Assembly: GCA_937889595.1 (NCBI GenBank)
Contig: CALAOR010000068.1
Span: 1 to 38,516 of the forward strand
Reading direction: 5' to 3'
Source of the DNA: an uncultured bacterium
GTDB taxonomy: Bacteria > Oederibacteriota > PGYV01 > Palsa-1178
Length of the DNA stretch: 38,516 nucleotides
In this document: piece after piece, positions 1 to 38,516 of the stretch
Layout: each line of letters begins with the position of its first letter
How positions within the stretch are numbered: the first letter of the stretch is position 1
Made by a program: the position numbers and the translations under genes
The notes under the pieces: model-generated
Databases searched by the model: none
Seen by the model: the letters and a program-made list of their open reading frames with translations, nothing else
What the model was told of the DNA's origin: nothing

Positions 1-45
1 GGTATATAAGGGGTTGGACGGGGATGTCCGAGGGGAACCCGGAGC
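1..45. other. hairpin element, copy cut by the window edge
   Basis: The sequence downstream of the topoisomerase gene carries TATATAAGGGGTT, then an inner stem GGAC/GTCC around a GGGGAT loop, then GAACCCGG. The same order of parts, with a different inner stem, occurs at 37833-37906. The left outer arm would lie outside the window, so the full fold cannot be confirmed here. Confidence 0.4.
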
Positions 46-52
46 ACTTATT

Positions 53-2182
53 TTAATTAATAAATTCATATTTATACCGTTCGCCGTCTTTTGTCAGTTT
101 TACTTTTGCGTCAAAAACCTTGCCAGCTTTTGATTTCATGCCTTTGACCAGGACAGCCCGGCCGGACAACAGGCCTTTGGCCGTGGTAGCTGTTATTTTC
201 TTTCCCAATGACTTAAACCATGCGTCCTCTTTCCAAAGAGCAAACTTGCATTGGTTCACTTTGTCCTGGTAGCCGACACAAGAAAAGGCTTTTGGCGTTT
301 CTATGATCTCCCGGCCGCACTCCGGGCATTTACCCAGACTTTTGACTTCCCGGTGAACGGATCCGGATGTGGCTTTGAACTTATCAATCCCGAGGATTGT
401 AATTTCTTTTGCTACGGCCATAAAAGCTGCTTGCGGCAGGGTGCCCTGCTCGATGTCTTTGAGTTGTTTTTCAAGTCGGCCGGTAAAGTCAGGTTCGAGC
501 ATTTCCCGGATCGGATAGATCTCAATAAGACTGATTCCCAGGGCGGTCACGGAATAACTTTTTCCTTTGATAACAACGTAGCCGATTTTTTCGATTTTTT
601 TAAGGGCATCGGCGCGCGTAGCGGCCGTGCCAATCGAGTAGCCCTTTAGTATTTGTGTTTCGTCCTCTACTTCACGGCCGCAGTTCTGCATGACCGCAAG
701 TAGGGATTTGACCGTATATTTTTTTGGTGGCTTGGTATCTTTACCTGCAGTCTGCAGGTCCGTGGCCACAACGGCTAATTTTTCCCGCAAGGGAAAATTT
801 AGCCTGGTCAAATCCTCGTCGTCCTCTTTTTTATCGTCCTCATCGAGCAGGGTGGCCTGCTCCTGGTACAGGAGCTGCCAACCCGGACTTACCCGGACGC
901 GCGCGCGCGTCCGGAAGTCATGGACCTTAACGCGAGTAATTGCTTCGGTCTGGTCATACTCAGCCATGGGCGCAAACTGCGCTAGGAACCTTTTAACGAT
1001 TTCAATATAAATGATTTTTTCGTCCGGGGATATCCCGGACAAGCTCGGCACCAGGTATGTAGGCATAAGTGCCGGATGGCTGTCGACCTTGCTACTGTCA
1101 AATACACTTTTATGGTCATGCCATAAAAGTGATATTTGAGGGGGTATAAGACCTTGCCCGGATGTTTTTAAGGCCTCTAGGACGCGTTTTGAGGGCTCCT
1201 TTTGGCTCTCATCCAGGTATCTGGACGACGTGCGCGGGTATGTGATATATTTATCCTCGTATAAAGCCTGTGCACATTGTAATACTTTGTCAGCTGTCCA
1301 GCCCTCATACTGGCTCGTTATATGGCCCTGCAAATCGGTCAAGTTAAAAAGTTTACCTGGTCCTTTGATTTCTCGCGTGGTTGTGCATGACGTGATCGTG
1401 CCCGGCTGTCCTTTGACCGCGGTAATGACTGTATCAAGGTCTTTAGGATCGTTAAAACGGGTTTGTGAGGCCTGTACCTGGTACAGGCCTGTATAAGTAC
1501 CTTCCGCGGCCGCAAACGTGGCCGTGAGAGTATGATATTTTTTGGGAATGAAATTCTTGATCTCCATATCGCGGAGATAGATCAGGTTAACGGTCGGTAG
1601 TATGACCCGGCCTATGTTTAACATTTTTCCGTCAGAGGAAAAACGTTTTGTGGCCGCGACTGTGAAGTTAATCCCTAAGAGCCAGTCGGTCCAAGAACGA
1701 GCGTAGCCGGCTGCAGTAAGCGGCGCGTCAGCTGCGCCGGGGCGCGCGTCCGCGAAGCCTTTTTGGAGATCGTCCCGAGTGTAGGACGATATCCAAAGTC
1801 GTTTTGTCGGCACGTTAGTGCCGAGTGACTGGTATATCTCTGCAAAAATTAAACTGCCTTCCCGGTCACTATCACAGGCATTTATTATTTCAACCGCATC
1901 AGCGGCCAAGCCTTTAATAATTTTGAATTGTTTTTTATATCCGGGGCCGTCGTGGATTTTATATTTGAATGTGTCCGGGATAATCGGCAGATTATCCATG
2001 GACCAGGTAGCGTATTTAGTGTCATAGTCAGCCGCGTCAAAAAGACTAAACAAATGTCCGTAAGCAAAGGTGACGGCATAGCCGGCACCGGAAAAGTACC
2101 CGTCCTGGCGCGTACTCGCGCCCAGGACGTCAGCTATGCTTTTAGCTACAGACGGTTTTTCTGCTATGATAAGTTTGTTCAT
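53..2182 (-). CDS. topB: DNA topoisomerase III (TopB/TraE type)
   Basis: Type IA topoisomerase of 709 aa, which nicks and reseals one DNA strand. The N-terminal Toprim domain starts LIIAEKPS (Glu8) and has the acidic motif CDSDREG (Asp104, Asp106). The catalytic tyrosine is Tyr315 in ITYPRTSSRY. A C-terminal zinc ribbon with CPECG and two further cysteines follows near residues 635-660. Length and domain order fit TopB/TraE of conjugative plasmids, where the enzyme is thought to resolve DNA during replication or transfer. It is the last gene of the transfer operon and its ATG overlaps the stop of the GGDEF gene (ATGA). The family is clear; the plasmid-specific role is inferred from context. 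Confidence 0.95.
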   Translation of the reverse strand: MNKLIIAEKPSVAKSIADVLGASTRQDGYFSGAGYAVTFAYGHLFSLFDAADYDTKYATWSMDNLPIIPDTFKYKIHDGPGYKKQFKIIKGLAADAVEIINACDSDREGSLIFAEIYQSLGTNVPTKRLWISSYTRDDLQKGFADARPGAADAPLTAAGYARSWTDWLLGINFTVAATKRFSSDGKMLNIGRVILPTVNLIYLRDMEIKNFIPKKYHTLTATFAAAEGTYTGLYQVQASQTRFNDPKDLDTVITAVKGQPGTITSCTTTREIKGPGKLFNLTDLQGHITSQYEGWTADKVLQCAQALYEDKYITYPRTSSRYLDESQKEPSKRVLEALKTSGQGLIPPQISLLWHDHKSVFDSSKVDSHPALMPTYLVPSLSGISPDEKIIYIEIVKRFLAQFAPMAEYDQTEAITRVKVHDFRTRARVRVSPGWQLLYQEQATLLDEDDKKEDDEDLTRLNFPLREKLAVVATDLQTAGKDTKPPKKYTVKSLLAVMQNCGREVEDETQILKGYSIGTAATRADALKKIEKIGYVVIKGKSYSVTALGISLIEIYPIREMLEPDFTGRLEKQLKDIEQGTLPQAAFMAVAKEITILGIDKFKATSGSVHREVKSLGKCPECGREIIETPKAFSCVGYQDKVNQCKFALWKEDAWFKSLGKKITATTAKGLLSGRAVLVKGMKSKAGKVFDAKVKLTKDGERYKYEFIN

Positions 2183-3495
2183 TTGACTGTACCGGGTTCA
2201 ATTAGTTTAATTTCGCTATCGGACTTTATTAATCCTTGTCCTTCAGTAATTATTTGATTGCGTCCGTGTTCTTTCGCATAATAAAGTCGTGCATCGGCTA
2301 ATTTAGATATGTTTTCGTAGTTATTTCCTTCTTTTGGATATTCGGCAATTCCTCCGCTGCAGGTAACCTTATGCAAAGATATATTTTTTTCCGTATTAAC
2401 ATGTAGAGCAAGTTCTGAACCTATAAGTTTACGGAATTTTTCTGCAATAAGCAGGGCCTCGTCTTTGTTGCCAAAATAAACGGCTATAAATTCCTCACCC
2501 CCAATCCTAAAAATATCGCGGGAAAAAATATCTTTGCCTATCTCACCATATTTTCTTAAAACAATATCGCCGATATCGTGGCCGTAAGTATCATTTATGG
2601 CTTTAAATTTATCAATATCAAAAAAAATCAAAGAAATAATTTCTTTTTGTTCAAATTTTGGTTTGATCTTTTCTTCAAAACAAAGACGATTATTTATACC
2701 TGTCAAAAGGTCGGTATAAAGCTTGCGTTGCATCAAATTCATTCTACGCTCATGTTGTACTTCTTTAGTCAACGATTTGGTAATTTGACGGTCAAAAAGT
2801 TTCAAAAAAAGTTTTTGCAGTACGTTCATGTTTGGGTTTTCTTCGTTGAACTTAACCTTACTTTTTTCCTGAATAGCGTCATAAAGCTGTTTAAAATCCG
2901 GGTCTGTCCTTAGTTCGGAAACAGCATACAACGAATCGCATATTGTGGCCGCTTCCGGTGTTTCACCAAGATAATAATAACAATAGGCCATTTTTATCAG
3001 AACCCTGTTGAGATTATCTACCGCGCGCTGTATTCGTAAATAAATATCAAGCGCCCCACTGTAATCTTTATTAAAATATAATATATCGGCAAGCAGTTCA
3101 AGAGCATAGATATTAGTTTTATTTTTTTTGGCAATTTCATTTACTAAGCTTAATGCAACTTCGGTCGTTCCCGTTTTGCGGCCAAGGTAATAATAAATGT
3201 ATGCGAGATATAGTTTAATTTGTTCTATTATTTCTTCTTTATGTTCCTGGTCGTTTGGTTCTCGACTATTTAAATTTAAAAAAATAAGTTTAGCCTGATC
3301 AAAGTCCGAAACGCTATAATATATTTGTCCGGTTAAAAACAGTATGTCATAGTCAACCGGTACATCTTGACTGCCTTTTATTTGTTGTTCGGCTTCATGG
3401 GCTTTCTGTAAAATTTCCAATGCAGTTGAAAAATTACCTTTCTTATAATTGATCTGCGCATCCCGGTATAAATCCCTTGTGATTATTTCATCCAT
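2179..3495 (-). CDS. TPR-GGDEF protein, probable diguanylate cyclase
   Basis: 438 aa without a signal peptide or membrane segment. Residues 1 to about 240 are helical repeats of TPR type (for example ILFLTGQIYYSVSDFDQAKL). Residues 255-420 form a GGDEF domain with FFDIDKFKAIND and the signature GGEEF at 332-336, so the active site that makes cyclic di-GMP from two GTP looks intact. I see no RxxD inhibitory site five residues before the signature, so feedback inhibition may be lacking. It lies inside the type IV secretion operon, between the VirB8-like gene and topB. That placement suggests transfer or attachment is linked to c-di-GMP signalling, with the TPR part as a protein-binding sensor. 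The role is inferred. Confidence 0.88.
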   Translation of the reverse strand: MDEIITRDLYRDAQINYKKGNFSTALEILQKAHEAEQQIKGSQDVPVDYDILFLTGQIYYSVSDFDQAKLIFLNLNSREPNDQEHKEEIIEQIKLYLAYIYYYLGRKTGTTEVALSLVNEIAKKNKTNIYALELLADILYFNKDYSGALDIYLRIQRAVDNLNRVLIKMAYCYYYLGETPEAATICDSLYAVSELRTDPDFKQLYDAIQEKSKVKFNEENPNMNVLQKLFLKLFDRQITKSLTKEVQHERRMNLMQRKLYTDLLTGINNRLCFEEKIKPKFEQKEIISLIFFDIDKFKAINDTYGHDIGDIVLRKYGEIGKDIFSRDIFRIGGEEFIAVYFGNKDEALLIAEKFRKLIGSELALHVNTEKNISLHKVTCSGGIAEYPKEGNNYENISKLADARLYYAKEHGRNQIITEGQGLIKSDSEIKLIEPGTVK

Positions 3496-3501
3496 GGTAA
3501 T

Positions 3502-4128
3502 TTACTCAAACTTGATATTATCAATTTTTTTGTAATTACCTTCCGCATCTTTCGTAAAAACAAGTAATATTGTAAAAGGCATTTCGAGAGAAAAATATTT
3601 TATTGTGGAAGTATATTTGGCCAAGCCTATTATTTTAATTGCGGGCCACCCAACATTTTCCGAATCTGTATAAGTAGTAGGAATTATCTGATTATAATAA
3701 AAATCTGTGGCAAATTCATTTACAAGCGCGCTTTGCACAAAAGCATTATCATAAAAGTTCTCTTTATATTCTGATAACAACTCGGGGGTCATAAAGGCTT
3801 CGGCTGCGCTTCGTTCTTCCTTGAAAACCGAATAATTAAGATTGAGATAGTGATTTAAAAACAAAACACTTTCATTTTTCATAAGAGTAACACGTGAATC
3901 CACTTTTTCCCCGGTATCTTTTTGGGCTGTTTTATTTGTTTGTAATAAATGATAAATAAAATAACCACCCAATCCAAGAACTGCAATTATAATAACTATA
4001 ATTGAGGGTTTTATTTTAAGTTGTGTTAATATTGATGATTTTTGTGGTGATTGACTTTTTTGTATTGGTGCGTCTTTAATATTTCCAAGTCCTCCGGCTT
4101 TTTTTTGAAATGGATTAAATTCAGTCAT
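3502..4128 (-). CDS. VirB8-like single-pass membrane protein
   Basis: 208 aa: a polar cytoplasmic tail, one membrane helix near residues 45-65 (IIVIIIAVLGLGGYFIYHLL), then a periplasmic domain of about 140 residues. This topology and size match VirB8/TrbF/TcpC proteins, which have an NTF2-like periplasmic fold and help nucleate the secretion channel. It starts immediately after the VirB4 stop codon, a usual place for such a gene. The periplasmic part shares the pattern MTPE-L--YKE, then I-I-GL--Y-ST, with the protein at 33118-33693, so the element carries two paralogues. The assignment is by topology, context and paralogy; I see no diagnostic motif. Confidence 0.65.
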   Translation of the reverse strand: MTEFNPFQKKAGGLGNIKDAPIQKSQSPQKSSILTQLKIKPSIIVIIIAVLGLGGYFIYHLLQTNKTAQKDTGEKVDSRVTLMKNESVLFLNHYLNLNYSVFKEERSAAEAFMTPELLSEYKENFYDNAFVQSALVNEFATDFYYNQIIPTTYTDSENVGWPAIKIIGLAKYTSTIKYFSLEMPFTILLVFTKDAEGNYKKIDNIKFE

Positions 4129-6648
4129 TTAAACACCTCTCTCGGCAAGGTTAATTACCGTTTTCCAATAGTCTTGTGTTATTTTATATTCATTTTCGCG
4201 TATTGGTATATCTTTGTTCGTATCTGATGTGGCTATCCAGTATGCAACCCTATCAGCACGGACCTGTACAAGGTTCTTTTCGTTACCACACATATAAAAA
4301 GCTTCCGAATATAAGCCCTTTACCTGTTTGAGCGTGGTAATTATGCCCATTTCATTTTCATTAAGCCTGTAAAGTTCTTTTATTAACGGAAGATCCTCCG
4401 AACTTTGATGAAAAAGCGTTTTTGTTGGAGCTGATGTAAGGACCTTCTTTGCCTCCTCGTTACATAAAAAATCACTTAGCTGTTGTGTCGCTATGATAGA
4501 AGCAAGGCCCAAATGACGGCTTCTTTTCCCAAGGTCGAGCAGAAAGTTCTGCCCGCCTGAAAATCTGGCCAGAAACCAAGCCTCATCAATTACCAACAGT
4601 TGTCTTTTTTGTAATTTTTTATTGATTTTAAAACGCTGCATTGAAAAATTTGATATTATGTAAATGCCCAGGGAAAGGATATCATCCCTGTTGGCCGGTA
4701 ACCCGGATATATCAAATACGACAAAGGAACTTTTCAGTTCAATGTTGCTCGGCCGATCGAGCATACCCGCAAAAGAACCTTCTCCAATGAAAGGACTGAA
4801 TTTTTCTTTGATATCAAGCAATTGCTCTTTGTGTTTCTGTGATTCTATTGTTTCAATAAATTCATCAATAACCACCAAAATATCCCTTAAAAGAGGTATT
4901 GTCTTCCTGTCAATAATTTTATTACCCGTTTTATCTATTATGAATTTAAGTTTATTTTTGTACATTTTACGGACCATTTTTTCCGCAAGCCCGGATTCCA
5001 CCTTACTTAACCTTGACACTCCTTCTTCGGAAAGAATAATGTCAAATAACCCGGTTATATAAGCAATTTTATTTGGGGTAGGATCGCCTTTAACCGTGAT
5101 GTCATTTTCGTCACCGTGTTCGTTAATAAGCGCCGGGTCATAATCAATACAGTCGAAGGGATTGTAACTGCAGGTACCGTCAAGTGATAGTGTTATGTAT
5201 TGTCCGTCATTACACTTACAGTTATATTCATATGATTTGGATTTGTCAATTATGATCACTTCCGGCCGCCATGGAGCAATTCTAGTCAATATAAGATTGA
5301 TAAAAAATGATTTACCCGAGCCTGGCCGTCCTACAATTATATGATTGTTATTCTCAACAGCTGGATTATAGGGTCCATAAAACACAGATTTACCTGTTAA
5401 ACTTGTTCCTATATAAACACCGGCATCTACTTTTTTGACTTCAAAATTAAAAGCCGGCATTAGGTATGAAAGATTGCCGTCTGTACGATCCCCCGGACTC
5501 CCTGTAATTGTAAGGTAATAATGTCCGGCCGTGTTGTGACATAAAGGAAGCGTAGAAAGAAATAATTTCTTTTGTTCAAAAATTCCAGGATAATGTGTAC
5601 AGCCCTCAATAATACTTTCAAACTCCGGTATTAATTCCTCAAAAGCATCCCGATTTTCATGTCTAAAACTCAAGTAGCAGGCAAATTCAATAAATTTAAT
5701 TTCACGTCTTGCCTGAGCCGATAATAATATCTCAGTATTATCAGCAATTGCCCTATTGTCAATATCGGTTTGTTTTTCACTTGTTCCCAGGGCAAGTTTT
5801 AATTTATTAGTCAATTGTTCTTTAATTTCGTGCTGTGATATACCGCGAACAAATAAAGACAACGTGGAATAATTATTTATAAGAAACAATTCCTGCAAAA
5901 AATTGGGTTGTGAAGGTATGTCAGCAATATAAAAAGTTTTTACGTGTTGTTCTCCAATCATGCCCATGGCATTTTCTTCACTGAAAGGGGTCCTTATCAA
6001 TGAACTTTTTAACGTATTAAACGATTGTCTTAAGTGGTCTACCGGTATTTTTCCTGTTTGTTCTGGATTAAATGCCTTATCGAGCATGTCCTTGATCTGT
6101 TGTTCGGTCATTTCAACTACTTCAACACCCGATATCTGCCCCATAAAGCCCACAAAGCCCCTGCTTCTGTTTGAAATATTGCGCCTTAACGTTGCCGTAT
6201 CTTTTTTAATTTCTGTCGATTTTATTGTTTTAGTAAACAGGTTGGTTTGTTTTCTGTATGTAAAAAGGATATAAATATTTTGTTCGCAAATTCTCTCACT
6301 GCGAACAAAGTCAGTAATGAACTGATCAAGTATATTGGGATAATAATTTTGAAATTCAGGAACCGGGTGGTTTTTAATAATTCTTTCGTTATATTTAAAA
6401 ATATCCGGTTCAGGATCATACTTTTCGGTTTGAATTACAATTTGTACTTCTTCACCGGCTTTTAAAGTATTTAACGCATTTCTAAAACTCAAAGTAGCCT
6501 GGTCAAGTTGGGCTTCGGCGGCTGTAAGGGTATTAATACCACCGTTTAGCTTAAAGCATATTATTGGAGTATCACTTTCGTCAATAATATAGCCATCTCC
6601 AAAATCTTTAAAATTAATTAAATCCTGAAAAGCTAAATTTTCATTCAT
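4129..6648 (-). CDS. virB4: VirB4/TraC-family conjugation ATPase
   Basis: 839 aa. An N-terminal VirB4/CagE-type region is followed by a RecA-like ATPase domain with Walker A GRPGSGKSF (residues 440-448) and Walker B LLVIDEAWFL (Asp688, Glu689). A DISGL strand and the ATQQLSDFL segment typical of the family are also present. The protein powers assembly and function of the type IV secretion channel at the inner membrane. Its start overlaps the end of the VirB3-like gene (ATGA), and its stop abuts the VirB8-like start, so the three are translated as one block. The length is normal for the family and the key residues are intact. Confidence 0.95.
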   Translation of the reverse strand: MNENLAFQDLINFKDFGDGYIIDESDTPIICFKLNGGINTLTAAEAQLDQATLSFRNALNTLKAGEEVQIVIQTEKYDPEPDIFKYNERIIKNHPVPEFQNYYPNILDQFITDFVRSERICEQNIYILFTYRKQTNLFTKTIKSTEIKKDTATLRRNISNRSRGFVGFMGQISGVEVVEMTEQQIKDMLDKAFNPEQTGKIPVDHLRQSFNTLKSSLIRTPFSEENAMGMIGEQHVKTFYIADIPSQPNFLQELFLINNYSTLSLFVRGISQHEIKEQLTNKLKLALGTSEKQTDIDNRAIADNTEILLSAQARREIKFIEFACYLSFRHENRDAFEELIPEFESIIEGCTHYPGIFEQKKLFLSTLPLCHNTAGHYYLTITGSPGDRTDGNLSYLMPAFNFEVKKVDAGVYIGTSLTGKSVFYGPYNPAVENNNHIIVGRPGSGKSFFINLILTRIAPWRPEVIIIDKSKSYEYNCKCNDGQYITLSLDGTCSYNPFDCIDYDPALINEHGDENDITVKGDPTPNKIAYITGLFDIILSEEGVSRLSKVESGLAEKMVRKMYKNKLKFIIDKTGNKIIDRKTIPLLRDILVVIDEFIETIESQKHKEQLLDIKEKFSPFIGEGSFAGMLDRPSNIELKSSFVVFDISGLPANRDDILSLGIYIISNFSMQRFKINKKLQKRQLLVIDEAWFLARFSGGQNFLLDLGKRSRHLGLASIIATQQLSDFLCNEEAKKVLTSAPTKTLFHQSSEDLPLIKELYRLNENEMGIITTLKQVKGLYSEAFYMCGNEKNLVQVRADRVAYWIATSDTNKDIPIRENEYKITQDYWKTVINLAERGV

Positions 6649-6983
6649 TTGTTTTCCTCATTTTTGTTATGGTCTATAACCGCTTTGAATAACTCACTAT
6701 CGTAATTGATCTCGTTTTTTGGTAAATAAACCCGCTGTCTGTTTGTGTAAAATATAATCATATTGATAAAATAACTGGGTGCTAATATATTTTTATATTT
6801 AAAATAAACCCACAAGGGCGCTATAATTAAAATCACAATTATAAAAGCCGGAACAACACCAATAACTGGTATAAGGTTTACGGCAATTAAAAGGGTAAAA
6901 CAAGATATACCTGCGAGTATGTAAAAATCAAAAGCCGGCAGATTGAACATTACTTTTGGTTTGTCGTTTAGGTTAATAGCCAT
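6645..6983 (-). CDS. VirB3/PrgI-like membrane protein
   Basis: 112 aa. Two adjacent hydrophobic helices (about residues 18-38 and 42-62) are followed by a short soluble tail with TNRQRVYLPKNE. Size, the two-helix hairpin and its place directly before VirB4 are those of VirB3 and PrgI proteins, which anchor the VirB4 ATPase to the inner membrane. It overlaps VirB4 by four bases. The assignment rests on topology and gene order rather than on a conserved motif. Confidence 0.7.
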   Translation of the reverse strand: MAINLNDKPKVMFNLPAFDFYILAGISCFTLLIAVNLIPVIGVVPAFIIVILIIAPLWVYFKYKNILAPSYFINMIIFYTNRQRVYLPKNEINYDSELFKAVIDHNKNEENK

Positions 6984-6984
6984 T

Positions 6985-8478
6985 TTATGGTTTCCTTTTT
7001 GCGCGTTGGGTCTGTTGCCATTGTTCGCGGGTTTTACCGCTCACGGGCCCAGAACTCCCACCCTGGCCGCTTCCTGACGTCCTGGGTGCGCTATTTTGCA
7101 TGCGTGATTGCCTTGCATTGCCTGATTGTGATGTGCTAGCACTTGAACTTTTTTGTAATAAATTACGTTGTTCAGACGAATTTCCGGCGTTAGCTACATT
7201 GTGTGCAAGATTTTTTACCATAATACCTGCTCCCTTAACGATATTTGTCCCGTGTTGTTGCATCATGTTGGTAAAAGGTTGTGCGGCACTTATCGCGGTG
7301 GTTGCCAATACACCGGCGCCTATTACGTCTTGTTTTGCTTGTTGTGTAAAATTTTCCATAACTCTACCAGACAATAAAAGACCTTCGGCAATTCCTCCGA
7401 CTTTTGGTAAAGTTCTTAACGCCGCAAGGATCATTATGAGGTAAAGAATCTGATCCGGATTTGAACTATTGCTTACAAGTTTAGCACCAAGCATGTTTAT
7501 AATTAAAAGTAATAAAGCCCAAAATATGTTATAGGAAAGCAATTGTACAAATTTAAGTATCCATTGAAAAAAAGTTTTTGCCAAAGCAGGGTTTGAAAGT
7601 GTACCACAGGCGAATATTCCGGTAAAATAAGCTATAAAAATATTAAGAAGTTGAGCACCTTTTAAAAGAATTGCCTCAAGGCAGGCAACTACTCCTGTCA
7701 AACACACCACAAAAATCATTGCTTGGTTAATAAAAAAAACCGCATTCCCTTTTGTGAGATTGTCTTTGCATATTGTAATGACACTATCAAGGTCCATTAT
7801 TGATTGTTCAGTAAAATTACCACCCAGAATCTTTGGCATAGTTGGATCCGCCGCGGTTTTGCTGAAATATGTGCTTACATTAATTAAGGCGTTAAAAATG
7901 TTATCTTTTGATGGTGATGAATTATAAACACTGAAAAGCGCATTAGAAAACAATCCCATTAAAGTAAATATGGTTTTGTATATGAAAGGAAAAAAAGCCA
8001 GGGCTAATATTGCAAAAGAAAGATCAGATACTGCCCTTGCGGGATTTTGACCGGAAGAAATCTTTTGCATTACTGATGATAATACCGCAATAAGCGTAAA
8101 ACCCATTGCCGCAACATAAAAAAGAGCTATGCCGTGATTAAAAGCAGTATCATATGGATGTGGCCAGAATGATGTTTGAGTAAAATCAATTAATCGTGGT
8201 AACACCTCACCGGTTTTAGCAAAAAGCATGTAAAAAATCTTGGTAATAAAAGCTGTAATATAAACAAAAACAGCAAAAGCCCCGGCTATTATTCCTTTAC
8301 CAGCGTCAGAAAAAAAATCTTGTATTGTTTTTTGCAGGCCTGTTACTTTTGTATTAGTATCAGCCGACGCTTTTGCCGCTGTTTGTGCGTTTTTTGCCGT
8401 TGAATCATCAAACAAAGCATGTGCCGCTCCGGCAAAAAATAAGCTTAAAATAAATACTATTAAAATTATTTTTTTCAT
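6985..8478 (-). CDS. VirB6/TrbL-like polytopic membrane protein
   Basis: 497 aa. A signal-like N-terminus (KKIILIVFILSLFFAGAAHA) is followed by at least six hydrophobic segments between residues 55 and 390, including one at about 265-285. The last ~90 residues are a low-complexity Ser/Gln/Gly/Arg tail. VirB6 and TrbL proteins form the inner-membrane pore of the conjugation channel and have this build, including the disordered tail. The gene lies between the pilin-like and VirB3-like genes, the expected position. No catalytic motif is expected. The family call is by architecture and context. Confidence 0.75.
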   Translation of the reverse strand: MKKIILIVFILSLFFAGAAHALFDDSTAKNAQTAAKASADTNTKVTGLQKTIQDFFSDAGKGIIAGAFAVFVYITAFITKIFYMLFAKTGEVLPRLIDFTQTSFWPHPYDTAFNHGIALFYVAAMGFTLIAVLSSVMQKISSGQNPARAVSDLSFAILALAFFPFIYKTIFTLMGLFSNALFSVYNSSPSKDNIFNALINVSTYFSKTAADPTMPKILGGNFTEQSIMDLDSVITICKDNLTKGNAVFFINQAMIFVVCLTGVVACLEAILLKGAQLLNIFIAYFTGIFACGTLSNPALAKTFFQWILKFVQLLSYNIFWALLLLIINMLGAKLVSNSSNPDQILYLIMILAALRTLPKVGGIAEGLLLSGRVMENFTQQAKQDVIGAGVLATTAISAAQPFTNMMQQHGTNIVKGAGIMVKNLAHNVANAGNSSEQRNLLQKSSSASTSQSGNARQSRMQNSAPRTSGSGQGGSSGPVSGKTREQWQQTQRAKRKP

Positions 8479-8484
8479 GACTGG

Positions 8485-8817
8485 TTATTTAAGTACACTG
8501 TCAATATTTGAAGTGTCCGCTTTTCCTTCTGTCTTTGCGTGACCAGACAACATATTGGTAATTGGCCACAACAAAAGTACAATAAGAAAACCAATCAGCG
8601 CGTTTGTCAAATGACGTTTGCCCTCATCCCCATTTCCTGACATTTTCATTGCGCCTTCGATCCCCTGATATACGCAGTAAAGCCCGGCTACTACCTGAAA
8701 AAAAACAATTAATGCCTTAATAGCATTAATTAATGGTTGATCTGTTGCGGAAAGAGCCGCCGCAAATACTGAAATACTTAAAACTAAAAAGGTCAGGACA
8801 AAAAACAATTTTTTCAT
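8485..8817 (-). CDS. VirB2/TrbC-like pilin subunit
   Basis: 110 aa from the ATG at 8817. An upstream in-frame ATG at 8832 overlaps the ribosome-binding site GGAGG (8826-8830), which sits eight bases before 8817, so 8817 is the better start. The protein has a cleavable leader (KKLFFVLTFLVLSISVFAAA) and two hydrophobic helices, about residues 30-52 and 68-88, joined by a short polar loop (GAMKMSGNGDEGKRH). This is the layout of VirB2/TrbC pilins, which assemble the conjugative pilus. It sits next to the VirB6-like gene and begins just downstream of the VirB5-like gene. Confidence 0.78.
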   Translation of the reverse strand: MKKLFFVLTFLVLSISVFAAALSATDQPLINAIKALIVFFQVVAGLYCVYQGIEGAMKMSGNGDEGKRHLTNALIGFLIVLLLWPITNMLSGHAKTEGKADTSNIDSVLK

Positions 8818-8834
8818 AACTAAAACCTCCAATT

Positions 8835-9779
8835 TTATTTAGGGGCCTTTGTATCCCCGTTTGCTTTACTTCCTTCCACAACTGCATTTGTATTAGTATT
8901 AATTGTCAACGGTGTTGTTTGAGCAAGATTGGTATTAAGTGCTTCTCCAAGTTTTCCTTCCGCACTGTTAGCACCTCCTGAAGTTAAAGAAGTAGTTTTG
9001 TCTGTCGCGCTGTTTGCCACCGGCTCCCAGTTGACTACTCCATTATTAGTAACGGAACTGGCCAGGGCTCCTATGGTATCACCCATTAACATACCTATTG
9101 CCAGGGTTAAAGGATTGCTGGCTAAAGCAGCGCCACCTAAAAGGGTAAGCAACTTAGATAGACCAAAAGACGTAAGCATACTACCTATACGCCCGAGAGA
9201 GCCCGACAAAACGCTTCCCAGACCCGCAAGCAAGGAATTTTCCTGCGGTGTTGGAGTATAATTTGAATCAATCACTGGTGCGTTAGCAGTTACATAGTCC
9301 GTAATGCTTGCGGCAATAGATTGAGCCTGTATGTCATTGCCTGATTTAACAGCTTCGGCCAGGTCAGCATACTTTGTGGCAATCTCCTGGTATTCAGGTG
9401 CACCAGCCGCCTTTAAAGCTGTTGCCTGGTCCGATATTAGCGCGGCCTGCTTGGCCTGATCGGCTGTACCAATGGCAAAAGCCGCTGTTGTGGCCAACTG
9501 TGATAACATTTCCATTGTTTTTGATTTTGTGTAGTCACTAGTTGAGGCTGTTTTACTGTAATAATTACTGTCAAGTTTGGTCTTAATACTTGACAGATTA
9601 TTATAACTTTTAACAAAGCGCTCATTTGTAGTAGATTCCCTTTGATTGGCCTGTGATATAATACTGCTCATTTTTGCTTTTGTGGCCTGTATACCCTCAG
9701 CTCGCTCAGCATCGGTAGCGAAAAGAAGTGAAAATACAAACATTAAAGCAACGAGTGTTAACGATATTAATCTTTTCAT
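8835..9779 (-). CDS. exported VirB5/TrbJ-like protein
   Basis: 314 aa with a signal peptide (KRLISLTLVALMFVFSLLFA), then about 130 residues of Ala/Gln/Lys-rich helix likely to form coiled coil. A glycine-rich hydrophobic stretch follows (about residues 185-245, GSLGRIGSMLTSFGLSKLL), then a Thr/Asn-rich tail. VirB5 and TrbJ proteins are exported, helical, and encoded beside the pilin gene, as here. The C-terminal hydrophobic part is not typical of VirB5, so it could instead be an unrelated exported component of the channel or pilus. Confidence 0.5.
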   Translation of the reverse strand: MKRLISLTLVALMFVFSLLFATDAERAEGIQATKAKMSSIISQANQRESTTNERFVKSYNNLSSIKTKLDSNYYSKTASTSDYTKSKTMEMLSQLATTAAFAIGTADQAKQAALISDQATALKAAGAPEYQEIATKYADLAEAVKSGNDIQAQSIAASITDYVTANAPVIDSNYTPTPQENSLLAGLGSVLSGSLGRIGSMLTSFGLSKLLTLLGGAALASNPLTLAIGMLMGDTIGALASSVTNNGVVNWEPVANSATDKTTSLTSGGANSAEGKLGEALNTNLAQTTPLTINTNTNAVVEGSKANGDTKAPK

Positions 9780-9800
9780 TTTATTCTCCTTTTAATTATT

Positions 9801-10340
9801 TTATTCTGCATATTTTACGTTCATTTTTTTATAAAGTGGTATTATATTTTGGGTAATAACTCCGTCTTTATACATGGACAATAGTAATACGTATTTAGGC
9901 GTAAAAGCAAACTGCACTGTAAATGTATAATTCAACACATCATTTAATTCACCTTTTGTTGTTATGTTTTTGGTTATACTGTCGCGTAACTGATACATCT
10001 GTATTGGTGATTCAGACAAAAAAGAAACGTCAAAACTGTGTTCGCTGGTTGTCATTACCAATATTTTAAAATTGCCGTATGACGTTGAATTTGAAAAATC
10101 ATATTTTTCAGCCTTGAACTTATTTAAGTTATTCTTACCCGATTTTTTTGTCTTGGTCTCATCCACCGCTTTTGTTGCCTTCACGTTTATTACCTTGTTT
10201 GCGTTCCTGTTGGGCTGTTGTGACATTGTATTGATTATTTCCTGTAAAAAAGCCTTGTGTGTCGCGATGTCGGACTGTTCCCTGCAGTATCCAGGCACCG
10301 CCAAAGCAAGTAATATAAATGTAAAAATAAACTTTATCAC
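9801..10340 (-). CDS. exported protein of unknown function in the transfer operon
   Basis: 179 aa with a signal peptide (IKFIFTFILLALAVPGYC). A lysine-rich region (TKAVDETKTKKSGKNNLNK) precedes a predicted beta-rich C-terminal half. The residue at the likely cleavage site is Cys, but the flanking sequence is not a strong lipobox. I do not recognise a family. Its place between the barrel protein and the VirB5-like protein suggests a periplasmic part of the transfer apparatus, perhaps filling the place of VirB9 or VirB7, neither of which I can identify. Confidence 0.6.
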   Translation of the reverse strand: MIKFIFTFILLALAVPGYCREQSDIATHKAFLQEIINTMSQQPNRNANKVINVKATKAVDETKTKKSGKNNLNKFKAEKYDFSNSTSYGNFKILVMTTSEHSFDVSFLSESPIQMYQLRDSITKNITTKGELNDVLNYTFTVQFAFTPKYVLLLSMYKDGVITQNIIPLYKKMNVKYAE

Positions 10341-10349
10341 GCAATCCTC

Positions 10350-11498
10350 CTAAAAGTCATATCCAATATAGATGTAATAATTAATGTTTGATATGTCCGT
10401 GTTATTAAAAGTAATGTTTTCCGGGGCGTAAGTATTACCCTTGCCAAAAGGTGATGTTGGAATAACGGTGAAGACGTTGGCAAGCGTGTAACGATTTGAT
10501 GTATTTGACGCGGCTACACCATAACGAAATTTTGATATTTTGTTTTCAGCGGCCAAAAACCATGATATTTCAGTATTATTGTTTGCAAGGATAAACTGCT
10601 GTTCAAAAATAATTTTATCCAGGACAAATATCCATTCAGCAAAATTATGAAGTTCAACTCCAACCGCAACTGCACTTGTATCTCCTATTTTGTCGGTATT
10701 GAGGATTCCACCCGTTAGATTGATCTGAAAATGCTTGTACAGATCAACAGAAGCAGATATTTCCGTGGACAAGCTCCCCGACATGACGTTATTAATGAAA
10801 TACTGCGTTATGCTTTTACTACCGTTTAATATTATTTGAACAGGATTATTCAATATTACGGTATTGACCCTTGCCTGGCAAAAGAAAAGTGTCTGGTCTT
10901 TGTTGTAATCCGTATGTTCCTTGTTAAATATGGTTGGTATTATATTAAAAGACAAAGCTACTGGCGGGAATTTAACTTCATCAATTTCAGGGATTCCGCC
11001 GGTTAAGTACAACGGAAATGTAAACCCGGCCATGTCAACAAATTTTTGACCGCCAACCGTGTAGTTTCCGAAAAAGTTCATGGTACTGAATATTTTTGTG
11101 GTATCTATCCTTCCGGCTAGTAATTGAAAATATGTCCCAACATATTGGAATGATCCGTGCATCAACTGGATGTCTACCCCGCCGCTGTCATTTGACATAG
11201 ATTTTAAAAACCTTAAATACACGTCCGCCATAAAATTTTCAAAAAGTGTTTGTCTTGTGATTAAGTCAATTTCCGTCACATAGTCAGCCGTTACATCGTC
11301 TTTTAAATAAAAAGTTTTGAGATTGAAGACTATTTTTGACACAGAACCTTTAAAAATACTTTCTCCCTGCTTGGCTGACATTTCGGGATTTACTGTAACA
11401 TATTGTTTTTTGACCTCGGCCGTTGGTGTTATGTTCCCTGCAAAAATTATTGATGTAAACAGTAAAATAGTCAGTAAAGTAAGTAAGTTTTTTTTCAT
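10350..11498 (-). CDS. predicted outer-membrane beta-barrel protein
   Basis: 382 aa with a signal peptide (KKNLLTLLTILLFTSIIFA). Many alternating amphipathic strands follow, and the protein ends YYIYIGYDF. The C-terminal aromatic residue is the signal recognised by the BAM machinery in diderm bacteria. Its start overlaps the stop of the upstream lipoprotein gene. It may serve as an outer-membrane exit or surface component for the transfer machinery. No specific porin or transporter family is recognised. Confidence 0.65.
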   Translation of the reverse strand: MKKNLLTLLTILLFTSIIFAGNITPTAEVKKQYVTVNPEMSAKQGESIFKGSVSKIVFNLKTFYLKDDVTADYVTEIDLITRQTLFENFMADVYLRFLKSMSNDSGGVDIQLMHGSFQYVGTYFQLLAGRIDTTKIFSTMNFFGNYTVGGQKFVDMAGFTFPLYLTGGIPEIDEVKFPPVALSFNIIPTIFNKEHTDYNKDQTLFFCQARVNTVILNNPVQIILNGSKSITQYFINNVMSGSLSTEISASVDLYKHFQINLTGGILNTDKIGDTSAVAVGVELHNFAEWIFVLDKIIFEQQFILANNNTEISWFLAAENKISKFRYGVAASNTSNRYTLANVFTVIPTSPFGKGNTYAPENITFNNTDISNINYYIYIGYDF

Positions 11499-12697
11499 TG
11501 TTCGGTGCCAACTATTATTGTATCGTTGTATAATAAGTATTCGCCATCGGCATTGTTTGAGCTGTCACAACTTTGTATATTACAAGTTTTTGGATATGTT
11601 ATACCTCGAAAATATAAATAATAATTAAGTCCTTTACTGTTAAAGAAATGCAGTCTTACTGTTGGTACACAATAACAATCAGCATGAGTCCCATTACCAT
11701 TCCAAATCATATAATTATTGACTGTGTAAGTCCCCATACAATACATGGACGCATTGCAATTTGTATAACCGCGTGAGTTGTTTACTGTCCAACCCCCGCA
11801 TGTTTGTAAATCAAAATTTGCAATTTCCCAATTTATTGTATCTAAAAAACCTATAGGTGTTGCAATAACGTTTGTGTAGCCTGCTCCATAATTATCCATG
11901 TTATTAATACAAGCAAAACTAAATTGGTCAATATATTTATAATAAATCATTTCTGCTGTTGCATTTATAGACCATGCACGATTTATAGTTTTTACTGGGG
12001 ATATAATTTTAGTTCCACCCACGCAGTTTGCGCGGTCAGCCTTTACTGTAAATGTAATATTGATTAGATAGCTAGGCGGTGTAGTAATATACAATTTAAT
12101 AAAATCATTATTATTATGCATATTACTTGTAGATAAATCCCAATTGACCGCACACGAAGCCGGCAACCCTTCAACTGTAAAATTATTTAGCAGATATGGA
12201 TAATCTGTTTTTAGTTGTACAGTATAGGTAATAACCTGTGGGTATACGGAAAAAGTATCAAATCCCGAATCGTTTATGATCTGAAGCGTGGGGGTGCCAT
12301 TTCTGTTAATAACCGTTACAGTACTACCTTGTAAATCAATTTGATAATTATATTCATCGTAACACGAACTCAATGACGTTACTTTAACATCGTAATTGCC
12401 TAAAATATTAAGATTAGTAAAAGAAGCTATACCACTTGCCGGATTTACAACAATGGGTGTCCAGGTTGCTTGTGCCTCATATTTAATAGATACAGTTTGT
12501 CCAGAATCAGCAGCTCCGCCCACCTTTAAAACAATAACATCATATCTTATGTTTGGAGTAACAGACGGCGTTGGCGTATATGTTGGTGTGTATGTTGCGT
12601 CAAGCGGTCCGCCTGGTATTTGTTTTTTTGTACATGAGGCAAAAATAGCCAAAAGAAATAGAACCGTCGATACAACGATTATTAACGATTTTTTCAT
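11495..12697 (-). CDS. surface lipoprotein with Thr/Pro-rich linker
   Basis: 400 aa. The lipobox LAIFASC places the modified cysteine at residue 22. A TYTPTYTPTPSVTP linker follows, then about 340 residues that look all-beta, with scattered cysteines, many aromatic and Asn residues and several Ig-like strand patterns. The gene overlaps the barrel gene by four bases. It is likely exposed on the outer membrane and may help attach to partner cells. This is inferred from topology and neighbours; I recognise no named family. Confidence 0.7.
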   Translation of the reverse strand: MKKSLIIVVSTVLFLLAIFASCTKKQIPGGPLDATYTPTYTPTPSVTPNIRYDVIVLKVGGAADSGQTVSIKYEAQATWTPIVVNPASGIASFTNLNILGNYDVKVTSLSSCYDEYNYQIDLQGSTVTVINRNGTPTLQIINDSGFDTFSVYPQVITYTVQLKTDYPYLLNNFTVEGLPASCAVNWDLSTSNMHNNNDFIKLYITTPPSYLINITFTVKADRANCVGGTKIISPVKTINRAWSINATAEMIYYKYIDQFSFACINNMDNYGAGYTNVIATPIGFLDTINWEIANFDLQTCGGWTVNNSRGYTNCNASMYCMGTYTVNNYMIWNGNGTHADCYCVPTVRLHFFNSKGLNYYLYFRGITYPKTCNIQSCDSSNNADGEYLLYNDTIIVGTEQ

Positions 12698-12706
12698 TAT
12701 AATCTC

Positions 12707-13498
12707 CTATGGAAGATAATAAATAGCTATATCATCAATCAATGTGGCGTTATTTGAATAAGTAGAATCAACGTCTGTAAGCATGCCAAAAAAATCAGTA
12801 TAAATAGCATTTGCCGCGGATATAGGCGTTCCGTCAAGTTTTCTTTCGGCCAATATTAAGCAATTAAGATTACTTACCTTCAATGTGCCGTCGATATATA
12901 CACTATATTTTGAATTTGCTAAATCAATAACAGTTAAAACTTGATTCCAGAGCGCGGGGTTGTATTGACCCAAAGCGGTATATAGCGTATATGAACCTTC
13001 ATAAGCATAAATTAGACCGTCACTTGCAAATTTAATTCTTACTTTTTCGGTCTGATTTAAATAAAAAAGAAAATCCCTATTTGTCATGGCATAAGAACAT
13101 TTTACATTAAAACGAATATACAGTTTGCCGCTTGTTTTATTTGGGATTGGAAGCATTGGAGCTTTAACAATTTCTCTTTCATAGCTACTGCCAGTAGTAT
13201 TAATAACTAAGCAGTTCGGATAAGATACATAATCCGCTGGTCCTGCTGTGATTGTAACCTCTGACCCAGTAAAAACTGAGGCTCTTGTCCAACCAGTAGG
13301 AACTATATTATCAGCATAGCTGTCAAAATTTTCATTCAACAGTATTGTTGCATTTGGCGGGATATCTCCTGCGTTTATTCCTGGAGTTCCTACCGGGCCG
13401 GCTGGACCGGTTGCTCCGGTTGCGCCTTTAGGTCCTGTACATCCAATTAAAGCTATTACTAATACTACTGCCAAAATTATTGCAATTACTTTTTTCAT
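12707..13498 (-). CDS. lipoprotein with collagen-like repeat and lectin-like domain
   Basis: 263 aa. The lipobox LIGC sets Cys20 as the anchor. Gly-X-Y triplets follow (GPKGATGATGPAGPVGTPG), then about 210 residues resembling a LamG/concanavalin-type beta sandwich (ENFDSYADNIVPTGWTR near the start, IDDIAIYY at the end). A stalk plus a binding head on a lipid anchor suggests a cell-surface adhesin. It sits early in the transfer operon beside another lipoprotein and a barrel protein, so a role in contact with recipients is plausible. The ligand is unknown. Confidence 0.75.
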   Translation of the reverse strand: MKKVIAIILAVVLVIALIGCTGPKGATGATGPAGPVGTPGINAGDIPPNATILLNENFDSYADNIVPTGWTRASVFTGSEVTITAGPADYVSYPNCLVINTTGSSYEREIVKAPMLPIPNKTSGKLYIRFNVKCSYAMTNRDFLFYLNQTEKVRIKFASDGLIYAYEGSYTLYTALGQYNPALWNQVLTVIDLANSKYSVYIDGTLKVSNLNCLILAERKLDGTPISAANAIYTDFFGMLTDVDSTYSNNATLIDDIAIYYLP

Positions 13499-13499
13499 A

Positions 13500-13664
13500 T
13501 TATTTCCCCCTCTGGCCTGAAGCCAATTTGTTTTTTCTTTTTACAAGCTTATCATATTTATTTTCAAGATTTTTTATCCTTATTTCAAGTTCCGCCAGTT
13601 TTGAATCACTGTTAATTGCCGGGTCAAAAACTATTTTTCCGACGGTCGTTCCTGTTTTTGACAT
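13500..13664 (-). CDS. small coiled-coil protein, first gene of the transfer operon
   Basis: 54 aa starting MSKTGTTVGKIVFDP. The second half is a short heptad-like helix (KLAELEIRIKNLENKYDKLV) and the end is basic. The ribosome-binding site AAAGGAGAT lies seven bases before the ATG, and the stop is one base from the next start, so it is a real, coupled gene despite its length. No family is recognised. The helix could mediate self-association or binding to the lipoproteins encoded next. Confidence 0.7.
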   Translation of the reverse strand: MSKTGTTVGKIVFDPAINSDSKLAELEIRIKNLENKYDKLVKRKNKLASGQRGK

Positions 13665-13702
13665 TTTTTATCTCCTTTAGTTGCACATATTCATGCGGGC
13701 GG

Positions 13703-13762
13703 TGGTAGAGGTGATGGGATTCGAACCCACACGAGCTTACGCTCAGCAAATTGGCAATCTGC
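13703..13762 (-). pseudogene. 3' part of a tRNA, with long variable arm
   Basis: Read on the minus strand this has an anticodon stem GCAGA/TTTGC around TTGCCAA, a perfect variable-arm hairpin GAGC-GTAA-GCTC, a T arm with TTCGAAT, the 3' acceptor strand CACCTCT, then A and CCA. No 5' acceptor strand or D arm lies upstream, so it is a fragment. The apparent GCC (Gly) anticodon with a class II variable arm is an odd pairing. A 12-bp direct repeat (CACACGAGCTTA at 13728-13739 and 13771-13782) brackets the anticodon arm. It could be a remnant of integration into a tRNA gene, now in the leader of the transfer operon. Confidence 0.6.
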
Positions 13763-13792
13763 AAAAGACACACACGAGCTTAAGCATAATAA

Positions 13793-13818
13793 GGCCCGCC
13801 GCAAGGCGGGTTTTATTA
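13793..13818 (+). terminator. stem-loop terminator, possibly two-way
   Basis: CCCGCC-GCAA-GGCGGG followed by TTTTATTATTTT on the plus strand. On the minus strand it lies just after the HTH gene, with a weaker T-run. The strong T-run faces plus-strand transcription, although no gene is seen there. Confidence 0.6.
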
Positions 13819-14031
13819 TTTTATGCCCTGCCTATTATTCTGTTCCTCAATACTTACACCGTATTTTTTTGCTACCTTTTTAAGCCTTGCTATTACTGCT
13901 TTGTTATTAGGTATTGTTTCTTTGCCAAGCCAATTATACAGAGTTTCCCGACTGATATATAATTCTTCAGCAAGTTTTGTTTTATGTGGTTGTACCTTCA
14001 GTATTTTATTTAGTATTTCTTTCACTTGCAC
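13816..14031 (-). CDS. small helix-turn-helix DNA-binding protein
   Basis: 71 aa from a GTG at 14031, with a second possible GTG two codons on; GGGGGAA just upstream is the likely ribosome-binding site. The protein has a Cro/XRE-like helix-turn-helix, KTKLAEELYISRETLYNWLGKETIPNN (about residues 17-43), and a basic second half. It is probably a transcriptional regulator. It lies between the CRISPR-like array and the transfer operon and has a good promoter of its own (14062-14090), so it may control either. Its target is not shown by the sequence. Confidence 0.75.
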   Translation of the reverse strand: MQVKEILNKILKVQPHKTKLAEELYISRETLYNWLGKETIPNNKAVIARLKKVAKKYGVSIEEQNNRQGIK

Positions 14032-14061
14032 GGCTTTCCCCCGGCTTTTTTATTTGCCGAG

Positions 14062-14090
14062 ATTATACCTTATTAATGTAGGTCATTCAA
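14062..14090 (-). promoter_or_regulatory. sigma-70-like promoter of the HTH gene
   Basis: On the minus strand TTGAAT (14090-14085), a 17-base spacer, and TATAAT (14067-14062). It points at the HTH gene and its -35 box overlaps the degenerate last repeat of the CRISPR-like array. Confidence 0.6.
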
Positions 14091-14321
14091 GCCCTTTCAC
14101 ATGCGCGCGAGTTACAACAGATACATACATTGCCAACGTCATGACTTACGTAGTCACAATCTACACCTGCGCGCGAGTTGCAACTCTCGTTATAATTTAA
14201 ACGTTATATATTTAGGTCTTTGTCACAATCCGTACCGACGCGCGAGTTGCAACTACTTTCAACGGTGTGGAATGTACCATAAGCTATCTGTCACAATCCG
14301 TACCGACGCGCGAGTTGCAAC
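14087..14321 (-). CRISPR. short CRISPR-like array: four repeats, three spacers
   Basis: The 32-nt repeat occupies 14290-14321 and 14222-14253 (identical), 14153-14184 (degenerate centre) and 14087-14118 (mostly its last 14 bases). On the minus strand it begins GTTGCAACTCGCGCG and ends GGATTGTGAC. The spacers are 36 nt (14254-14289), 37 nt (14185-14221) and 34 nt (14119-14152). Decay of the leftmost repeats implies the leader is on the right, beside the nuclease gene, giving minus-strand transcription. The 36-nt spacer matches 34801-34836 in this element at 31 of 36 bases. No cas1 or cas2 is visible. Iterons are the main alternative, but the regular unique spacers and the match argue against that. 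Confidence 0.77.
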
Positions 14322-14322
14322 T

Positions 14323-14350
14323 TCGGCCAAAAAATCACCTCTATTATAAG
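14323..14350 (-). terminator. terminator-like hairpin with embedded TATAAT between nuclease and array
   Basis: On the minus strand ACCTCT-TATAAT-AGAGGT is followed by GATTTTTT, a good intrinsic terminator for the nuclease gene. The loop is an exact TATAAT (14343-14348), which could instead be the -10 box of the array promoter, with a start about 15 bases before the first repeat. I see no good -35 box. Confidence 0.6.
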
Positions 14351-14376
14351 AGGTTATCTTTTGACCCGGCGCGAAC

Positions 14377-15705
14377 CTACCCAGTTTGGACTTTTTGTTT
14401 GACGTTTCGTTGACTGCCCTTAAAAGCGCTAATCTCCACGTCCGTTAATTTGGCGGTGTGCCCGCCTATTATCTCTATGTGCTGTCTAAGACCGATGTTT
14501 TTGATATTAATTGCCGCGTTCTCATCACGGTCTAAGACCGCTCCGCAGCTGCTACACGTCCATGACCTATCACGTAATGTCAGTTCCGCGTTCTTGTGGC
14601 CACAATGACAACAAATTTTGCTTGTCGGCGCGAACCTGTTTATCTGGATCAAGTTGACCCCGTACCAATTGCACTTATATTTAAGCTTGTTTATAAAACT
14701 TGTCCAAGACACGTCCGATATTGATTTTGCGAGCTTATGGTTCGCGAGCATACCCTTTACGTTAAGGTTCTCAACCACAATCGTCCGCACTTGGTTATCA
14801 TGCGTAAGTTTGTAACTGAGGTTATGTGCAAAGTTTTCGCGAACCCGTACAATCTTTTCATGGAGCCGGGCAATCTTCCTTTTCTGTGCTAAAAATCTGT
14901 TACTTTTGACTGACCCTTTCAACATACCCTTACGTCTTGCTAAGGTTTGTTGTAACCGATGAAATTTCTTTTCATACTTTTTAAGTGTTTTAGGATTTTT
15001 AATTTTTTCCCCGGTGCTTAACGCGATCATATCAATAAGGCCGAGGTCAAGTCCGATTGTCTTGGCCGGAGTTATTTTTGATACTGACAATGGCTTGTCC
15101 AGCGTGTCAACCATTATGCTGACATAATACTCGCCGCTCTTTGTCCTGGACACGGTGAGGTTGCGGATCTGACCCGTAAAATGTCGGGATAATATTACTT
15201 TGATAGGCGTGTCAATACGCGGTAGTGTGATTGTGTGTGTCTGCCAGTTCACGTATTGGCGAGTATGTGTGCTCTCATATGTCCGATAACTTTGCTTGTT
15301 GCCGTGCTTTTTTTTGCGCTGCGGAAATCCCGCGTCCTTGCCTGTAACACCTTTTTTCAATCTTGTAAAAAAATTTTTGTAAGCTGTTTGCAGATCGCCC
15401 AGGGATTGTACAAGCGCCATGGCCTCGATTTCATTAAGCCAGGGCACTTCCGGGTTCTTTTTAAATTGTGTTAGTTCATTTGATAATTTGTAAGCATTAA
15501 ATTTAGGCCGGAGTTTTTTGTACTGTACTTCCGTCATTTCCCCGGATTCAAGTTTTGGTTTAAATTCCTTTTCAAAGTCCTCATACGCCTTATTGGATTT
15601 AGCAAGCGCCCAGTTATAGATATAACGACATGAACCAATAGTTTTATTGATCTGTGTTGCTTGATCTTCTGTTGGGTACAGCCTGTATTTAAAAGCTTTA
15701 AGCAT
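14377..15705 (-). CDS. TnpB/Cas12-like RuvC nuclease beside the array
   Basis: 442 aa from the ATG at 15705; GGGAG lies eight bases upstream, and the longer reading from 15765 has no such site. It starts MLKAFKYRLYPTEDQ, as in IS200/IS605 TnpB. The RuvC centre is intact: Asp in TIGLDLGLIDMIAL, Glu in IVVENLNVKGML, Asp in LDRDENAAINI. A zinc finger, CCHCGHKN then CSSCG, lies between the last two. TnpB proteins are RNA-guided DNA nucleases and the ancestors of Cas12. No TnpA gene or IS605-type end is evident here. A CRISPR-like array begins 56 bp past the stop, so this may be a type V-U-like effector rather than a transposon gene. By sequence alone it reads as a normal TnpB. Confidence 0.85.
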   Translation of the reverse strand: MLKAFKYRLYPTEDQATQINKTIGSCRYIYNWALAKSNKAYEDFEKEFKPKLESGEMTEVQYKKLRPKFNAYKLSNELTQFKKNPEVPWLNEIEAMALVQSLGDLQTAYKNFFTRLKKGVTGKDAGFPQRKKKHGNKQSYRTYESTHTRQYVNWQTHTITLPRIDTPIKVILSRHFTGQIRNLTVSRTKSGEYYVSIMVDTLDKPLSVSKITPAKTIGLDLGLIDMIALSTGEKIKNPKTLKKYEKKFHRLQQTLARRKGMLKGSVKSNRFLAQKRKIARLHEKIVRVRENFAHNLSYKLTHDNQVRTIVVENLNVKGMLANHKLAKSISDVSWTSFINKLKYKCNWYGVNLIQINRFAPTSKICCHCGHKNAELTLRDRSWTCSSCGAVLDRDENAAINIKNIGLRQHIEIIGGHTAKLTDVEISAFKGSQRNVKQKVQTG

Positions 15706-16192
15706 TTGTTGCTCCCTTACTATCTTGTCAAACACTTTACAATATAAAACCTCAAAAGTCAACAACTATTTGTTAGCCTCATGGGGATTATTTAAGACAT
15801 TAAAGCGTATTACTTTTCTTACTTTTCCGTTTACGGTCAGGACCTTATGGGATTGGCCCGCACACAAGACGGAAATTACCTACTTTATAATTGTACAACA
15901 AAAACATTGTTTTAACCATACAATTTATCTAAACATTATTTAGCCTGTTAAGGCTGTTTAGTTTGTTTCATAAAAACGCCATGGCTTGGTTCAGGGGAAC
16001 CCCCTGCTTTTTAGGGGGGAGGACCCCTATATACTTTCTCGGTTCGAGTTTTTTCACATTTAGGTTGCGTTTGGTCTTGCCGGGAGCTAATTTTATCTTT
16101 AAATAAAATTGAAGCCCCCGGACAAGTGGTTTACTGGCGAGTGACACTCTCGATCAGTGCCAATTCCAAAAACATAAACTCAAATCCTTATA
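15706..16192. other. non-coding region with hairpins
   Basis: No convincing gene. It holds a small palindrome CAGGGGAACCCCCTG near 15993, and a longer imperfect hairpin near 16080-16125 (CCGGGAGCTAATTTTAT paired with ATAAAATTGAAGCCCCCGG). At 16136-16144, GCGAGTGAC is complementary to nine bases of the candidate small RNA at 16445. Any promoter for the nuclease gene should be here, but I see none that is close to consensus. Confidence 0.4.
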
Positions 16193-16369
16193 CTAACCGG
16201 ATTTTTTGTTTATGTTCTTCAGCTGTTGACGGAAACGTCTTTTATGCACAGATAATTGACGTTCGTCTACAACTGGCAAGCCGGTTTTTTTGATTTGGCC
16301 AGAATCGTAAAACCGTCTTGCAACCATCGCCTGAGTGTAAATCTCGCCTCTGCGATCGTGGTTGGACAT
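16193..16369 (-). CDS. small basic protein of unknown function
   Basis: 58 aa from the ATG at 16369, chosen because AGGAGG lies seven bases upstream; the longer frame to 16471 has no such site. The sequence (MSNHDRRGEIYTQAMVARRF) is basic, with the middle LPVVDERQLSVHKRRFRQQL likely helical. No family is recognised. The base run GTCGCGAG between its ribosome-binding site and its start codon is exactly complementary to eight bases of the divergent small RNA, so translation may be controlled by that RNA. Confidence 0.6.
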   Translation of the reverse strand: MSNHDRRGEIYTQAMVARRFYDSGQIKKTGLPVVDERQLSVHKRRFRQQLKNINKKSG

Positions 16370-16410
16370 CTCGCGACCTCCTTTCCGCCAGCAACCCATA
16401 TAAAAATTTA

Positions 16411-16438
16411 TTGACAAACTGGAAAAGAACGATATAAT
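16411..16438 (+). promoter_or_regulatory. near-perfect sigma-70 promoter on the plus strand
   Basis: TTGACA (16411-16416), 16 bases, TATAAT (16433-16438). It drives no gene: the next signal is an intrinsic terminator about 60 bases on. This is one of only two clear plus-strand promoters in the window. Confidence 0.8.
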
Positions 16439-16444
16439 ATTAAT

Positions 16445-16504
16445 GTGGTCACTCGCGACATTTAAGGCCAAGAGAAACCCGCTTGAAAGAGCGGGTTTTT
16501 TTTT
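16445..16504 (+). ncRNA. candidate ~60-nt small RNA ending in a terminator
   Basis: Expected transcript from the promoter at 16411-16438 to an intrinsic terminator: stem AAACCCGCT/AGCGGGTTT, loop TGAAAG, then nine T. It contains no start codon followed by a useful frame. CTCGCGAC (16452-16459) is complementary to GTCGCGAG in front of the start codon of the divergent gene at 16193-16369. Six of the eight bases are a palindrome, so the pairing could be coincidence. It may regulate that gene or act elsewhere on the element. Confidence 0.65.
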
Positions 16505-16611
16505 ACCCTCTCATAATGTATTATACACCAAATCACTTTTTCCGCACTCTTTTCTAATATCCTCTACAAGTATATTATACGACAAATTATTTAAAAAACT
16601 AATGAAATAAA

Positions 16612-16640
16612 AAAACCCGCTTGTAAAAGCGGGATTTTTT
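16612..16640 (-). terminator. bidirectional intrinsic terminator
   Basis: CCCGCTT-GTAA-AAGCGGG with T-runs on both strands (TTTTTTT on minus, ATTTTTT on plus). On the minus strand it ends the operon whose last gene is at 16664-16795, and on the plus strand it backs up the small RNA terminator. Confidence 0.75.
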
Positions 16641-16663
16641 ATGAATTTAAGATTGTAATATAA

Positions 16664-16795
16664 TTAAATCTTTGTCTTTTTCCTTGTTGCCTTTTGCCGA
16701 TTTTTGACCTCCTGTCCGTGTCCATAAACCCTAGACGGATTCCCCGGTCCGTCGAGCAGCTGCAGGCCGGGTCTTGGTATTTTATATTTTTTCAT
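16664..16795 (-). CDS. small basic protein of the MKKY-LDGP-NP family, copy 1
   Basis: 43 aa: MKKYKIPRPGLQLLDGPGNP followed by SRVYGHGQ and a basic tail ending KATRKKTKI. GGGAG lies seven bases upstream of the ATG, and the ATG overlaps the stop of the preceding gene (TAATG). A second gene at 30741-30896 encodes the same pattern, MKKY-x-(I/V)-P, LDGP-x-NP, YG-x-G, then a Lys/Arg tail. Conservation between two otherwise unrelated loci shows both are real. I know no family with this signature. The basic tail suggests nucleic-acid binding. Confidence 0.72.
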   Translation of the reverse strand: MKKYKIPRPGLQLLDGPGNPSRVYGHGQEVKNRQKATRKKTKI

Positions 16796-16968
16796 TAAAT
16801 ATCTCCCTGTTTATCAAGCAACTGATAATACCGTTTTTCCTCGCCAGCTGTCATGTAGTCGATCACGTCGCCGTAATATCGCCACTTCCGGCCGCAGCTG
16901 TTCTTAAAAAACCGGCCCTCGGCCACGATCTCTATTTCTCGCAGTTCAACTCTCTCTTTATCCGACAT
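16795..16968 (-). CDS. small protein of unknown function
   Basis: 57 aa (MSDKERVELREIEIVAEGRF, then CGRKWRYYGDVIDYMTAGEE). A strong AGGAGG precedes the ATG and the stop overlaps the next start. The content of Glu, Arg and Tyr looks like a folded small domain, but I recognise nothing. It is co-transcribed with the MKKY-LDGP protein. Confidence 0.65.
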   Translation of the reverse strand: MSDKERVELREIEIVAEGRFFKNSCGRKWRYYGDVIDYMTAGEEKRYYQLLDKQGDI

Positions 16969-17019
16969 TTTTGATCCTCCTGGGCGGGCCGGGGATTCCC
17001 CGGCCGCCCGTGTTTTTTT

Positions 17020-17973
17020 TTATACCTTATCCGCCGGCACATCAAGACCCGCAATCCGTTTTGCTCTCGCTATTGACACTACGTTGTAGTACGCCTGCCA
17101 ACACATCAGGCTCGGCGTCCACCGAAACCCGGACCGTTTAAGTTCTTCGATAACCTCCGGCGCCGGTTTGCCAGTGTAAAAAAGTCTTACCCTATTATTC
17201 GCCGGGCACTCCACAAGGCGGATGCCGTCTTTACCGACCGCCTCAATCTCCGGGGCCGCCTGCTTGTGCTGTACTTGCGTGAGTCGTTGTTTCATCCGGC
17301 GGATGTTCGCGTTATTGTTCGTCAGCTGCCATGTTTCAATCCCTTTATTCATATAGTCATACGGCGGGTTTAAAAGGTCATGTATGAGTTTGTCCGATAT
17401 CCCCAAAGCCGACAAATTCTTTTCAAGGTCAGCTCCGCCCTTCCTGATTATTTTGTTTACCAGTTTCATTTTTCCCTGTGTCTTCTCGGCGGCTTCGATT
17501 TTTTTTGTAAGCCGCTCGACGGCATCGCCGTCCTCCGTGCGGATAGGTGCCAGGTCAGGTCTCAATGTCCTCTTTATCGCGGCCATGGCCCGCTCCTTAA
17601 AGTCAGAAACCTCGACTGACCGGGCGTGTTCCCTGTCACCCAACTTTTTCTGTCTCGCGGCCGGGAACTTTGACGGCCCGGAAATCATGGAAGACACGCA
17701 CCTTGACCCGGCTGCCAGGTATGCATGATAAAGTTGCAAAAATTTTGCGTGGAACCGCTCAAACTCGGTATCAAGTAAATGTTCGGTATGCCCCGCAGCT
17801 GCTACCCGTTTAAGGTCCTGATACATAGCCACACAGCCATCCGTATATTCTTCGAGGATTGAAGCCGCGCGGCGAGAAGGTGAAAGACTTATACCCTGTC
17901 TTGAGGCGTAAGCCTCCTTGTAACTTATATCCTGGCTGTACGTTTCTTTTTTTTCCCATTTTGATGTACTCAT
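17020..17973 (-). CDS. mobile-element protein with C-terminal nucleic-acid-type domain
   Basis: 317 aa. The first two thirds are helical and charged, with no motif I can name. The last ~70 residues (GIRLVECPANNRVRLFY, GKPAPEVIEELKRSGFRWTP, MCWQAYYN) match a domain often found at the C-terminus of phage and plasmid proteins, including DUF3560-like and antirestriction-linked proteins. There it seems to be an accessory domain of unknown activity. Its start overlaps the preceding stop (ATGA). It is probably a host-interaction or DNA-metabolism protein of the element, but the function is not established. Confidence 0.6.
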   Translation of the reverse strand: MSTSKWEKKETYSQDISYKEAYASRQGISLSPSRRAASILEEYTDGCVAMYQDLKRVAAAGHTEHLLDTEFERFHAKFLQLYHAYLAAGSRCVSSMISGPSKFPAARQKKLGDREHARSVEVSDFKERAMAAIKRTLRPDLAPIRTEDGDAVERLTKKIEAAEKTQGKMKLVNKIIRKGGADLEKNLSALGISDKLIHDLLNPPYDYMNKGIETWQLTNNNANIRRMKQRLTQVQHKQAAPEIEAVGKDGIRLVECPANNRVRLFYTGKPAPEVIEELKRSGFRWTPSLMCWQAYYNVVSIARAKRIAGLDVPADKV

Positions 17974-18194
17974 TTTGTTTTGCTCCTTTTTAATTGATTG
18001 TCTGTTATTCCCGATACAAAAACCTGTAACATACTTATTGTGTCTAAAGCTTCCTCCTTTTCTATCGTGTTGCTTTCTAACTGTTCTTTAAGCCAGTCAA
18101 GACGGCAATATAAAACTTCCGATATTTCCCAATATTGAACATCCCCCGGTCTTATCAAGTTCCGTCTTTTCCCAATTGTCCCAAATAATTTCAT
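17970..18194 (-). CDS. small protein, possibly the shifted 3' part of the preceding frame
   Basis: 74 aa (MKLFGTIGKRRNLIRPGDVQ, then helical YWEISEVLYCRLDWLKEQLE). The stop overlaps the next start. No ribosome-binding site precedes this ATG, whereas a good one precedes the overlapping frame at 18240, whose product stops early at 18097. A single-base shift near the GGGGG run at about 18143-18147 would join them into one protein of roughly 90 aa. It may be a real frameshift, programmed frameshifting, a sequencing error, or two coupled genes. Confidence 0.5.
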   Translation of the reverse strand: MKLFGTIGKRRNLIRPGDVQYWEISEVLYCRLDWLKEQLESNTIEKEEALDTISMLQVFVSGITDNQLKRSKTK

Positions 18195-18240
18195 TTACCA
18201 GTTTTTCGTACTTTGTTTTAATTACTGTTTTTTCAGCCAT
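18097..18240 (-). CDS. short frame with strong ribosome-binding site, probably the 5' part of the next gene
   Basis: 47 aa (MAEKTVIKTKYEKLVNEIIW, ending GNIGSFILPS). AGAGGGGG lies seven bases before the ATG, and the start overlaps the end of the preceding gene by 19 bases. The first ~28 residues look like a normal helical protein while the end looks out of frame. Together with the overlapping frame below it this suggests one disrupted gene. Confidence 0.45.
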   Translation of the reverse strand: MAEKTVIKTKYEKLVNEIIWDNWEKTELDKTGGCSILGNIGSFILPS

Positions 18241-18470
18241 ATTAATGCCCCCTCTTCGTATAATTTGAATAGTTTTTTTATGTTATGTTTAATAACAAAC
18301 AATCTTAAGTCTTTGAAGGTGTTGACTGTTTCAAGTTCTTTATCCATGGCCGCCAATATTTCGCTTTCTCCATTGTCTGCGGCTTCATAATGAATGCTTG
18401 TAAATAAATCAGAAATTCTTTTCTTTACGGCTTGTAACTTGTGCTTAATTGTCTTTCTTTTAACTGACAT
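18222..18470 (-). CDS. small helical protein behind structured leader copy 1
   Basis: 82 aa from the ATG at 18470, set by AGGAGG seven bases upstream; the longer frame to 18530 runs into the structured leader. The product (MSVKRKTIKHKLQAVKKRIS) is basic at the start and helical throughout. No family is recognised. It is the first gene after the ~358-bp structured repeat, in the same position as the 37-aa gene after the second copy. Confidence 0.6.
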   Translation of the reverse strand: MSVKRKTIKHKLQAVKKRISDLFTSIHYEAADNGESEILAAMDKELETVNTFKDLRLFVIKHNIKKLFKLYEEGALIWLKKQ

Positions 18471-18472
18471 TC

Positions 18473-18829
18473 TTAAACCTCCTGTTATTGTTTTAAAACC
18501 CGCCAATGAACTCGTCCAAATCGCGTACATTCTGTACCGATTTGGGCGAGTTCATACTTAGCGGCAGGCGGAAAAGGTTATATACTCGTGGGCAAGGTAT
18601 AAAAATTATTTGCGGGTTTAATGGCGCGGAGCTCGCTGGCGAGGCCGTGACAGGCAAATTATTTTTATACCTTGCCTGTCAACTCATCATTAACCGAGCG
18701 GAAAAGTATGATCAGGCTTTTAAGCGACAGCAATAACCCGGCCGGAGCCGGGATTATTGCCGAGCGCCGCAACCGTCGCTTTTCCGGGATAATGATGGCA
18801 TCAGAACTTTTTCCGCCTGCCGTGCCTTT
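18473..18829 (-). repeat. ~358-bp structured leader repeat, copy 1
   Basis: Nearly identical to 21361-21719, and like it ends with AACAAT-ACAGGAGGTTTAA just before a small gene. It is rich in nested inverted repeats: a 48-nt hairpin at 18507-18554; a 22-nt arm at 18591-18612 pairing with 18655-18676; arms GGCAGGCGGAAAA and TTTTTCCGCCTGCC near the two ends; and AATAACCCGGC/GCCGGGATTATT inside. Two base pairs of the 48-nt hairpin differ between copies in a compensated way, which points to selection on the fold. It could be a regulatory 5' leader RNA or a single-stranded DNA site. Confidence 0.8.
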
Positions 18830-19116
18830 TTTTTGCTTCATACAATGCGTTTTAAGGTCCTTAAAAAAGTCGTCTAAGGGATTCCAAAGGGTATTAGCTA
18901 CCCTTTGGTTGCGGGATTCTCAAGGGGCACAACTGCCCCTTGAGTGATTTTGTCCAGGTCAAGAACAACGGCGCGCTGATGTGCGGGCCTGGTATACCGG
19001 CCCGCGCGGACGTGCGCCGGTATAATGCCGCAACCCGGACGAGGACTCAACAAAGGGCTATATGTCCGGGTTGCGGCCGCGCCCTGGCTCTTTACAAGGG
19101 CGCGCCGGCCGTTCCT
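18830..19116 (-). other. non-coding, dense in strong hairpins
   Basis: No gene. At least five hairpins follow one another: CCAAAGGGTA/TACCCTTTGG, CTCAAGGGGCA/TGCCCCTTGAG, GCGGGCC/GGCCCGC, a 14-bp stem GCCGCAACCCGGAC/GTCCGGGTTGCGGC (near 19027-19077), and GCGCCCT/AGGGCGC. The GC content is far above that of the flanking genes. It continues the structured leader of the gene at 18470 and follows the stop of the 60-aa gene at 19117. Confidence 0.65.
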
Positions 19117-19299
19117 TTACATTCTTGAAACTGCAATAATATTTTCGGGCTTTACCTCTATTGAAAAATTATAAAGACTGAAAATAACTATCCTGTCGGG
19201 TCTGTCTTTTGATATTCTGATTTCGTTTATGTCATATTTTTGGATTTCTCCGTCCTGTTCAATATCTATAATCATTTTTGTTCTTCTTGGTCTTTGCAT
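19117..19299 (-). CDS. small beta-rich protein of unknown function
   Basis: 60 aa (MQRPRRTKMIIDIEQDGEIQ, ending EVKPENIIAVSRM). AAGGAG precedes the ATG at a good distance, and a hairpin of the GGGC-GGGG type sits just upstream. The sequence alternates hydrophobic and charged residues as in a small barrel. No family is recognised. Confidence 0.6.
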   Translation of the reverse strand: MQRPRRTKMIIDIEQDGEIQKYDINEIRISKDRPDRIVIFSLYNFSIEVKPENIIAVSRM

Positions 19300-19312
19300 T
19301 TTTAATACTCCT

Positions 19313-19345
19313 TTTCGGGCAGGGGGAATTAATCCCCCGCCCTGT
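19313..19345 (-). promoter_or_regulatory. hairpin directly before a ribosome-binding site, copy 1
   Basis: On the minus strand ATCACAGGGCGGGGGATTAAT, then TCCCCCTGCCC, followed by GAAAAGGAG. The same arrangement with altered stem bases lies at 20434-20462. It may tune stability or translation of the next gene. Confidence 0.55.
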
Positions 19346-19349
19346 GATT

Positions 19350-19559
19350 TTATCTTCTCTTTAGTTCACGGCTTGTAATTCTCTTGATTATTGCGATTAA
19401 TTTATCCGTGCCGTTCAATGAAATGAATTGAGGGCTTAAATTATCGGTCTTTTTTATTATCTCTTTTGCTAATTCCTTTCTTCCCGCAAACCGTCCACGC
19501 CTGAACGCTCCTCTTTCCGTGTCCGCTATATCTCCGCGCGTATAATCATATCCGTCCAT
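19350..19559 (-). CDS. small basic protein of unknown function
   Basis: 69 aa (MDGYDYTRGDIADTERGAFR, then GRKELAKEIIKKTDNLSPQF). Basic and likely helical. It is part of the run of short genes between RadC and the structured leader. No family is recognised. Confidence 0.55.
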   Translation of the reverse strand: MDGYDYTRGDIADTERGAFRRGRFAGRKELAKEIIKKTDNLSPQFISLNGTDKLIAIIKRITSRELKRR

Positions 19560-19569
19560 ATCTCCCCCC

Positions 19570-20151
19570 CTATTCCACGTTGTCGATTGATTCCGTTATT
19601 TTATGCCCCTGCTCGATGATATTTTTTAACCATCCTTCCAAAAAACTGTTTAATGATTTTTTTAACTGTGGTCTAACCCTGATTTTATCCCCTTTGATGT
19701 CATAGTCATAAACCACGTTAAAAACCATTGAATTTTGAAAGGTCAAGGCCTCAACAGTTTTATTTTCCAAGTCAATAGCAAGTTCCATGTCGGGGTCAGG
19801 TACGATATCCCCATTCATTACAAAATTGTGCGCCATGGATATTACAAAGCCAGTTTCTTCACGCCTTATAATATCCACACTTAAAGCCATATAAGGCTCT
19901 TTAGTTAATTTAAGGTATTGTTTCTTCTTGATTTCCTCAAGGACGCAACCAAAAATCCTTTCAAGCCGTGCATAATTACGGTGAAAAACATCCTTGCTTT
20001 TTAACTGTTGCATTCTCAAAAGTGCTTTTTTGGCTTCGTCAAACATGATAATTAATTCCTTGTTTAGTTCTTCCTTTTTCTGCGGGTCTGTTTCTGTTTC
20101 AAGAGCCTTTTTGATTTCCTCGTACCTGTCGCCGATTGATTTTATTTCCAT
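19570..20151 (-). CDS. hypothetical protein with helical N-terminus and beta-rich C-terminus
   Basis: 193 aa. Residues 1-60 are charged helix (EEIKKALETETDPQKKEELN), while the middle and end look beta-rich (MALSVDIIRREETGFVISMA, EALTFQNSMVFNVVYDYD). It overlaps the 90-aa gene by ten bases and is therefore probably coupled to it. I recognise no family or catalytic motif. Confidence 0.65.
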   Translation of the reverse strand: MEIKSIGDRYEEIKKALETETDPQKKEELNKELIIMFDEAKKALLRMQQLKSKDVFHRNYARLERIFGCVLEEIKKKQYLKLTKEPYMALSVDIIRREETGFVISMAHNFVMNGDIVPDPDMELAIDLENKTVEALTFQNSMVFNVVYDYDIKGDKIRVRPQLKKSLNSFLEGWLKNIIEQGHKITESIDNVE

Positions 20152-20414
20152 TCTGTTTTTACCTCCGCTTTAATTGCATAAGCATATTTTATACTTGTGC
20201 CGTCTGTGCCCCTGTCTATGTAGTCGGGATGTGCAATAAATATTTTCCTTTTATCCTCTTTACGGATTGAAAAACTTAAAAGGTCATTTCCATAAAGTTC
20301 TTCCATGCCGTTAAAATCTGCATTTGTGCAATCTTCAAGGTTCTTAAATTCTCCCCACGTGTAAAAAGCCACTTTAAAATCTTTTACAGTTGCCGTTACT
20401 GTGATTTTTTTCAT
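20142..20414 (-). CDS. hypothetical protein, 90 aa
   Basis: MKKITVTATVKDFKVAFYTW at the start and a central GMEELYGNDLLSFSIRKEDK. It is likely a small alpha/beta protein. GGAG follows the upstream hairpin and precedes the ATG. It is co-transcribed with radC. The function is unknown. Confidence 0.65.
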   Translation of the reverse strand: MKKITVTATVKDFKVAFYTWGEFKNLEDCTNADFNGMEELYGNDLLSFSIRKEDKRKIFIAHPDYIDRGTDGTSIKYAYAIKAEVKTEWK

Positions 20415-20433
20415 TTGTCTTGCTCCTTTTCGG

Positions 20434-20462
20434 GCAGGGGTTAAGCCCCTGCCCTATGATTT
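20434..20462 (-). promoter_or_regulatory. hairpin directly before a ribosome-binding site, copy 2
   Basis: On the minus strand ATCATAGGGCAGGGGCTTAA, then CCCCTGCCC, followed by GAAAAGGAG. The flanks are identical to the copy at 19313-19345, while the stem length and loop differ. Confidence 0.55.
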
Positions 20463-21092
20463 TTATAGTTCCTGATTTTCTAACAATGAGCGATATGTAC
20501 CGTTGTATCTTTCCATTAATCCCTCTTCATAAAATGAAAAGTACCCTTTGCCCTCCTGACCTATAATAATATGGTCAAGCAAGGTGATATCCACTTCTTT
20601 AGTAGCAAAAAGAAGTTTTCTTGTTACTTTTCTGTCGTTCTCGCTCGGGGCAGGGTCACCGCTCGGGTGATTGTGAATTATTACAATTGATAAAGCGCCT
20701 TTATCAATACACGCCTTTATTATTTCCCTCACATATAAAATGCTCTGCGTGATTGTTCCCTCACATAAAAGCATATTGTCAAAAATCTTGTTTTTTGCGT
20801 TTAAAAATATTGCGTGTACAGTTTCCCTTTTGAGGTCATAAGCAACATTTTTAAAATGTGCGATTATGTCCGCCTGTGATGAAGCATTGAATTTTTTGCC
20901 TATAAACTTATTTTTCGTGTACGCTTCGGAAAAGCTTTTCAAGGTGTTTATAAACCCTTTTTCCTGTTCTGACAGGGTCGGTAATAATAAGACCTGTTTC
21001 AAATTTCGGTAATCGTATTTTGTGATTTTCTCCGCAAGTCCTTTCTTTAAAAACGGTTTAAATTCCTCAAAGTGAAAGTAAAAGTTTTTCAT
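20463..21092 (-). CDS. radC: RadC-family JAB/MPN domain protein
   Basis: 209 aa. The metal-binding JAMM-type motif is intact: HNHPSGDPAPSENDRKVTRK in the centre, followed by LLDHIIIG. RadC-like proteins are common on plasmids, phages and islands, and chromosomal RadC was once linked to DNA repair; the true activity is unsettled, with a protease or nuclease-like role suggested. The N-terminal ~80 residues lack the usual helix-hairpin-helix. AGGAG lies before the ATG, which follows the 53-aa gene by a few bases. Confidence 0.88.
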   Translation of the reverse strand: MKNFYFHFEEFKPFLKKGLAEKITKYDYRNLKQVLLLPTLSEQEKGFINTLKSFSEAYTKNKFIGKKFNASSQADIIAHFKNVAYDLKRETVHAIFLNAKNKIFDNMLLCEGTITQSILYVREIIKACIDKGALSIVIIHNHPSGDPAPSENDRKVTRKLLFATKEVDITLLDHIIIGQEGKGYFSFYEEGLMERYNGTYRSLLENQEL

Positions 21093-21095
21093 TGT

Positions 21096-21257
21096 TTAGT
21101 TACTCCTTTTTAATGCTTTTATAACTTCTTCAATAATAATTATATTTATTGTGTCTATTGATTCTTGAATTTGCTGTTTCCTGAATAAATCCGTTTCTCT
21201 TTTGAGTTCTTTTTGCAAAATCTCTTGATTGATTTTTAACGCTTTAATTCTTTTCAT
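21096..21257 (-). CDS. small helical protein upstream of radC
   Basis: 53 aa (MKRIKALKINQEILQKELKR, ending EEVIKALKRSN), probably one long amphipathic helix. It overlaps the previous gene by 14 bases and has no ribosome-binding site of its own, so translation is likely coupled. No family is recognised. Confidence 0.55.
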   Translation of the reverse strand: MKRIKALKINQEILQKELKRETDLFRKQQIQESIDTINIIIIEEVIKALKRSN

Positions 21258-21357
21258 TGGTTAACCCCTGCGCTTTTTTCTGCGCTTTCTTTTCCAGTTT
21301 TATTAACATTTTAATCATGCTGTAAATATTCTTACCCTTAACCGCTTCTTTTAACAT
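21244..21357 (-). CDS. very small basic protein behind structured leader copy 2
   Basis: 37 aa (MLKEAVKGKNIYSMIKMLIK, then LEKKAQKKAQ). AGGAGG lies before the ATG, exactly as in the gene behind leader copy 1. Short and helical, it may be a leader peptide for the radC operon or a small functional protein. Confidence 0.5.
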   Translation of the reverse strand: MLKEAVKGKNIYSMIKMLIKLEKKAQKKAQGLTNEKN

Positions 21358-21360
21358 TGT

Positions 21361-21719
21361 TTAAACCTCCTGTAATTGTTTTAAAACCCGCCATTGAACT
21401 CGTCCAACACGCGTACATTCTGTACCGTGTTGGGCGAGTTCAATTCTGAAACGGCAGGCGGAAAAGGTTATATACTCGTGGGCAAGGTATAAAAATTATT
21501 TGTGGGTTTAATGGCGCGGAGCTCGCTGGCGAGGCCGTGACAGGCAAATTATTTTTATACCTTGCCTGTCAACTCATCATTAACCGAGCGGAAAAGTATG
21601 ATCAGGCTTTTAAGCGACAGCAATAACCCGGCCGGAGCCGGGATTATTGCCGAGCGCCGCAACCGTCGCTTTTCCGGGATAATGATGGCATCAAAACTTT
21701 TTCCGCCTGCCGTGCCTTT
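21361..21719 (-). repeat. ~358-bp structured leader repeat, copy 2
   Basis: Second copy of 18473-18829. The hairpin at 21395-21442 has arm bases AACACG/CGTGTT where copy 1 has AAATCG/CGATTT, so two pairs are swapped and pairing is kept. Most other differences are single and lie outside stems or make G-T pairs. It stands immediately before the first gene of the radC operon. The segment between the two copies, about 2.5 kb, is flanked by direct repeats and could be amplified or lost by recombination. Confidence 0.8.
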
Positions 21720-21837
21720 GACCTACTCAAACATCGGTCTATAAAAAACAGCGAAGCGAATAAGGATTCATAAGGAAATTATTTCCTTATGTCGGGGGAT
21801 CCAGGGGGTTGAAAACCCCCTGGGTTTATGAATTTTT

Positions 21838-21958
21838 CCCCGCGGCCACGGGGCCTTTGAAACTTTCCCGGTTGTCCGCAGGACAGCCGATGTCTTTTGC
21901 AGACGACCGCAGGGCGGCTGATGTAGTACGCGATCGGCGGTAGGCGATCGATGTCTTC
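21838..21958. repeat. multi-hairpin module, copy 1
   Basis: Order of parts: a GC hairpin (CCCCG/CGGGG), then CCTTTGAAACTTT, a hairpin GGTTGTCC-GCA-GGACAGCC, GATGTCTTTTGCAGA, a hairpin around CCGC/GCGG, GATGT, and a hairpin CGATCG/CGATCG followed by GATGTCTT. The linkers recur at 22753-22853 and 23331-23453 while the stems change. The upstream bases 21720-21837 hold two more strong stems (AAGGAAAT/ATTTCCTT and CCAGGGGGTT/AACCCCCTGG). Confidence 0.7.
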
Positions 21959-21960
21959 AA

Positions 21961-22700
21961 CAGCCGGGGACTACAGGTTCTTCCCCGGCTGTAAAACTCC
22001 GTGCCTTATACGGCGCGTCTACTACGCCGCATGCTCTTATGAGGCGGCCATGAGAGCCGCCGAATACTTCAACAGCCGGGGACTATAGGTACTTCCCCGG
22101 CTGTAAAACTCCGTGCCTTATGCGGCGTGTCTACTTACGCCGCATGCTCTTATGAGGCGGCCATGAGAGCCGCCGAATACTTCAACAGCCGGGGACTACA
22201 GGTTCTTCCCCGGCTGTAAACTCCGTGCCTTATGCGGCGTGGTCCACTTACGCCGCATGCTCTTATGAGGCGGCCATGAAAGCCGCCGAATACTTCAACA
22301 GCCGGGGACTACAGGTTCTTCCCCGGCTGTAAACTCCGTGCCTTATGCGGCGTGGTCCACTTACGCCGCATGCTCTTATGAGGCGGCCATGAAAGCCGCC
22401 GAATACTTCAACAGCCGGGGACTACAGGTTCTTCCCCGGCTGTAAACTCCGTGCCTTATGCGGCGTGGTCCACTTACGCCGCATGCTCTTATGAGGCGGC
22501 CATGAAAGCCGCCGAATACTTCAACAGCCGGGGACTACAGGTTCTTCCCCGGCTGTAAAACTCCGTGCCTTATGCGGCGTGGTCCACATACGCCGCATGC
22601 TCTTATGAGACGGCCACATGAGCCGCCGAATACTTCAACAGCCGGGGACTACAGGTTCTTCCCCGGCTGTAAAACTCCGTGCTTTATGCGGCGCATGCCG
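21961..22700. repeat. seven-fold ~113-bp tandem repeat made of three hairpins
   Basis: Units begin at 21961, 22073, 22186, 22299, 22412, 22525 and 22639, with spacings of 112-114. Each unit has three stems: CAGCCGGGGA/TCCCCGGCTG, ATGCGGCGT/ACGCCGCAT and GGCGGC/GCCGCC. Units 3-6 are almost identical and the outer ones diverge; the last unit is incomplete. No reading frame runs through the unit and 113 is not a multiple of three, so it is not a protein repeat. A diverged relative with a different stem (CAGTGGGA/TCCCACTG) follows at about 22709-22734. Confidence 0.85.
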
Positions 22701-22752
22701 CATGTTTCAACAGTGGGAATATAAGGGCTCCCACTGTGCTTTAATAATTTTG

Positions 22753-22853
22753 CCTCGCCGTAGGCGAGGGCATTTGAAACTTTTTCAGATACCCGATAGG
22801 GTAACTGATGTTTTTTGCAGACGACCGCAGGGCGGCTGATGTATGGTCTTGAG
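22753..22853. repeat. multi-hairpin module, copy 2
   Basis: Stem CCTCGCC-GTA-GGCGAGG, then CATTTGAAACTTT, a hairpin CAGATACCC-GATA-GGGTAACTG, GATGTTTTTTGCAGA, a hairpin around CCGC/GCGG, and GATGT. The linkers match copies 1 and 3 and the stems are different sequences. It lies at the right end of the tandem repeat, mirroring the position of copy 1 at the left end. Confidence 0.7.
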
Positions 22854-22876
22854 TTCTTATCATACTTTATTTGTAC

Positions 22877-22907
22877 TTGAAAATCTTATACGGTATGTTA
22901 TTATAAT
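22877..22907 (+). promoter_or_regulatory. possible plus-strand promoter
   Basis: TTGAAA (22877-22882) and an exact TATAAT (22902-22907), with a long 19-base spacer. It points to a short segment that ends at a strong terminator. Confidence 0.45.
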
Positions 22908-22913
22908 TGTGTT

Positions 22914-22970
22914 AGGTGCCAGCTCCAAGCGAAACAGAAAAGCCCCGGTTAATGCCGGGGCTTTTTCTTT
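22914..22970 (+). ncRNA. candidate ~55-nt small RNA with intrinsic terminator
   Basis: From the -10 box at 22902 the transcript would read TAGGTGCCAGCTCCAAGCG and end at AAGCCCCGG-TTAATG-CCGGGGCTT followed by TTTTTCTTTTT. The terminator is strong and the promoter moderate. The first ~25 bases resemble the plus strand of the tRNA-like sequence at 23160-23194 (shared GTTAGGTGCCA and AGCGAAAC), so the RNA would be partly antisense to a minus-strand tRNA-like transcript. Confidence 0.5.
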
Positions 22971-23094
22971 TTAAGGACCTGCCTCTTTAGCGGACACTTC
23001 AAAAATGAAAGCACTAATCATTTTTGCAAGTGTACGCTGGGTGGGTGGGATTATCATATCGTTTTTACCCCTGCCTATAATACTCGGTTCACCT

Positions 23095-23228
23095 TGACAG
23101 CCCCTTAAAATGAAAAGACGAAGAGCCGAGAGAGCCGCGTGGGAATCGAACCCACTATCGTTAGGTGCCAACCCAACTATCGCTCCAGCGAAACGGCTCT
23201 TCGTGAAAACTTTATGAAGGGGCTGTCA
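23095..23228 (-). tRNA. tRNA-like sequence inside an inverted repeat
   Basis: On the minus strand, acceptor arms AGAGCCG (23200-23194) and CGGCTCT (23137-23131) pair, and the T arm GTGGG-TTCGATT-CCCAC (23155-23139) is perfect. The D region (CGCTGGAGCG) is too short for a normal D arm, and the anticodon-like stem GTTGGG/CCTAAC has a six-base loop (TTGGCA), so it is not a standard tRNA and no CCA follows. It is flanked by TGACAGCCCCTT and AAGGGGCTGTCA. A second copy of CGGCTCT follows the first. It may be a decayed tRNA, an integration scar or a tRNA mimic. Confidence 0.5.
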
Positions 23229-23330
23229 CCGATAGGGCGGAACACCGTGGAGCAGGTAAACCTTAATTTATCAAGCAGGGGGAAAAACAATACCTTAGAG
23301 GGCATTAGCTGTGTCGTAAAAAGTCTTTGC

Positions 23331-23453
23331 CCCGCAGCTGCGGGGGCCCTTGAACCTTTCCCGGATGTCCGCAGGACAGGCGGTGTCTTTTGCAGACAAC
23401 CGTAGGATGGTTGATGTTTTGCGCGACCGCCTGCGGCGGTCGATGGTCTTGAT
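23331..23453. repeat. multi-hairpin module, copy 3
   Basis: Palindrome CCCCGCAGCTGCGGGG, then CCCTTGAACCTTT, a hairpin around GTCC-GCA-GGAC, GTGTCTTTTGCAGA, a hairpin CAACC/GGTTG, GATGT, then GACCGCC-TGC-GGCGGTC followed by GATGGTCTTGA. It has the same order as copies 1 and 2 with altered stems. It stands alone, about 480 bp beyond copy 2. Confidence 0.68.
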
Positions 23454-23640
23454 CTATTGCCCTGACCGGTCCTAATCTTTGTGCGGCTCCACATGCAGAG
23501 CCGCATGCTCTTGCGTTAGCGGCCGCAGCCCCCAAAGGGGTTGAGACCCGCAAGCCTTAAGCGGGGCTCAAGGCGCAGCCCTGCAGAGCGGCACGGCAGG
23601 TTCATGCCGGGCAACGCCCAAACACAAGAAATTAAAAATT
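23454..23640. other. non-coding, diverged hairpin unit
   Basis: The stem TGCGGCTC/GAGCCGCA is followed by TGCTCTTGCGTTAGCGGCCG. This parallels the second stem of the tandem unit, where ATGCGGCGT/ACGCCGCAT is followed by GCTCTTATGAGGCGGCC. The pairing is kept with different bases. Reading frames here (for example on the minus strand from 23506) are incidental to the GC-rich stems. Confidence 0.5.
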
Positions 23641-23754
23641 AAAAAATTACATTCATCAACAAACAATAACTTTTCTAAATCTTTTATTTGTTTAATTTAT
23701 TTGTATTTTTAAATAAATTCCTGAAATCACTATTACTTTATAGGTTCTTTCAAA

Positions 23755-23771
23755 AGTCCAACCGTTGGACT
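23755..23771 (-). terminator. hairpin terminator, left of the long inverted repeat
   Basis: AGTCCAA-CCG-TTGGACT, followed on the minus strand by TTTTG. The identical 17-bp hairpin recurs at 24121-24137 with a T-run in the other direction, so the pair closes off about 370 bp on both sides. Confidence 0.55.
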
Positions 23772-23874
23772 ATTGTCATATAATCCTTTATTTACAGCTA
23801 TTTTTTAAGTACCATACCGCTTATAACAAAATCTCTAAACACAACTTCTTTATGAGATATTATAAAATAATAGC

Positions 23875-23945
23875 GAATGCCTTGTTTCTGTACCGTTCTG
23901 TCCTGCTTTGTTCTGTTCTGTCCCGTCTCGTTCTTTGTTCTTTAA
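23875..23945. repeat. short degenerate CTGTTCTG-type repeats
   Basis: The plus strand runs through several variants of TGTTCTGTCC and CTGTCCTGC with no purines beyond G at fixed spacing, about every 10-11 bases. It could be a binding-site cluster or simple sequence. It adjoins the long inverted repeat. Confidence 0.35.
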
Positions 23946-24108
23946 CTTACCTATTTTACATACCCCCCTCATTCACATTCTGAGTAGTAAACCACCAAAA
24001 TCTATCAACATCTAAAGTTACACCTAGATGCTGATAGATTTTGGTGGTTTACTCGAGGCTCAGAATGTAGCGATTATGAGGGGGGTATGTAAGCTTAAAA
24101 TAGGTAAG
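23946..24108. repeat. 163-bp near-perfect long inverted repeat
   Basis: The left arm starts CTTACCTATTTTA and the right arm ends TAAAATAGGTAAG. Between them pair CATACCCCCCTCAT/ATGAGGGGGGTATG, ACATTCTGAG/CTCAGAATGT and AGTAAACCACCAAAATCTAT with its complement, leaving a loop of about ten bases near 24015-24024. Small internal loops interrupt the stem. No gene is inside. It could be a MITE-like insertion, a single-strand replication origin or a transfer-related site. Confidence 0.85.
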
Positions 24109-24120
24109 TTACTACCTATT

Positions 24121-24142
24121 AGTCCAACCGTTGGACTTTTTT
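24121..24142 (+). terminator. hairpin terminator, right of the long inverted repeat
   Basis: AGTCCAA-CCG-TTGGACT followed by TTTTTT on the plus strand, a good intrinsic terminator, though no plus-strand gene precedes it. It also lies just beyond the stop of the minus-strand gene at 24166. Confidence 0.6.
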
Positions 24143-24165
24143 GTTCTATGAGTATGACGAATGCT

Positions 24166-24858
24166 TTAAGGGTATTTTTTTTGAAGTTTTTTGTCTGTAA
24201 ATGTGTGTACTTCATATTTTATCATTGAAGTTTTTGATAGTGTTTCTATATAAAATCTGACGCGTTCCTCGCGAACCACAAAGATTTTTTTAAAGTCTTT
24301 ATATTGACTTCTATAATCGCGAAAATCCTCAAACAACTTTGATCCCGCTCTTGACCGTTTTTCAAGTTCTATGAAACCATATCCGTCTTTGTCTTTAAAT
24401 ATCAAATCCGGTATTCGATAATTCTTTTTTTCCGAATACCGGATTTGATGAATAAATAACTCTGTTGTATATTCTTCAATCAGTTCGTTTGTATATAAAT
24501 AAATGATTATATCCACAAGTGTTAAATCATGTCTGATTTCAGCCTCGTTTGGCCTGACTAGGTATTTATGTATTGGTGTTCCCGCACCATTTTTAAAGCC
24601 CTTGCTACGAAGTAGTTCTATTCCCGCCATATCCATAAGAAATATTTGTTCCGGTCTTCCTTTTTTTATGTCTGTAACCGCGTACATTCTTTTAATAAGA
24701 CCTTTTTTTTCAAGGTTTAACAGGTAATTTCTCGCCCTGAAAAAACTATTAAAATAAAAAGCCTGTACCTGGTCAATAGTCATTACCTTATTTTTATAAA
24801 TTTCATAGAGTATTTCAACCTGTCTTGTGTTGGCTTCGTTACTCTTCATTTTCCTCAT
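24166..24858 (-). CDS. replication-relaxation-type protein
   Basis: 230 aa (227 if the ATG at 24849 is used; it has GAGG just before it). The N-terminal winged helix-turn-helix (TRQVEILYEIYKNKVMTIDQ) is followed by an alpha/beta domain with RIPDLIFKDKDGYGFIELEK, which resembles a restriction-endonuclease-like core. This build fits the replication-relaxation (Replic_Relax) family of conjugative plasmids and ICEs, thought to act in plasmid replication or DNA processing. The gene overlaps the end of the coupling-protein gene, where such proteins are often found. The biochemical activity is not established. Confidence 0.72.
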   Translation of the reverse strand: MRKMKSNEANTRQVEILYEIYKNKVMTIDQVQAFYFNSFFRARNYLLNLEKKGLIKRMYAVTDIKKGRPEQIFLMDMAGIELLRSKGFKNGAGTPIHKYLVRPNEAEIRHDLTLVDIIIYLYTNELIEEYTTELFIHQIRYSEKKNYRIPDLIFKDKDGYGFIELEKRSRAGSKLFEDFRDYRSQYKDFKKIFVVREERVRFYIETLSKTSMIKYEVHTFTDKKLQKKYP

Positions 24859-26827
24859 CCTTTTTGTCTTTATCTTTGTTTTCTATGTCTGTTCCGTCTG
24901 TTTTATCTTTGTCTAAGTCTGCTTCTTCGTTAATGCTCTTATTCTTATTTTTCATATCTTTTTCATTCTCTTTAATAACATCAAACGCTGAAAGCGTACC
25001 TTTGCGTTTCTTGAATGTGTGAGGGCTAGGCTCTGCCAGCGTTTCTTTTTGATTTTTGGTCGTTGTCTGTGTGTGTTCTGATGTTTTAATGAATTTAGAA
25101 CCATTTTGTTTTGTAAGGTACATATAGGATTCAAGGTTAGTGTCTTTTCCCTGCCCTTTTCTTTCAGGTTTAGGTAATAAAGTCTGTCCGACAAAATCAA
25201 TTTCACTGTTACTTAATAAATATTTACCATAAACGCGGCCCTTGTCTGTTTCAATCAAAAGAACCGCCTCCGCAGTATCATTTTCTTTGTTTGTTCGCAG
25301 GTTCTTGAAAGTGTCCGGGTCAATCTTAAATTCTCTTTCCTCTTTACTGGTATAACCCGCAACCTTGCCGTCATCTTTATGTGATTCTACTTGATTCATT
25401 ACAAGTCTGGTTCCTATAAGTTTTGCATAAAATTCCGCTGTATCAGCTGTTCCTACCTTAAAAATTAACTTATGAACCGTATTGTCGATTATTATGTTAC
25501 GAAGTTCATCTCCACAACGTTCAAGGTCGCCTATTGATTGGTGTGCCAAAATAACACCTACACGCGCAGACCTTGCCTTATTTATCATCTCGCCAAAATC
25601 CGGATAAACCACATTATAAAACTCGTCCAAATATATAAAAAAAGGTTTCTTCGGTGGTTTTTCATATCTCCTGGCTATTTCTGTTTGAATGTCTTTTAAA
25701 GCCAAAACTGATATTGGTTTATACTCGCTTTGGAACAATCCGGAACTTGCTTGAAATAATAATATCTTATTGTCTACTAGTAGTTTGTCCATTCGTATGT
25801 CTGGGTCTGTTGTATTAATTTGTTTTGTCCAGGGTGGTATTACAAAAGCCCCAAGTTTTAAGCGTAGCCCGCTGAGGACCTTATCCAGTTCTTTGGGTTC
25901 TTTATCCAAAAAGTTAGTAACAAGATTTTTTGATTCCAACCTGTCCTCAAATTCAAGACAAAATTCTCTTAGAATAGTTCTTGGGTTTTGTGCCAAAAGA
26001 TACAGATCCTTGAATGTTATAACCGGGTATTTTGATTTAAGCAGCCCTATTGCTGATTCCAAAAAATCCTTTGCATTATCCCGATAATATTCATTACTCA
26101 TGTTTTCCGGCGGATATAACGCCGTAAAAATTCTATTTGATATTTCAGACGCTGAACCGTTAGCAAGTGGGTTATAAGTTTCACCCCCGAGATTTCCAAG
26201 GGTAAATATTGAAAGGTCATAGTCGCGGTTTGAATATGAAACAAATTTTTTAATGTTGGTGTGCATATCCGATTTTATATCATAGATAAAAACACCGGCA
26301 CCGTTGTGAATATCCTGGAACACCGCAGGGAAAATTCCATACCTTGTTTTGCCCGTACCTGTAAGTCCTATGATCTCCAAATGTCTAAATCTTTGGTGTC
26401 CAGGTATGAATATGTCTTCCGTAAAATAAACAGAATACGGTTCGCGTTCTATGTCTTTCATGTCTGTTTTGTGGTCCTCAAGTATCACCTTGCGGTCGCT
26501 GAGATAAAGACGCGGCGTCGATGCAATTATCACTAAAAAGATGATACACAGAACAGTTCCTACATGAATAACAGAAAAATGAAAACCTGTTTTTGTTAAT
26601 CCAAAAGTAATAAGATATGCAAAAGGTATGAACAAAATACCCAAATTCATAATCATTTGCCACCGTTTGGTAGTATAAGCTTTTTTGTCCCGCAAGCCAT
26701 ATAGCAACCGATAAAACCCATACCCGGCAAACAGTATGTCTGCCGGGTATAGATGGGAATGTAATAAATTATATTCTGCAATATAATAAACTACAGAAAC
26801 CGTTAAAAAAGCTATGTCAATAAGCAT
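24839..26827 (-). CDS. traG: VirD4/TraG-type coupling protein
   Basis: 662 aa. N-terminal membrane helices lie at about residues 7-45, 60-77 and 85-103, then the ATPase core with Walker A GLTGTGKTR (154-162) and Walker B FFIYLDEFYN (Asp401, Glu402). AHQSIGDL follows near 430. The last ~70 residues are a Lys/Asp/Glu-rich disordered tail. Coupling proteins bring the relaxase-DNA complex to the secretion channel. The tail may bind a relaxase or accessory factor, which I do not see in the window. It follows parB with a one-base overlap. Confidence 0.93.
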   Translation of the reverse strand: MLIDIAFLTVSVVYYIAEYNLLHSHLYPADILFAGYGFYRLLYGLRDKKAYTTKRWQMIMNLGILFIPFAYLITFGLTKTGFHFSVIHVGTVLCIIFLVIIASTPRLYLSDRKVILEDHKTDMKDIEREPYSVYFTEDIFIPGHQRFRHLEIIGLTGTGKTRYGIFPAVFQDIHNGAGVFIYDIKSDMHTNIKKFVSYSNRDYDLSIFTLGNLGGETYNPLANGSASEISNRIFTALYPPENMSNEYYRDNAKDFLESAIGLLKSKYPVITFKDLYLLAQNPRTILREFCLEFEDRLESKNLVTNFLDKEPKELDKVLSGLRLKLGAFVIPPWTKQINTTDPDIRMDKLLVDNKILLFQASSGLFQSEYKPISVLALKDIQTEIARRYEKPPKKPFFIYLDEFYNVVYPDFGEMINKARSARVGVILAHQSIGDLERCGDELRNIIIDNTVHKLIFKVGTADTAEFYAKLIGTRLVMNQVESHKDDGKVAGYTSKEEREFKIDPDTFKNLRTNKENDTAEAVLLIETDKGRVYGKYLLSNSEIDFVGQTLLPKPERKGQGKDTNLESYMYLTKQNGSKFIKTSEHTQTTTKNQKETLAEPSPHTFKKRKGTLSAFDVIKENEKDMKNKNKSINEEADLDKDKTDGTDIENKDKDKKDEENEE

Positions 26828-27717
26828 TATGCTTTGTCCGATAATTCTTTAAGTTTGGAAATAACGTCTTGTAATATCTCAATGACTTTTTGTTTATCCG
26901 AATAGGGGGCGGTAATAGAAGGTAATTTGAATTTTTTCCTCTTCGGATCAAGGAACAGTTTAAAAGGTGTTTTCTTCACCGATTTTTTGTCTTTGTCGTT
27001 GTCTCCTTCCTTTTTTGTCGCGATTTCAGCTGCAAGAGATTTTTCACGTTCTTTCTCTTCCATGGATGATAGTTCGACCGCTGTTCTTAAAGTGATCTTT
27101 TCCGTGGTCAATGCCTTTAGCACGTCCGAGCACTTCTCTATTTTCAGATATGAAAATAGAGAAGATCTTCTTTTGCCAATTATATCAGCTATATCGTCCA
27201 TGCTTATTTCTGGATACTGTTTTTCTATCGCGTGGATATAATTTATTATATCCACTGCTTTCATGTCATTCCTTACAACGTTCTCGTCAATACCGAGCAA
27301 TAAACATTCCTCATCGGTGGCACCGTCGTAAATCTTAACCGCTATATCGCGTTTAAGTTCGGCTAGTACCTGGGCCCGCGAAAAACCGGATATGATCTGG
27401 TATTTACCTGGCTTACCCGGCGCTGGTCTAACAAATATTGCCTGTTGCTGTCCGTCTTTTTCGATTTTTGATTTAAGATCCTCGAGATTGGGCTTAAAAA
27501 CACGTTTTTGATTTTCTTCATCAGCCAAAAGCAGATCTTTATAAGATATTGTGTCGTATTTGGCTTTTTTGTTCAAAGCATCCGCGAGCTCGTGTCTTAC
27601 TATTCCGGATGATACAACTGCCTTAACTTCTTCGGTCTGTCCTCTTGCTGTTAAATTCTGGTCAGCTTTTAATTTGCGCGCCGCTAAAAAATCTTTCATA
27701 CTGTTGTTTTTTGCCAT
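26827..27717 (-). CDS. parB: ParB-family partition protein
   Basis: 296 aa from the ATG at 27717, set by AAGGAGG inside the end of parA. It has a ParB/Srx-like N-terminal domain with YQIISGFSRAQVLAELKRDI, then the helix-turn-helix region (ISMDDIADIIGKRRSSLFSY, LRTAVELSSM). A Lys-rich linker and a short C-terminal dimer domain follow. ParB binds centromere sites and, with ParA, segregates the plasmid. No parS could be fixed; TAACG-rich repeats at 28820-29040 are one candidate. The gene pairs with parA directly upstream. Confidence 0.9.
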   Translation of the reverse strand: MAKNNSMKDFLAARKLKADQNLTARGQTEEVKAVVSSGIVRHELADALNKKAKYDTISYKDLLLADEENQKRVFKPNLEDLKSKIEKDGQQQAIFVRPAPGKPGKYQIISGFSRAQVLAELKRDIAVKIYDGATDEECLLLGIDENVVRNDMKAVDIINYIHAIEKQYPEISMDDIADIIGKRRSSLFSYLKIEKCSDVLKALTTEKITLRTAVELSSMEEKEREKSLAAEIATKKEGDNDKDKKSVKKTPFKLFLDPKRKKFKLPSITAPYSDKQKVIEILQDVISKLKELSDKA

Positions 27718-27718
27718 A

Positions 27719-28516
27719 CTATGCCTCCTTTGAATTAAAAGTTTCAAGTTTTGCTAAAAATTCATCTCGCAGTTGCAAATATGTGTTTACAATCGATTTG
27801 TTTGCGTCCTGGTAAAGGTCTATAGGGATTGAATCCATAACCGCATTTATGAAATCCTGTGATACGGGTATCATGGTATCGAATATTTTTTCCTCGGGCA
27901 GCATTGCAATTAATTCTCCTATGTATTTAGTAGCCGCTTTTGTTCTACTGTTATACATATTAACCAGGACCCCGAGTAATTCTATTTTGTGACCGTCTTT
28001 TTTAATGGCCGCAAGCGTTGTAATCAAGTTCTGCATGCCGGCAAATTCAAGCGCTCCGGGTTTAAAAGGTATCAGCGCAAAATCCGAAGCATATAAAGCA
28101 TTATATGCAAATACATCGATTGACGGCGGGTTGTCTATTAGTACAATATCAAAACCCTCCGCAATAGAATCTATTTTTTTTTCTAAAATTCTTTCCCTGT
28201 CTCTTTTACCGTCAATAACTGATCGTATTTCTTCAATGCCAGGATTACCAGGCAAAAGATACAATTCTTTTTTTATTGGTGTATTTTCAAAAATATTAAT
28301 AATATCAAATTCTTTGTCCTGATATAAACTTATCATATTTTTTTCTTCGTAAGACTTTCCGCCCGTGAGTACACTTGTTGAATTAGCCTGCCGGTCATTA
28401 TCGATAATTAATACTTTGAGATTATCGGCTAACACACTTCCAAGATTTATTGTAACAGAAGTTTTTCCAACGCCTCCTTTGTTATTAATTATACTTACAA
28501 CAACAGGTTTTTTCAT
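27719..28516 (-). CDS. parA: ParA-family partition ATPase
   Basis: 265 aa. It has deviant Walker A KGGVGKTSVTINLGS (Lys13, Lys18), Walker A' LIIDNDRQANST, and Walker B IVLIDNPPSIDV. No N-terminal helix-turn-helix is present, so this is a ParA of the short type Ib kind. In that type the ATPase does not itself repress the operon and a separate small DNA-binding protein often does. The RHH gene directly upstream fits that job. Confidence 0.93.
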   Translation of the reverse strand: MKKPVVVSIINNKGGVGKTSVTINLGSVLADNLKVLIIDNDRQANSTSVLTGGKSYEEKNMISLYQDKEFDIINIFENTPIKKELYLLPGNPGIEEIRSVIDGKRDRERILEKKIDSIAEGFDIVLIDNPPSIDVFAYNALYASDFALIPFKPGALEFAGMQNLITTLAAIKKDGHKIELLGVLVNMYNSRTKAATKYIGELIAMLPEEKIFDTMIPVSQDFINAVMDSIPIDLYQDANKSIVNTYLQLRDEFLAKLETFNSKEA

Positions 28517-28683
28517 TTTTTATCCCCCTTATTAATTTTTAAATAATATTCATCAACAATAATTCTAAGTAGCTGCGGCCTGCTTCTTTTTTCTTTTTCA
28601 CATTGTTCGTCAAATTTTTGCAAAGTTTCAACCGACAAACTGGTCCATACTACATTTTTTGCTCTTTTCATTTTACTTGTCAT
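28513..28683 (-). CDS. small ribbon-helix-helix protein, first gene of the par operon
   Basis: 56 aa. The pattern NVVWTSLSVETLQKFDEQCE, then RSRPQLLRIIVDEYY, is that of Arc/CopG-type ribbon-helix-helix proteins: one strand and two helices that bind DNA as a dimer. Its stop overlaps the parA start. The near-consensus promoter upstream carries TTTGTA repeats and a palindrome TTTGTAAATTACAAA, which are likely operator sites for this protein. Confidence 0.8.
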   Translation of the reverse strand: MTSKMKRAKNVVWTSLSVETLQKFDEQCEKEKRSRPQLLRIIVDEYYLKINKGDKK

Positions 28684-28708
28684 TAATGCAATACCTCCTT
28701 TTTGAATT

Positions 28709-28761
28709 TTTTGTAAATTACAAATTTTTTAGATTATACAAAAATACAAAAAACTTGTCAA
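28709..28761 (-). promoter_or_regulatory. par operon promoter and probable operator
   Basis: On the minus strand TTGACA (28761-28756), 17 bases, TATAAT (28738-28733): an exact consensus. The spacer and downstream bases hold three TTTGTA motifs and the palindrome TTTGTAAATTACAAA (28711-28725). An abundant promoter under autorepression by the RHH protein is the likely arrangement. Confidence 0.8.
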
Positions 28762-29109
28762 CAGTAAACTTAAATACGTTATTGGTTTTATGCTCCTGGG
28801 CCGGATAATTTTCACACTTACCTTAAAAACACGTTCTTAACGCCCTTTTAACGGTTTTAACGGTTATTAGCTACATATTCCCTTAATTATAGGTAAAAAT
28901 CAAATCCAGGGCCCATACAGGCTTAAATTATTGGGTTTGGTGGTCTTGTCGGATGGTCATTTTATGTATGTGAAAATTCTCGTTTAAAATCGTTTTCTAA
29001 CGTAAGGTCTAACGTTCTTATTTATACCCTTTAGATCTAAATCGTTACTACGTTAAGCGCAGTTCTAAAAATAAAAAAGCTTATTTTTAAGATAAAAAAT
29101 AGAATTTAT
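28762..29109. other. AT-rich region between par promoter and iterons
   Basis: No gene. It has many TAACG and AACGTT motifs (for example TAACGGTTTTAACGGTTA near 28847-28865, and CTAACGTAAGGTCTAACGTT near 28997-29016) and an AT-rich stretch with AAAAATAA/TTATTTTT at 29067-29090. These are plausible centromere and DNA-melting elements of the replication origin. Confidence 0.45.
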
Positions 29110-29260
29110 GCATGTAACAGTACGGTAAACGCACGTAAGACTACGGTATATGCACGTAAGATTACGGTATCGGTGCACGCAAAACTACGGTATAACGCAT
29201 GTAAGCCTACGGTATAAATGCACGTAGAACTACGGTATATGCACGTAGGGGTACGGTATT
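29110..29260. repeat. oriV: seven iterons, probable origin of replication
   Basis: Direct repeats of the form GCACGTAAGACTACGGTAT start at 29110, 29131, 29152, 29175, 29197, 29220 and 29241, so every 21-23 bases, two helical turns. The ends GCAYG and TACGGTA are fixed and the middle varies. Such iterons bind Rep initiators of theta-replicating plasmids. They lie just beyond the 3' end of the rep gene rather than before it, next to an AT-rich stretch. Confidence 0.88.
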
Positions 29261-29273
29261 AAAAATAAGGGGG

Positions 29274-30383
29274 TTATGCACGGGCCAAGGAAAATGAAAT
29301 ATATTCCATGGTGTTCTTTTTTATAATTTCAAATTGTTTTAAATAGCCGGTTGATTGTAATTCTTCAAGCGCATTTTTCATATTATGTTTTATGTTACGA
29401 GTAACCTTAACACTCATTCCAACCTGTTGTGCAAAAGATAACAGCATAAATTCATAATGTATTTTTTTTGTTTTTTGGCGTTCTTTTTGTAAAATTTCAT
29501 AAATGCGTTTTGAAACTGAAAATCTTAATGAAATATAAAAATCCCAATCTAAAATAGCAGAATAATATAATCTCATATTATCAGCTATATATTGACTTAG
29601 AACAATTTCGTTTTTGAACATTTCCATTGATTCTGCACTATTACTTTTGCTCCCAATTATTTCTTTACTTTGAATAAGACGTATTTCAGCAAAAACATCA
29701 GAGTTATTTAAAAATATTTTATCTTTAAATTTTAAATAAGCATCCTTAGTACTTATTTTGCTGTCAAATATGTACTGTAAAGCGTTATTAATCATTTTAT
29801 AATTTTCTCCACCGTCTGATATGTTCAGGTGCTTGCATATTTCATAATTTGAATAATGAACCTTATTGTTCGTTGGCATGCCGCTGTCTTGAAAAATTTT
29901 TAAAATAACCTTAAAAACATCCGCGTCCTGGTCATTTGGGATTAAGCTGTTTGAGTCTACCCGCCATTCGGATTTTACGATGTTACCGGTTATATCATTT
30001 TTATGTTCTTTGGAATATACAATCGGTTCATTAGATCGCTTTCCTTGCCTATAAAAGGCATAGTCAACTAGGTTGTTATCAATGCGAGCAATGTCCATGG
30101 TGTTTTTATGAATATTAATTTCCTTACTTATTAAGTTATGTAAATAACCGGCAGGATTGAATATGCTGTCTCTATTTTCGTTACGTTCTGATTCTCTTAG
30201 TTCTTTCCTCCAACGAAAAACAATATCTATAAGTGCCTGTTCTTTATTTTGTTTTAAAGCCGCTTTAAAATATGTTATCCAATAACCTTTATCTTTTTCA
30301 AAATGGGCTTCTCCAAGTTCTTCAATAACCTGTTCTTTTATTGTTTCAAATTTTAAATCATCCTCAATAGGATTATATGACAT
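29274..30383 (-). CDS. rep: plasmid replication initiator protein
   Basis: 369 aa. The central part (SEWRVDSNSLIPNDQDADVF, then VILKIFQDSG) and the C-terminal ISLRFSVSKRIYEILQKERQ followed by QQVGMS fit the winged-helix initiators of the RepA/TrfA-like group. I name the group from overall pattern, not a single motif. The call is supported by seven iterons directly downstream and the par genes beyond. It would bind the iterons to open the origin. Its start overlaps the preceding gene by one base (TAATG). Confidence 0.8.
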   Translation of the reverse strand: MSYNPIEDDLKFETIKEQVIEELGEAHFEKDKGYWITYFKAALKQNKEQALIDIVFRWRKELRESERNENRDSIFNPAGYLHNLISKEINIHKNTMDIARIDNNLVDYAFYRQGKRSNEPIVYSKEHKNDITGNIVKSEWRVDSNSLIPNDQDADVFKVILKIFQDSGMPTNNKVHYSNYEICKHLNISDGGENYKMINNALQYIFDSKISTKDAYLKFKDKIFLNNSDVFAEIRLIQSKEIIGSKSNSAESMEMFKNEIVLSQYIADNMRLYYSAILDWDFYISLRFSVSKRIYEILQKERQKTKKIHYEFMLLSFAQQVGMSVKVTRNIKHNMKNALEELQSTGYLKQFEIIKKNTMEYISFSLARA

Positions 30384-30748
30384 TATTTATCCCCTTTTCT
30401 GATATTGTAATCATTCAGTGTTTTTTTAACAAGTTTTTCTATATATCGGACTATGTAATATAAAATGAAAGCAATAATTACGAGCATTGTTGCAACCGCA
30501 CCGGCAGCCGTGGCCGAATCTTTTCCGGCAAGGCCAAGCCATTTTTTAAAACCCTGCATTATTCCATCCATGGCCGGCGTCGCAAATAAAATAAAAATTA
30601 TAACTATCGCGCAAATCAGGATGCCAATCCAAACCAAAAGTTGTTTAAAAAAATCCAAAGTGGCATTTTTAAGATATGTTCCTACTTTCCGGGACGAATT
30701 TGAAATAAAGTTTTTTGTTAAAGTTAATAATTCTGTTTTATTAAGCAT
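30383..30748 (-). CDS. two-helix membrane protein
   Basis: 121 aa from the ATG at 30748, chosen because AAGGAGG lies just upstream; the longer frame to 30826 overlaps the MKKY-LDGP gene. It has two membrane helices, VWIGILICAIVIIFILFA and AVATMLVIIAFILYYIV, separated by about 25 residues, with basic ends. No family is recognised. It is coupled to rep by a TAATG overlap. Confidence 0.65.
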   Translation of the reverse strand: MLNKTELLTLTKNFISNSSRKVGTYLKNATLDFFKQLLVWIGILICAIVIIFILFATPAMDGIMQGFKKWLGLAGKDSATAAGAVATMLVIIAFILYYIVRYIEKLVKKTLNDYNIRKGDK

Positions 30749-30896
30749 ATTTCCTCCTTTTAACCTTGCTGGCGGATCCCTGGACGGGCCTCTTGGCCGT
30801 CTTGCGGCCGCTTTTACCCTTGCCATAGGTTTTGTACGGGTTCACGGGTCCGTCGAGCATTAATATATCCTGTTTTGGGACGGTATATTTTTTCAT
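30741..30896 (-). CDS. small basic protein of the MKKY-LDGP-NP family, copy 2
   Basis: 51 aa: MKKYTVPKQDILMLDGPVNP, then YKTYGKGKSGRKTAKRPV and a tail ending KVKRRKYA. It shares MKKY-x-(I/V)-P, LDGP-x-NP and YG-x-G with the 43-aa gene at 16664. The start overlaps the preceding stop (ATGA) and AGAGG lies upstream. The unknown conserved small family is most likely nucleic-acid binding. Confidence 0.72.
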   Translation of the reverse strand: MKKYTVPKQDILMLDGPVNPYKTYGKGKSGRKTAKRPVQGSASKVKRRKYA

Positions 30897-31279
30897 TTTT
30901 TACCTCTGAATAACATATTCGGTTTTTTTTCCTCTAGTGTCGTTTTTTTAATTGGTTCTTTTTCAAGATTAAGCCATTTTATCCACAATTGATAATAGCC
31001 AAAATATTTTTTATTATCGGTTTCATCCATTTGGATAGTAAGTTCTTGGATAAATTCGTCATATGTAATTAATGGTTTTTCTGCTTGGGGAATAAGATTA
31101 TGCTCTTTTATTTTACGCCACATTGTACTTTCAAGTATTACAGATTTGAAATGCAAATAATTATAGTTATTTTTTTGTTCTTCCTGACCATAATAAGCAC
31201 TCATTTGTCTTAATGTATGATCCAACTCATCATTGAGGCAAAATTTTTTACTTTCTCCTTGTTCTTTTGTTTTTTTCAT
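30893..31279 (-). CDS. hypothetical helical protein with EPIKKTT tail
   Basis: 128 aa, mainly helical and charged (SAYYGQEEQKNNYNYLHFKS, LITYDEFIQELTIQMDETDN). The end, KEPIKKTTLEEKKP, reappears as the beginning of the membrane protein at 31548-31901 (EEPIKKTTQEERKK), suggesting a shared peptide tag or a past duplication. No family is recognised. Confidence 0.6.
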   Translation of the reverse strand: MKKTKEQGESKKFCLNDELDHTLRQMSAYYGQEEQKNNYNYLHFKSVILESTMWRKIKEHNLIPQAEKPLITYDEFIQELTIQMDETDNKKYFGYYQLWIKWLNLEKEPIKKTTLEEKKPNMLFRGKK

Positions 31280-31294
31280 TTTATCTTTTTCCTC

Positions 31295-31564
31295 CTAATT
31301 TAAATTTCTACCTCTGCCGTTATTGAATTTTTTAAAATATTCAGCCATGGGGTCAGTATGCCCCTCGGCTATAATAATTCCTCCCAGCTGTTCTCTTATA
31401 ATGAAAATTTTCCTATATGTCCATTCTTGTTCGATAAATTCAAAATCTTTTTGCTTCAATTCATAAGATAACACTGATTGGTAAAATGCAGGTAAGTTTT
31501 TATCGGAAAAAGGGTCATATCTACCGTCCTGTTTACCCGGATTGTTTTTATCGATCCTTGTCAT
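31295..31564 (-). CDS. hypothetical protein, 89 aa
   Basis: Starts MTRIDKNNPGKQDGRYDPFS and includes EQLGGIIIAEGHTDPMAEYF. AGGAGAT precedes the ATG, and the start overlaps the upstream gene by 17 bases. It is likely soluble. No family is recognised. Confidence 0.6.
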   Translation of the reverse strand: MTRIDKNNPGKQDGRYDPFSDKNLPAFYQSVLSYELKQKDFEFIEQEWTYRKIFIIREQLGGIIIAEGHTDPMAEYFKKFNNGRGRNLN

Positions 31565-31901
31565 TATTGATCTCCTGTAATTTTTCCGTAGTACTTACAA
31601 ATATATTTGTGTTTTTAATATTTTCACTTGTGATTAAGAATAAAATTATTGCAATAATTAAAATATAAGGGTTAAGAAAATATTCAATGGGAATTTTTAA
31701 TATAGCTTTTGGAACATTATCAGGATGTAATTGTCTTATAGTAAATAAAGCGGCAGAAAGAGGTGCATAAATAATTGACATTACACAAGCAATAAAATTA
31801 ATATTTATAAACCAATCTCTTCGACTCTGAAGTTTTCTATGTTCTTTTTGATTTTTCTTTCTTTCTTCTTGAGTTGTTTTTTTAATTGGTTCTTCGTTCA
31901 T
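31548..31901 (-). CDS. two-helix membrane protein with EPIKKTT head
   Basis: 117 aa. A charged N-terminus (EEPIKKTTQEERKKNQKEHR) is followed by two membrane helices, NFIACVMSIIYAPLSAALF and PYILIIAIILFLIT, and a polar tail. The N-terminal motif matches the C-terminus of the protein encoded at 30893. The start overlaps the NrdD-like gene (ATGA). The function is unknown. Confidence 0.6.
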   Translation of the reverse strand: MNEEPIKKTTQEERKKNQKEHRKLQSRRDWFININFIACVMSIIYAPLSAALFTIRQLHPDNVPKAILKIPIEYFLNPYILIIAIILFLITSENIKNTNIFVSTTEKLQEINNDKDR

Positions 31902-32086
31902 TTATTCACCTCCCTAGTATCGAACGTTACCCTGTCATGATATTCTTCGGTCTTGCCGGCGTTCCATTGTTTTAGTGGTCGAAAGTAGCCAACTATCCTA
32001 CTATATGTTTCGCAAGGCGTTCCCCGGACAACCCGCAGCCGCTCTTTCAAATCTTTAATCCGTTCTATGATCTCTTGCTTGTCCAT
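31898..32086 (-). CDS. stand-alone glycyl-radical tail like the NrdD C-terminus
   Basis: 62 aa. After a short helix (MDKQEIIERIKDLKERLRVV) comes PCETYSRIVGYFRPLKQWNA, then GKTEEYHDRVTFD. This closely follows the C-terminal end of anaerobic ribonucleotide reductase NrdD, where the glycine of R-(V/I)-x-GY carries the radical. Here only that tail exists, as a separate gene with its own GGAGGG site. A spare glycyl-radical domain, as YfiD/GrcA is for pyruvate formate-lyase, is the natural model: it could repair or modulate the host enzyme under low oxygen. The zinc-site cysteines of full NrdD are mostly missing. Function is inferred. Confidence 0.7.
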   Translation of the reverse strand: MDKQEIIERIKDLKERLRVVRGTPCETYSRIVGYFRPLKQWNAGKTEEYHDRVTFDTREVNK

Positions 32087-32271
32087 TTTATCCCTCCACC
32101 GCGGCCGTAGGCCCCAGCTGGTCGATTAAGTCCCTTAAAAATCTGTTTATAGACCTGAAGTTCATTATTTGTCATTTTTTCAAACAAGGGGTCATTAAAA
32201 TTTTCGCCCGTTGCTATGGCTTCCTGAGCAAGTTTTTGTAAAACGGCTATTGTTTTTTCTTGTTTTGTCAT
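32065..32271 (-). CDS. small protein with MTKQEK start
   Basis: 68 aa from the ATG at 32271, which follows AAGGATAGGAAACAT at the end of leader repeat R1. The start MTKQEKTIAVLQKLAQEAIA resembles that of the TPR gene at 32413 (MTKQEKAIATAF), which has the same leader. It overlaps the NrdD-like gene by 22 bases. It is helical and its function is unknown. Confidence 0.6.
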   Translation of the reverse strand: MTKQEKTIAVLQKLAQEAIATGENFNDPLFEKMTNNELQVYKQIFKGLNRPAGAYGRGGGIKWTSKRS

Positions 32272-32282
32272 ATGTTTCCTAT

Positions 32283-32384
32283 CCTTTCTGGCCACAAGTG
32301 GCCACTTCTTCGATGTTTTCCCTGTTCCGGGTAATTTACAGGCCTTAAATCGGCTCCTGGTGATTCCCCGGATAGCGTCCTATG
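32283..32384 (-). repeat. ~100-bp gene leader repeat R1
   Basis: Differs from R2 (33010-33111) at only three positions. It contains the palindrome TGGCCACAAGTGGCCA just before the ribosome-binding site and a possible stem CCGGG/CCCGG enclosing CAGG/CCTG. It precedes the gene starting at 32271. Confidence 0.8.
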
Positions 32385-32412
32385 GCCGCTATGAGCTGCA
32401 GGCGGCCGCTTT

Positions 32413-33000
32413 TTATGATTTATGAAATTTAATAGCTTGCTCCATATCGTCGGTAGCACCTTTAGGGTCGTGCATCATGATTTTTGCATTGGCTCGGCCG
32501 CTATAGGCTTCTTCATATTTAGGATTTAGTTCTATTGCTTTGTTATAGTCAATGAGCGCGCCTTTATAATCATTAAGTTCTTCTTTTGCAAATCCTCGGT
32601 CATTATATGCTTCAAAACTATTTGGATTTATTTTAATAAAATCGTCATAGTCTTTAATTGCTTCAATGTAATTTTTGTCTAAGATTTTAGAAAATAGTGT
32701 TCGTAAAGTTGGTTTTTCTGATGGGTGTGAAAATAAGCTAAATGCAAGCAAAGTAAGAAGACAAGATACAACTGAAACCCAATTAAAGAAGTATCTAGGT
32801 TTGGATTTGCACATATTCATAAAATCTGTTTTAGATTTTTCCTTAATCTCAGACATAAACTCTTTAGATCCAAGTTCGTTAGTTATTAATGACCGCCCGA
32901 TTAATTTTTCAACATAATGAGTATATGTATCATAATCCTCACCGGCACTAAACATTACTCCTGTAAAAGCGGTTGCTATTGCTTTTTCTTGTTTTGTCAT
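32413..33000 (-). CDS. membrane-anchored TPR protein
   Basis: 195 aa: a soluble start (MTKQEKAIATAFTGVMFSAG), one membrane helix (FFNWVSVVSCLLTLLAFSLF, about residues 71-90), then at least two TPR motifs (YIEAIKDYDDFIKINPNSFE, then GALIDYNKAIELNPKYEEAY). TPR domains bind proteins, so it may be an assembly or scaffold factor at the membrane. It lies between two leader repeats, next to a VirB8-like gene. Confidence 0.8.
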   Translation of the reverse strand: MTKQEKAIATAFTGVMFSAGEDYDTYTHYVEKLIGRSLITNELGSKEFMSEIKEKSKTDFMNMCKSKPRYFFNWVSVVSCLLTLLAFSLFSHPSEKPTLRTLFSKILDKNYIEAIKDYDDFIKINPNSFEAYNDRGFAKEELNDYKGALIDYNKAIELNPKYEEAYSGRANAKIMMHDPKGATDDMEQAIKFHKS

Positions 33001-33009
33001 ACGTTACTT

Positions 33010-33111
33010 CCTTTCTGGCCACAAGTGGCCACTTCTGCGATGTTTTCCCTGTTCCGGGTAATTTACAGGTCTTAAATCGGCTCCTGGTGATTCCCCGGAT
33101 AGTGTCCTATG
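33010..33111 (-). repeat. ~100-bp gene leader repeat R2
   Basis: Second copy of the leader, immediately before the TPR gene start at 33000. It is nearly identical to R1, while the genes that follow differ after their first few codons. Confidence 0.8.
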
Positions 33112-33117
33112 ATCATT

Positions 33118-33693
33118 TCAAATTCTGTCTGATATTTCCTCAAATCCTTCTTCTTTGACTATTTTTCTATTATCTTCAATTAGTTTTCCTTCAATTGATT
33201 TTATTTCATACATTGTTTCCATATTATCAATTTTCAAATCACCATATTTATCTTTGACAAAGGATAATGTTGTTGTTATATCCGTTGGGTCTGTAATTTT
33301 GTTGTTTTTAGTAGAAGCATAAGTAATAATGCCAAGTACTTTAATTGTCATTGTATTATTAATCATTTTTTTATAAAACCTTTTGTATTCATAATTTGAT
33401 TTAAACCTGCTTGCTGTGATGTTTGAGTATGTTTTATTGTCAAAAACCTCTTTATAATGTTTTAAAAACTCCGGGGTCATTAATAACATGAGTTTTTGGT
33501 GGTTGTCTACTGCCGATGTTGGCGTGTTATTATAAAACAAATTACAAAATTCAATTGCCAATCGTTTTCCTTGCAAAGTATTTTTTGTATCAGTCAGCAT
33601 AAGTTTTGGTAAGAAAATGGAACTTATTAAGATACCTAAAATTATCCCGCTGTAAATAAAAGATTTCGGCAAATTTTCGTTTGCGTTTTTCAT
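33118..33693 (-). CDS. second VirB8-like membrane protein
   Basis: 191 aa: a short cytoplasmic start, one membrane helix (FIYSGIILGILISSIFL), and a periplasmic domain. MTPEFLKHYKEVFDNKTY followed by TIKVLGIITYASTK parallels MTPELLSEYKENFYDNAF followed by AIKIIGLAKYTSTI in the operon copy at 3502. Both have a similar helix-domain distance, so they are paralogues of the VirB8/TrbF type. It sits away from the other channel genes between leader repeats R2 and R3, and could be an alternative subunit or a transfer inhibitor. Confidence 0.65.
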   Translation of the reverse strand: MKNANENLPKSFIYSGIILGILISSIFLPKLMLTDTKNTLQGKRLAIEFCNLFYNNTPTSAVDNHQKLMLLMTPEFLKHYKEVFDNKTYSNITASRFKSNYEYKRFYKKMINNTMTIKVLGIITYASTKNNKITDPTDITTTLSFVKDKYGDLKIDNMETMYEIKSIEGKLIEDNRKIVKEEGFEEISDRI

Positions 33694-33704
33694 TTGTTCT
33701 CTCT

Positions 33705-33795
33705 CCTGGCCACAAGTGGCTACTTCTTTGATGTTTTCCCTGTTCTGGACAACTTACAGGACTTAAACCGGCTCCCGGTGATTCTCCGGACACGT
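33705..33795 (-). repeat. ~100-bp gene leader repeat R3, diverged
   Basis: Third copy, before the VirB8-like gene at 33693. It keeps TGGCCACAAGTGGC, GATGTTTTCCCTGTTC and the CGGCTCC-GGTGATTC block but has about 20 differences from R1 and R2, several of which keep the possible stems. Confidence 0.7.
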
Positions 33796-33797
33796 TT

Positions 33798-34037
33798 TTA
33801 TCGGAAATGTCGTTTATAATTTGTGTAAGTATGTTTTAATGATTTTTTTTTAATTCCTACACTACCATATATATTATTGTTATAAATATCTCTTATATCA
33901 AATCCAAAAGTAATTGCTGTGAAAAAAGCTTGTGTTGAACGTATAATTATATAAATCCACATAAACATAAATGCCCATATTCCAAATGCTTTTTTGAATT
34001 TTTTGTATAATTTTTGTCTGTTTGTTTTTTTTATCAT
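33798..34037 (-). CDS. small membrane protein
   Basis: 79 aa from the ATG at 34037 (AGG upstream; an in-frame TTG at 34058 has no better site). It has a basic start (MIKKTNRQKLYKKFKKAFGI), one or two membrane helices (WAFMFMWIYIIIRSTQAFFT) and a basic end. The function is unknown. Confidence 0.55.
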   Translation of the reverse strand: MIKKTNRQKLYKKFKKAFGIWAFMFMWIYIIIRSTQAFFTAITFGFDIRDIYNNNIYGSVGIKKKSLKHTYTNYKRHFR

Positions 34038-34045
34038 AATAAAAC

Positions 34046-34540
34046 CTACTCTACCCAATAAATAATTCGTATTTCTTTCGGTAAACCTTTGGTCTTTAAT
34101 TCGTTGAGAAGACTATATAAATGTGAAGCAAAAATTTTATACGGTACAAATTGACCTTTTGGATCATCAAAATCAGCATTGGCCATAAGCTTATTATTTT
34201 CATCGCCAAATATTTGTACTTTTTGAGCTGACAATTGTTCCCAATCAAAATCCAACAACTCTGTTAATGTGTGCCAACCGTAAATACAATGATCCTCATC
34301 ACGTTCTTTATTAAAATATTGTTTTGCTTCGCTGCTTATATCTTTTGGTAATTTAAATTCATGTAAAGGTTCTATGAATTTGATTGATTTATCAAGTGAA
34401 TAGGCCCCTAAAAGACCACACGTATATGAATCATCTCTTGAATAGACTACACCTTTTTCATCATAACCAAAACCAAAATCAGACGGAATCCATTCATTGT
34501 TTTTTAGTACTTCACAGTATATTGTTATTGCTTTAGCCAT
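34046..34540 (-). CDS. hypothetical protein, 164 aa
   Basis: Soluble and rich in aromatic and acidic residues (SDFGFGYDEKGVVYSRDDSY, FDWEQLSAQKVQIFGDENNK). The pattern suggests a phage- or plasmid-type structural or accessory protein. It overlaps the previous gene by eight bases. I recognise no family. Confidence 0.6.
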   Translation of the reverse strand: MAKAITIYCEVLKNNEWIPSDFGFGYDEKGVVYSRDDSYTCGLLGAYSLDKSIKFIEPLHEFKLPKDISSEAKQYFNKERDEDHCIYGWHTLTELLDFDWEQLSAQKVQIFGDENNKLMANADFDDPKGQFVPYKIFASHLYSLLNELKTKGLPKEIRIIYWVE

Positions 34541-34856
34541 TATGTTTTTCTCCTTCTTCGGGCGGTGTGTTTTTAAGTCTTGCTATCGGTGCAAAAACAT
34601 ACCCGAGGTTTATTGTCTTGTCTGTCGGTGTTATTATACCGGCTGTAAGTAACGCCAGGTACATGCCGCTATTTTCTGCGTAGTCCTTAATGATAACCTC
34701 GTTAACAGCAAGCGTTACTTCCGGCACGTTAATTGTTGCTCTAGCATAAGGCCCCTCCGCGTCCCAAAGCTGCAGCCCTGTCCTGCCATTTTCGTATTTT
34801 AGATAACTTATAGTACATTCTACACCCTTGAAAATAACTTTGTTGTTTGTTGTCAT
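34533..34856 (-). CDS. DUF4313-like mobile-element protein containing the matched protospacer
   Basis: 107 aa (MTTNNKVIFKGVECTISYLK, then GRTGLQLWDAEGPYARATIN and NEVIIKDYAENSGMYLALLT, ending near LGYVFAPIARLKNT). This resembles small proteins of the DUF4313 type spread over phages and conjugative elements; the function is unknown. Codons 7-19 contain the sequence matched by a spacer of the array at 14254-14289. The spacer would encode nearly the same peptide (IFNGVECTISYL-like), so it came from a homologue of this gene. Confidence 0.65.
   Translation of the reverse strand: MTTNNKVIFKGVECTISYLKYENGRTGLQLWDAEGPYARATINVPEVTLAVNEVIIKDYAENSGMYLALLTAGIITPTDKTINLGYVFAPIARLKNTPPEEGEKHNG
34801..34836. 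other. protospacer-like match to the 36-nt CRISPR spacer
   Basis: 31 of 36 bases equal the spacer at 14254-14289 in one gapless alignment. Four of the five differences are at third codon positions, and three are silent in the gene. On the plus strand the match (AGATAACTTATAGTACATTC) is preceded by TATTTT, a T-rich 5' flank. Confidence 0.85.
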
Positions 34857-34860
34857 GGTT

Positions 34861-35253
34861 TTATTTTGGTTCTTTCTTTAAAGGATAGTCTTCACCGGTA
34901 CCAATTTTCAACATTAAAAAACTACCCGCCGTCAAAAAAATAATCCCTGTTATTATAAATATAAAGTGTAATGTTGTGTCGGGGATGGTTATTATTTTTA
35001 AAATACTAAACAAAGTACATGATATTGTAATGCCAAATATTGATATTATTAAGATTTGTAATTTGGTTTTGTAAGTAAGTTGTCCTTTGTGGTCTTTTTT
35101 GTACCTTGCGTTCTGTTCTACTATTTCTTTCATTAGTTTCTGATGGCGCTTGCTAGTCATTACCTTTTCTTGTGTAATAATTGTTTTTGTTATTCCTGAT
35201 TTGCGGTTTGTTTTCATAACCGTAACTAATTTTTTAACGGTTTTCTTTTTCAT
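34861..35253 (-). CDS. two-helix membrane protein
   Basis: 130 aa. A basic N-terminal half (KKKTVKKLVTVMKTNRKSGI) is followed by two membrane helices (LQILIISIFGITISCTLFSI, LHFIFIITGIIFLTAGSFLM) and a short tail. No family is recognised. It overlaps the upstream gene by 20 bases. Confidence 0.6.
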   Translation of the reverse strand: MKKKTVKKLVTVMKTNRKSGITKTIITQEKVMTSKRHQKLMKEIVEQNARYKKDHKGQLTYKTKLQILIISIFGITISCTLFSILKIITIPDTTLHFIFIITGIIFLTAGSFLMLKIGTGEDYPLKKEPK

Positions 35254-35695
35254 TTGAACCTCCTGTATTTATTTGTTTTTTATTTTGTCTTTTTTTTGTC
35301 AAGTTAAGTAAAAAACTATCATATACACGGCTAGGAACGGGAAAGGAATTTTCATAAATATCCGCAGGTGTAAGTAAACCACGTAATGGCAACTTGCCCC
35401 ACTTTTCTTTTTTATTTGGATTTCTTGAGTCTTTTAATTCCAATAGTTTCACGAGTGTTGAAAGATTCAATTCTTTTTTTGGATATTTTTTCCTAAAACT
35501 GTCAATTTTCTTAATGATTGCTTTTTTTTGTTCTTCCCCAACTGAGGCGTTTATTTGAGCTGCGGAAAATAACATGTTTACCATTTCTTCGGATGATTGT
35601 TTATTTGAAAGCGGATTCCATACTCCTGTTTTATAGTTTTTATCTAATTGAAAAGTAAAGATGTTTTTATTTGAACCTGTTTTTTTCTTTTTCAT
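35234..35695 (-). CDS. hypothetical basic protein, 153 aa
   Basis: Lys-rich and helical (MLFSAAQINASVGEEQKKAI, FRKKYPKKELNLSTLVKLLE). No membrane segment or motif. It overlaps the RHH gene at 35692 by four bases (ATGA) and may be its partner. Confidence 0.6.
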   Translation of the reverse strand: MKKKKTGSNKNIFTFQLDKNYKTGVWNPLSNKQSSEEMVNMLFSAAQINASVGEEQKKAIIKKIDSFRKKYPKKELNLSTLVKLLELKDSRNPNKKEKWGKLPLRGLLTPADIYENSFPVPSRVYDSFLLNLTKKRQNKKQINTGGSNEKENR

Positions 35696-35877
35696 TTGTT
35701 TACTCCTGTTTTTGATTTACCGTATTTTTCAACGTATTCTTCCAAAGCCAAACAGATAATATCACTTTCTGTCATATATTTATTTTCCTTGGTTTTATTT
35801 AATTCAGTTAATTTTTTCTTAAGTTCCATTGGTACTCTGGCGGCAATTTTGGCCTCGCGCTTTACTTCCTTAGTCAT
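35692..35877 (-). CDS. ribbon-helix-helix protein
   Basis: 61 aa. AKIAARVPMELKKKLTELNK, then KYMTESDIICLALEEYVEKY, is a typical RHH/CopG pattern: a strand followed by two helices. It probably represses its own operon. The paired downstream gene (35234) makes a regulator or toxin-antitoxin-like arrangement possible, but the partner resembles no known toxin. Confidence 0.75.
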   Translation of the reverse strand: MTKEVKREAKIAARVPMELKKKLTELNKTKENKYMTESDIICLALEEYVEKYGKSKTGVNK

Positions 35878-35951
35878 ATTTTTCTCCTTTTAATTTGTCT
35901 TTCATTGTAAGACATTATATTAAAAAAGGACATTGTTGTCAACAAATTAAT

Positions 35952-36149
35952 TCACTTTTCTTTATATAAAGTACAATTATTATTCTTATTAACCTCTCTA
36001 CAATAAGCGTAATGAACCTTGTAATTTTCAGGTTTTTGTTTTGGATATTTTAAACAATGATAAACTGTTTCAGTCTCTCCGTCACCCTTCCAACCATATT
36101 TATGGGCATACATTGATTGACAAGTTACACATTGTACCGGGTTAGACAT
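35952..36149 (-). CDS. small cysteine-rich protein
   Basis: 65 aa with CVTCQSMYAHKYGWKGDGE, then HCLKYP, YCREVN and CTLYKEK. Six cysteines and two histidines suggest zinc binding or a disulfide-linked fold. No signal peptide. The start overlaps the upstream gene by eight bases. No named family. Confidence 0.6.
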   Translation of the reverse strand: MSNPVQCVTCQSMYAHKYGWKGDGETETVYHCLKYPKQKPENYKVHYAYCREVNKNNNCTLYKEK

Positions 36150-36294
36150 TAGCGGCGGATCTTTTTGGAATTTCTTTTTTAAGTTTGGTTATTTCTCCTT
36201 TGCACCAACGGATTGAAGCCTGTAATTGTTTTACACTCATCAAGTTTCTTTTGACCTTTCGTCCGCAAAGTCTTTGATAAATTGTTGCAGTCAT
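36142..36294 (-). CDS. very small basic protein
   Basis: 50 aa (MTATIYQRLCGRKVKRNLMS, then VKQLQASIRWCKGEITKLKK). GGGGGT lies before the ATG, and the stop overlaps the next start. Helical and basic, it is possibly DNA-binding. It is supported by its ribosome-binding site and the overlap rather than by homology. Confidence 0.5.
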   Translation of the reverse strand: MTATIYQRLCGRKVKRNLMSVKQLQASIRWCKGEITKLKKEIPKRSAANV

Positions 36295-36315
36295 TATTAC
36301 CCCCAAGTGTGTTTT

Positions 36316-37116
36316 TCAGTTTAAAAATGTATTTAATTCCTGTGTTGTTGGTTTTGTATTTTCAATCCCCTTTTGTTCATTTTCCGGCAGAGTCGATAAA
36401 AAATCAAGCCCTGTTTCCTGTTGAATCTCATCAATGGTAACTTCGTGCGCGGGGATGTCGTTGGTCTCGTCCTGGTTCTTGTACTGGAAGGCCAGGGCGG
36501 TCAGATTCCCATTGTCCTGGAATATCACTATCTTATAGAACCCCCAGGGGACCCAGACGTGATCCGGGCCGAGTTCTTCTTCGGGCTTAAAAGACCCTTT
36601 ACGGCTATCCTTCTCAAATATTGGCCCTACAATGACCCAAATTTCGCCGTATTTGACCGCTAAGGCCCTTACTTTGACTTCAAGCTGTTCCCATGGGTGC
36701 CGGTTTAACTGAGGCCACTGTGGGCACATATTGGATAGGTAGAAGCATTCTTTCATGGTGGTCGGATTCCGGCTCTCGTCCGCGGCCGGGCACATGTGCC
36801 CTTTGTCGTACCCGCTCTTGCTGTAATCTTTGTTTGTGGCTCTCTCTCCGGGCGCGAGGTCCGGGTCGGGCAGGAACTTGTAATTTTTACGTTTTTCAGT
36901 GCCGGCCGCGAGGTAGTCCTTTGTCAAATGATATGAAACCCATAGTGGAACCTTCTTTGCGGTGTCTTCGCATACAACGTAGCCCTCGCGGTAAAGCGTT
37001 TGGCAGGTGCTGCAGGTGCCGGGGATTCCGTATTTCAAGTGTTCGTTGATCGGCGCGGTACTGCATAAAAATAGAGTAACCAGCAAGGCAACGGTTATTA
37101 ACGATATTTTTTTCAT
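36316..37116 (-). CDS. secreted DNA/RNA non-specific endonuclease (NUC1 family)
   Basis: 266 aa with a signal peptide (KKISLITVALLVTLFLCSTA). The beta-beta-alpha-metal catalytic motif is GYDKGHMCPAAD (DKGH at 104-107, general base His107). Asn138 and Glu146 in NRHPWEQLEV have the spacing of the magnesium-binding residues in Serratia nuclease. The family usually has DRGH; Lys for Arg occurs. The enzyme would degrade DNA and RNA in the periplasm or outside the cell. Related nucleases occur on conjugative plasmids, where they may limit uptake of other DNA. Confidence 0.9.
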   Translation of the reverse strand: MKKISLITVALLVTLFLCSTAPINEHLKYGIPGTCSTCQTLYREGYVVCEDTAKKVPLWVSYHLTKDYLAAGTEKRKNYKFLPDPDLAPGERATNKDYSKSGYDKGHMCPAADESRNPTTMKECFYLSNMCPQWPQLNRHPWEQLEVKVRALAVKYGEIWVIVGPIFEKDSRKGSFKPEEELGPDHVWVPWGFYKIVIFQDNGNLTALAFQYKNQDETNDIPAHEVTIDEIQQETGLDFLSTLPENEQKGIENTKPTTQELNTFLN

Positions 37117-37121
37117 TGAAC

Positions 37122-37553
37122 TTAAACCGTACTTTTTGTGAGCTTCAAAGATTTTGAGAAATTATGATCGTGTTTTATGGTGGTATGCCCTCTTTGATGT
37201 TCTTTCCGATATCGGTCGAGTTCTAAAATGAATTTTCTCGCGTGTTTGTATTTTAGCCAGACTACCAGTATTTTTTTACCAGTTTCATCATAAAAAAGTT
37301 TCTGTTGGTATATTAAGGCGTCGCGCTTAAATAAAATTTCCTTTATATGTTTTGAGGTCATATCTGAAACCCACATAAAAAGATAACCGGTAGAGGTAAG
37401 TTTTTTCATTAGTGTCTTGTCGGCCACGTTTCCGGGCATTGTGATAACATCTCCAAAAAGGAAATCCTTAAAGACCTGTTCTTTTCTGTAATGTGGTGTA
37501 TCGTAACCACAGGCCTCGAGTATCTTTCTCTTATCCGTCAATTCTTTGATCAT
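37122..37553 (-). CDS. hypothetical protein, 143 aa
   Basis: Starts MIKELTDKRKILEACGYDTP, with a central FMWVSDMTSKHIKEILFKRD and a basic, His-rich end (KEHQRGHTTIKHDHNFSKSL). It is likely a small alpha/beta protein. It starts a few bases after the 80-aa gene and ends just before the nuclease gene. No family is recognised. Confidence 0.6.
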   Translation of the reverse strand: MIKELTDKRKILEACGYDTPHYRKEQVFKDFLFGDVITMPGNVADKTLMKKLTSTGYLFMWVSDMTSKHIKEILFKRDALIYQQKLFYDETGKKILVVWLKYKHARKFILELDRYRKEHQRGHTTIKHDHNFSKSLKLTKSTV

Positions 37554-37566
37554 GATTTAAGCTCCT

Positions 37567-37809
37567 TTAACGGTCATTGGCCGTTTCGTCGTTATTCGGA
37601 AACTGAATAAAATATGATTTAGGATATTTTATATTGATTTTAGTATTTTTTGAGATACTCTCGACTAAATCTAATAAACCTGAAAGTTCGTCAAGCCTAT
37701 TGGCCTTGTAAGCCGTAGCGTACATCCTCATGTAAAACGTCCGGCCGTTGTTATACTTTTCTTGATCTATAAGAGCAATTAGACGCTTTTTAAAATCAAG
37801 TATAGTCAT
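37567..37809 (-). CDS. hypothetical helical protein, 80 aa
   Basis: MTILDFKKRLIALIDQEKYN, then MYATAYKANRLDELSGLLDL. All-helical by pattern. AAAGGAG precedes the ATG. The 5' region contains the nested hairpin at 37833-37906. The function is unknown. Confidence 0.6.
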   Translation of the reverse strand: MTILDFKKRLIALIDQEKYNNGRTFYMRMYATAYKANRLDELSGLLDLVESISKNTKINIKYPKSYFIQFPNNDETANDR

Positions 37810-37832
37810 AAAGGCTCCTTTCTAATTTTAAT

Positions 37833-37906
37833 GGACCGGCGGGTTATATAAGGGGTTTAGGGGATCAACAGCAGGGGATGCTGTTGATTTGAAAACCCGC
37901 CGGTCC
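37833..37906 (-). promoter_or_regulatory. nested hairpin in the 5' region of the 80-aa gene
   Basis: Outer stem GGACCGGCGGGTT/AACCCGCCGGTCC (13 bp, perfect), inner stem ATCAACAGCA/TGCTGTTGAT (10 bp, perfect) with loop GGGGA. TATATAAGGGGTTTAGGGG lies between the left arms. Parts of this order recur at positions 1-45. It may be a regulatory RNA element or a terminator between the bPH_2 gene and the next unit. Confidence 0.6.
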
Positions 37907-37911
37907 GTATC

Positions 37912-38355
37912 TTAACTAACTTCCTGTACTGTCTTTTTAAGCTGCATTGGATTTGATATTACTGGAAATTTTTGTTTTGTTGCGCCTGTTCCTGACACTG
38001 TAACATCACCATAATTAAGCATACCGCCAAGCAAGGATTGATGAACAAGCAGACTCTCAATTTTTTCTTTATTCATTTCGAGGGTAATTTTTTTAAGAAC
38101 ACCCCATTTAATAATAACGCGTTTGTTAGTTACTGCAAATTCGTTTGAGGAATATGCGATAAAGGACCACACAAACCAGATAGCCCCAATTAGTAAAAAC
38201 GGGCCTCCCGTGCTCATTCCTGTTTTACCTCCGCCCATTGCTGTTAATAATCCTACTACAAGAATTATAACCGGCCAAAGAAAAATAATCGGATGATTCT
38301 TAGTTGTAAAAATAACCTTCTCATCCTTCAACAAACTGTCGTGTACATAACCCAT
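37912..38355 (-). CDS. bPH_2 (PH-like) membrane protein
   Basis: 147 aa from the ATG at 38355, set by GGGAGG upstream. LLKDEKVIFTTKNHPIIFLW precedes two membrane helices (VIILVVGLLTAM and PFLLIGAIWFVWSF). The soluble part has NEFAVTNKRVIIKWGVLKKI and ITLEMNKEKIESLLVHQSLL, the signature of bacterial PH-like bPH_2 domains (YdbS/YdbT-like). Such proteins sit in the inner membrane and their role is poorly known. It could protect or modify the membrane during transfer, but this is a guess. Confidence 0.82.
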   Translation of the reverse strand: MGYVHDSLLKDEKVIFTTKNHPIIFLWPVIILVVGLLTAMGGGKTGMSTGGPFLLIGAIWFVWSFIAYSSNEFAVTNKRVIIKWGVLKKITLEMNKEKIESLLVHQSLLGGMLNYGDVTVSGTGATKQKFPVISNPMQLKKTVQEVS

Positions 38356-38379
38356 TCTAAAACCTCCCTCGTTTTTTAC

Positions 38380-38400
38380 CACCGGTTATTCACCGGTGGC
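38380..38400. other. hairpin between the last two genes
   Basis: CCACCGGT-TATTC-ACCGGTGG, an 8-bp perfect stem just after the stop of the partial gene on the minus strand, with TAAAAAACG beyond. It may be a weak terminator. Confidence 0.45.
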
Positions 38401-38516
38401 TTAGTTCATTACCCTAATACTTTTTTCAACAGCCCTTAACTTTTCCGTTAATTCCCTGTTTTGTTGTTCTATTTTGTTCCGGTATGGCCGGTATAGGATA
38501 CGTTCATGTTCTTCTT
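38401..38516 (-). CDS. C-terminal end of a coiled-coil protein, cut by the window edge
   Basis: Only the last 37 codons are present (EEHERILYRPYRNKIEQQNR, then ELTEKLRAVEKSIRVMN). Heptad-like charged helix. The rest of the gene lies beyond the window. Confidence 0.45.
   Translation of the reverse strand, partial: EEHERILYRPYRNKIEQQNRELTEKLRAVEKSIRVMN

What the first reader, a model, noticed from the sequence alone, without database searches (positions are those of the whole stretch)
14254..14289. Spacer matches a gene of the same element at 31 of 36 bases
The 36-nt spacer aligns without gaps to 34801-34836 inside the DUF4313-like gene. Of the five differences four fall at third codon positions and three are silent, so the spacer was copied from a protein-coding homologue, not from this element itself. 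A rough binomial estimate puts a chance match of this quality anywhere in the window near one in a billion. It shows that the array really acquires sequence from mobile elements of this family, which implies competition between related plasmids.
Basis: seen in the sequence. Interest (0 to 1): 0.93.

Follow-up and report, generated by a model that had tools for sequence, protein, structure and literature searches.

The report
Plasmid CRISPR spacer matching sister plasmid
A conjugative plasmid carries a tiny CRISPR-like guide array beside a TnpB-type DNA-cutting protein, and its newest guide closely but imperfectly matches one of the plasmid's own genes, as expected if it was copied from a closely related rival element that no public collection searched here contains.

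Summary
Spacer 14254-14289 aligns without gaps to 34801-34836 at 31/36. The homology stops at both spacer edges, and the next best window match is 20/36. The expected number of such chance matches is about 3e-9 for this spacer. The three short repeat-spacer units lie just downstream of a TnpB-like nuclease gene with an intact RuvC triad, on a contig with conjugation, partition and replication genes. The matching spacer is the effector-proximal one, at the putative leader end. Its target has 5'-ATTTT on the side where type V nucleases read a PAM. The last part of the effector gene keeps the conserved guide-RNA core helix of TnpB relatives, and the repeat sits where their terminal guide-RNA hairpin sits. 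This looks like a TnpB-derived mini-CRISPR (type V-U). Acquisition from a family member is likely, but not proven. No source was found in plasmids, phages, IMG/VR, GTDB species genomes or the host's phylum. Silent-biased differences do not by themselves exclude descent from this plasmid's own gene. The gene family also occurs on phages, so 'competition between plasmids' is an inference. No Cas1 was found in the host genome. Closest known kinds: plasmid type IV/V-M/V-F systems and TnpB-to-Cas12 exaptations.

The parts
14254..14289 (-). Spacer S1 (36 nt), effector-proximal, putatively the newest; matches 34801-34836 at 31/36
   Evidence: next best match in window 20/36
34801..34836 (+). Protospacer-like site in crRNA sense, preceded by 5'-GTATTTT; it covers codons 7 to 19 of the minus-strand gene
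   Evidence: TTTT at 3.0% of + strand positions
34533..34856 (-). Target gene, 107 aa, family of small unknown proteins on plasmids and phages (30-54% identity to relatives)
   Evidence: no Pfam/NCBIfam family
14290..14321 (-). Repeat R1, GTTGCAACTCGCGCGTCGGTACGGATTGTGAC (32 nt), next to the effector
   Evidence: hairpin with 7-bp terminal stem (z -0.5, not itself significant)
14222..14253 (-). Repeat R2, identical to R1
14185..14221 (-). Spacer S2 (37 nt), no match found
14153..14184 (-). Repeat R3, variant in the middle, stem kept
14119..14152 (-). Spacer S3 (34 nt), no match found
14098..14118 (-). Truncated, degenerate terminal repeat at the leader-distal end
   Evidence: D2
14377..15705 (-). 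TnpB-like RNA-guided nuclease (442 aa from M21; open frame 14377-15765); RuvC motifs GLDLG, VENLN, DRDENAA and zinc ribbon intact
   Evidence: the start at M21 is inferred from homologues
14401..14442 (-). Guide-RNA core helix GACGU-GGA ... GAA-ACGUC inside the 3' end of the effector gene, as in omegaRNAs of TnpB relatives
14337..14354 (-). Hairpin with U run between effector and array (part of the scaffold, or a terminator)

Best explanation
A TnpB-derived, single-effector mini-CRISPR (type V-U kind) rides on a conjugative plasmid. The effector gene's 3' end encodes the guide-RNA scaffold. The repeats stand in for the terminal hairpin of that scaffold, and the spacers act as guides. The newest spacer was copied from the same gene of a sister mobile element, most likely another plasmid of this family. 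The effector would cut that element at a 5'-TTTT-flanked site, while this plasmid's own copy is spared by mismatches at positions 6 and 12 of the guide and three further on. Shown: array anatomy, spacer match, intact catalytic motifs, conserved scaffold helix, plasmid context. Inferred: expression, cleavage, direction of acquisition, identity of the source, and acquisition by an adaptation machine supplied in trans, because no Cas1 was found in this genome.
For: 31/36 match ending at spacer edges, expected about 3e-9. Polarity: two identical repeats on the effector side, a variant, then a truncated terminal repeat. T-rich 5' flank of the target in the orientation given by that polarity (base rate 3%). 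TnpB-family effector with intact motifs. Core helix of relatives' guide RNAs kept by compensatory change, 5 of 5 pairs covarying (the arms were picked by eye), and found by a descriptor at the right place, against 1.2% of local shuffles. Plasmid genes: replication initiator, ParA/ParB, VirD4, VirB4, topoisomerase. A fragment of a second, related element lies in the same MAG with the same TraD-ParB-ParA order. Both replaced residues in the spacer occur in the family.
Against: Source not found in any collection searched. Only one of three spacers has a match. No Cas1 in the 99% complete MAG. The array is short and seen in one genome only. No expression or cleavage data.
Confidence: 0.66

Rival explanations
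1. The spacer was copied from this plasmid's own lineage, and the gene afterwards changed, by drift or by selection to escape, mostly at silent sites.
For: Silent-biased differences in the gene are expected in this case too. Mismatches at positions 6 and 12 are where escape would be expected. Self-directed spacers are known (PMC6990116, listed).
Against: Five changes in 36 nt within the life of a still-present newest spacer is a lot. The spacer's own residues look like a different normal family member.
Confidence: 0.15
2. The spacer came from a phage that carries a member of the same small gene family, so the array is antiviral rather than anti-plasmid.
For: The family is common on viral contigs (109 relatives) and is found on two large uncultured-phage records and Gordonia phages. 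About a quarter of matched plasmid spacers target viruses (PMC9071438).
Against: Viral homologues reach at most 21/36 at the spacer site, and the codon-degenerate pattern has no hit in IMG/VR. The nearest relative of the spacer known is on a plasmid, this one.
Confidence: 0.15
3. The partly matching guide, antisense to the mRNA of the plasmid's own gene, serves to tune that gene or the plasmid rather than to attack others.
For: The crRNA sense is complementary to codons 7-19 of the mRNA. Regulation by partly matching CRISPR RNAs is described for other systems (PMC8730458).
Against: No partial-match design feature is visible; the match spans the full spacer length as in an acquired spacer; the effector is a predicted DNA nuclease.
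Confidence: 0.035
4. Chance similarity or a local duplication.
For: None found.
Against: Expected count about 3e-9; no similarity beyond the spacer edges.
Confidence: 0.005

Closest known systems
[quoted passage not shown] PMC12669027 citing Altae-Tran 2023)
   Same: TnpB-sized single effector with intact RuvC, short array, no adaptation genes beside it
   Different: No relative with an array was found here; the array repeat sits in the place of the omegaRNA terminal hairpin and the omegaRNA core helix is still in the effector's 3' end
IS200/IS605 TnpB with omegaRNA
   Same: Closest protein family (NCBIfam guided_TnpB 310 bits, cut-off 100), same core helix, scaffold in the gene's 3' end
   Different: No tnpA found among the genes scanned; several guides separated by repeats instead of one guide at the transposon end
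Type IV-A and V-M (Cas12m) plasmid CRISPR systems
   Same: Carried by plasmids, often no adaptation module, seen as tools of inter-plasmid competition (PMC11656645, PMC9071438)
   Different: Effector here is a TnpB-like predicted nuclease, not a type IV complex and not a RuvC-dead Cas12m
Type V-F (Cas12f), enriched on plasmids (PMC11656645)
   Same: Miniature TnpB-like nuclease; repeat starting GTTGCA and T-rich PAM (last two recalled, not tested)
   Different: Scores TnpB models above Cas12f models; no tracrRNA anti-repeat detected

Membership tests
CRISPR array | Regular repeats of 25-40 nt separated by unique spacers of similar length | tested here: met
   32-nt repeats, spacers 36, 37 and 34 nt
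CRISPR array | At least one spacer derived from a mobile element | tested here: met
   S1 31/36 to a plasmid gene; exact source not found
CRISPR array | Adaptation genes (cas1/cas2) available in the genome (usual, not required: plasmid and V-U systems often lack them) | tested here: not met
   No Cas1 in the MAG; Cas1 in 14 of 45 genomes of the phylum
Type V (Cas12/TnpB) effector | RuvC triad D/E/D with zinc ribbon in a TnpB-like protein | tested here: met
   Motifs at residues 238, 331, 412 and 385-404; Pfam OrfB_IS605 and Cas12f1-like_TNB; TnpB structures by sequence
Type V (Cas12/TnpB) effector | T-rich PAM 5' of the protospacer | tested here: inconclusive
   GTATTTT at the single known site; base rate of TTTT 3%
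Subtype V-U4 | Effector falls with V-U4 rather than with transposon TnpB | tested here: inconclusive
   Cas12u4 272 bits against 218-240 for four ordinary TnpBs; IS200_TnpB 371 bits against 421-444 for two of them. No tree with V-U4 members was built
IS200/IS605 TnpB guide RNA | Conserved core helix upstream of the guide | tested here: met
   GACGU/ACGUC at 14442-14401, covarying with relatives; arms picked by eye
IS200/IS605 transposon | tnpA or transposon ends next to tnpB | tested here: inconclusive
   None of the window genes scanned scored as TnpA, but the small frames right next to the effector were not scanned and ends were not mapped
Plasmid-plasmid competition by CRISPR | Interference with the matched element | not testable with these tools
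   Needs experiment

The most novel reading that the evidence does not exclude
A transitional form between transposon TnpB and Cas12: the full omegaRNA is still in place, the CRISPR repeat is the multiplied 3' hairpin of that omegaRNA, the first spacer works directly as the omegaRNA guide, and a plasmid uses it against its own sister plasmids with an adaptation machine borrowed from other hosts.
Probability: 0.3. Interest if true: 0.75.

Novelty: new variant of a known kind. Interest (0 to 1): 0.55.

Why it matters
If right, it is a natural case of a transposon nuclease turned into a plasmid weapon against near relatives, with the guide RNA still in its transposon layout. That would make the step from TnpB/omegaRNA to Cas12/crRNA testable in one locus. 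It also shows which element family such arrays sample. The general ideas (plasmid CRISPRs aim at plasmids; TnpB gave rise to type V many times) are already established.

Tried and rejected
Chance match and duplication: rejected. Anti-repeat (tracrRNA) upstream of the array: the best duplex was no better than shuffles (178 of 300 shuffles as good). The repeat elsewhere: none in 44 genomes of the phylum or in IMG/VR. Exact source of S1 by blastn, degenerate codons, and up to 3 mismatches in the phylum: none. Sources of S2 and S3: none. Close effector relatives with arrays: the GTDB scan gave two TnpB relatives at 26-36% identity; direct-repeat searches beside L007-L010 and in L012 showed no array. 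Arrays beside the two GTDB loci were not searched for. Alignment of whole omegaRNAs for a covariance model: loops too variable, so only the core helix arms were compared; these arms were picked by eye. Rep and VirD4 relatives in IMG/VR: none. Circular closure of the contig: no terminal overlap. DUF4313 label: not recovered by Pfam or NCBIfam.

Full report
Observation. The spacer at 14254-14289 lies between two identical 32-nt repeats (14222-14253 and 14290-14321). Its reverse complement aligns without gaps to 34801-34836 with 31 of 36 identities, and the similarity stops at both spacer edges. The second-best site for this spacer in the window has 20 of 36, and the best match of 2000 permuted spacers was 26. 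With the window's base composition the expected number of such matches over both strands is about 3e-9. Four or more of five at third positions has P = 0.034, so this part is suggestive only.

Surroundings. The window is a whole 38,516-base contig of a 3.42-Mb, 93-contig genome. It carries a replication initiator, ParA, ParB, a VirD4/TraG coupling protein, a VirB4/TraG ATPase and a topoisomerase, so it is a conjugative plasmid or similar element. A 4.3-kb contig of the same MAG holds a related VirD4 fragment, ParB and ParA in the same order at 43, 27 and 36% identity, so a second member of the family is probably in the same host or bin.

Effector. The minus-strand gene 14377-15765 (probable start 15705) encodes a TnpB-family protein with RuvC motifs GLDLG, VENLN and DRDENAA and a zinc ribbon. 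NCBIfam guided_TnpB is over cut-off (310 bits, cut-off 100) and PADLOC's best model is Cas12u4 (272 bits). As a control, four ordinary TnpBs give 218-240 bits for Cas12u4, and two of them give 421-444 for IS200_TnpB against 371 here. The protein is therefore somewhat shifted from transposon TnpB towards V-U4, but subtype membership is not settled. The nearest TnpB in the same genome is 44% identical and no array was found beside it.

Array polarity and PAM. Read in the effector's direction, the two repeats nearest the effector are identical, the third has changes in its middle, and the last is truncated. This places the leader at the effector side and makes the matching spacer the newest. In that orientation the protospacer is preceded by GTATTTT, as expected for a type V PAM. 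TTTT precedes 3% of positions on that strand, so this is one modest piece of evidence.

Guide RNA. Relatives' guide RNAs have a short core helix, CCUGU/ACAGG, CCUCU/AGAGG, CCUAC/GUAGG or GACGU/ACGUC, mostly flanked by GGA and GAA, followed in most of them by a terminal hairpin and a tail such as GGAUGUCAC or GUAGUUCAC before the guide. The window has GACGUGGA...GAAACGUC at 14442-14401 inside the effector gene's 3' end, with arms identical to L009. A descriptor search finds it there; only 1.2% of local shuffles contain such a helix, and the whole window has just two other hits. All five pairs covary across the set, with the caution that the arms were chosen by eye. The repeat ends GGAUUGUGAC before the first two spacers. 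The first spacer is thus joined to a layout that resembles a complete omegaRNA. No anti-repeat was detected. The last inference, that the repeat descends from the omegaRNA's terminal hairpin, is mine and is not proven.

Source of the spacer. The target gene belongs to a family of small unknown proteins on plasmids and phages. At the spacer site 40 viral homologues match at 21/36 at best, median 14. The spacer's T8 and N10 both occur in the family, so it plausibly encodes a normal relative. No source was found in plasmid and phage collections, with a codon-degenerate pattern in IMG/VR and GTDB, or in the phylum with up to three mismatches. The source must be closer to this plasmid than any element in those collections. 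Silent differences do not show on which lineage the changes happened, so a self-derived spacer with later change in the gene remains possible.

Acquisition. No Cas1 was found in this MAG, but 14 of 45 genomes of the phylum have it, two of the same family among them. Acquisition in trans is known for plasmid type IV systems (Benz 2024, cited in PMC12669027 and described in PMC11656645) and is the likeliest route here, in this or an earlier host.

Comparison. Plasmid-borne CRISPR spacers mostly match other plasmids (66% of matched spacers; PMC9071438), and type IV and V-M systems are read as inter-plasmid weapons (PMC11656645). About 50 independent associations of TnpB with arrays and/or adaptation modules have been inferred (PMC12669027). 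The finding is therefore a new case, not found in the papers and collections searched, within known kinds. Its most distinctive trait is the near-unchanged omegaRNA layout.

Noticed in passing
C51 of the same genome (L129, 1-4345): Fragment of a second conjugative element with TraD-ParB-ParA in the same order as the window (27-43% identity) plus an AAA_14/DUF4143 gene
   Followed up: partly
L007 (C12:5708-6799 of the same genome): TnpB at 44% identity without an array; its omegaRNA-like 3' end is a GCCCGG hairpin + GGATGTCAC, and the flanking sequence suggests a T-rich (ATTTT) target motif
   Followed up: partly
L009 (IMG/VR 3300034104_005002): TnpB-like gene whose core helix arms are identical to the window's (GACGTGGA/GAAACGTC)
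   Followed up: partly
window 13725-13785: tRNA-like 3' fragment (GGTGATGGGATTCGAACCCACACG) not called by ARAGORN; possible attachment-site remnant
   Followed up: no
window 36316-37116: DNA/RNA non-specific endonuclease (Endonuclease_NS) on the plasmid
   Followed up: no
window 2179-3495: Tetratricopeptide-GGDEF diguanylate cyclase among the transfer genes
   Followed up: no
L012 (pMETHO01 of Methanomethylovorans): A relative of the target gene lies close to two TnpB genes on an archaeal plasmid; no array found there
   Followed up: partly

Follow-up and report, generated by a model that had tools for sequence, protein, structure and literature searches.

What are the two long, near-identical leaders that precede small operons on this plasmid, and what might they do there? 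The window, by which we mean the whole stretch of 38,516 nucleotides analyzed, contains copy A at 18473–18829 and copy B at 21361–21719, both on the minus strand in the leader sense. They are 96.4% identical across 359 alignment columns, so that the original prediction had both the coordinates and the near identity right. It had also placed the end of each copy at AGGAGGTTTAA before a small minus-strand gene, and this is what was found: the sequence terminates both copies and is followed by the ATG of an open reading frame, of 82 residues for copy A (18222–18470) and of 37 residues for copy B (about 21244–21357, limits read by eye), the latter lying ahead of a radC gene. A search of all 93 contigs of the genome found only these two copies. 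The GC content of four copies (n = 4) is 0.45–0.49, as against 0.385 for the whole window.

Each copy is predicted to form a three-way junction (P1-P2-P3) and a separate hairpin of about 18 bp (P4), followed by a tail that carries the ribosome-binding site. In copy A, the closing stem P1 spans 18561–18823 (arms 18805–18823 and 18561–18579), and is kept with different letters in the homologue from genome G003 described below; the P2 arm, which has a conserved internal loop, spans 18685–18797 (covariance models R1 and R3 cover 18684–18801); the P3 arm, an A/T-rich stem, spans 18591–18676; P4 spans 18506–18555; and the unpaired conserved tail, containing AGGAGG, spans 18473–18505. The corresponding parts of copy B are P1 at 21451–21713 (arms 21695–21713 and 21451–21469), P2 at 21575–21687, P3 at 21481–21566, P4 at 21394–21443, and the tail at 21361–21393. 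All these features are on the minus strand. The predicted fold is very stable on either strand, with z from −9.6 to −11.4, and none of 100 dinucleotide shuffles was equally stable. Inspection by eye also places two extra hairpins and then AATCCC upstream of copy A (18840–18944, minus strand), a layout that recurs, with other letters, upstream of copy B (about 21761–21830) and in genome G001.

The original prediction drew attention to a hairpin, here P4, in which two adjacent pairs differ between the copies (AAATCG/CGATTT against AACACG/CGTGTT). This is borne out, and a third differing pair is found at the base of the hairpin (ATGAAC/GTTCAT against TTGAAC/GTTCAA); both arms are always changed. 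Such changes could arise without any function if template switching during replication copied one arm of a palindrome onto the other, and the joint change of adjacent P4 pairs between copies that are 96% identical, together with the near absence of G-U intermediates, is what palindrome correction of this kind would produce. From the two copies alone, selection and arm-to-arm copying are inseparable, and relatives of the element were therefore needed.

A homologue that is 80% identical occurs in G001, from the same phylum (candidate FCPU426). A covariance-model search, as the original prediction had proposed, used a model built from three sequences and recovered a divergent fourth in G003, from another genus of the phylum (model R1, 63 bits, E = 8.4e-14; model R2, 52.5 bits, E = 7.7e-11). 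Both homologues lie on syntenic plasmids upstream of RadC or ArdC-like genes: the G003 element immediately precedes RadC, and the G001 element precedes an ArdC-like gene (ArdcN 18.2 bits, E = 0.003, which is under the family cut-off). Across 384 genomes, model R3 gave matches at E ≤ 0.01 in four, including a partial match in G276 (24.8 bits) that was taken as chance. Blastn with the elements over 199 loci found them only in G000, G001, and PMTB01000169.1, and in the last of these the position is the same as on the G001 contig. A gapped pattern search returned 10 stretches and a 17-mer returned 57 in genome contigs, of which blastn confirmed none beyond those three in the 199 loci; a search with AAAAGCCTGATCATACTTTT gave no matches, and GCGACGGTTGCGGCG in viral contigs was set aside, with unrelated GC-rich DNA among the matches listed.

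The original prediction would have fallen if the element were a transposon end. Two copies with inverted repeats could indeed suggest a transposon end or MITE, but we regard this as extremely improbable: there are two copies genome-wide, both plasmid-borne and none on other contigs; G001 and G003 each yielded a single copy, on a short contig; a ribosome-binding site always adjoins; and the TnpB gene at 14377–15765 is unlinked to either copy.

The homologues covary, which disposes of the other refutation envisaged. In a sequence-only alignment of the four sequences, compensatory changes on both sides, with pairing kept, occur in 27 of 91 pairs; in a three-sequence alignment they occur in 13 of 119. 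For the P2 arm, using an alignment that was fitted to the model, 14 of 44 pairs are compensated and 95.5% of 132 cells are paired (0/500 shuffles), while slid controls gave 0–4 pairs. With compensation in 27 of 91 pairs, these sequence comparisons give good support both to selection for the fold and to the proposed conserved structure of RNA or single-stranded DNA. Between genera, the fold (P1-P2-P3, P4, and ribosome-binding tail) is retained with compensating changes, and it also keeps its position. Palindrome correction is accordingly very unlikely as the source of the paired changes: the loops, junctions, and tail are conserved, and architecture and position are kept between genera whose Replic_Relax proteins are just 27% identical.

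The RadC (JAB domain) gene in the operon behind copy B (20463–21092, minus strand; PF04002, E = 4e-36) encodes a protein that shares 57% identity with the RadC following the G003 element. Downstream of copy A, the operon includes a 317-residue plasmid protein (17020–17973, minus strand) that is 47% identical in G003 and has a relative in a further plasmid, G030; a search for its relatives in viral contigs gave 31 pattern stretches, none of them confirmed. By homology, RadC and ArdC would be establishment genes here, the ArdC call being under its cut-off. Nested inverted repeats at 23752–24140, adjoining the Replic_Relax gene, form a putative oriT; no convincing oriT turned up when the opposite flank of the RadC region was searched. 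We take PF13814 to be MOBC. The Replic_Relax protein appears similar to MOBC relaxases, judged by eye on the sequence and from a review, because its AlphaFold model (mean pLDDT 36) was unusable.

The element could be an ordinary cis-regulatory RNA leader, riboswitch-like, that senses a ligand or protein and is unrelated to transfer. Its position in the 5′ UTR is consistent with this, as are the P2 internal loop, which is unpaired and conserved across genera, the C-G to A-U change in P2 helix 3 and the UCCG loop of P2 in three of four copies, the last two in the leader sense. However, no Rfam family matches, and the copies have no listed match at E ≤ 10 to either the radC motif (RF01754) or STAXI. 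According to PMC2864571, these motifs are structured and lie near antirestriction, Ssb, or (by name) radC genes; STAXI, for which an RNA or single-stranded DNA form is discussed, has tandem pseudoknots and thus a different architecture from the element described here. G-U pairs are moreover scarce, at 6 of 302 cells, compared with 43 of 342 in RNase P RNA from the same three genomes, and both-sided changes outnumber one-sided changes 29:5, against 16:16 in RNase P RNA. Such a low G-U content is unusual for a leader acting at the RNA level. The antisense (template-strand) fold is also the more stable in six of six copies, composition explaining part of this. An early count of wobble pairs and the raw fold energies seemed to point to the plus strand, and mononucleotide shuffles explained much of that signal; with dinucleotide shuffles, the z values for template versus leader strand in the six copies are 1.46, 1.10, 2.11, −0.14, 0.89, and 1.29. 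The strand preference is then a weak trend, and our main verdict is not built on it. Overall, we consider an ordinary RNA leader unlikely.

The nearly all Watson–Crick stems, the excess of both-sided changes, and the better folding of the template strand are also what a single-stranded promoter of the Frpo type might show, in which RNA polymerase binds the folded arms of the transferred strand and the operon is transcribed before second-strand synthesis. PMC9849209 and PMC11541004 describe the Frpo and ssi regions of F and ColIb-P9 as repeated structured regions before leading-region operons, as here; Frpo1 and Frpo2 are 92% identical and about 5 kb apart (PMC9849209), comparable to our two near-identical copies before establishment-type operons. 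In contrast to those regions as there described, no canonical −35/−10 was found in the present fold, and the sequence has no similarity to them. By eye, a TTGACA/TATAAT pair could not be rebuilt in the stems, and a consensus scan listed no promoter-like minus-strand site inside the copies. Comparison with known plasmids and phages gave no phage match and two short chance matches to plasmids. If the RadC side leads, the putative oriT would imply that the non-template strand is transferred. The authors of the pLS20 work rejected this model for their own element, EGeRS1, on the same grounds (PMC8708921). A Frpo-like promoter is thus possible but doubtful. A different single-stranded role, either initiation of complementary-strand synthesis (ssi/sso-like) or protein binding at a hairpin of the transferred strand, would suit the G-U scarcity, the putative oriT nearby, and the several other large hairpins in the region. 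It is nonetheless improbable: a priming site has no need of a tight conserved junction with ribosome-binding sites, and, if the minus strand were the one transferred, synthesis would probably proceed in the direction leading away from the genes.

We favor, with moderate confidence, an EGeRS1-like control element, present in multiple copies on a conjugative plasmid, each copy before the ribosome-binding site of an establishment-type operon (RadC, ArdC-like). The original statement that no known class fits holds for Rfam but not for EGeRS1 of pLS20 plasmids, which fits by position and anatomy. According to PMC8708921, pLS20 has five EGeRS1 copies of 420–751 bp, with about 325 nt conserved before the ribosome-binding site, upstream of the ardC operon among others and with a GC content above that of the plasmid. 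The two elements share several near-identical copies per plasmid (two at 96% here), GC enrichment, a location immediately before the ribosome-binding sites of establishment operons including ardC (RadC and ArdC-like by homology here), and a very stable branched fold from many inverted repeats, conserved over about 358 bp in our case. When folded, the pLS20 ardC leader has G-U in 4 of 126 sense pairs and a more stable antisense fold, like the copies here. The element differs from EGeRS1, as described, in its host of another phylum, in its three-way junction with separate hairpin, and in its relaxase context (MOBP in pLS20, a Replic_Relax protein here). Sequence identity above 60% to EGeRS1 of pLS20 was not seen: when six elements were compared by blastn with its ardC leader, the best E was 0.21, and model R3 found no match in 18 kb of the pLS20 establishment region.

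By analogy, the element most likely keeps the establishment operons shut in the resident plasmid and allows them to open at transfer. For EGeRS1, PMC8708921, a single paper using an artificial promoter, reports that no promoter was found and that readthrough was blocked in the native orientation. Carried over from pLS20, this would mean that the element of a resident, double-stranded plasmid lacks its own promoter and halts transcripts from upstream, in this orientation only, and that the operon would be silent for that reason; after transfer the block would be bypassed briefly, and plasmid protection and establishment genes would be made. The acting fold may be the leader RNA or the incoming single strand.

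Leaders of a similar kind recur in a plasmid from another family of the phylum. This RadC plasmid, G030, has two structured leaders, 81% identical and in the same position, which precede two operons, one with RadC and the other with DUF932. They are unrelated in sequence to the elements of the present plasmid and are not GC-richer than their own contig (0.53–0.55 vs. 0.534). As an R3 homologue the contig was not counted, its best score being 15.1 bits. A bolder and less likely reading is that several plasmid lineages have independently evolved establishment switches of one class, with expression set by the single-stranded DNA fold during conjugation rather than by a promoter within the fold or by a leader RNA; such switches would be marked by having almost no G-U pairs.

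A prompt and brief switching on of establishment genes after conjugation has been explained for Frpo-type promoters and for EGeRS2 of p576, the latter through repressor-controlled promoters (PMC8708921). The present analysis adds two further lineages with an EGeRS1-like design in an uncultured phylum, one of them with measured covariation, and the element offers defined stems, loops, and compensatory pairs as test material. G-U scarcity and strand preference together constitute a sequence test, usable on other plasmids, for telling RNA leaders from DNA structures.

The two near-identical stretches, 18473-18829 (copy A) and 21361-21719 (copy B), were found at the positions originally reported for them and, read in the minus-strand sense, are 96.4% identical. 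Both are closed by AGGAGGTTTAA, a few bases ahead of an ATG. Each copy folds into a three-way junction, followed by a separate hairpin (P4) and an unpaired tail containing a ribosome-binding site; in both, the junction consists of a closing stem (P1), an arm with a large internal loop (P2) and an A/T-rich arm (P3). The stability of the folds exceeds that of every shuffle on either strand (z of -9.6 to -11.4). A and B are the only copies in the 3.42-Mb genome.

Searches of 98 genomes with blastn identified a single copy, 80% identical, in a relative from the same genus (G001), where it precedes a small ORF and a HExxH protein resembling ArdC, the latter scoring under the Pfam and NCBIfam cut-offs. 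Of 45 genomes in the phylum, a covariance model built on the P2 arm matched 3, namely the window's own, G001 and, newly, G003 from another genus (63 bits, E 8.4e-14), a divergent homologue recovered by the kind of check that the original prediction proposed. The same G003 site is matched in the correct order by an independent model of P4 and the tail (52.5 bits, E 7.7e-11), and its contig is syntenic, carrying ParA, ParB, coupling protein, Replic_Relax, a hairpin-rich spacer, the element, RadC and a 317-aa protein. A further model of the P2 region (R3) matched 4 of 384 genomes in a wider set at E<=0.01, one match being discounted as partial and weak.

Among three sequences, both partners change in 13 of 119 leader-sense pairs and in 12 of 117 antisense ones. 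Including G003 gives 27 of 91 pairs in a MAFFT alignment, which is blind to structure; this is a low count, because P1 of G003 is out of register there, though its arms set side by side form 18 Watson-Crick pairs out of 18. Within the P2 arm, in an alignment fitted to the model, both sides change in 14 of 44 pairs (shuffles, 0/500; slid controls, at most 4 pairs). With relatives found and the fold compensated, both the original observation and its interpretation as a conserved RNA or single-stranded DNA structure stand.

In the leader sense, G-U pairs occupy 6 of 302 paired cells and both-sided changes outnumber one-sided ones 29:5, against 43 of 342 cells and 16:16 for RNase P RNA from the same three genomes. 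This scarcity of G-U and prevalence of both-sided changes is unusual for RNA, whereas a DNA fold would show it naturally; palindrome correction would produce it as well, but we consider that explanation very improbable. The template strand folds more stably than the leader strand in 6/6 copies, a difference for which composition partly accounts, with RNase P as control. Two features suit a leader RNA: the P2 loop reads UCCG in three copies, and one pair within the leader-sense internal helix is compensated. We favor neither form.

A protein related to the 317-aa one is encoded in G030, a genome from another family of the phylum. On its contig, 7.5 kb long, are genes for RadC and DUF932 together with a pair of non-coding stretches that share 81% identity over 338 bp. 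Each stretch finishes with a long hairpin, after which come a ribosome-binding site and an operon's first gene; differences between the two in the hairpin arms are paired. R3 did not match these leaders (15 bits), so they are either analogous or too diverged. An arrangement in which a plasmid has a pair of structured leaders, each ahead of its own operon, is thus seen two times. This contig also has a Type-P1 twister ribozyme match just under the cut-off (L214 1033-1093, minus strand; 60.4 bits, E 2e-11).

The window, a complete contig, looks from its sequence like a conjugative plasmid, with genes for a topoisomerase, TraG-type ATPase, coupling protein, Replic_Relax protein, ParA/ParB and RepA-type initiator. 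No overlap was found between its two ends, so the plasmid may be incomplete. Iteron-like direct repeats at 29105-29259, adjoining the RepA-type gene (29274-30383), are likely the replication origin. Several other features were seen. A minus-strand TnpB/Cas12f-like gene (14377-15765) lies beside three repeats (14145-14322; about 33-41 nt, spaced 69 and 68 nt) that resemble a very small CRISPR-type array. A ~113-bp tandem unit built of hairpins is present in 7 copies at 21955-22701, and a ~87-nt hairpin repeat occurs at 21850, 22768 and 23343. A tRNA-like domain within a long nested hairpin is found at 23050-23270 (minus strand) and in the G003 locus (L204, about 4765-4994, minus strand), with weak scores against tRNA-Sec, under the cut-off (30.6 and 28.4 bits); the ~450 non-coding bases around it are 73.5% identical between genera, above the identity of genes. 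Three 103-nt repeats (32282-32384, 33009-33111 and 33700-33802), each near small genes, are possibly a further leader set. A 62-aa ORF at 31901-32086 resembles the C-terminal end of anaerobic ribonucleotide reductase (PF13597, E 6e-9).

At 23752-24140, adjoining the Replic_Relax gene, nested inverted repeats and neighboring ~10-bp direct repeats (the latter identified by eye) form a candidate oriT, and G003 has a similar layout beside its Replic_Relax gene (L204 6048-6400). A review characterizes MOBC relaxases as proteins combining wHTH and PD-(D/E)XK, and states that TraX of pAD1 binds direct repeats lying 70-120 bp from nic (PMC12857230). Should 23752-24140 be the oriT, with the RadC side entering first, the non-template strand would be transferred, as in EGeRS1, the establishment gene regulatory sequence of Bacillus plasmid pLS20, and contrary to the single-stranded DNA promoter Frpo.

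According to its description (PMC8708921), EGeRS1 of pLS20-family plasmids occurs in five copies directly ahead of the ribosome-binding sites of establishment operons, including ardC; it is rich in inverted repeats and GC, with ~325 conserved nt and a four-branched fold. The same paper reports that no promoter was found and that readthrough is blocked in the native orientation only, and its authors dismiss a single-strand promoter on the ground that nicking falls on the non-template strand. We find the five pLS20 copies to be 93-100% identical to the ardC leader, which has 4 G-U among 126 pairs and whose antisense fold is the more stable one by 21 kcal/mol, a profile of low G-U and more stable antisense fold shared with the window element. 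No sequence or covariance-model similarity was found between the element and the pLS20 EGeRS1 region, and we therefore do not class it as EGeRS1 itself. Among the literature matches listed for FCPU426 plasmids, no title concerns these plasmids. On the comparison with pLS20, the element most likely works like EGeRS1, and we give about even odds to its being an EGeRS1-like control element for establishment in this uncultured phylum.

Follow-up and report, generated by a model that had tools for sequence, protein, structure and literature searches.

Three strings of covarying hairpins with near-constant linkers in the noncoding region of a putative bacterial plasmid

At three places in a bacterial contig, strings of small hairpins were found whose stems change while the sequences between them hardly do, which raises the question of what these strings are and whether they would be read as RNA or as single-stranded DNA. 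The window, that is, the whole stretch of 38,516 nucleotides that was analysed, is an entire contig (C68) of a genome of 3.42 Mb in 93 contigs. Judging from its gene content, it would be a plasmid or another conjugative element. In particular, a TopB-like topoisomerase, VirB4/TraG-type ATPases, Replic_Relax, RadC and an RPA-type initiator were found by a Pfam scan, and ParA and ParB are also encoded. The hairpin strings, called ABCD here, lie in a noncoding region of about 3 kb flanked by RadC (20463-21092) and Replic_Relax (24166-24858). Elsewhere in the window, an array of iteron-like 21-bp direct repeats adjoining the replication initiator (29108-29259) is likely the oriV, and a plasmid-borne TnpB of the IS200/IS605 type was found at 14377-15765. 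Moreover, a second TraG-type fragment occurs in the same genome (G000:C51, L138; 4345 bases; 43% identity over 148 residues), suggesting that another plasmid may be present.

The same order of hairpins and linkers is present from 21838, 22753 and 23330, as had been read from the sequence alone, and all three copies fall inside 1.6 kb. Copy 1 (21836-21953) and copy 3 (23328-23445) are tandem strings of hairpins A-B-C-D, while copy 2 (22751-22851) consists of A-B-C, without hairpin D. The hairpins are the following:

21838-21853, + strand: hairpin A of copy 1, stem CCCCG/CGGGG
21869-21889, + strand: hairpin B of copy 1, apex C(GCA)G
21900-21920, + strand: hairpin C of copy 1, apex C(GCA)G, two A-G mismatches
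21931-21950, + strand: hairpin D of copy 1, apex C(GGTA)G
22753-22769, + strand: hairpin A of copy 2, stem CCTCGCC/GGCGAGG, apex C(GTA)G
22785-22808, + strand: hairpin B of copy 2, apex C(GATA)G
22818-22838, + strand: hairpin C of copy 2, identical to hairpin C of copy 1
23330-23345, + strand: hairpin A of copy 3, stem CCCCGC/GCGGGG
23361-23383, + strand: hairpin B of copy 3, apex C(GCA)G
23393-23413, + strand: hairpin C of copy 3, apex C(GTA)G, stem altered complementarily
23424-23442, + strand: hairpin D of copy 3, stem CGACCGCC/GGCGGTCG

Each unit runs from hairpin A through a CCTTTGAAACTTTCC-like linker to hairpin B, and from there through a GATGT(C/T)TTTTG linker to hairpin C and GATGT. 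The modular layout of three hairpins with linkers that the sequence-only reading had described is confirmed, but hairpin D of copies 1 and 3 had been overlooked. The linkers are 8-15 bases long and near-constant across copies (CCTTTGAAACTTTCC, GATGTCTTTTG and GATGT), with 74-84% identity between copies, compared with 65-81% for the paired columns. They are not strictly fixed, as had been claimed, since copy 3 has CTTGAACCTTT and GGTGT. The motif formed by a linker plus hairpin C (GYAGACRACCGYAGGRYGGYTGATGT) occurred three times, against 0.00 expected in shuffles.

Copies 1 and 2 do bracket a 113-bp tandem array on the + strand (21955-22693, 6.5 copies), which starts directly after copy 1 and stops 57 bases before copy 2. 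Each 113-bp unit is made of three hairpins, namely E (ACAGCCGGGGA/TCCCCGGCTGT), F (ATGCGGCGT/ACGCCGCAT) and G (GGCGGC/GCCGCC), and the array is followed by one more:

22710-22737, + strand: hairpin E', stem ACAGTGGGA/TCCCACTGT, unlike that of E; common to the sister plasmid

The stem sequences of E and E' differ, and the CAACAG...CTGT frame is kept.

To assess covariation, the three copies were aligned (alignment A2), the modular structure was named by hand, and the result was compared with 500 column shuffles and with controls in which the partners were slid by 1-3 columns. Under this structure 93.1% of the cells pair, and eight stem pairs have both sides changed with complementarity kept, a number reached by none of the 500 shuffles (mean 3.1), while the slid-partner controls gave only 0 or 1 both-side changes. 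Nevertheless, the claim that every stem is different yet complementary holds in part only, as copies 1 and 2 have the same hairpin C, and complementarity is lost at some pairs (in copy 1, A columns 9-15; in copy 3, B columns 39-56 and 40-55). When whole copies were folded with RNA energies, the gain of the minimum-energy folds over shuffles was modest (z of -1.1, -2.8 and -1.9). Because the stems covary, the folded structure of ABCD is considered conserved, and it is very probably under selection; with three sequences, the covariation gives good, though not overwhelming, evidence for selection or active maintenance of the structure. The folded shape is kept, together with the unpaired linkers and the apex loops, whereas the letters of the stems are not.

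Further copies were searched for with a covariance model built from the three copies (R1). In the 3.4-Mb genome itself exactly the three known copies were recovered, and among 383 other genomes, including all the FCPU426 genomes reached, nothing convincing appeared, the best outside match having an E-value of 0.02. Weak matches in G002, G001 and others, in which most of the conserved linkers are missing, were attributed to chance, and a weak match suggesting a fourth copy at 21732-21855 on the minus strand was rejected. No Rfam 15 family reached its gathering score anywhere in the window, and no sub-threshold match within 21300-24200 was credible on ABCD; those to MIR, MicC and similar families were dismissed, as they sit on a long palindrome (23960-24088) or on a terminator. 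The long exact linker pattern had zero matches in viral contigs, where a 15-base linker pattern gave 77, about the chance expectation for such a length. Furthermore, no match covering the ABCD stretch was found in plasmid and phage collections, in which BLAST matches of about 40 bases at 22932-22974 fall on the terminator, outside the ABCD copies. No TraG relatives were found in viral contigs, and TraG-bearing contigs of other FCPU426 families had no similarity to the noncoding region. By the criterion that the sequence-only reading had itself set, this absence of further homologues counts against a functional RNA family, which is thus only partly supported: the fold is conserved, as its covariation indicates, but no homologue appeared in the genomes, Rfam, viral contigs, plasmids or phages searched.

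The nearest relative contig is a sister plasmid of 13,516 bases (G003:C108, L137), which has the same order as the window (ParA-ParB-TraG-Replic_Relax, noncoding region, RadC). Where the two could be aligned, coding DNA was mostly 65-80% identical, and a noncoding stretch of 273 bases was 83% identical. ABCD is absent from this sister plasmid. A 111-base repeat there, at 5011-5172, contains hairpins of the array classes, namely F (ATGCGGCGT/ACGCCGCAT) and E' (CAACAGTGGG..CCCACTGTG). The association with the same plasmid family, which the sequence-only reading had suggested checking, holds only in weaker form, for related hairpins in the noncoding region and not for ABCD itself. Strings of hairpins with a constant frame and changing stems are thus a theme of this region in the two plasmids, differently placed in each, and the region resembles an array of hairpins under selection for structure. 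Directly downstream of Replic_Relax, nested long inverted repeats were also observed between two copies of the palindrome AGTCCAACCGTTGGACT (23752-24140), a candidate oriT or partition site, with a counterpart of like architecture and unrelated sequence in the sister plasmid (6048-6389), where the palindrome is ATTGGGAAATCATTTCCCAAT-like.

RNA-like elements are found near ABCD. A minus-strand leader is present twice in the window, at 21380-21722 and at 18493-18830, each time preceding a minus-strand operon, and once each in the G003 and G001 plasmids (L137 4018-4360 and L213 1729-2080). Its fold is closed and multi-branched, with 27 covarying pairs in four sequences and a ribosome-binding site 3' of it, and it is likely a minus-strand RNA; the predicted pairs include about 10 G-U and 2 A-C cells, the structure having been predicted with G-U allowed. 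Adjoining each leader is a further class of hairpin, in which the stem varies and a GGAATCCC-like flank (minus strand) stays constant:

18884-18944 and 21801-21823: changing-stem hairpins with the GGAATCCC-like flank, window
4389-4412: the same in L137
upstream of the leader: the same in L213

Moreover, a tRNA-like RNA is predicted on the minus strand at about 23060-23291 (L137 4765-4994), with 83% identity between plasmids of different genera. Within a long outer stem, in which pairs covary, come an inner stem and a core resembling a tRNA, whose T arm is canonical, whose D arm is short and whose anticodon arm has six pairs; the RNA shows 10 covarying pairs and folding z-scores of -5.2 and -6.2. 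Its acceptor stem and an extended stem exclude one another, and each is conserved. A canonical tRNA identity was rejected, as none was found by ARAGORN, and the only Rfam match was a sub-threshold one to tRNA-Sec (30.6 bits vs. a gathering score of 47). A model of the core (R2) matched it in the two plasmids only, the remaining matches being ordinary tRNAs, and the other matches of a pattern scan, the FCPU426 contig aside, held no tRNA where checked.

On the + strand, a promoter (TTGAAA-16-TATTAT with TG) precedes a short RNA of about 65 bases (~22905-22970), which is closed by a terminator with a stem that might work in either direction; promoter, short RNA and terminator (22877-22970) are conserved in the two plasmids (L137 4608-4700). 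In both, complementarity links the 5' part of the short RNA with the D and anticodon arms of the tRNA-like element, with pairing energies of -41.5 kcal/mol in the window (shuffles, -22.9 +/- 2.8) and -37.8 in the sister plasmid (shuffles, -20.6 +/- 2.9). Apparently, the two RNAs are transcribed convergently toward the shared terminator stem. The leader and the tRNA-like/antisense pair are clearer RNAs than ABCD.

Regarding ABCD itself, a slight preference is given to the + strand acting as single-stranded DNA, a tentative reading with RNA close behind. The + strand would fold while the plasmid is single-stranded, during transfer or replication, and the hairpins and exposed linkers would be read by a polymerase of the host, a primase or a protein of the plasmid. 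This may serve, for instance, to initiate second-strand synthesis or early transcription in the manner of single-strand origins and Frpo/ssi sites; we infer both that this strand exists in single-stranded form and all that is said here of the reading protein. The genes of this T4SS-bearing plasmid would speak for this reading (VirB4/TraG-type ATPases, Replic_Relax, RPA-type initiator and ParA/ParB), as would the gene order kept in the sister plasmid and the related hairpins in the same region; the clear RNA elements on both sides, and a sister plasmid without ABCD, count against it.

The apex loops also differ between the strands. On the + strand, 8 of the 11 have the form C(GNA)G or C(GNNA)G, against 1 of 11 on the minus strand, although these loops are not independent, the modules being paralogous; changes in loop length keep the first G and the last A (GCA, GTA, GATA and GGTA). 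Loops of the GNA/GNNA type closed by G-C pairs have exceptional stability in DNA (PMC4686876). Without flanks, the mean probability of the conserved pairs was 0.64 for DNA of the + strand, 0.47 for DNA of the minus strand, and 0.47 and 0.44 for RNA of the + and minus strands, a modest margin for DNA that partly reflects generally weaker DNA pairing and, we infer, the energy model's treatment of loops, and which shrinks with 200 bases of flank (0.50 vs. 0.35). Furthermore, with DNA energies copies 1 and 2 have the modular fold as their minimum-energy fold, whereas with RNA energies copies 1 and 3 do not, which weakens the RNA reading.

According to that second reading, ABCD would belong to a structured RNA, either a leader or a long noncoding transcript, with linkers that bind protein or RNA as single strands. 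This is possible, and nearly as likely as single-stranded DNA because likely RNAs surround ABCD (the leader, the tRNA-like minus-strand RNA and the short + RNA), and the covarying stems agree with it. An RNA transcribed from the + strand is expected to prefer G-U, and one from the minus strand to show A-C. In the ABCD stems on the + strand, 2 G-T and 2 to 4 A-C mismatches were counted, depending on how helix ends are treated; as the two types are nearly balanced, A-C being as common as G-T, neither RNA strand is favoured. In addition, the 113-bp array has a few single-sided changes, which would be wobbles only on the minus strand, so that the strand is ambiguous. A promoter-like TTGACC-16-TATAAA on the + strand at 21719-21746 would speak for RNA, but it precedes copy 1 only, a terminator-like hairpin comes after it, and the sister plasmid does not conserve it. 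Precedents exist in GOLLD and ROOL, large structured phage RNAs of unknown function that are often near tRNAs (PMC12286853) and that, like the ABCD region, are large structured noncoding regions in mobile elements with tRNAs sometimes present. However, ABCD consists of small individual hairpins set one after another and not of a compact multi-branched fold, and neither an Rfam match nor a homologue was found for it.

Unlikely is a third reading, in which hairpin repeats that expand or move would account for both ABCD and the 113-bp array, the stems being kept complementary by template switching, which copies one arm from the other, with no function needed. It would accommodate the modular copies, the loss of D in copy 2, the tandem amplification and the presence of other arrays in this position of the sister plasmid, as well as the near-perfect stems of the region (383 Watson-Crick, 2 G-T and 5 A-C pairs, a count that includes the recently duplicated array). 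Tandem hairpin elements with complementary substitutions are known in sponge mitochondria (PMC2800124), and these repetitive and double hairpin elements resemble ABCD in being noncoding hairpins in tandem doublets, although ABCD lies on a bacterial plasmid, has class-specific conserved linkers and is not dispersed. Yet no copies occur elsewhere in the 3.4-Mb genome, and neither terminal inverted repeats nor target duplications were noted. Moreover, the linkers are at least as conserved as the stems, which stem repair alone does not account for, and the mismatches of hairpin C are kept at the same two positions, where template switching would erase them. The BOX elements of Streptococcus pneumoniae, with their boxA-(boxB)n-boxC structure, share the modular stem-loop layout and the variable tandem array (PMC3049150), but they are dispersed through the chromosome, whereas the three copies of ABCD are on one plasmid, all at C68:21836-23445; a dispersed repeat of the BOX, REP or MITE type was rejected, as many dispersed copies were not found. 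An integron attC array was also dismissed, since no integrase was present among the Pfam-scanned proteins and no gene cassettes lie between the copies.

Turning back to single-stranded DNA, the closest likeness is to the sso and Frpo/ssi sites of plasmids and ICEs, in which stem-loops are formed by single-stranded DNA and the folded structure is required (PMC4595007, PMC11541004). They are, like ABCD, noncoding, plasmid-borne and composed of several stem-loops, a likeness by description and with no known sequence similarity. However, ABCD has three copies with an intervening tandem array, and the paired -35/-10 of Frpo was not recognised in it.

A broader and rather doubtful proposal is that ABCD may represent a new class of plasmid element. 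Hairpin strings with class-specific linkers and stable C(GNA)G tips would form a code, in single-stranded DNA (or RNA), that a protein reads, with their stems freely exchanged, rearranging between related plasmids, beside a tRNA-like RNA countered by its own antisense RNA. No plasmid studies in the candidate phylum FCPU426 were found in a literature search. Hairpins that keep their shape while swapping letters are a strong sign of selection on single-stranded structure, and this region joins hairpin strings compactly on one plasmid with a leader whose pairs covary and with a tRNA-like RNA and its matching antisense RNA, where single-stranded DNA recognition and plasmid tRNA mimicry would become testable in a simple reporter system.

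Follow-up and report, generated by a model that had tools for sequence, protein, structure and literature searches.

A hairpin array beside the transfer genes of a conjugative plasmid

In the non-coding DNA adjoining the transfer genes of a plasmid from an uncultured soil bacterium we confirmed the presence of a real tandem array of hairpins. Our preferred explanation, which we hold tentatively, is that the array is an amplified hairpin module of the transfer/establishment region and that it would act in single-stranded form. The window analysed here, 38,516 nucleotides long, is the whole of contig C68, which belongs to an assembly of 3.4 Mb in 93 contigs that is 98.96% complete. It carries genes for VirB4, a VirD4/TraG coupling protein, a Replic_Relax protein, ParA and ParB, together with an RPA-family replication initiator, a topoisomerase, RadC and an IS605-type TnpB, and its ends do not overlap. 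The contig is a conjugative plasmid, or part of one, of a member of the candidate division FCPU426. The presence of both conjugation genes and ParAB agrees with the plasmid origin proposed by the first-pass annotation; the array is also close to the transfer genes.

The array lies within a non-coding, hairpin-rich stretch of 3.1 kb, flanked by radC, whose plus-strand end is at 21092, and by the Replic_Relax gene, which extends from 24166. Two genes, TraG and Replic_Relax, separate the array from parB, at a distance of about 4 kb. Other repeats were observed elsewhere on the plasmid: three related ones of 85-140 bp, 83-94% identical, in a variable gene region (32246-32384, 32975-33111 and 33686-33790), and, past the end of the TnpB gene, short tandem repeats of degenerate sequence (14101-14330). 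Moreover, short-iteron arrays lie upstream of parA both in the window (29108-29259, period about 21) and in the sister plasmid described below (locus L043, 11251-11596), and are likely replication or partition sites.

Extent and units of the array

Tandem Repeats Finder reported a single tandem array at 21955-22693, with a period of 113, 6.5 copies and 96% matches. With the unit borders set by cutting at TTCAACAG, the array, read on the plus strand, covered 21956-22705 and consisted of six full units of 112-114 bp and a truncated seventh, a copy number taken from one metagenome assembly, in which the three identical 113-bp units may be over- or under-counted. The ‘seven-fold’ array of about 113 bp reported at first holds as far as the tandem units of 112-114 bp are concerned, but the seventh is incomplete and the complete ones are six. 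Unit 1 (112 bp, 21956-22067) contains the hairpins H1, H2, with an imperfect stem, and H3; it is followed by units 2 (113 bp, 22068-22180), 3 (113 bp, 22181-22293), 4 (113 bp, 22294-22406) and 5 (113 bp, 22407-22519), by unit 6 (114 bp, 22520-22633), in which H3 is altered, and by the partial unit 7 (22634-22705), which has kept H1 and a shortened H2, without H3. In unit 3, H1 is found at 22185-22217, H2 at 22232-22258 and H3 at about 22268-22288. The array ends with a diverged member of the H1 family, named H1' (feature 22706-22738, hairpin 22708-22738, plus strand; CAACAGTGGGA..TCCCACTGTG), which starts with the same TTCAACAG.

The three stems per unit originally described were found again, with 11 bp and a loop of 11 in H1, 9 bp and a loop of 9 in H2, and 6-7 bp in H3. 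Units 3, 4 and 5 are identical letter for letter, and the differences are confined to units 1, 2, 6 and 7; this bears out the remark that the central units are alike and the outer ones drift, and supports amplification.

Hairpin density, folding and coding potential

Thirteen strong hairpins were seen in 21956-22738, whereas 100 dinucleotide shuffles gave a mean of 0.07 and a maximum of 1. The non-coding regions of three plasmids (the window, L043 and L084) contained 13 + 9, 9 and 6 strong hairpins, respectively, against 0.07-0.15 in the shuffles, and the coding DNA of the window is hairpin-poor (2 strong hairpins per 10 kb). When compared with shuffles, the array unit folded as RNA with z = -5.9 on the plus strand and -4.2 on the minus strand, and as DNA with z = -6.6 and -5.6, respectively. 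The G+C content was 57.5% in the array and 38% in the plasmid, the stems being far GC-richer. Stops interrupt every one of the six frames across the array, the longest open run per frame being 52-72 codons, and the nearest genes are radC and Replic_Relax, in agreement with the description of a unit without an open frame in a region without genes.

No DnaA boxes or ParB parS sites were found in or near the array, and the suggestion of a replication block found no support. The search of Rfam gave no match in the window at the gathering score; the best hit of the array was a chance-level GlsR26 (19.1 bits vs 100), and the sub-gathering matches over the small RNA gene S, a long inverted repeat (both described below) and the array were discarded as chance or generic hairpins.

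A hairpin module shared with a distant sister plasmid

The array unit did not occur elsewhere in its own genome and, in a phylum comparison of 45 genomes, it had no match at E 0.001 in the 44 others. No match was found in PLSDB or in phage records, the H1 pattern was absent from IMG/VR, and scans of IMG/VR for the TraG protein gave no match. Several candidates were rejected: 213 PLSDB plasmids, nearly all enterobacterial, matched only 43 bp of the region used as query, a generic terminator rich in G+C; the IMG/VR contig L051, found by a tRNA-like pattern, holds a phage gene at the matching place and is a chance match; and the tandem repeat seen in G033 (L078 1152-1538) overlaps a tRNA-Ser gene and is unrelated to the array.

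A looser search with the unit returned short matches at chance level, one of which, G003:C108:5059-5087, fell in a contig with the gene order of the window, namely RadC, non-coding region, Replic_Relax, TraG, ParB and ParA. This sister contig of genome G003 (PLPI01000009.1, candidate division FCPU426 bacterium, from a bog) is the nearest named relative. Its locus L043 contains, at 5059-5118, a single H2 hairpin with a diverged H1 hairpin (H1') directly after it, and no array. The first-pass annotation had suggested looking for the unit in related plasmids and comparing copy numbers; the sister plasmid has the H2 + H1' part, in one copy. The DNA of the window at 22697-22738 is 86% identical to L043 5079-5118, and H2 is likewise 86% identical, while the proteins of the two plasmids are only 39% (TraG) and 57% (RadC) identical. 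The H1' pattern occurred once in its own genome and once in G003, and in none of the 19 other genomes searched. The position of the module is swapped between the two plasmids: the array and H1' of the window lie on the opposite side of S and C relative to H2 + H1' in L043. The place of the L043 H2, after the tRNA-like element and TCTTGATCTAT, is held in the window by an H2-like hairpin (23481-23506, plus strand; GTGCGGCT..AGCCGCAT).

Since H2 + H1' is present once in a distant sister plasmid, the hairpin module is older than the array and was probably amplified recently in the plasmid of the window. Furthermore, the 86% identity, kept despite the divergence of TraG and RadC, suggests that the module is probably under selection and conserved for a function, neutral non-coding DNA being unlikely to align at this distance; horizontal exchange could be an alternative account of the high identity of H2 + H1'.

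The same observations bear on a neutral or selfish local amplification, in which the palindromes would favour slippage and unequal crossing-over, the unit number being without function. The identity of units 3-5 with drift at the edges would fit it, as would a sister plasmid that manages without an array and a region that seems to duplicate easily, with module B in three copies and the leader E1 in two (see below). However, the persistence of H2 + H1' between very distant plasmids and the fact that no similar array was found elsewhere in the genome or in the phylum argue against it, and we judge this explanation unlikely. Within the preferred reading of a functional module, as the module is in two plasmids and the array in one, the amplification itself may be neutral.

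Changes in the stems

In comparison with H1, H1' has lost two base pairs and has one pair altered on both arms (CAGCCGGGGA/TCCCCGGCTG vs CAGTGGGA/TCCCACTG); the loops of the two hairpins have TA.AGG-like letters in common. The H2-like hairpin differs from H2 by the loss of one base pair, on both arms, and by one single-sided wobble. The single-sided stem changes include three in units 1 and 6, which are wobbles on the minus strand, and one in the H2-like hairpin, which is a wobble on the plus strand; G-U tolerance gives no clear strand signal, the changes among the array units being too few. Since both arms of the stems change together and pairing is kept, the mostly paired changes would favour a hairpin folded from one strand rather than a protein site in the duplex; paired changes can also arise, without selection, from template switching between the arms.

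This evidence weighs on the idea, first raised with partition in mind, that the array is a duplex protein-binding platform, either a partition centromere like sopC or a site titrating a regulator. Such a platform would suit an array whose tandem units contain inverted repeats and whose plasmid has ParA and ParB; arms that change together are, however, unfavourable for a dimer reading the sequence, no parS-like site is present, parA is immediately preceded by separate short iterons in either plasmid, and the sister plasmid has no array. Duplex binding, a partition site included, appears highly improbable.

As regards the nature of the single strand, we lean slightly to single-stranded DNA, an RNA-only reading carrying less weight. 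The paired changes in H1/H1' and H2, the hairpin-rich region, the inverted repeat kept in its position and the covariation in module B would all count for the preferred explanation.

Structured elements around the array

The array is surrounded by other structured elements. Module B, a series of short hairpins (h0-ha-hb-hc), is present in three copies on the plus strand: at 21834-21957, abutting the array; at 22740-22843, immediately to the right of H1'; and at 23326-23450. Among these copies 9 of 37 pairs are changed on both sides with pairing kept. The small RNA gene S (22877-22972, plus strand) has a promoter, TTGAAA-16-TATTAT, and an intrinsic terminator (22937-22966), both kept in L043 (4608-4705). 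By eye, the core of S (TTAGGTGCCAGCTCCAAGCGAAAC) shows complementarity to element C in two stretches of the latter's tRNA-like core, and S and C are possibly an antisense pair.

Element C (23040-23310, minus strand) has this tRNA-like core at 23095-23228, inside nested palindromes, and is 83% identical to L043 4738-5011, being better conserved than the adjacent genes. In the two sequences 10 of the 77 predicted pairs are doubly changed and kept, and none is broken. The core scored 30.6 bits against the tRNA-Sec model, under the gathering score of 47, and ARAGORN did not recognise the element. A covariance model of the core found both plasmids at 167 bits and, elsewhere in the phylum, gave weak matches to true tRNA genes. 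In genome G030 these were a tRNA-Ala in contig C73 (G030:C73; L091 1529-1600), with the anticodon AGC, which is unusual in bacteria, and a tRNA-Val on the G030:C49 plasmid (L084 1835-1907), near TraG; TGACA palindromes frame both genes, which are possible relatives of element C. Hits of the model in G027:C26 and in L080 proved to be a tRNA gene and sequence at the attachment end of an ICE, and were set aside as no clear relatives of C.

On the other side of the array, the structured leader E1 (21393-21720, minus strand) lies upstream of radC, and a second copy, 95% identical and 2.9 kb apart, is found at 18455-18829, upstream of a small gene. Relatives of E1 occur in G003 (L043 4040-4350), upstream of radC, and in G001 (L044 1729-2185), upstream of an ArdC-like gene recognised by a weak Pfam match below the cut-off. 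In E1, 28 pairs have two or more Watson-Crick types, and no clear -35/-10 pair was found by eye.

Finally, a long inverted repeat (23943-24111, no strand assigned), a putative oriT, lies beside the Replic_Relax gene, 1.2-2.0 kb from the array. Inverted repeats of about 95-170 bp, unrelated in sequence, are found directly beside the gene following TraG in eight FCPU426 elements: besides the window, L043 (6189-6346), L084 (2245-2399), L082 (10664-10793), L080 (9191-9332), L079 (11579-11703), L077 (6351-6446) and L078 (4142-4247). Judged by its position, this repeat is a candidate for the oriT of this element family.

These neighbours bring into consideration a transcribed hairpin RNA, i.e., the array as part of a non-coding RNA whose repeated hairpins would sponge a protein or a partner RNA; an example would be a plus-strand transcript running from TTGACC-16-TATAAA (about 21718-21745) through module B and the array to the terminator at 22937-22966. 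The neighbours are indeed RNA-like, with the conserved promoter and terminator of S and the compensatory changes in the tRNA-like core of C, and the GC-rich stems of the array and the letters common to the loops of H1 and H1' point in the same direction. Against this, the proposed start was read by eye and lies outside the criteria of the scanner; no promoter/terminator pair framing the module is conserved across the two plasmids, as S and C have the module on their opposite side in L043; the two strands have about equal consensus folding energies (-47.2 vs -46.7), which favour neither; and no Rfam family is reached at the gathering score. We consider this RNA possible, but on the unlikely side.

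Comparison with known repeats

In BIMEs and REP arrays, GC-rich palindromes joined by short conserved linkers form tandem mosaics in non-coding DNA, and recombination alters their copy number. The array is likewise a tandem mosaic of different GC-rich palindromes and such linkers, outside coding DNA, but it is restricted to one plasmid region whereas REP elements are scattered over the chromosome, and its units are longer. No GTAG was read in the sequence at the foot of any of the three hairpins, H1 to H3. Chromosomal REP elements were rejected because the hairpins occur on C68 only, the unit and the module B/E1 stretch matching only this contig in the genome. Eight Y1_Tnp domain matches were found in the genome, none near the array. 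The array is akin to palindromic mosaic arrays (BIMEs), without the dispersal of REP and without the GTAG foot.

In Frpo1/Frpo2, ssi and the IncN CUP repeats, long hairpins recur in the non-coding DNA that precedes establishment genes of conjugative plasmids. The F plasmid has two Frpo copies, 92% identical and about 5 kb apart, and ssi of ColIb-P9 is a single-strand element of the leading region (PMC9849209, PMC11541004), the second of these papers being a leading-region survey of anti-defence genes. In the window the nearest likeness is E1, with its two near-identical copies upstream of radC and of the small gene and with the G001 copy before an ArdC-like gene; the stems of the array differ in having no -35/-10 boxes, and no gene directly follows the array.

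The sopC site of F, a plasmid with ParA/ParB, consists of 43-bp tandem units with short palindromes, one inverted repeat per unit. The array shares the tandem repeats, the inverted repeat in each unit and the ParA/ParB plasmid; it differs in that its stems covary, its loops are of 7-11 nt and the TraG and Replic_Relax genes separate it from parAB. Integron attC arrays are tandem imperfect palindromes able to function as folded single strands. The array also has tandem imperfect palindromes able to fold as single strands, but no cassettes lie between its units and no R/L boxes were recognised; the best match in the genome to the integron integrase model (TIGR02249) reached 89.6 bits vs a cut-off of 265, and the same model matches general tyrosine recombinases in all controls. 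A CRISPR-type array was rejected, as the full 113-bp unit repeats and there are no unique spacers. A search of open-access papers for such arrays on conjugative plasmids returned nothing relevant.

Proposed mechanism and significance

According to the explanation that we prefer, a conserved hairpin module in the transfer/establishment region of an FCPU426 plasmid would have undergone recent tandem amplification. The hairpins would act in the single-stranded state of this region, whether in transferred DNA or in a transcript, and each H1/H2 hairpin would be a recognition or docking structure for a putative factor (a host or plasmid protein, a priming or coating activity), so that more copies of the module would offer more sites. 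We infer both that the module is functional and that its copy number matters. In a bolder version, which we regard as quite improbable, the whole 3.1-kb region would serve a new plasmid family as a centre of control by RNA and single strands, comprising C, S, E1, the oriT-like repeat and the hairpin array as a tunable sponge or docking track, the copy number of which would set the strength of transfer or establishment.

The transfer of conjugative elements in uncultured phyla is little understood. In three plasmids of one phylum, the non-coding DNA near the coupling-protein gene is far denser in strong hairpins than coding DNA, and some structures there hold their pairing while the letters change. 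The tRNA-like element C and the complementary small RNA S may outrank the array as a lead in this region. As for the array, if it is indeed dosage-dependent, its copy number would be a simple adjustable part of the plasmid, with a measurable effect on transfer.

Follow-up and report, generated by a model that had tools for sequence, protein, structure and literature searches.

The origin of CRISPR effectors from transposon nucleases is an active question, and type V-U systems contain TnpB-derived nucleases beside CRISPR arrays. TranC nucleases such as LaTranC, reportedly described by Jin et al. (Cell 2025), are said to combine a nuclease of the TnpB lineage with a CRISPR array, the omegaRNA being functionally split into a tracrRNA and a crRNA. 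Solo TnpBs are common. Two phage TnpBs have been found to adjoin CRISPR arrays (PMC12607003). In the structure of ISDra2 TnpB, the loop of omegaRNA stem 1 forms a pseudoknot with the bases just before the guide; the motif of this enzyme is TTGAT, for which residues K76, F77 and Q80 are needed, and the guide length used was 16 nt (PMC10097598). For Cas12n (V-U4), the PAM is AAN according to a review.

We analysed a stretch of 38,516 nt from an uncultured bacterium (contig CALAOR010000068.1), here called the window, which carries a nuclease gene followed by a CRISPR array. Pfam, NCBIfam and PDB matches and full-length TnpB homology identify the nuclease as an IS605-type TnpB. Its closest natural solved protein in the PDB is ISDra2 TnpB (2e-65), ahead of LaTranC (3e-30, C-terminal part only) and Cas12f (1e-7). 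The likeness to ISDra2 TnpB comprises the full-length similarity, the C-terminus with RuvC and zinc ribbon, and a predicted omegaRNA core with stem 1, stem 2 and pseudoknot. In contrast to ISDra2 TnpB, the window protein has about 27 additional residues in its N-terminal (REC) part and altered TAM-reading residues, and the 3' end of its putative scaffold is repeated as a CRISPR array. With TranC the locus shares an array beside a TnpB-lineage nuclease and a repeat corresponding, as judged from sequence, to the 3' portion of the scaffold that this nuclease would use; the protein is much closer to ISDra2 TnpB than to LaTranC and would represent a separate lineage. The best PADLOC profile is Cas12u4 (1.7e-81), with a Cas12f profile close behind (2.2e-79). 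Type V-U4 (C2c9, Cas12n) also resembles the locus in its compact effector adjoining an array and in the lack of a detected Cas1 in the genome, whereas NCBIfam places the window protein under guided TnpB and the flank discussed below has TTTT in place of AAN, as a single site and not a measured PAM. No tnpA-like ORF was found beside tnpB in the ORF list of the window. TnpB-derived nucleases beside arrays are already known, and judged by these protein comparisons the window locus lies on a branch close to ISDra2 TnpB.

The array has four repeats on the minus strand, directly downstream of tnpB:

14377..15765, minus strand: ISDra2-like TnpB of IS605 type, carrying a zinc ribbon and the RuvC motifs; translation probably starts at the ATG at 15705
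14290..14321, minus strand: repeat R4, proximal to tnpB, ending in TGTGAC
14254..14289, minus strand: spacer 3 (36 nt), matching 34801-34836
14222..14253, minus strand: repeat R3, identical to R4
14185..14221, minus strand: spacer 2 (37 nt), protospacer search negative
14153..14184, minus strand: repeat R2, a variant
14119..14152, minus strand: spacer 1 (34 nt), protospacer search negative
14086..14118, minus strand: degenerate terminal repeat R1, at the distal end of the array

The most decayed repeat, R1, is the one farthest from tnpB, which fits the addition of new units on the tnpB side. Outside the array, the repeat is absent from the host genome (99% complete), and Cas1, which the host search for cas genes covered, was not detected; the repeat was also not found in viral contigs. 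Directly downstream of the array (about 13816-14031, minus strand) lies a 71-codon helix-turn-helix gene resembling CI repressors, whose sigma-70-like promoter (TTGAAT/TATAAT, 14090-14062) overlaps R1.

The 3' end of tnpB and the region up to the array contain the following predicted RNA elements:

14452..14466, minus strand: omegaRNA stem 1, GGCGG-GCACA-CCGCC, whose loop would pair with the 3' end of the repeat
14401..14443, minus strand: omegaRNA stem 2 (GACGU ... ACGUC); GGAG and GAAAC are conserved here and in relatives
14369..14392, minus strand: candidate anti-repeat AGUCC-AA-ACUGG-GUAGGUU-CGCGC, spanning the tnpB stop codon
14325..14367, minus strand: long terminator-like hairpin separating tnpB from the array; it includes a T-run and has TATAAT inside it

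The omegaRNA core at the 3' end of the window tnpB is conserved, and its stem 1 loop GCACA predicts the partner TGTGA. In relatives, loop and partner covary (GGAAC/GTTCA, GGAGC/GCTCA and GGACA/TGTCA), and the partner is usually followed by C. The minus strand from tnpB through the array has TGTGAC nowhere but at the 3' ends of R4, R3 and R2, where it forms the final six bases and a spacer follows directly. An automatic scan that was blind to the array found the partner of loop GCACA nowhere within its range except where R4 and R3 end. In ten TnpB loci including the window, every one of the 13 scaffold pairs can form in each sequence, and 11 of them vary on both sides, a result that none of 500 shuffles reached, although the segments were picked partly by pairing and are thus biased towards structure; the window on its own gives the fair test. 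Here the chance of four paired bases plus the A at the repeat boundary is, by our own arithmetic, about 1 in 1000. The window loop has a G-C to C-G change that is compensated in its partner and absent from the other relatives examined. These pairings indicate that the repeat supplies the 3' end of the guide scaffold of this TnpB. Such a role would fix both the direction of the array, on the tnpB strand, and its pairing with the nuclease. The preliminary description had derived the same direction and pairing from the flank of a matched site; both hold, but on the strength mainly of the tnpB-repeat pseudoknot and the decayed distal repeat, not of the flank.

A repeat:anti-repeat duplex can be drawn in the expected place, and 100-127 of 1000 shuffles (10-13%) were equally stable; the anti-repeat at the tnpB stop codon is only suggestive. 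GGTTCG at the same stop codon was considered as a pseudoknot partner and rejected, as it does not pair with loop GCACA. An Rfam search gave no match.

These results led us to postulate that the locus encodes a CRISPR-associated TnpB with a split omegaRNA, a TnpB-to-CRISPR intermediate of TranC or type V-U kind on a conjugative element, and we consider this reading likely. In a tracrRNA-like manner, the 3' end of tnpB would provide stem 1, stem 2 and the probable anti-repeat, which make up the 5' portion of the scaffold, and the repeats would provide its 3' part, ending in UGUG-A-C and closing the pseudoknot just before the guide. R4 could act in cis, giving an ordinary omegaRNA with spacer 3 as guide, and guides 2 and 1 would be delivered in trans by R3 and R2. 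The hairpin at 14325-14367 may mark the end of the tnpB transcript or the start of an array transcript. Against a split omegaRNA count the duplex energy, which is not clearly better than that of shuffles, the terminator-like character of the hairpin, and the related TnpB loci examined, none of which carries an array.

The array might instead be an orphan whose own effector is absent, lying by accident beside an ordinary IS605-type TnpB, with the T-rich flank arising by chance. Orphan CRISPR arrays exist, TnpB is very abundant on plasmids (835 records), and the hairpin separates the gene from the array. However, the 3' end of the repeat is exactly what the stem 1 loop requires, the 1 in 1000 coincidence estimated above, and the genome has neither a detectable Cas1 nor a second copy of the repeat. 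We regard an orphan array as quite improbable.

Spacer 3, read in the direction of tnpB, is AGATAGCTTATGGTACATTCCACACCGTTGAAAGTA (14254-14289, minus strand), and it matches a site elsewhere in the window:

34795..34800, plus strand: TATTTT, the 5' flank of the matched site and candidate PAM, with the spacer read in the tnpB sense
34801..34836, plus strand: site matched by spacer 3 (31/36), inside a 107-aa ORF of the minus strand
34533..34856, minus strand: target gene, the 107-aa ORF, encoding a small protein whose family has members on plasmids and in phages

The site, AGATAACTTATAGTACATTCTACACCCTTGAAAATA, is identical to the 36-nt spacer at 31 positions and differs at spacer positions 6, 12, 21, 27 and 34. 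Among 400 shuffled versions of spacer 3, the best match anywhere in the window had 12 mismatches and the mean was 14.6; the best window matches of spacers 2 and 1, with 12 and 13 mismatches, respectively, are at background level. The imperfect spacer match near 34796-34836 that had been noted in the preliminary description is therefore confirmed, with 5 mismatches against 12 for the best shuffle. The target gene belongs to an unnamed small-protein family with a motif like NEVIIKDYxEN, present on archaeal and bacterial plasmids and in phages; it has no Pfam family, and its PHROG match is weak and of unknown function. In the frame of this ORF, four of the five mismatches fall at third codon positions and three are synonymous. 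The source of spacer 3 is thus most likely, as these codon positions suggest, a homologous gene on a related mobile element. Homologues of the target gene on other elements have 15-17 DNA mismatches to spacer 3 and are too distant to be the source. No usable protospacer was obtained from viral contigs (spacers 1 and 2 and a degenerate spacer 3 pattern), from the host genome (spacers 1 and 2), or from plasmid and phage collections (whole array as query); blastn matches at E 0.2-0.9 in these searches were taken as chance.

Two of the mismatches, 6 and 12, lie in the initial 16 nt, and 16 nt was the length of guide employed with ISDra2 TnpB. Because of their position in this guide portion, self-cutting of the resident copy would probably be reduced, which makes the self-protection proposed in the preliminary description plausible.

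R4 and spacer 3 could instead be no more than the 3' end of an ordinary omegaRNA scaffold and its only guide, with R3 to R1 as decaying tandem duplications of that end and not a working array. R4 does lie after the omegaRNA core in cis, where it gives a complete normal scaffold, and repeat decay increases away from tnpB. Decay by duplication fits poorly with R3 being identical to R4, with spacers that are wholly different and of CRISPR-like lengths (34-37), and with a spacer 3 that matches a gene elsewhere on the element and not a donor site. We judge this explanation unlikely.

The plus strand flank of the matched site is TCGTATTTT. The preliminary description had reported TATTTT as the 5' flank in the tnpB sense and AAAGT in the opposite reading, both of which are correct, and had taken the former as a Cas12-type PAM. 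The T-rich flank is present, but a PAM would rest on one diverged site. TTTT occurs at 3.0% of plus strand positions and 1.5% of minus strand positions of the window, and at least 5 T in 6 nt at 4.5% and 2.0%, respectively. On the strand of the target gene (34533-34856, minus) the flank codes as CTA AAA TAC; the Lys codon fixes only the Ts at -2 and -3, so that the first and fourth T are free to differ in the true source. As PAM evidence, TATTTT at one site in a diverged relative of the true source is weak; it is modest because the site is single, the motif is loosely defined and there were two readings to choose from. The comparison proposed in the same description, with flanks of protospacers of the other spacers or of relatives' arrays, yielded no second site and no array in any of the relatives examined. 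Its premise that most Cas12 enzymes need a T-rich motif was too general here, since V-U4 is listed with AAN and ISDra2 TnpB with TTGAT.

TATTTT may accordingly mean nothing as a PAM, the enzyme using another motif and the Ts reflecting a Lys codon in T-rich sequence, and this would be compatible with a split omegaRNA. Such a view agrees with the single site, the background frequency of TTTT and the AAN given in a review for V-U4, the nearest typed profile. On the other hand, alignment to ISDra2 TnpB shows that K76, F77 and Q80 are replaced by A, M and V, respectively, in the window TnpB, so a motif other than TTGAT is expected. In addition, TTTT also lies immediately 5' of the target inferred for the closest nuclease relative encoded in the same genome (contig C12, 44% identity): AATTTTAC is followed by AATGACG, with a register uncertain by 1-2 nt. 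We come down slightly against a meaningless flank, and a T-rich PAM is a fair guess, somewhat better than even. With a split omegaRNA, this TnpB would be expected to cut targets that carry a 5' motif, possibly T-rich, beside the stretch matched by the guide.

Related TnpB loci were examined for arrays, and none was convincing. A period-66 repeat about 0.8 kb past the gene at one locus (L028) looks coding or of low complexity, is without spacers, and was not accepted as an array. In the genome that contains the window, contig C12 (loci L002/L023, about 5700-6800, minus strand) has a second TnpB at the 3' end of a gene. Its upstream flank holds a recoded copy of the end of that gene, and the same coding stretch is matched, with a few differences, by the predicted guide; this looks as though a homing element had restored the gene while evading its own guide. 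On an E. coli IncI-gamma/K1 conjugative plasmid (L034, 1501-2676), a solo TnpB lies between psiA (SOS-inhibition) and ardA, and a related gene is present in many E. coli and Salmonella plasmid records.

The surrounding, plasmid-like element carries genes for a RepA-like initiator, ParA/ParB, a TraG/TraD coupling protein and a VirB4-like ATPase. It also contains seven copies of a tandem unit of about 113 nt (CTTCAACAGCCGGGGACTACAGG...) at 21955-22701, two near-identical 268-nt copies at 18562 and 21452, and, at 32282-33802, three 103-nt direct repeats (around TGGCCACAAGTGGCCAC) that lie in gaps between small ORFs and are 81-100% identical. Because the element has replication, partition and conjugation genes, a role of the array system against competing elements is reasonable. 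The split-omegaRNA system would likely attack such competitors, with the resident copy partly protected by mismatches 6 and 12.

The locus may also record an independent and very young TnpB-to-CRISPR transition, in which the omegaRNA still ends, in cis, in the first repeat, and from this repeat the array expanded on a conjugative element in a Cas1-less host, gaining a spacer against a rival. We hold this to be rather doubtful; if true, it would show the state before full splitting of the guide RNA. For the split omegaRNA, a repeat whose last bases appear to be dictated by the guide-RNA loop of the nuclease, with a compensating change, offers a clean test of the guide-splitting model. The locus also hints at conjugative elements turning such systems on related elements.
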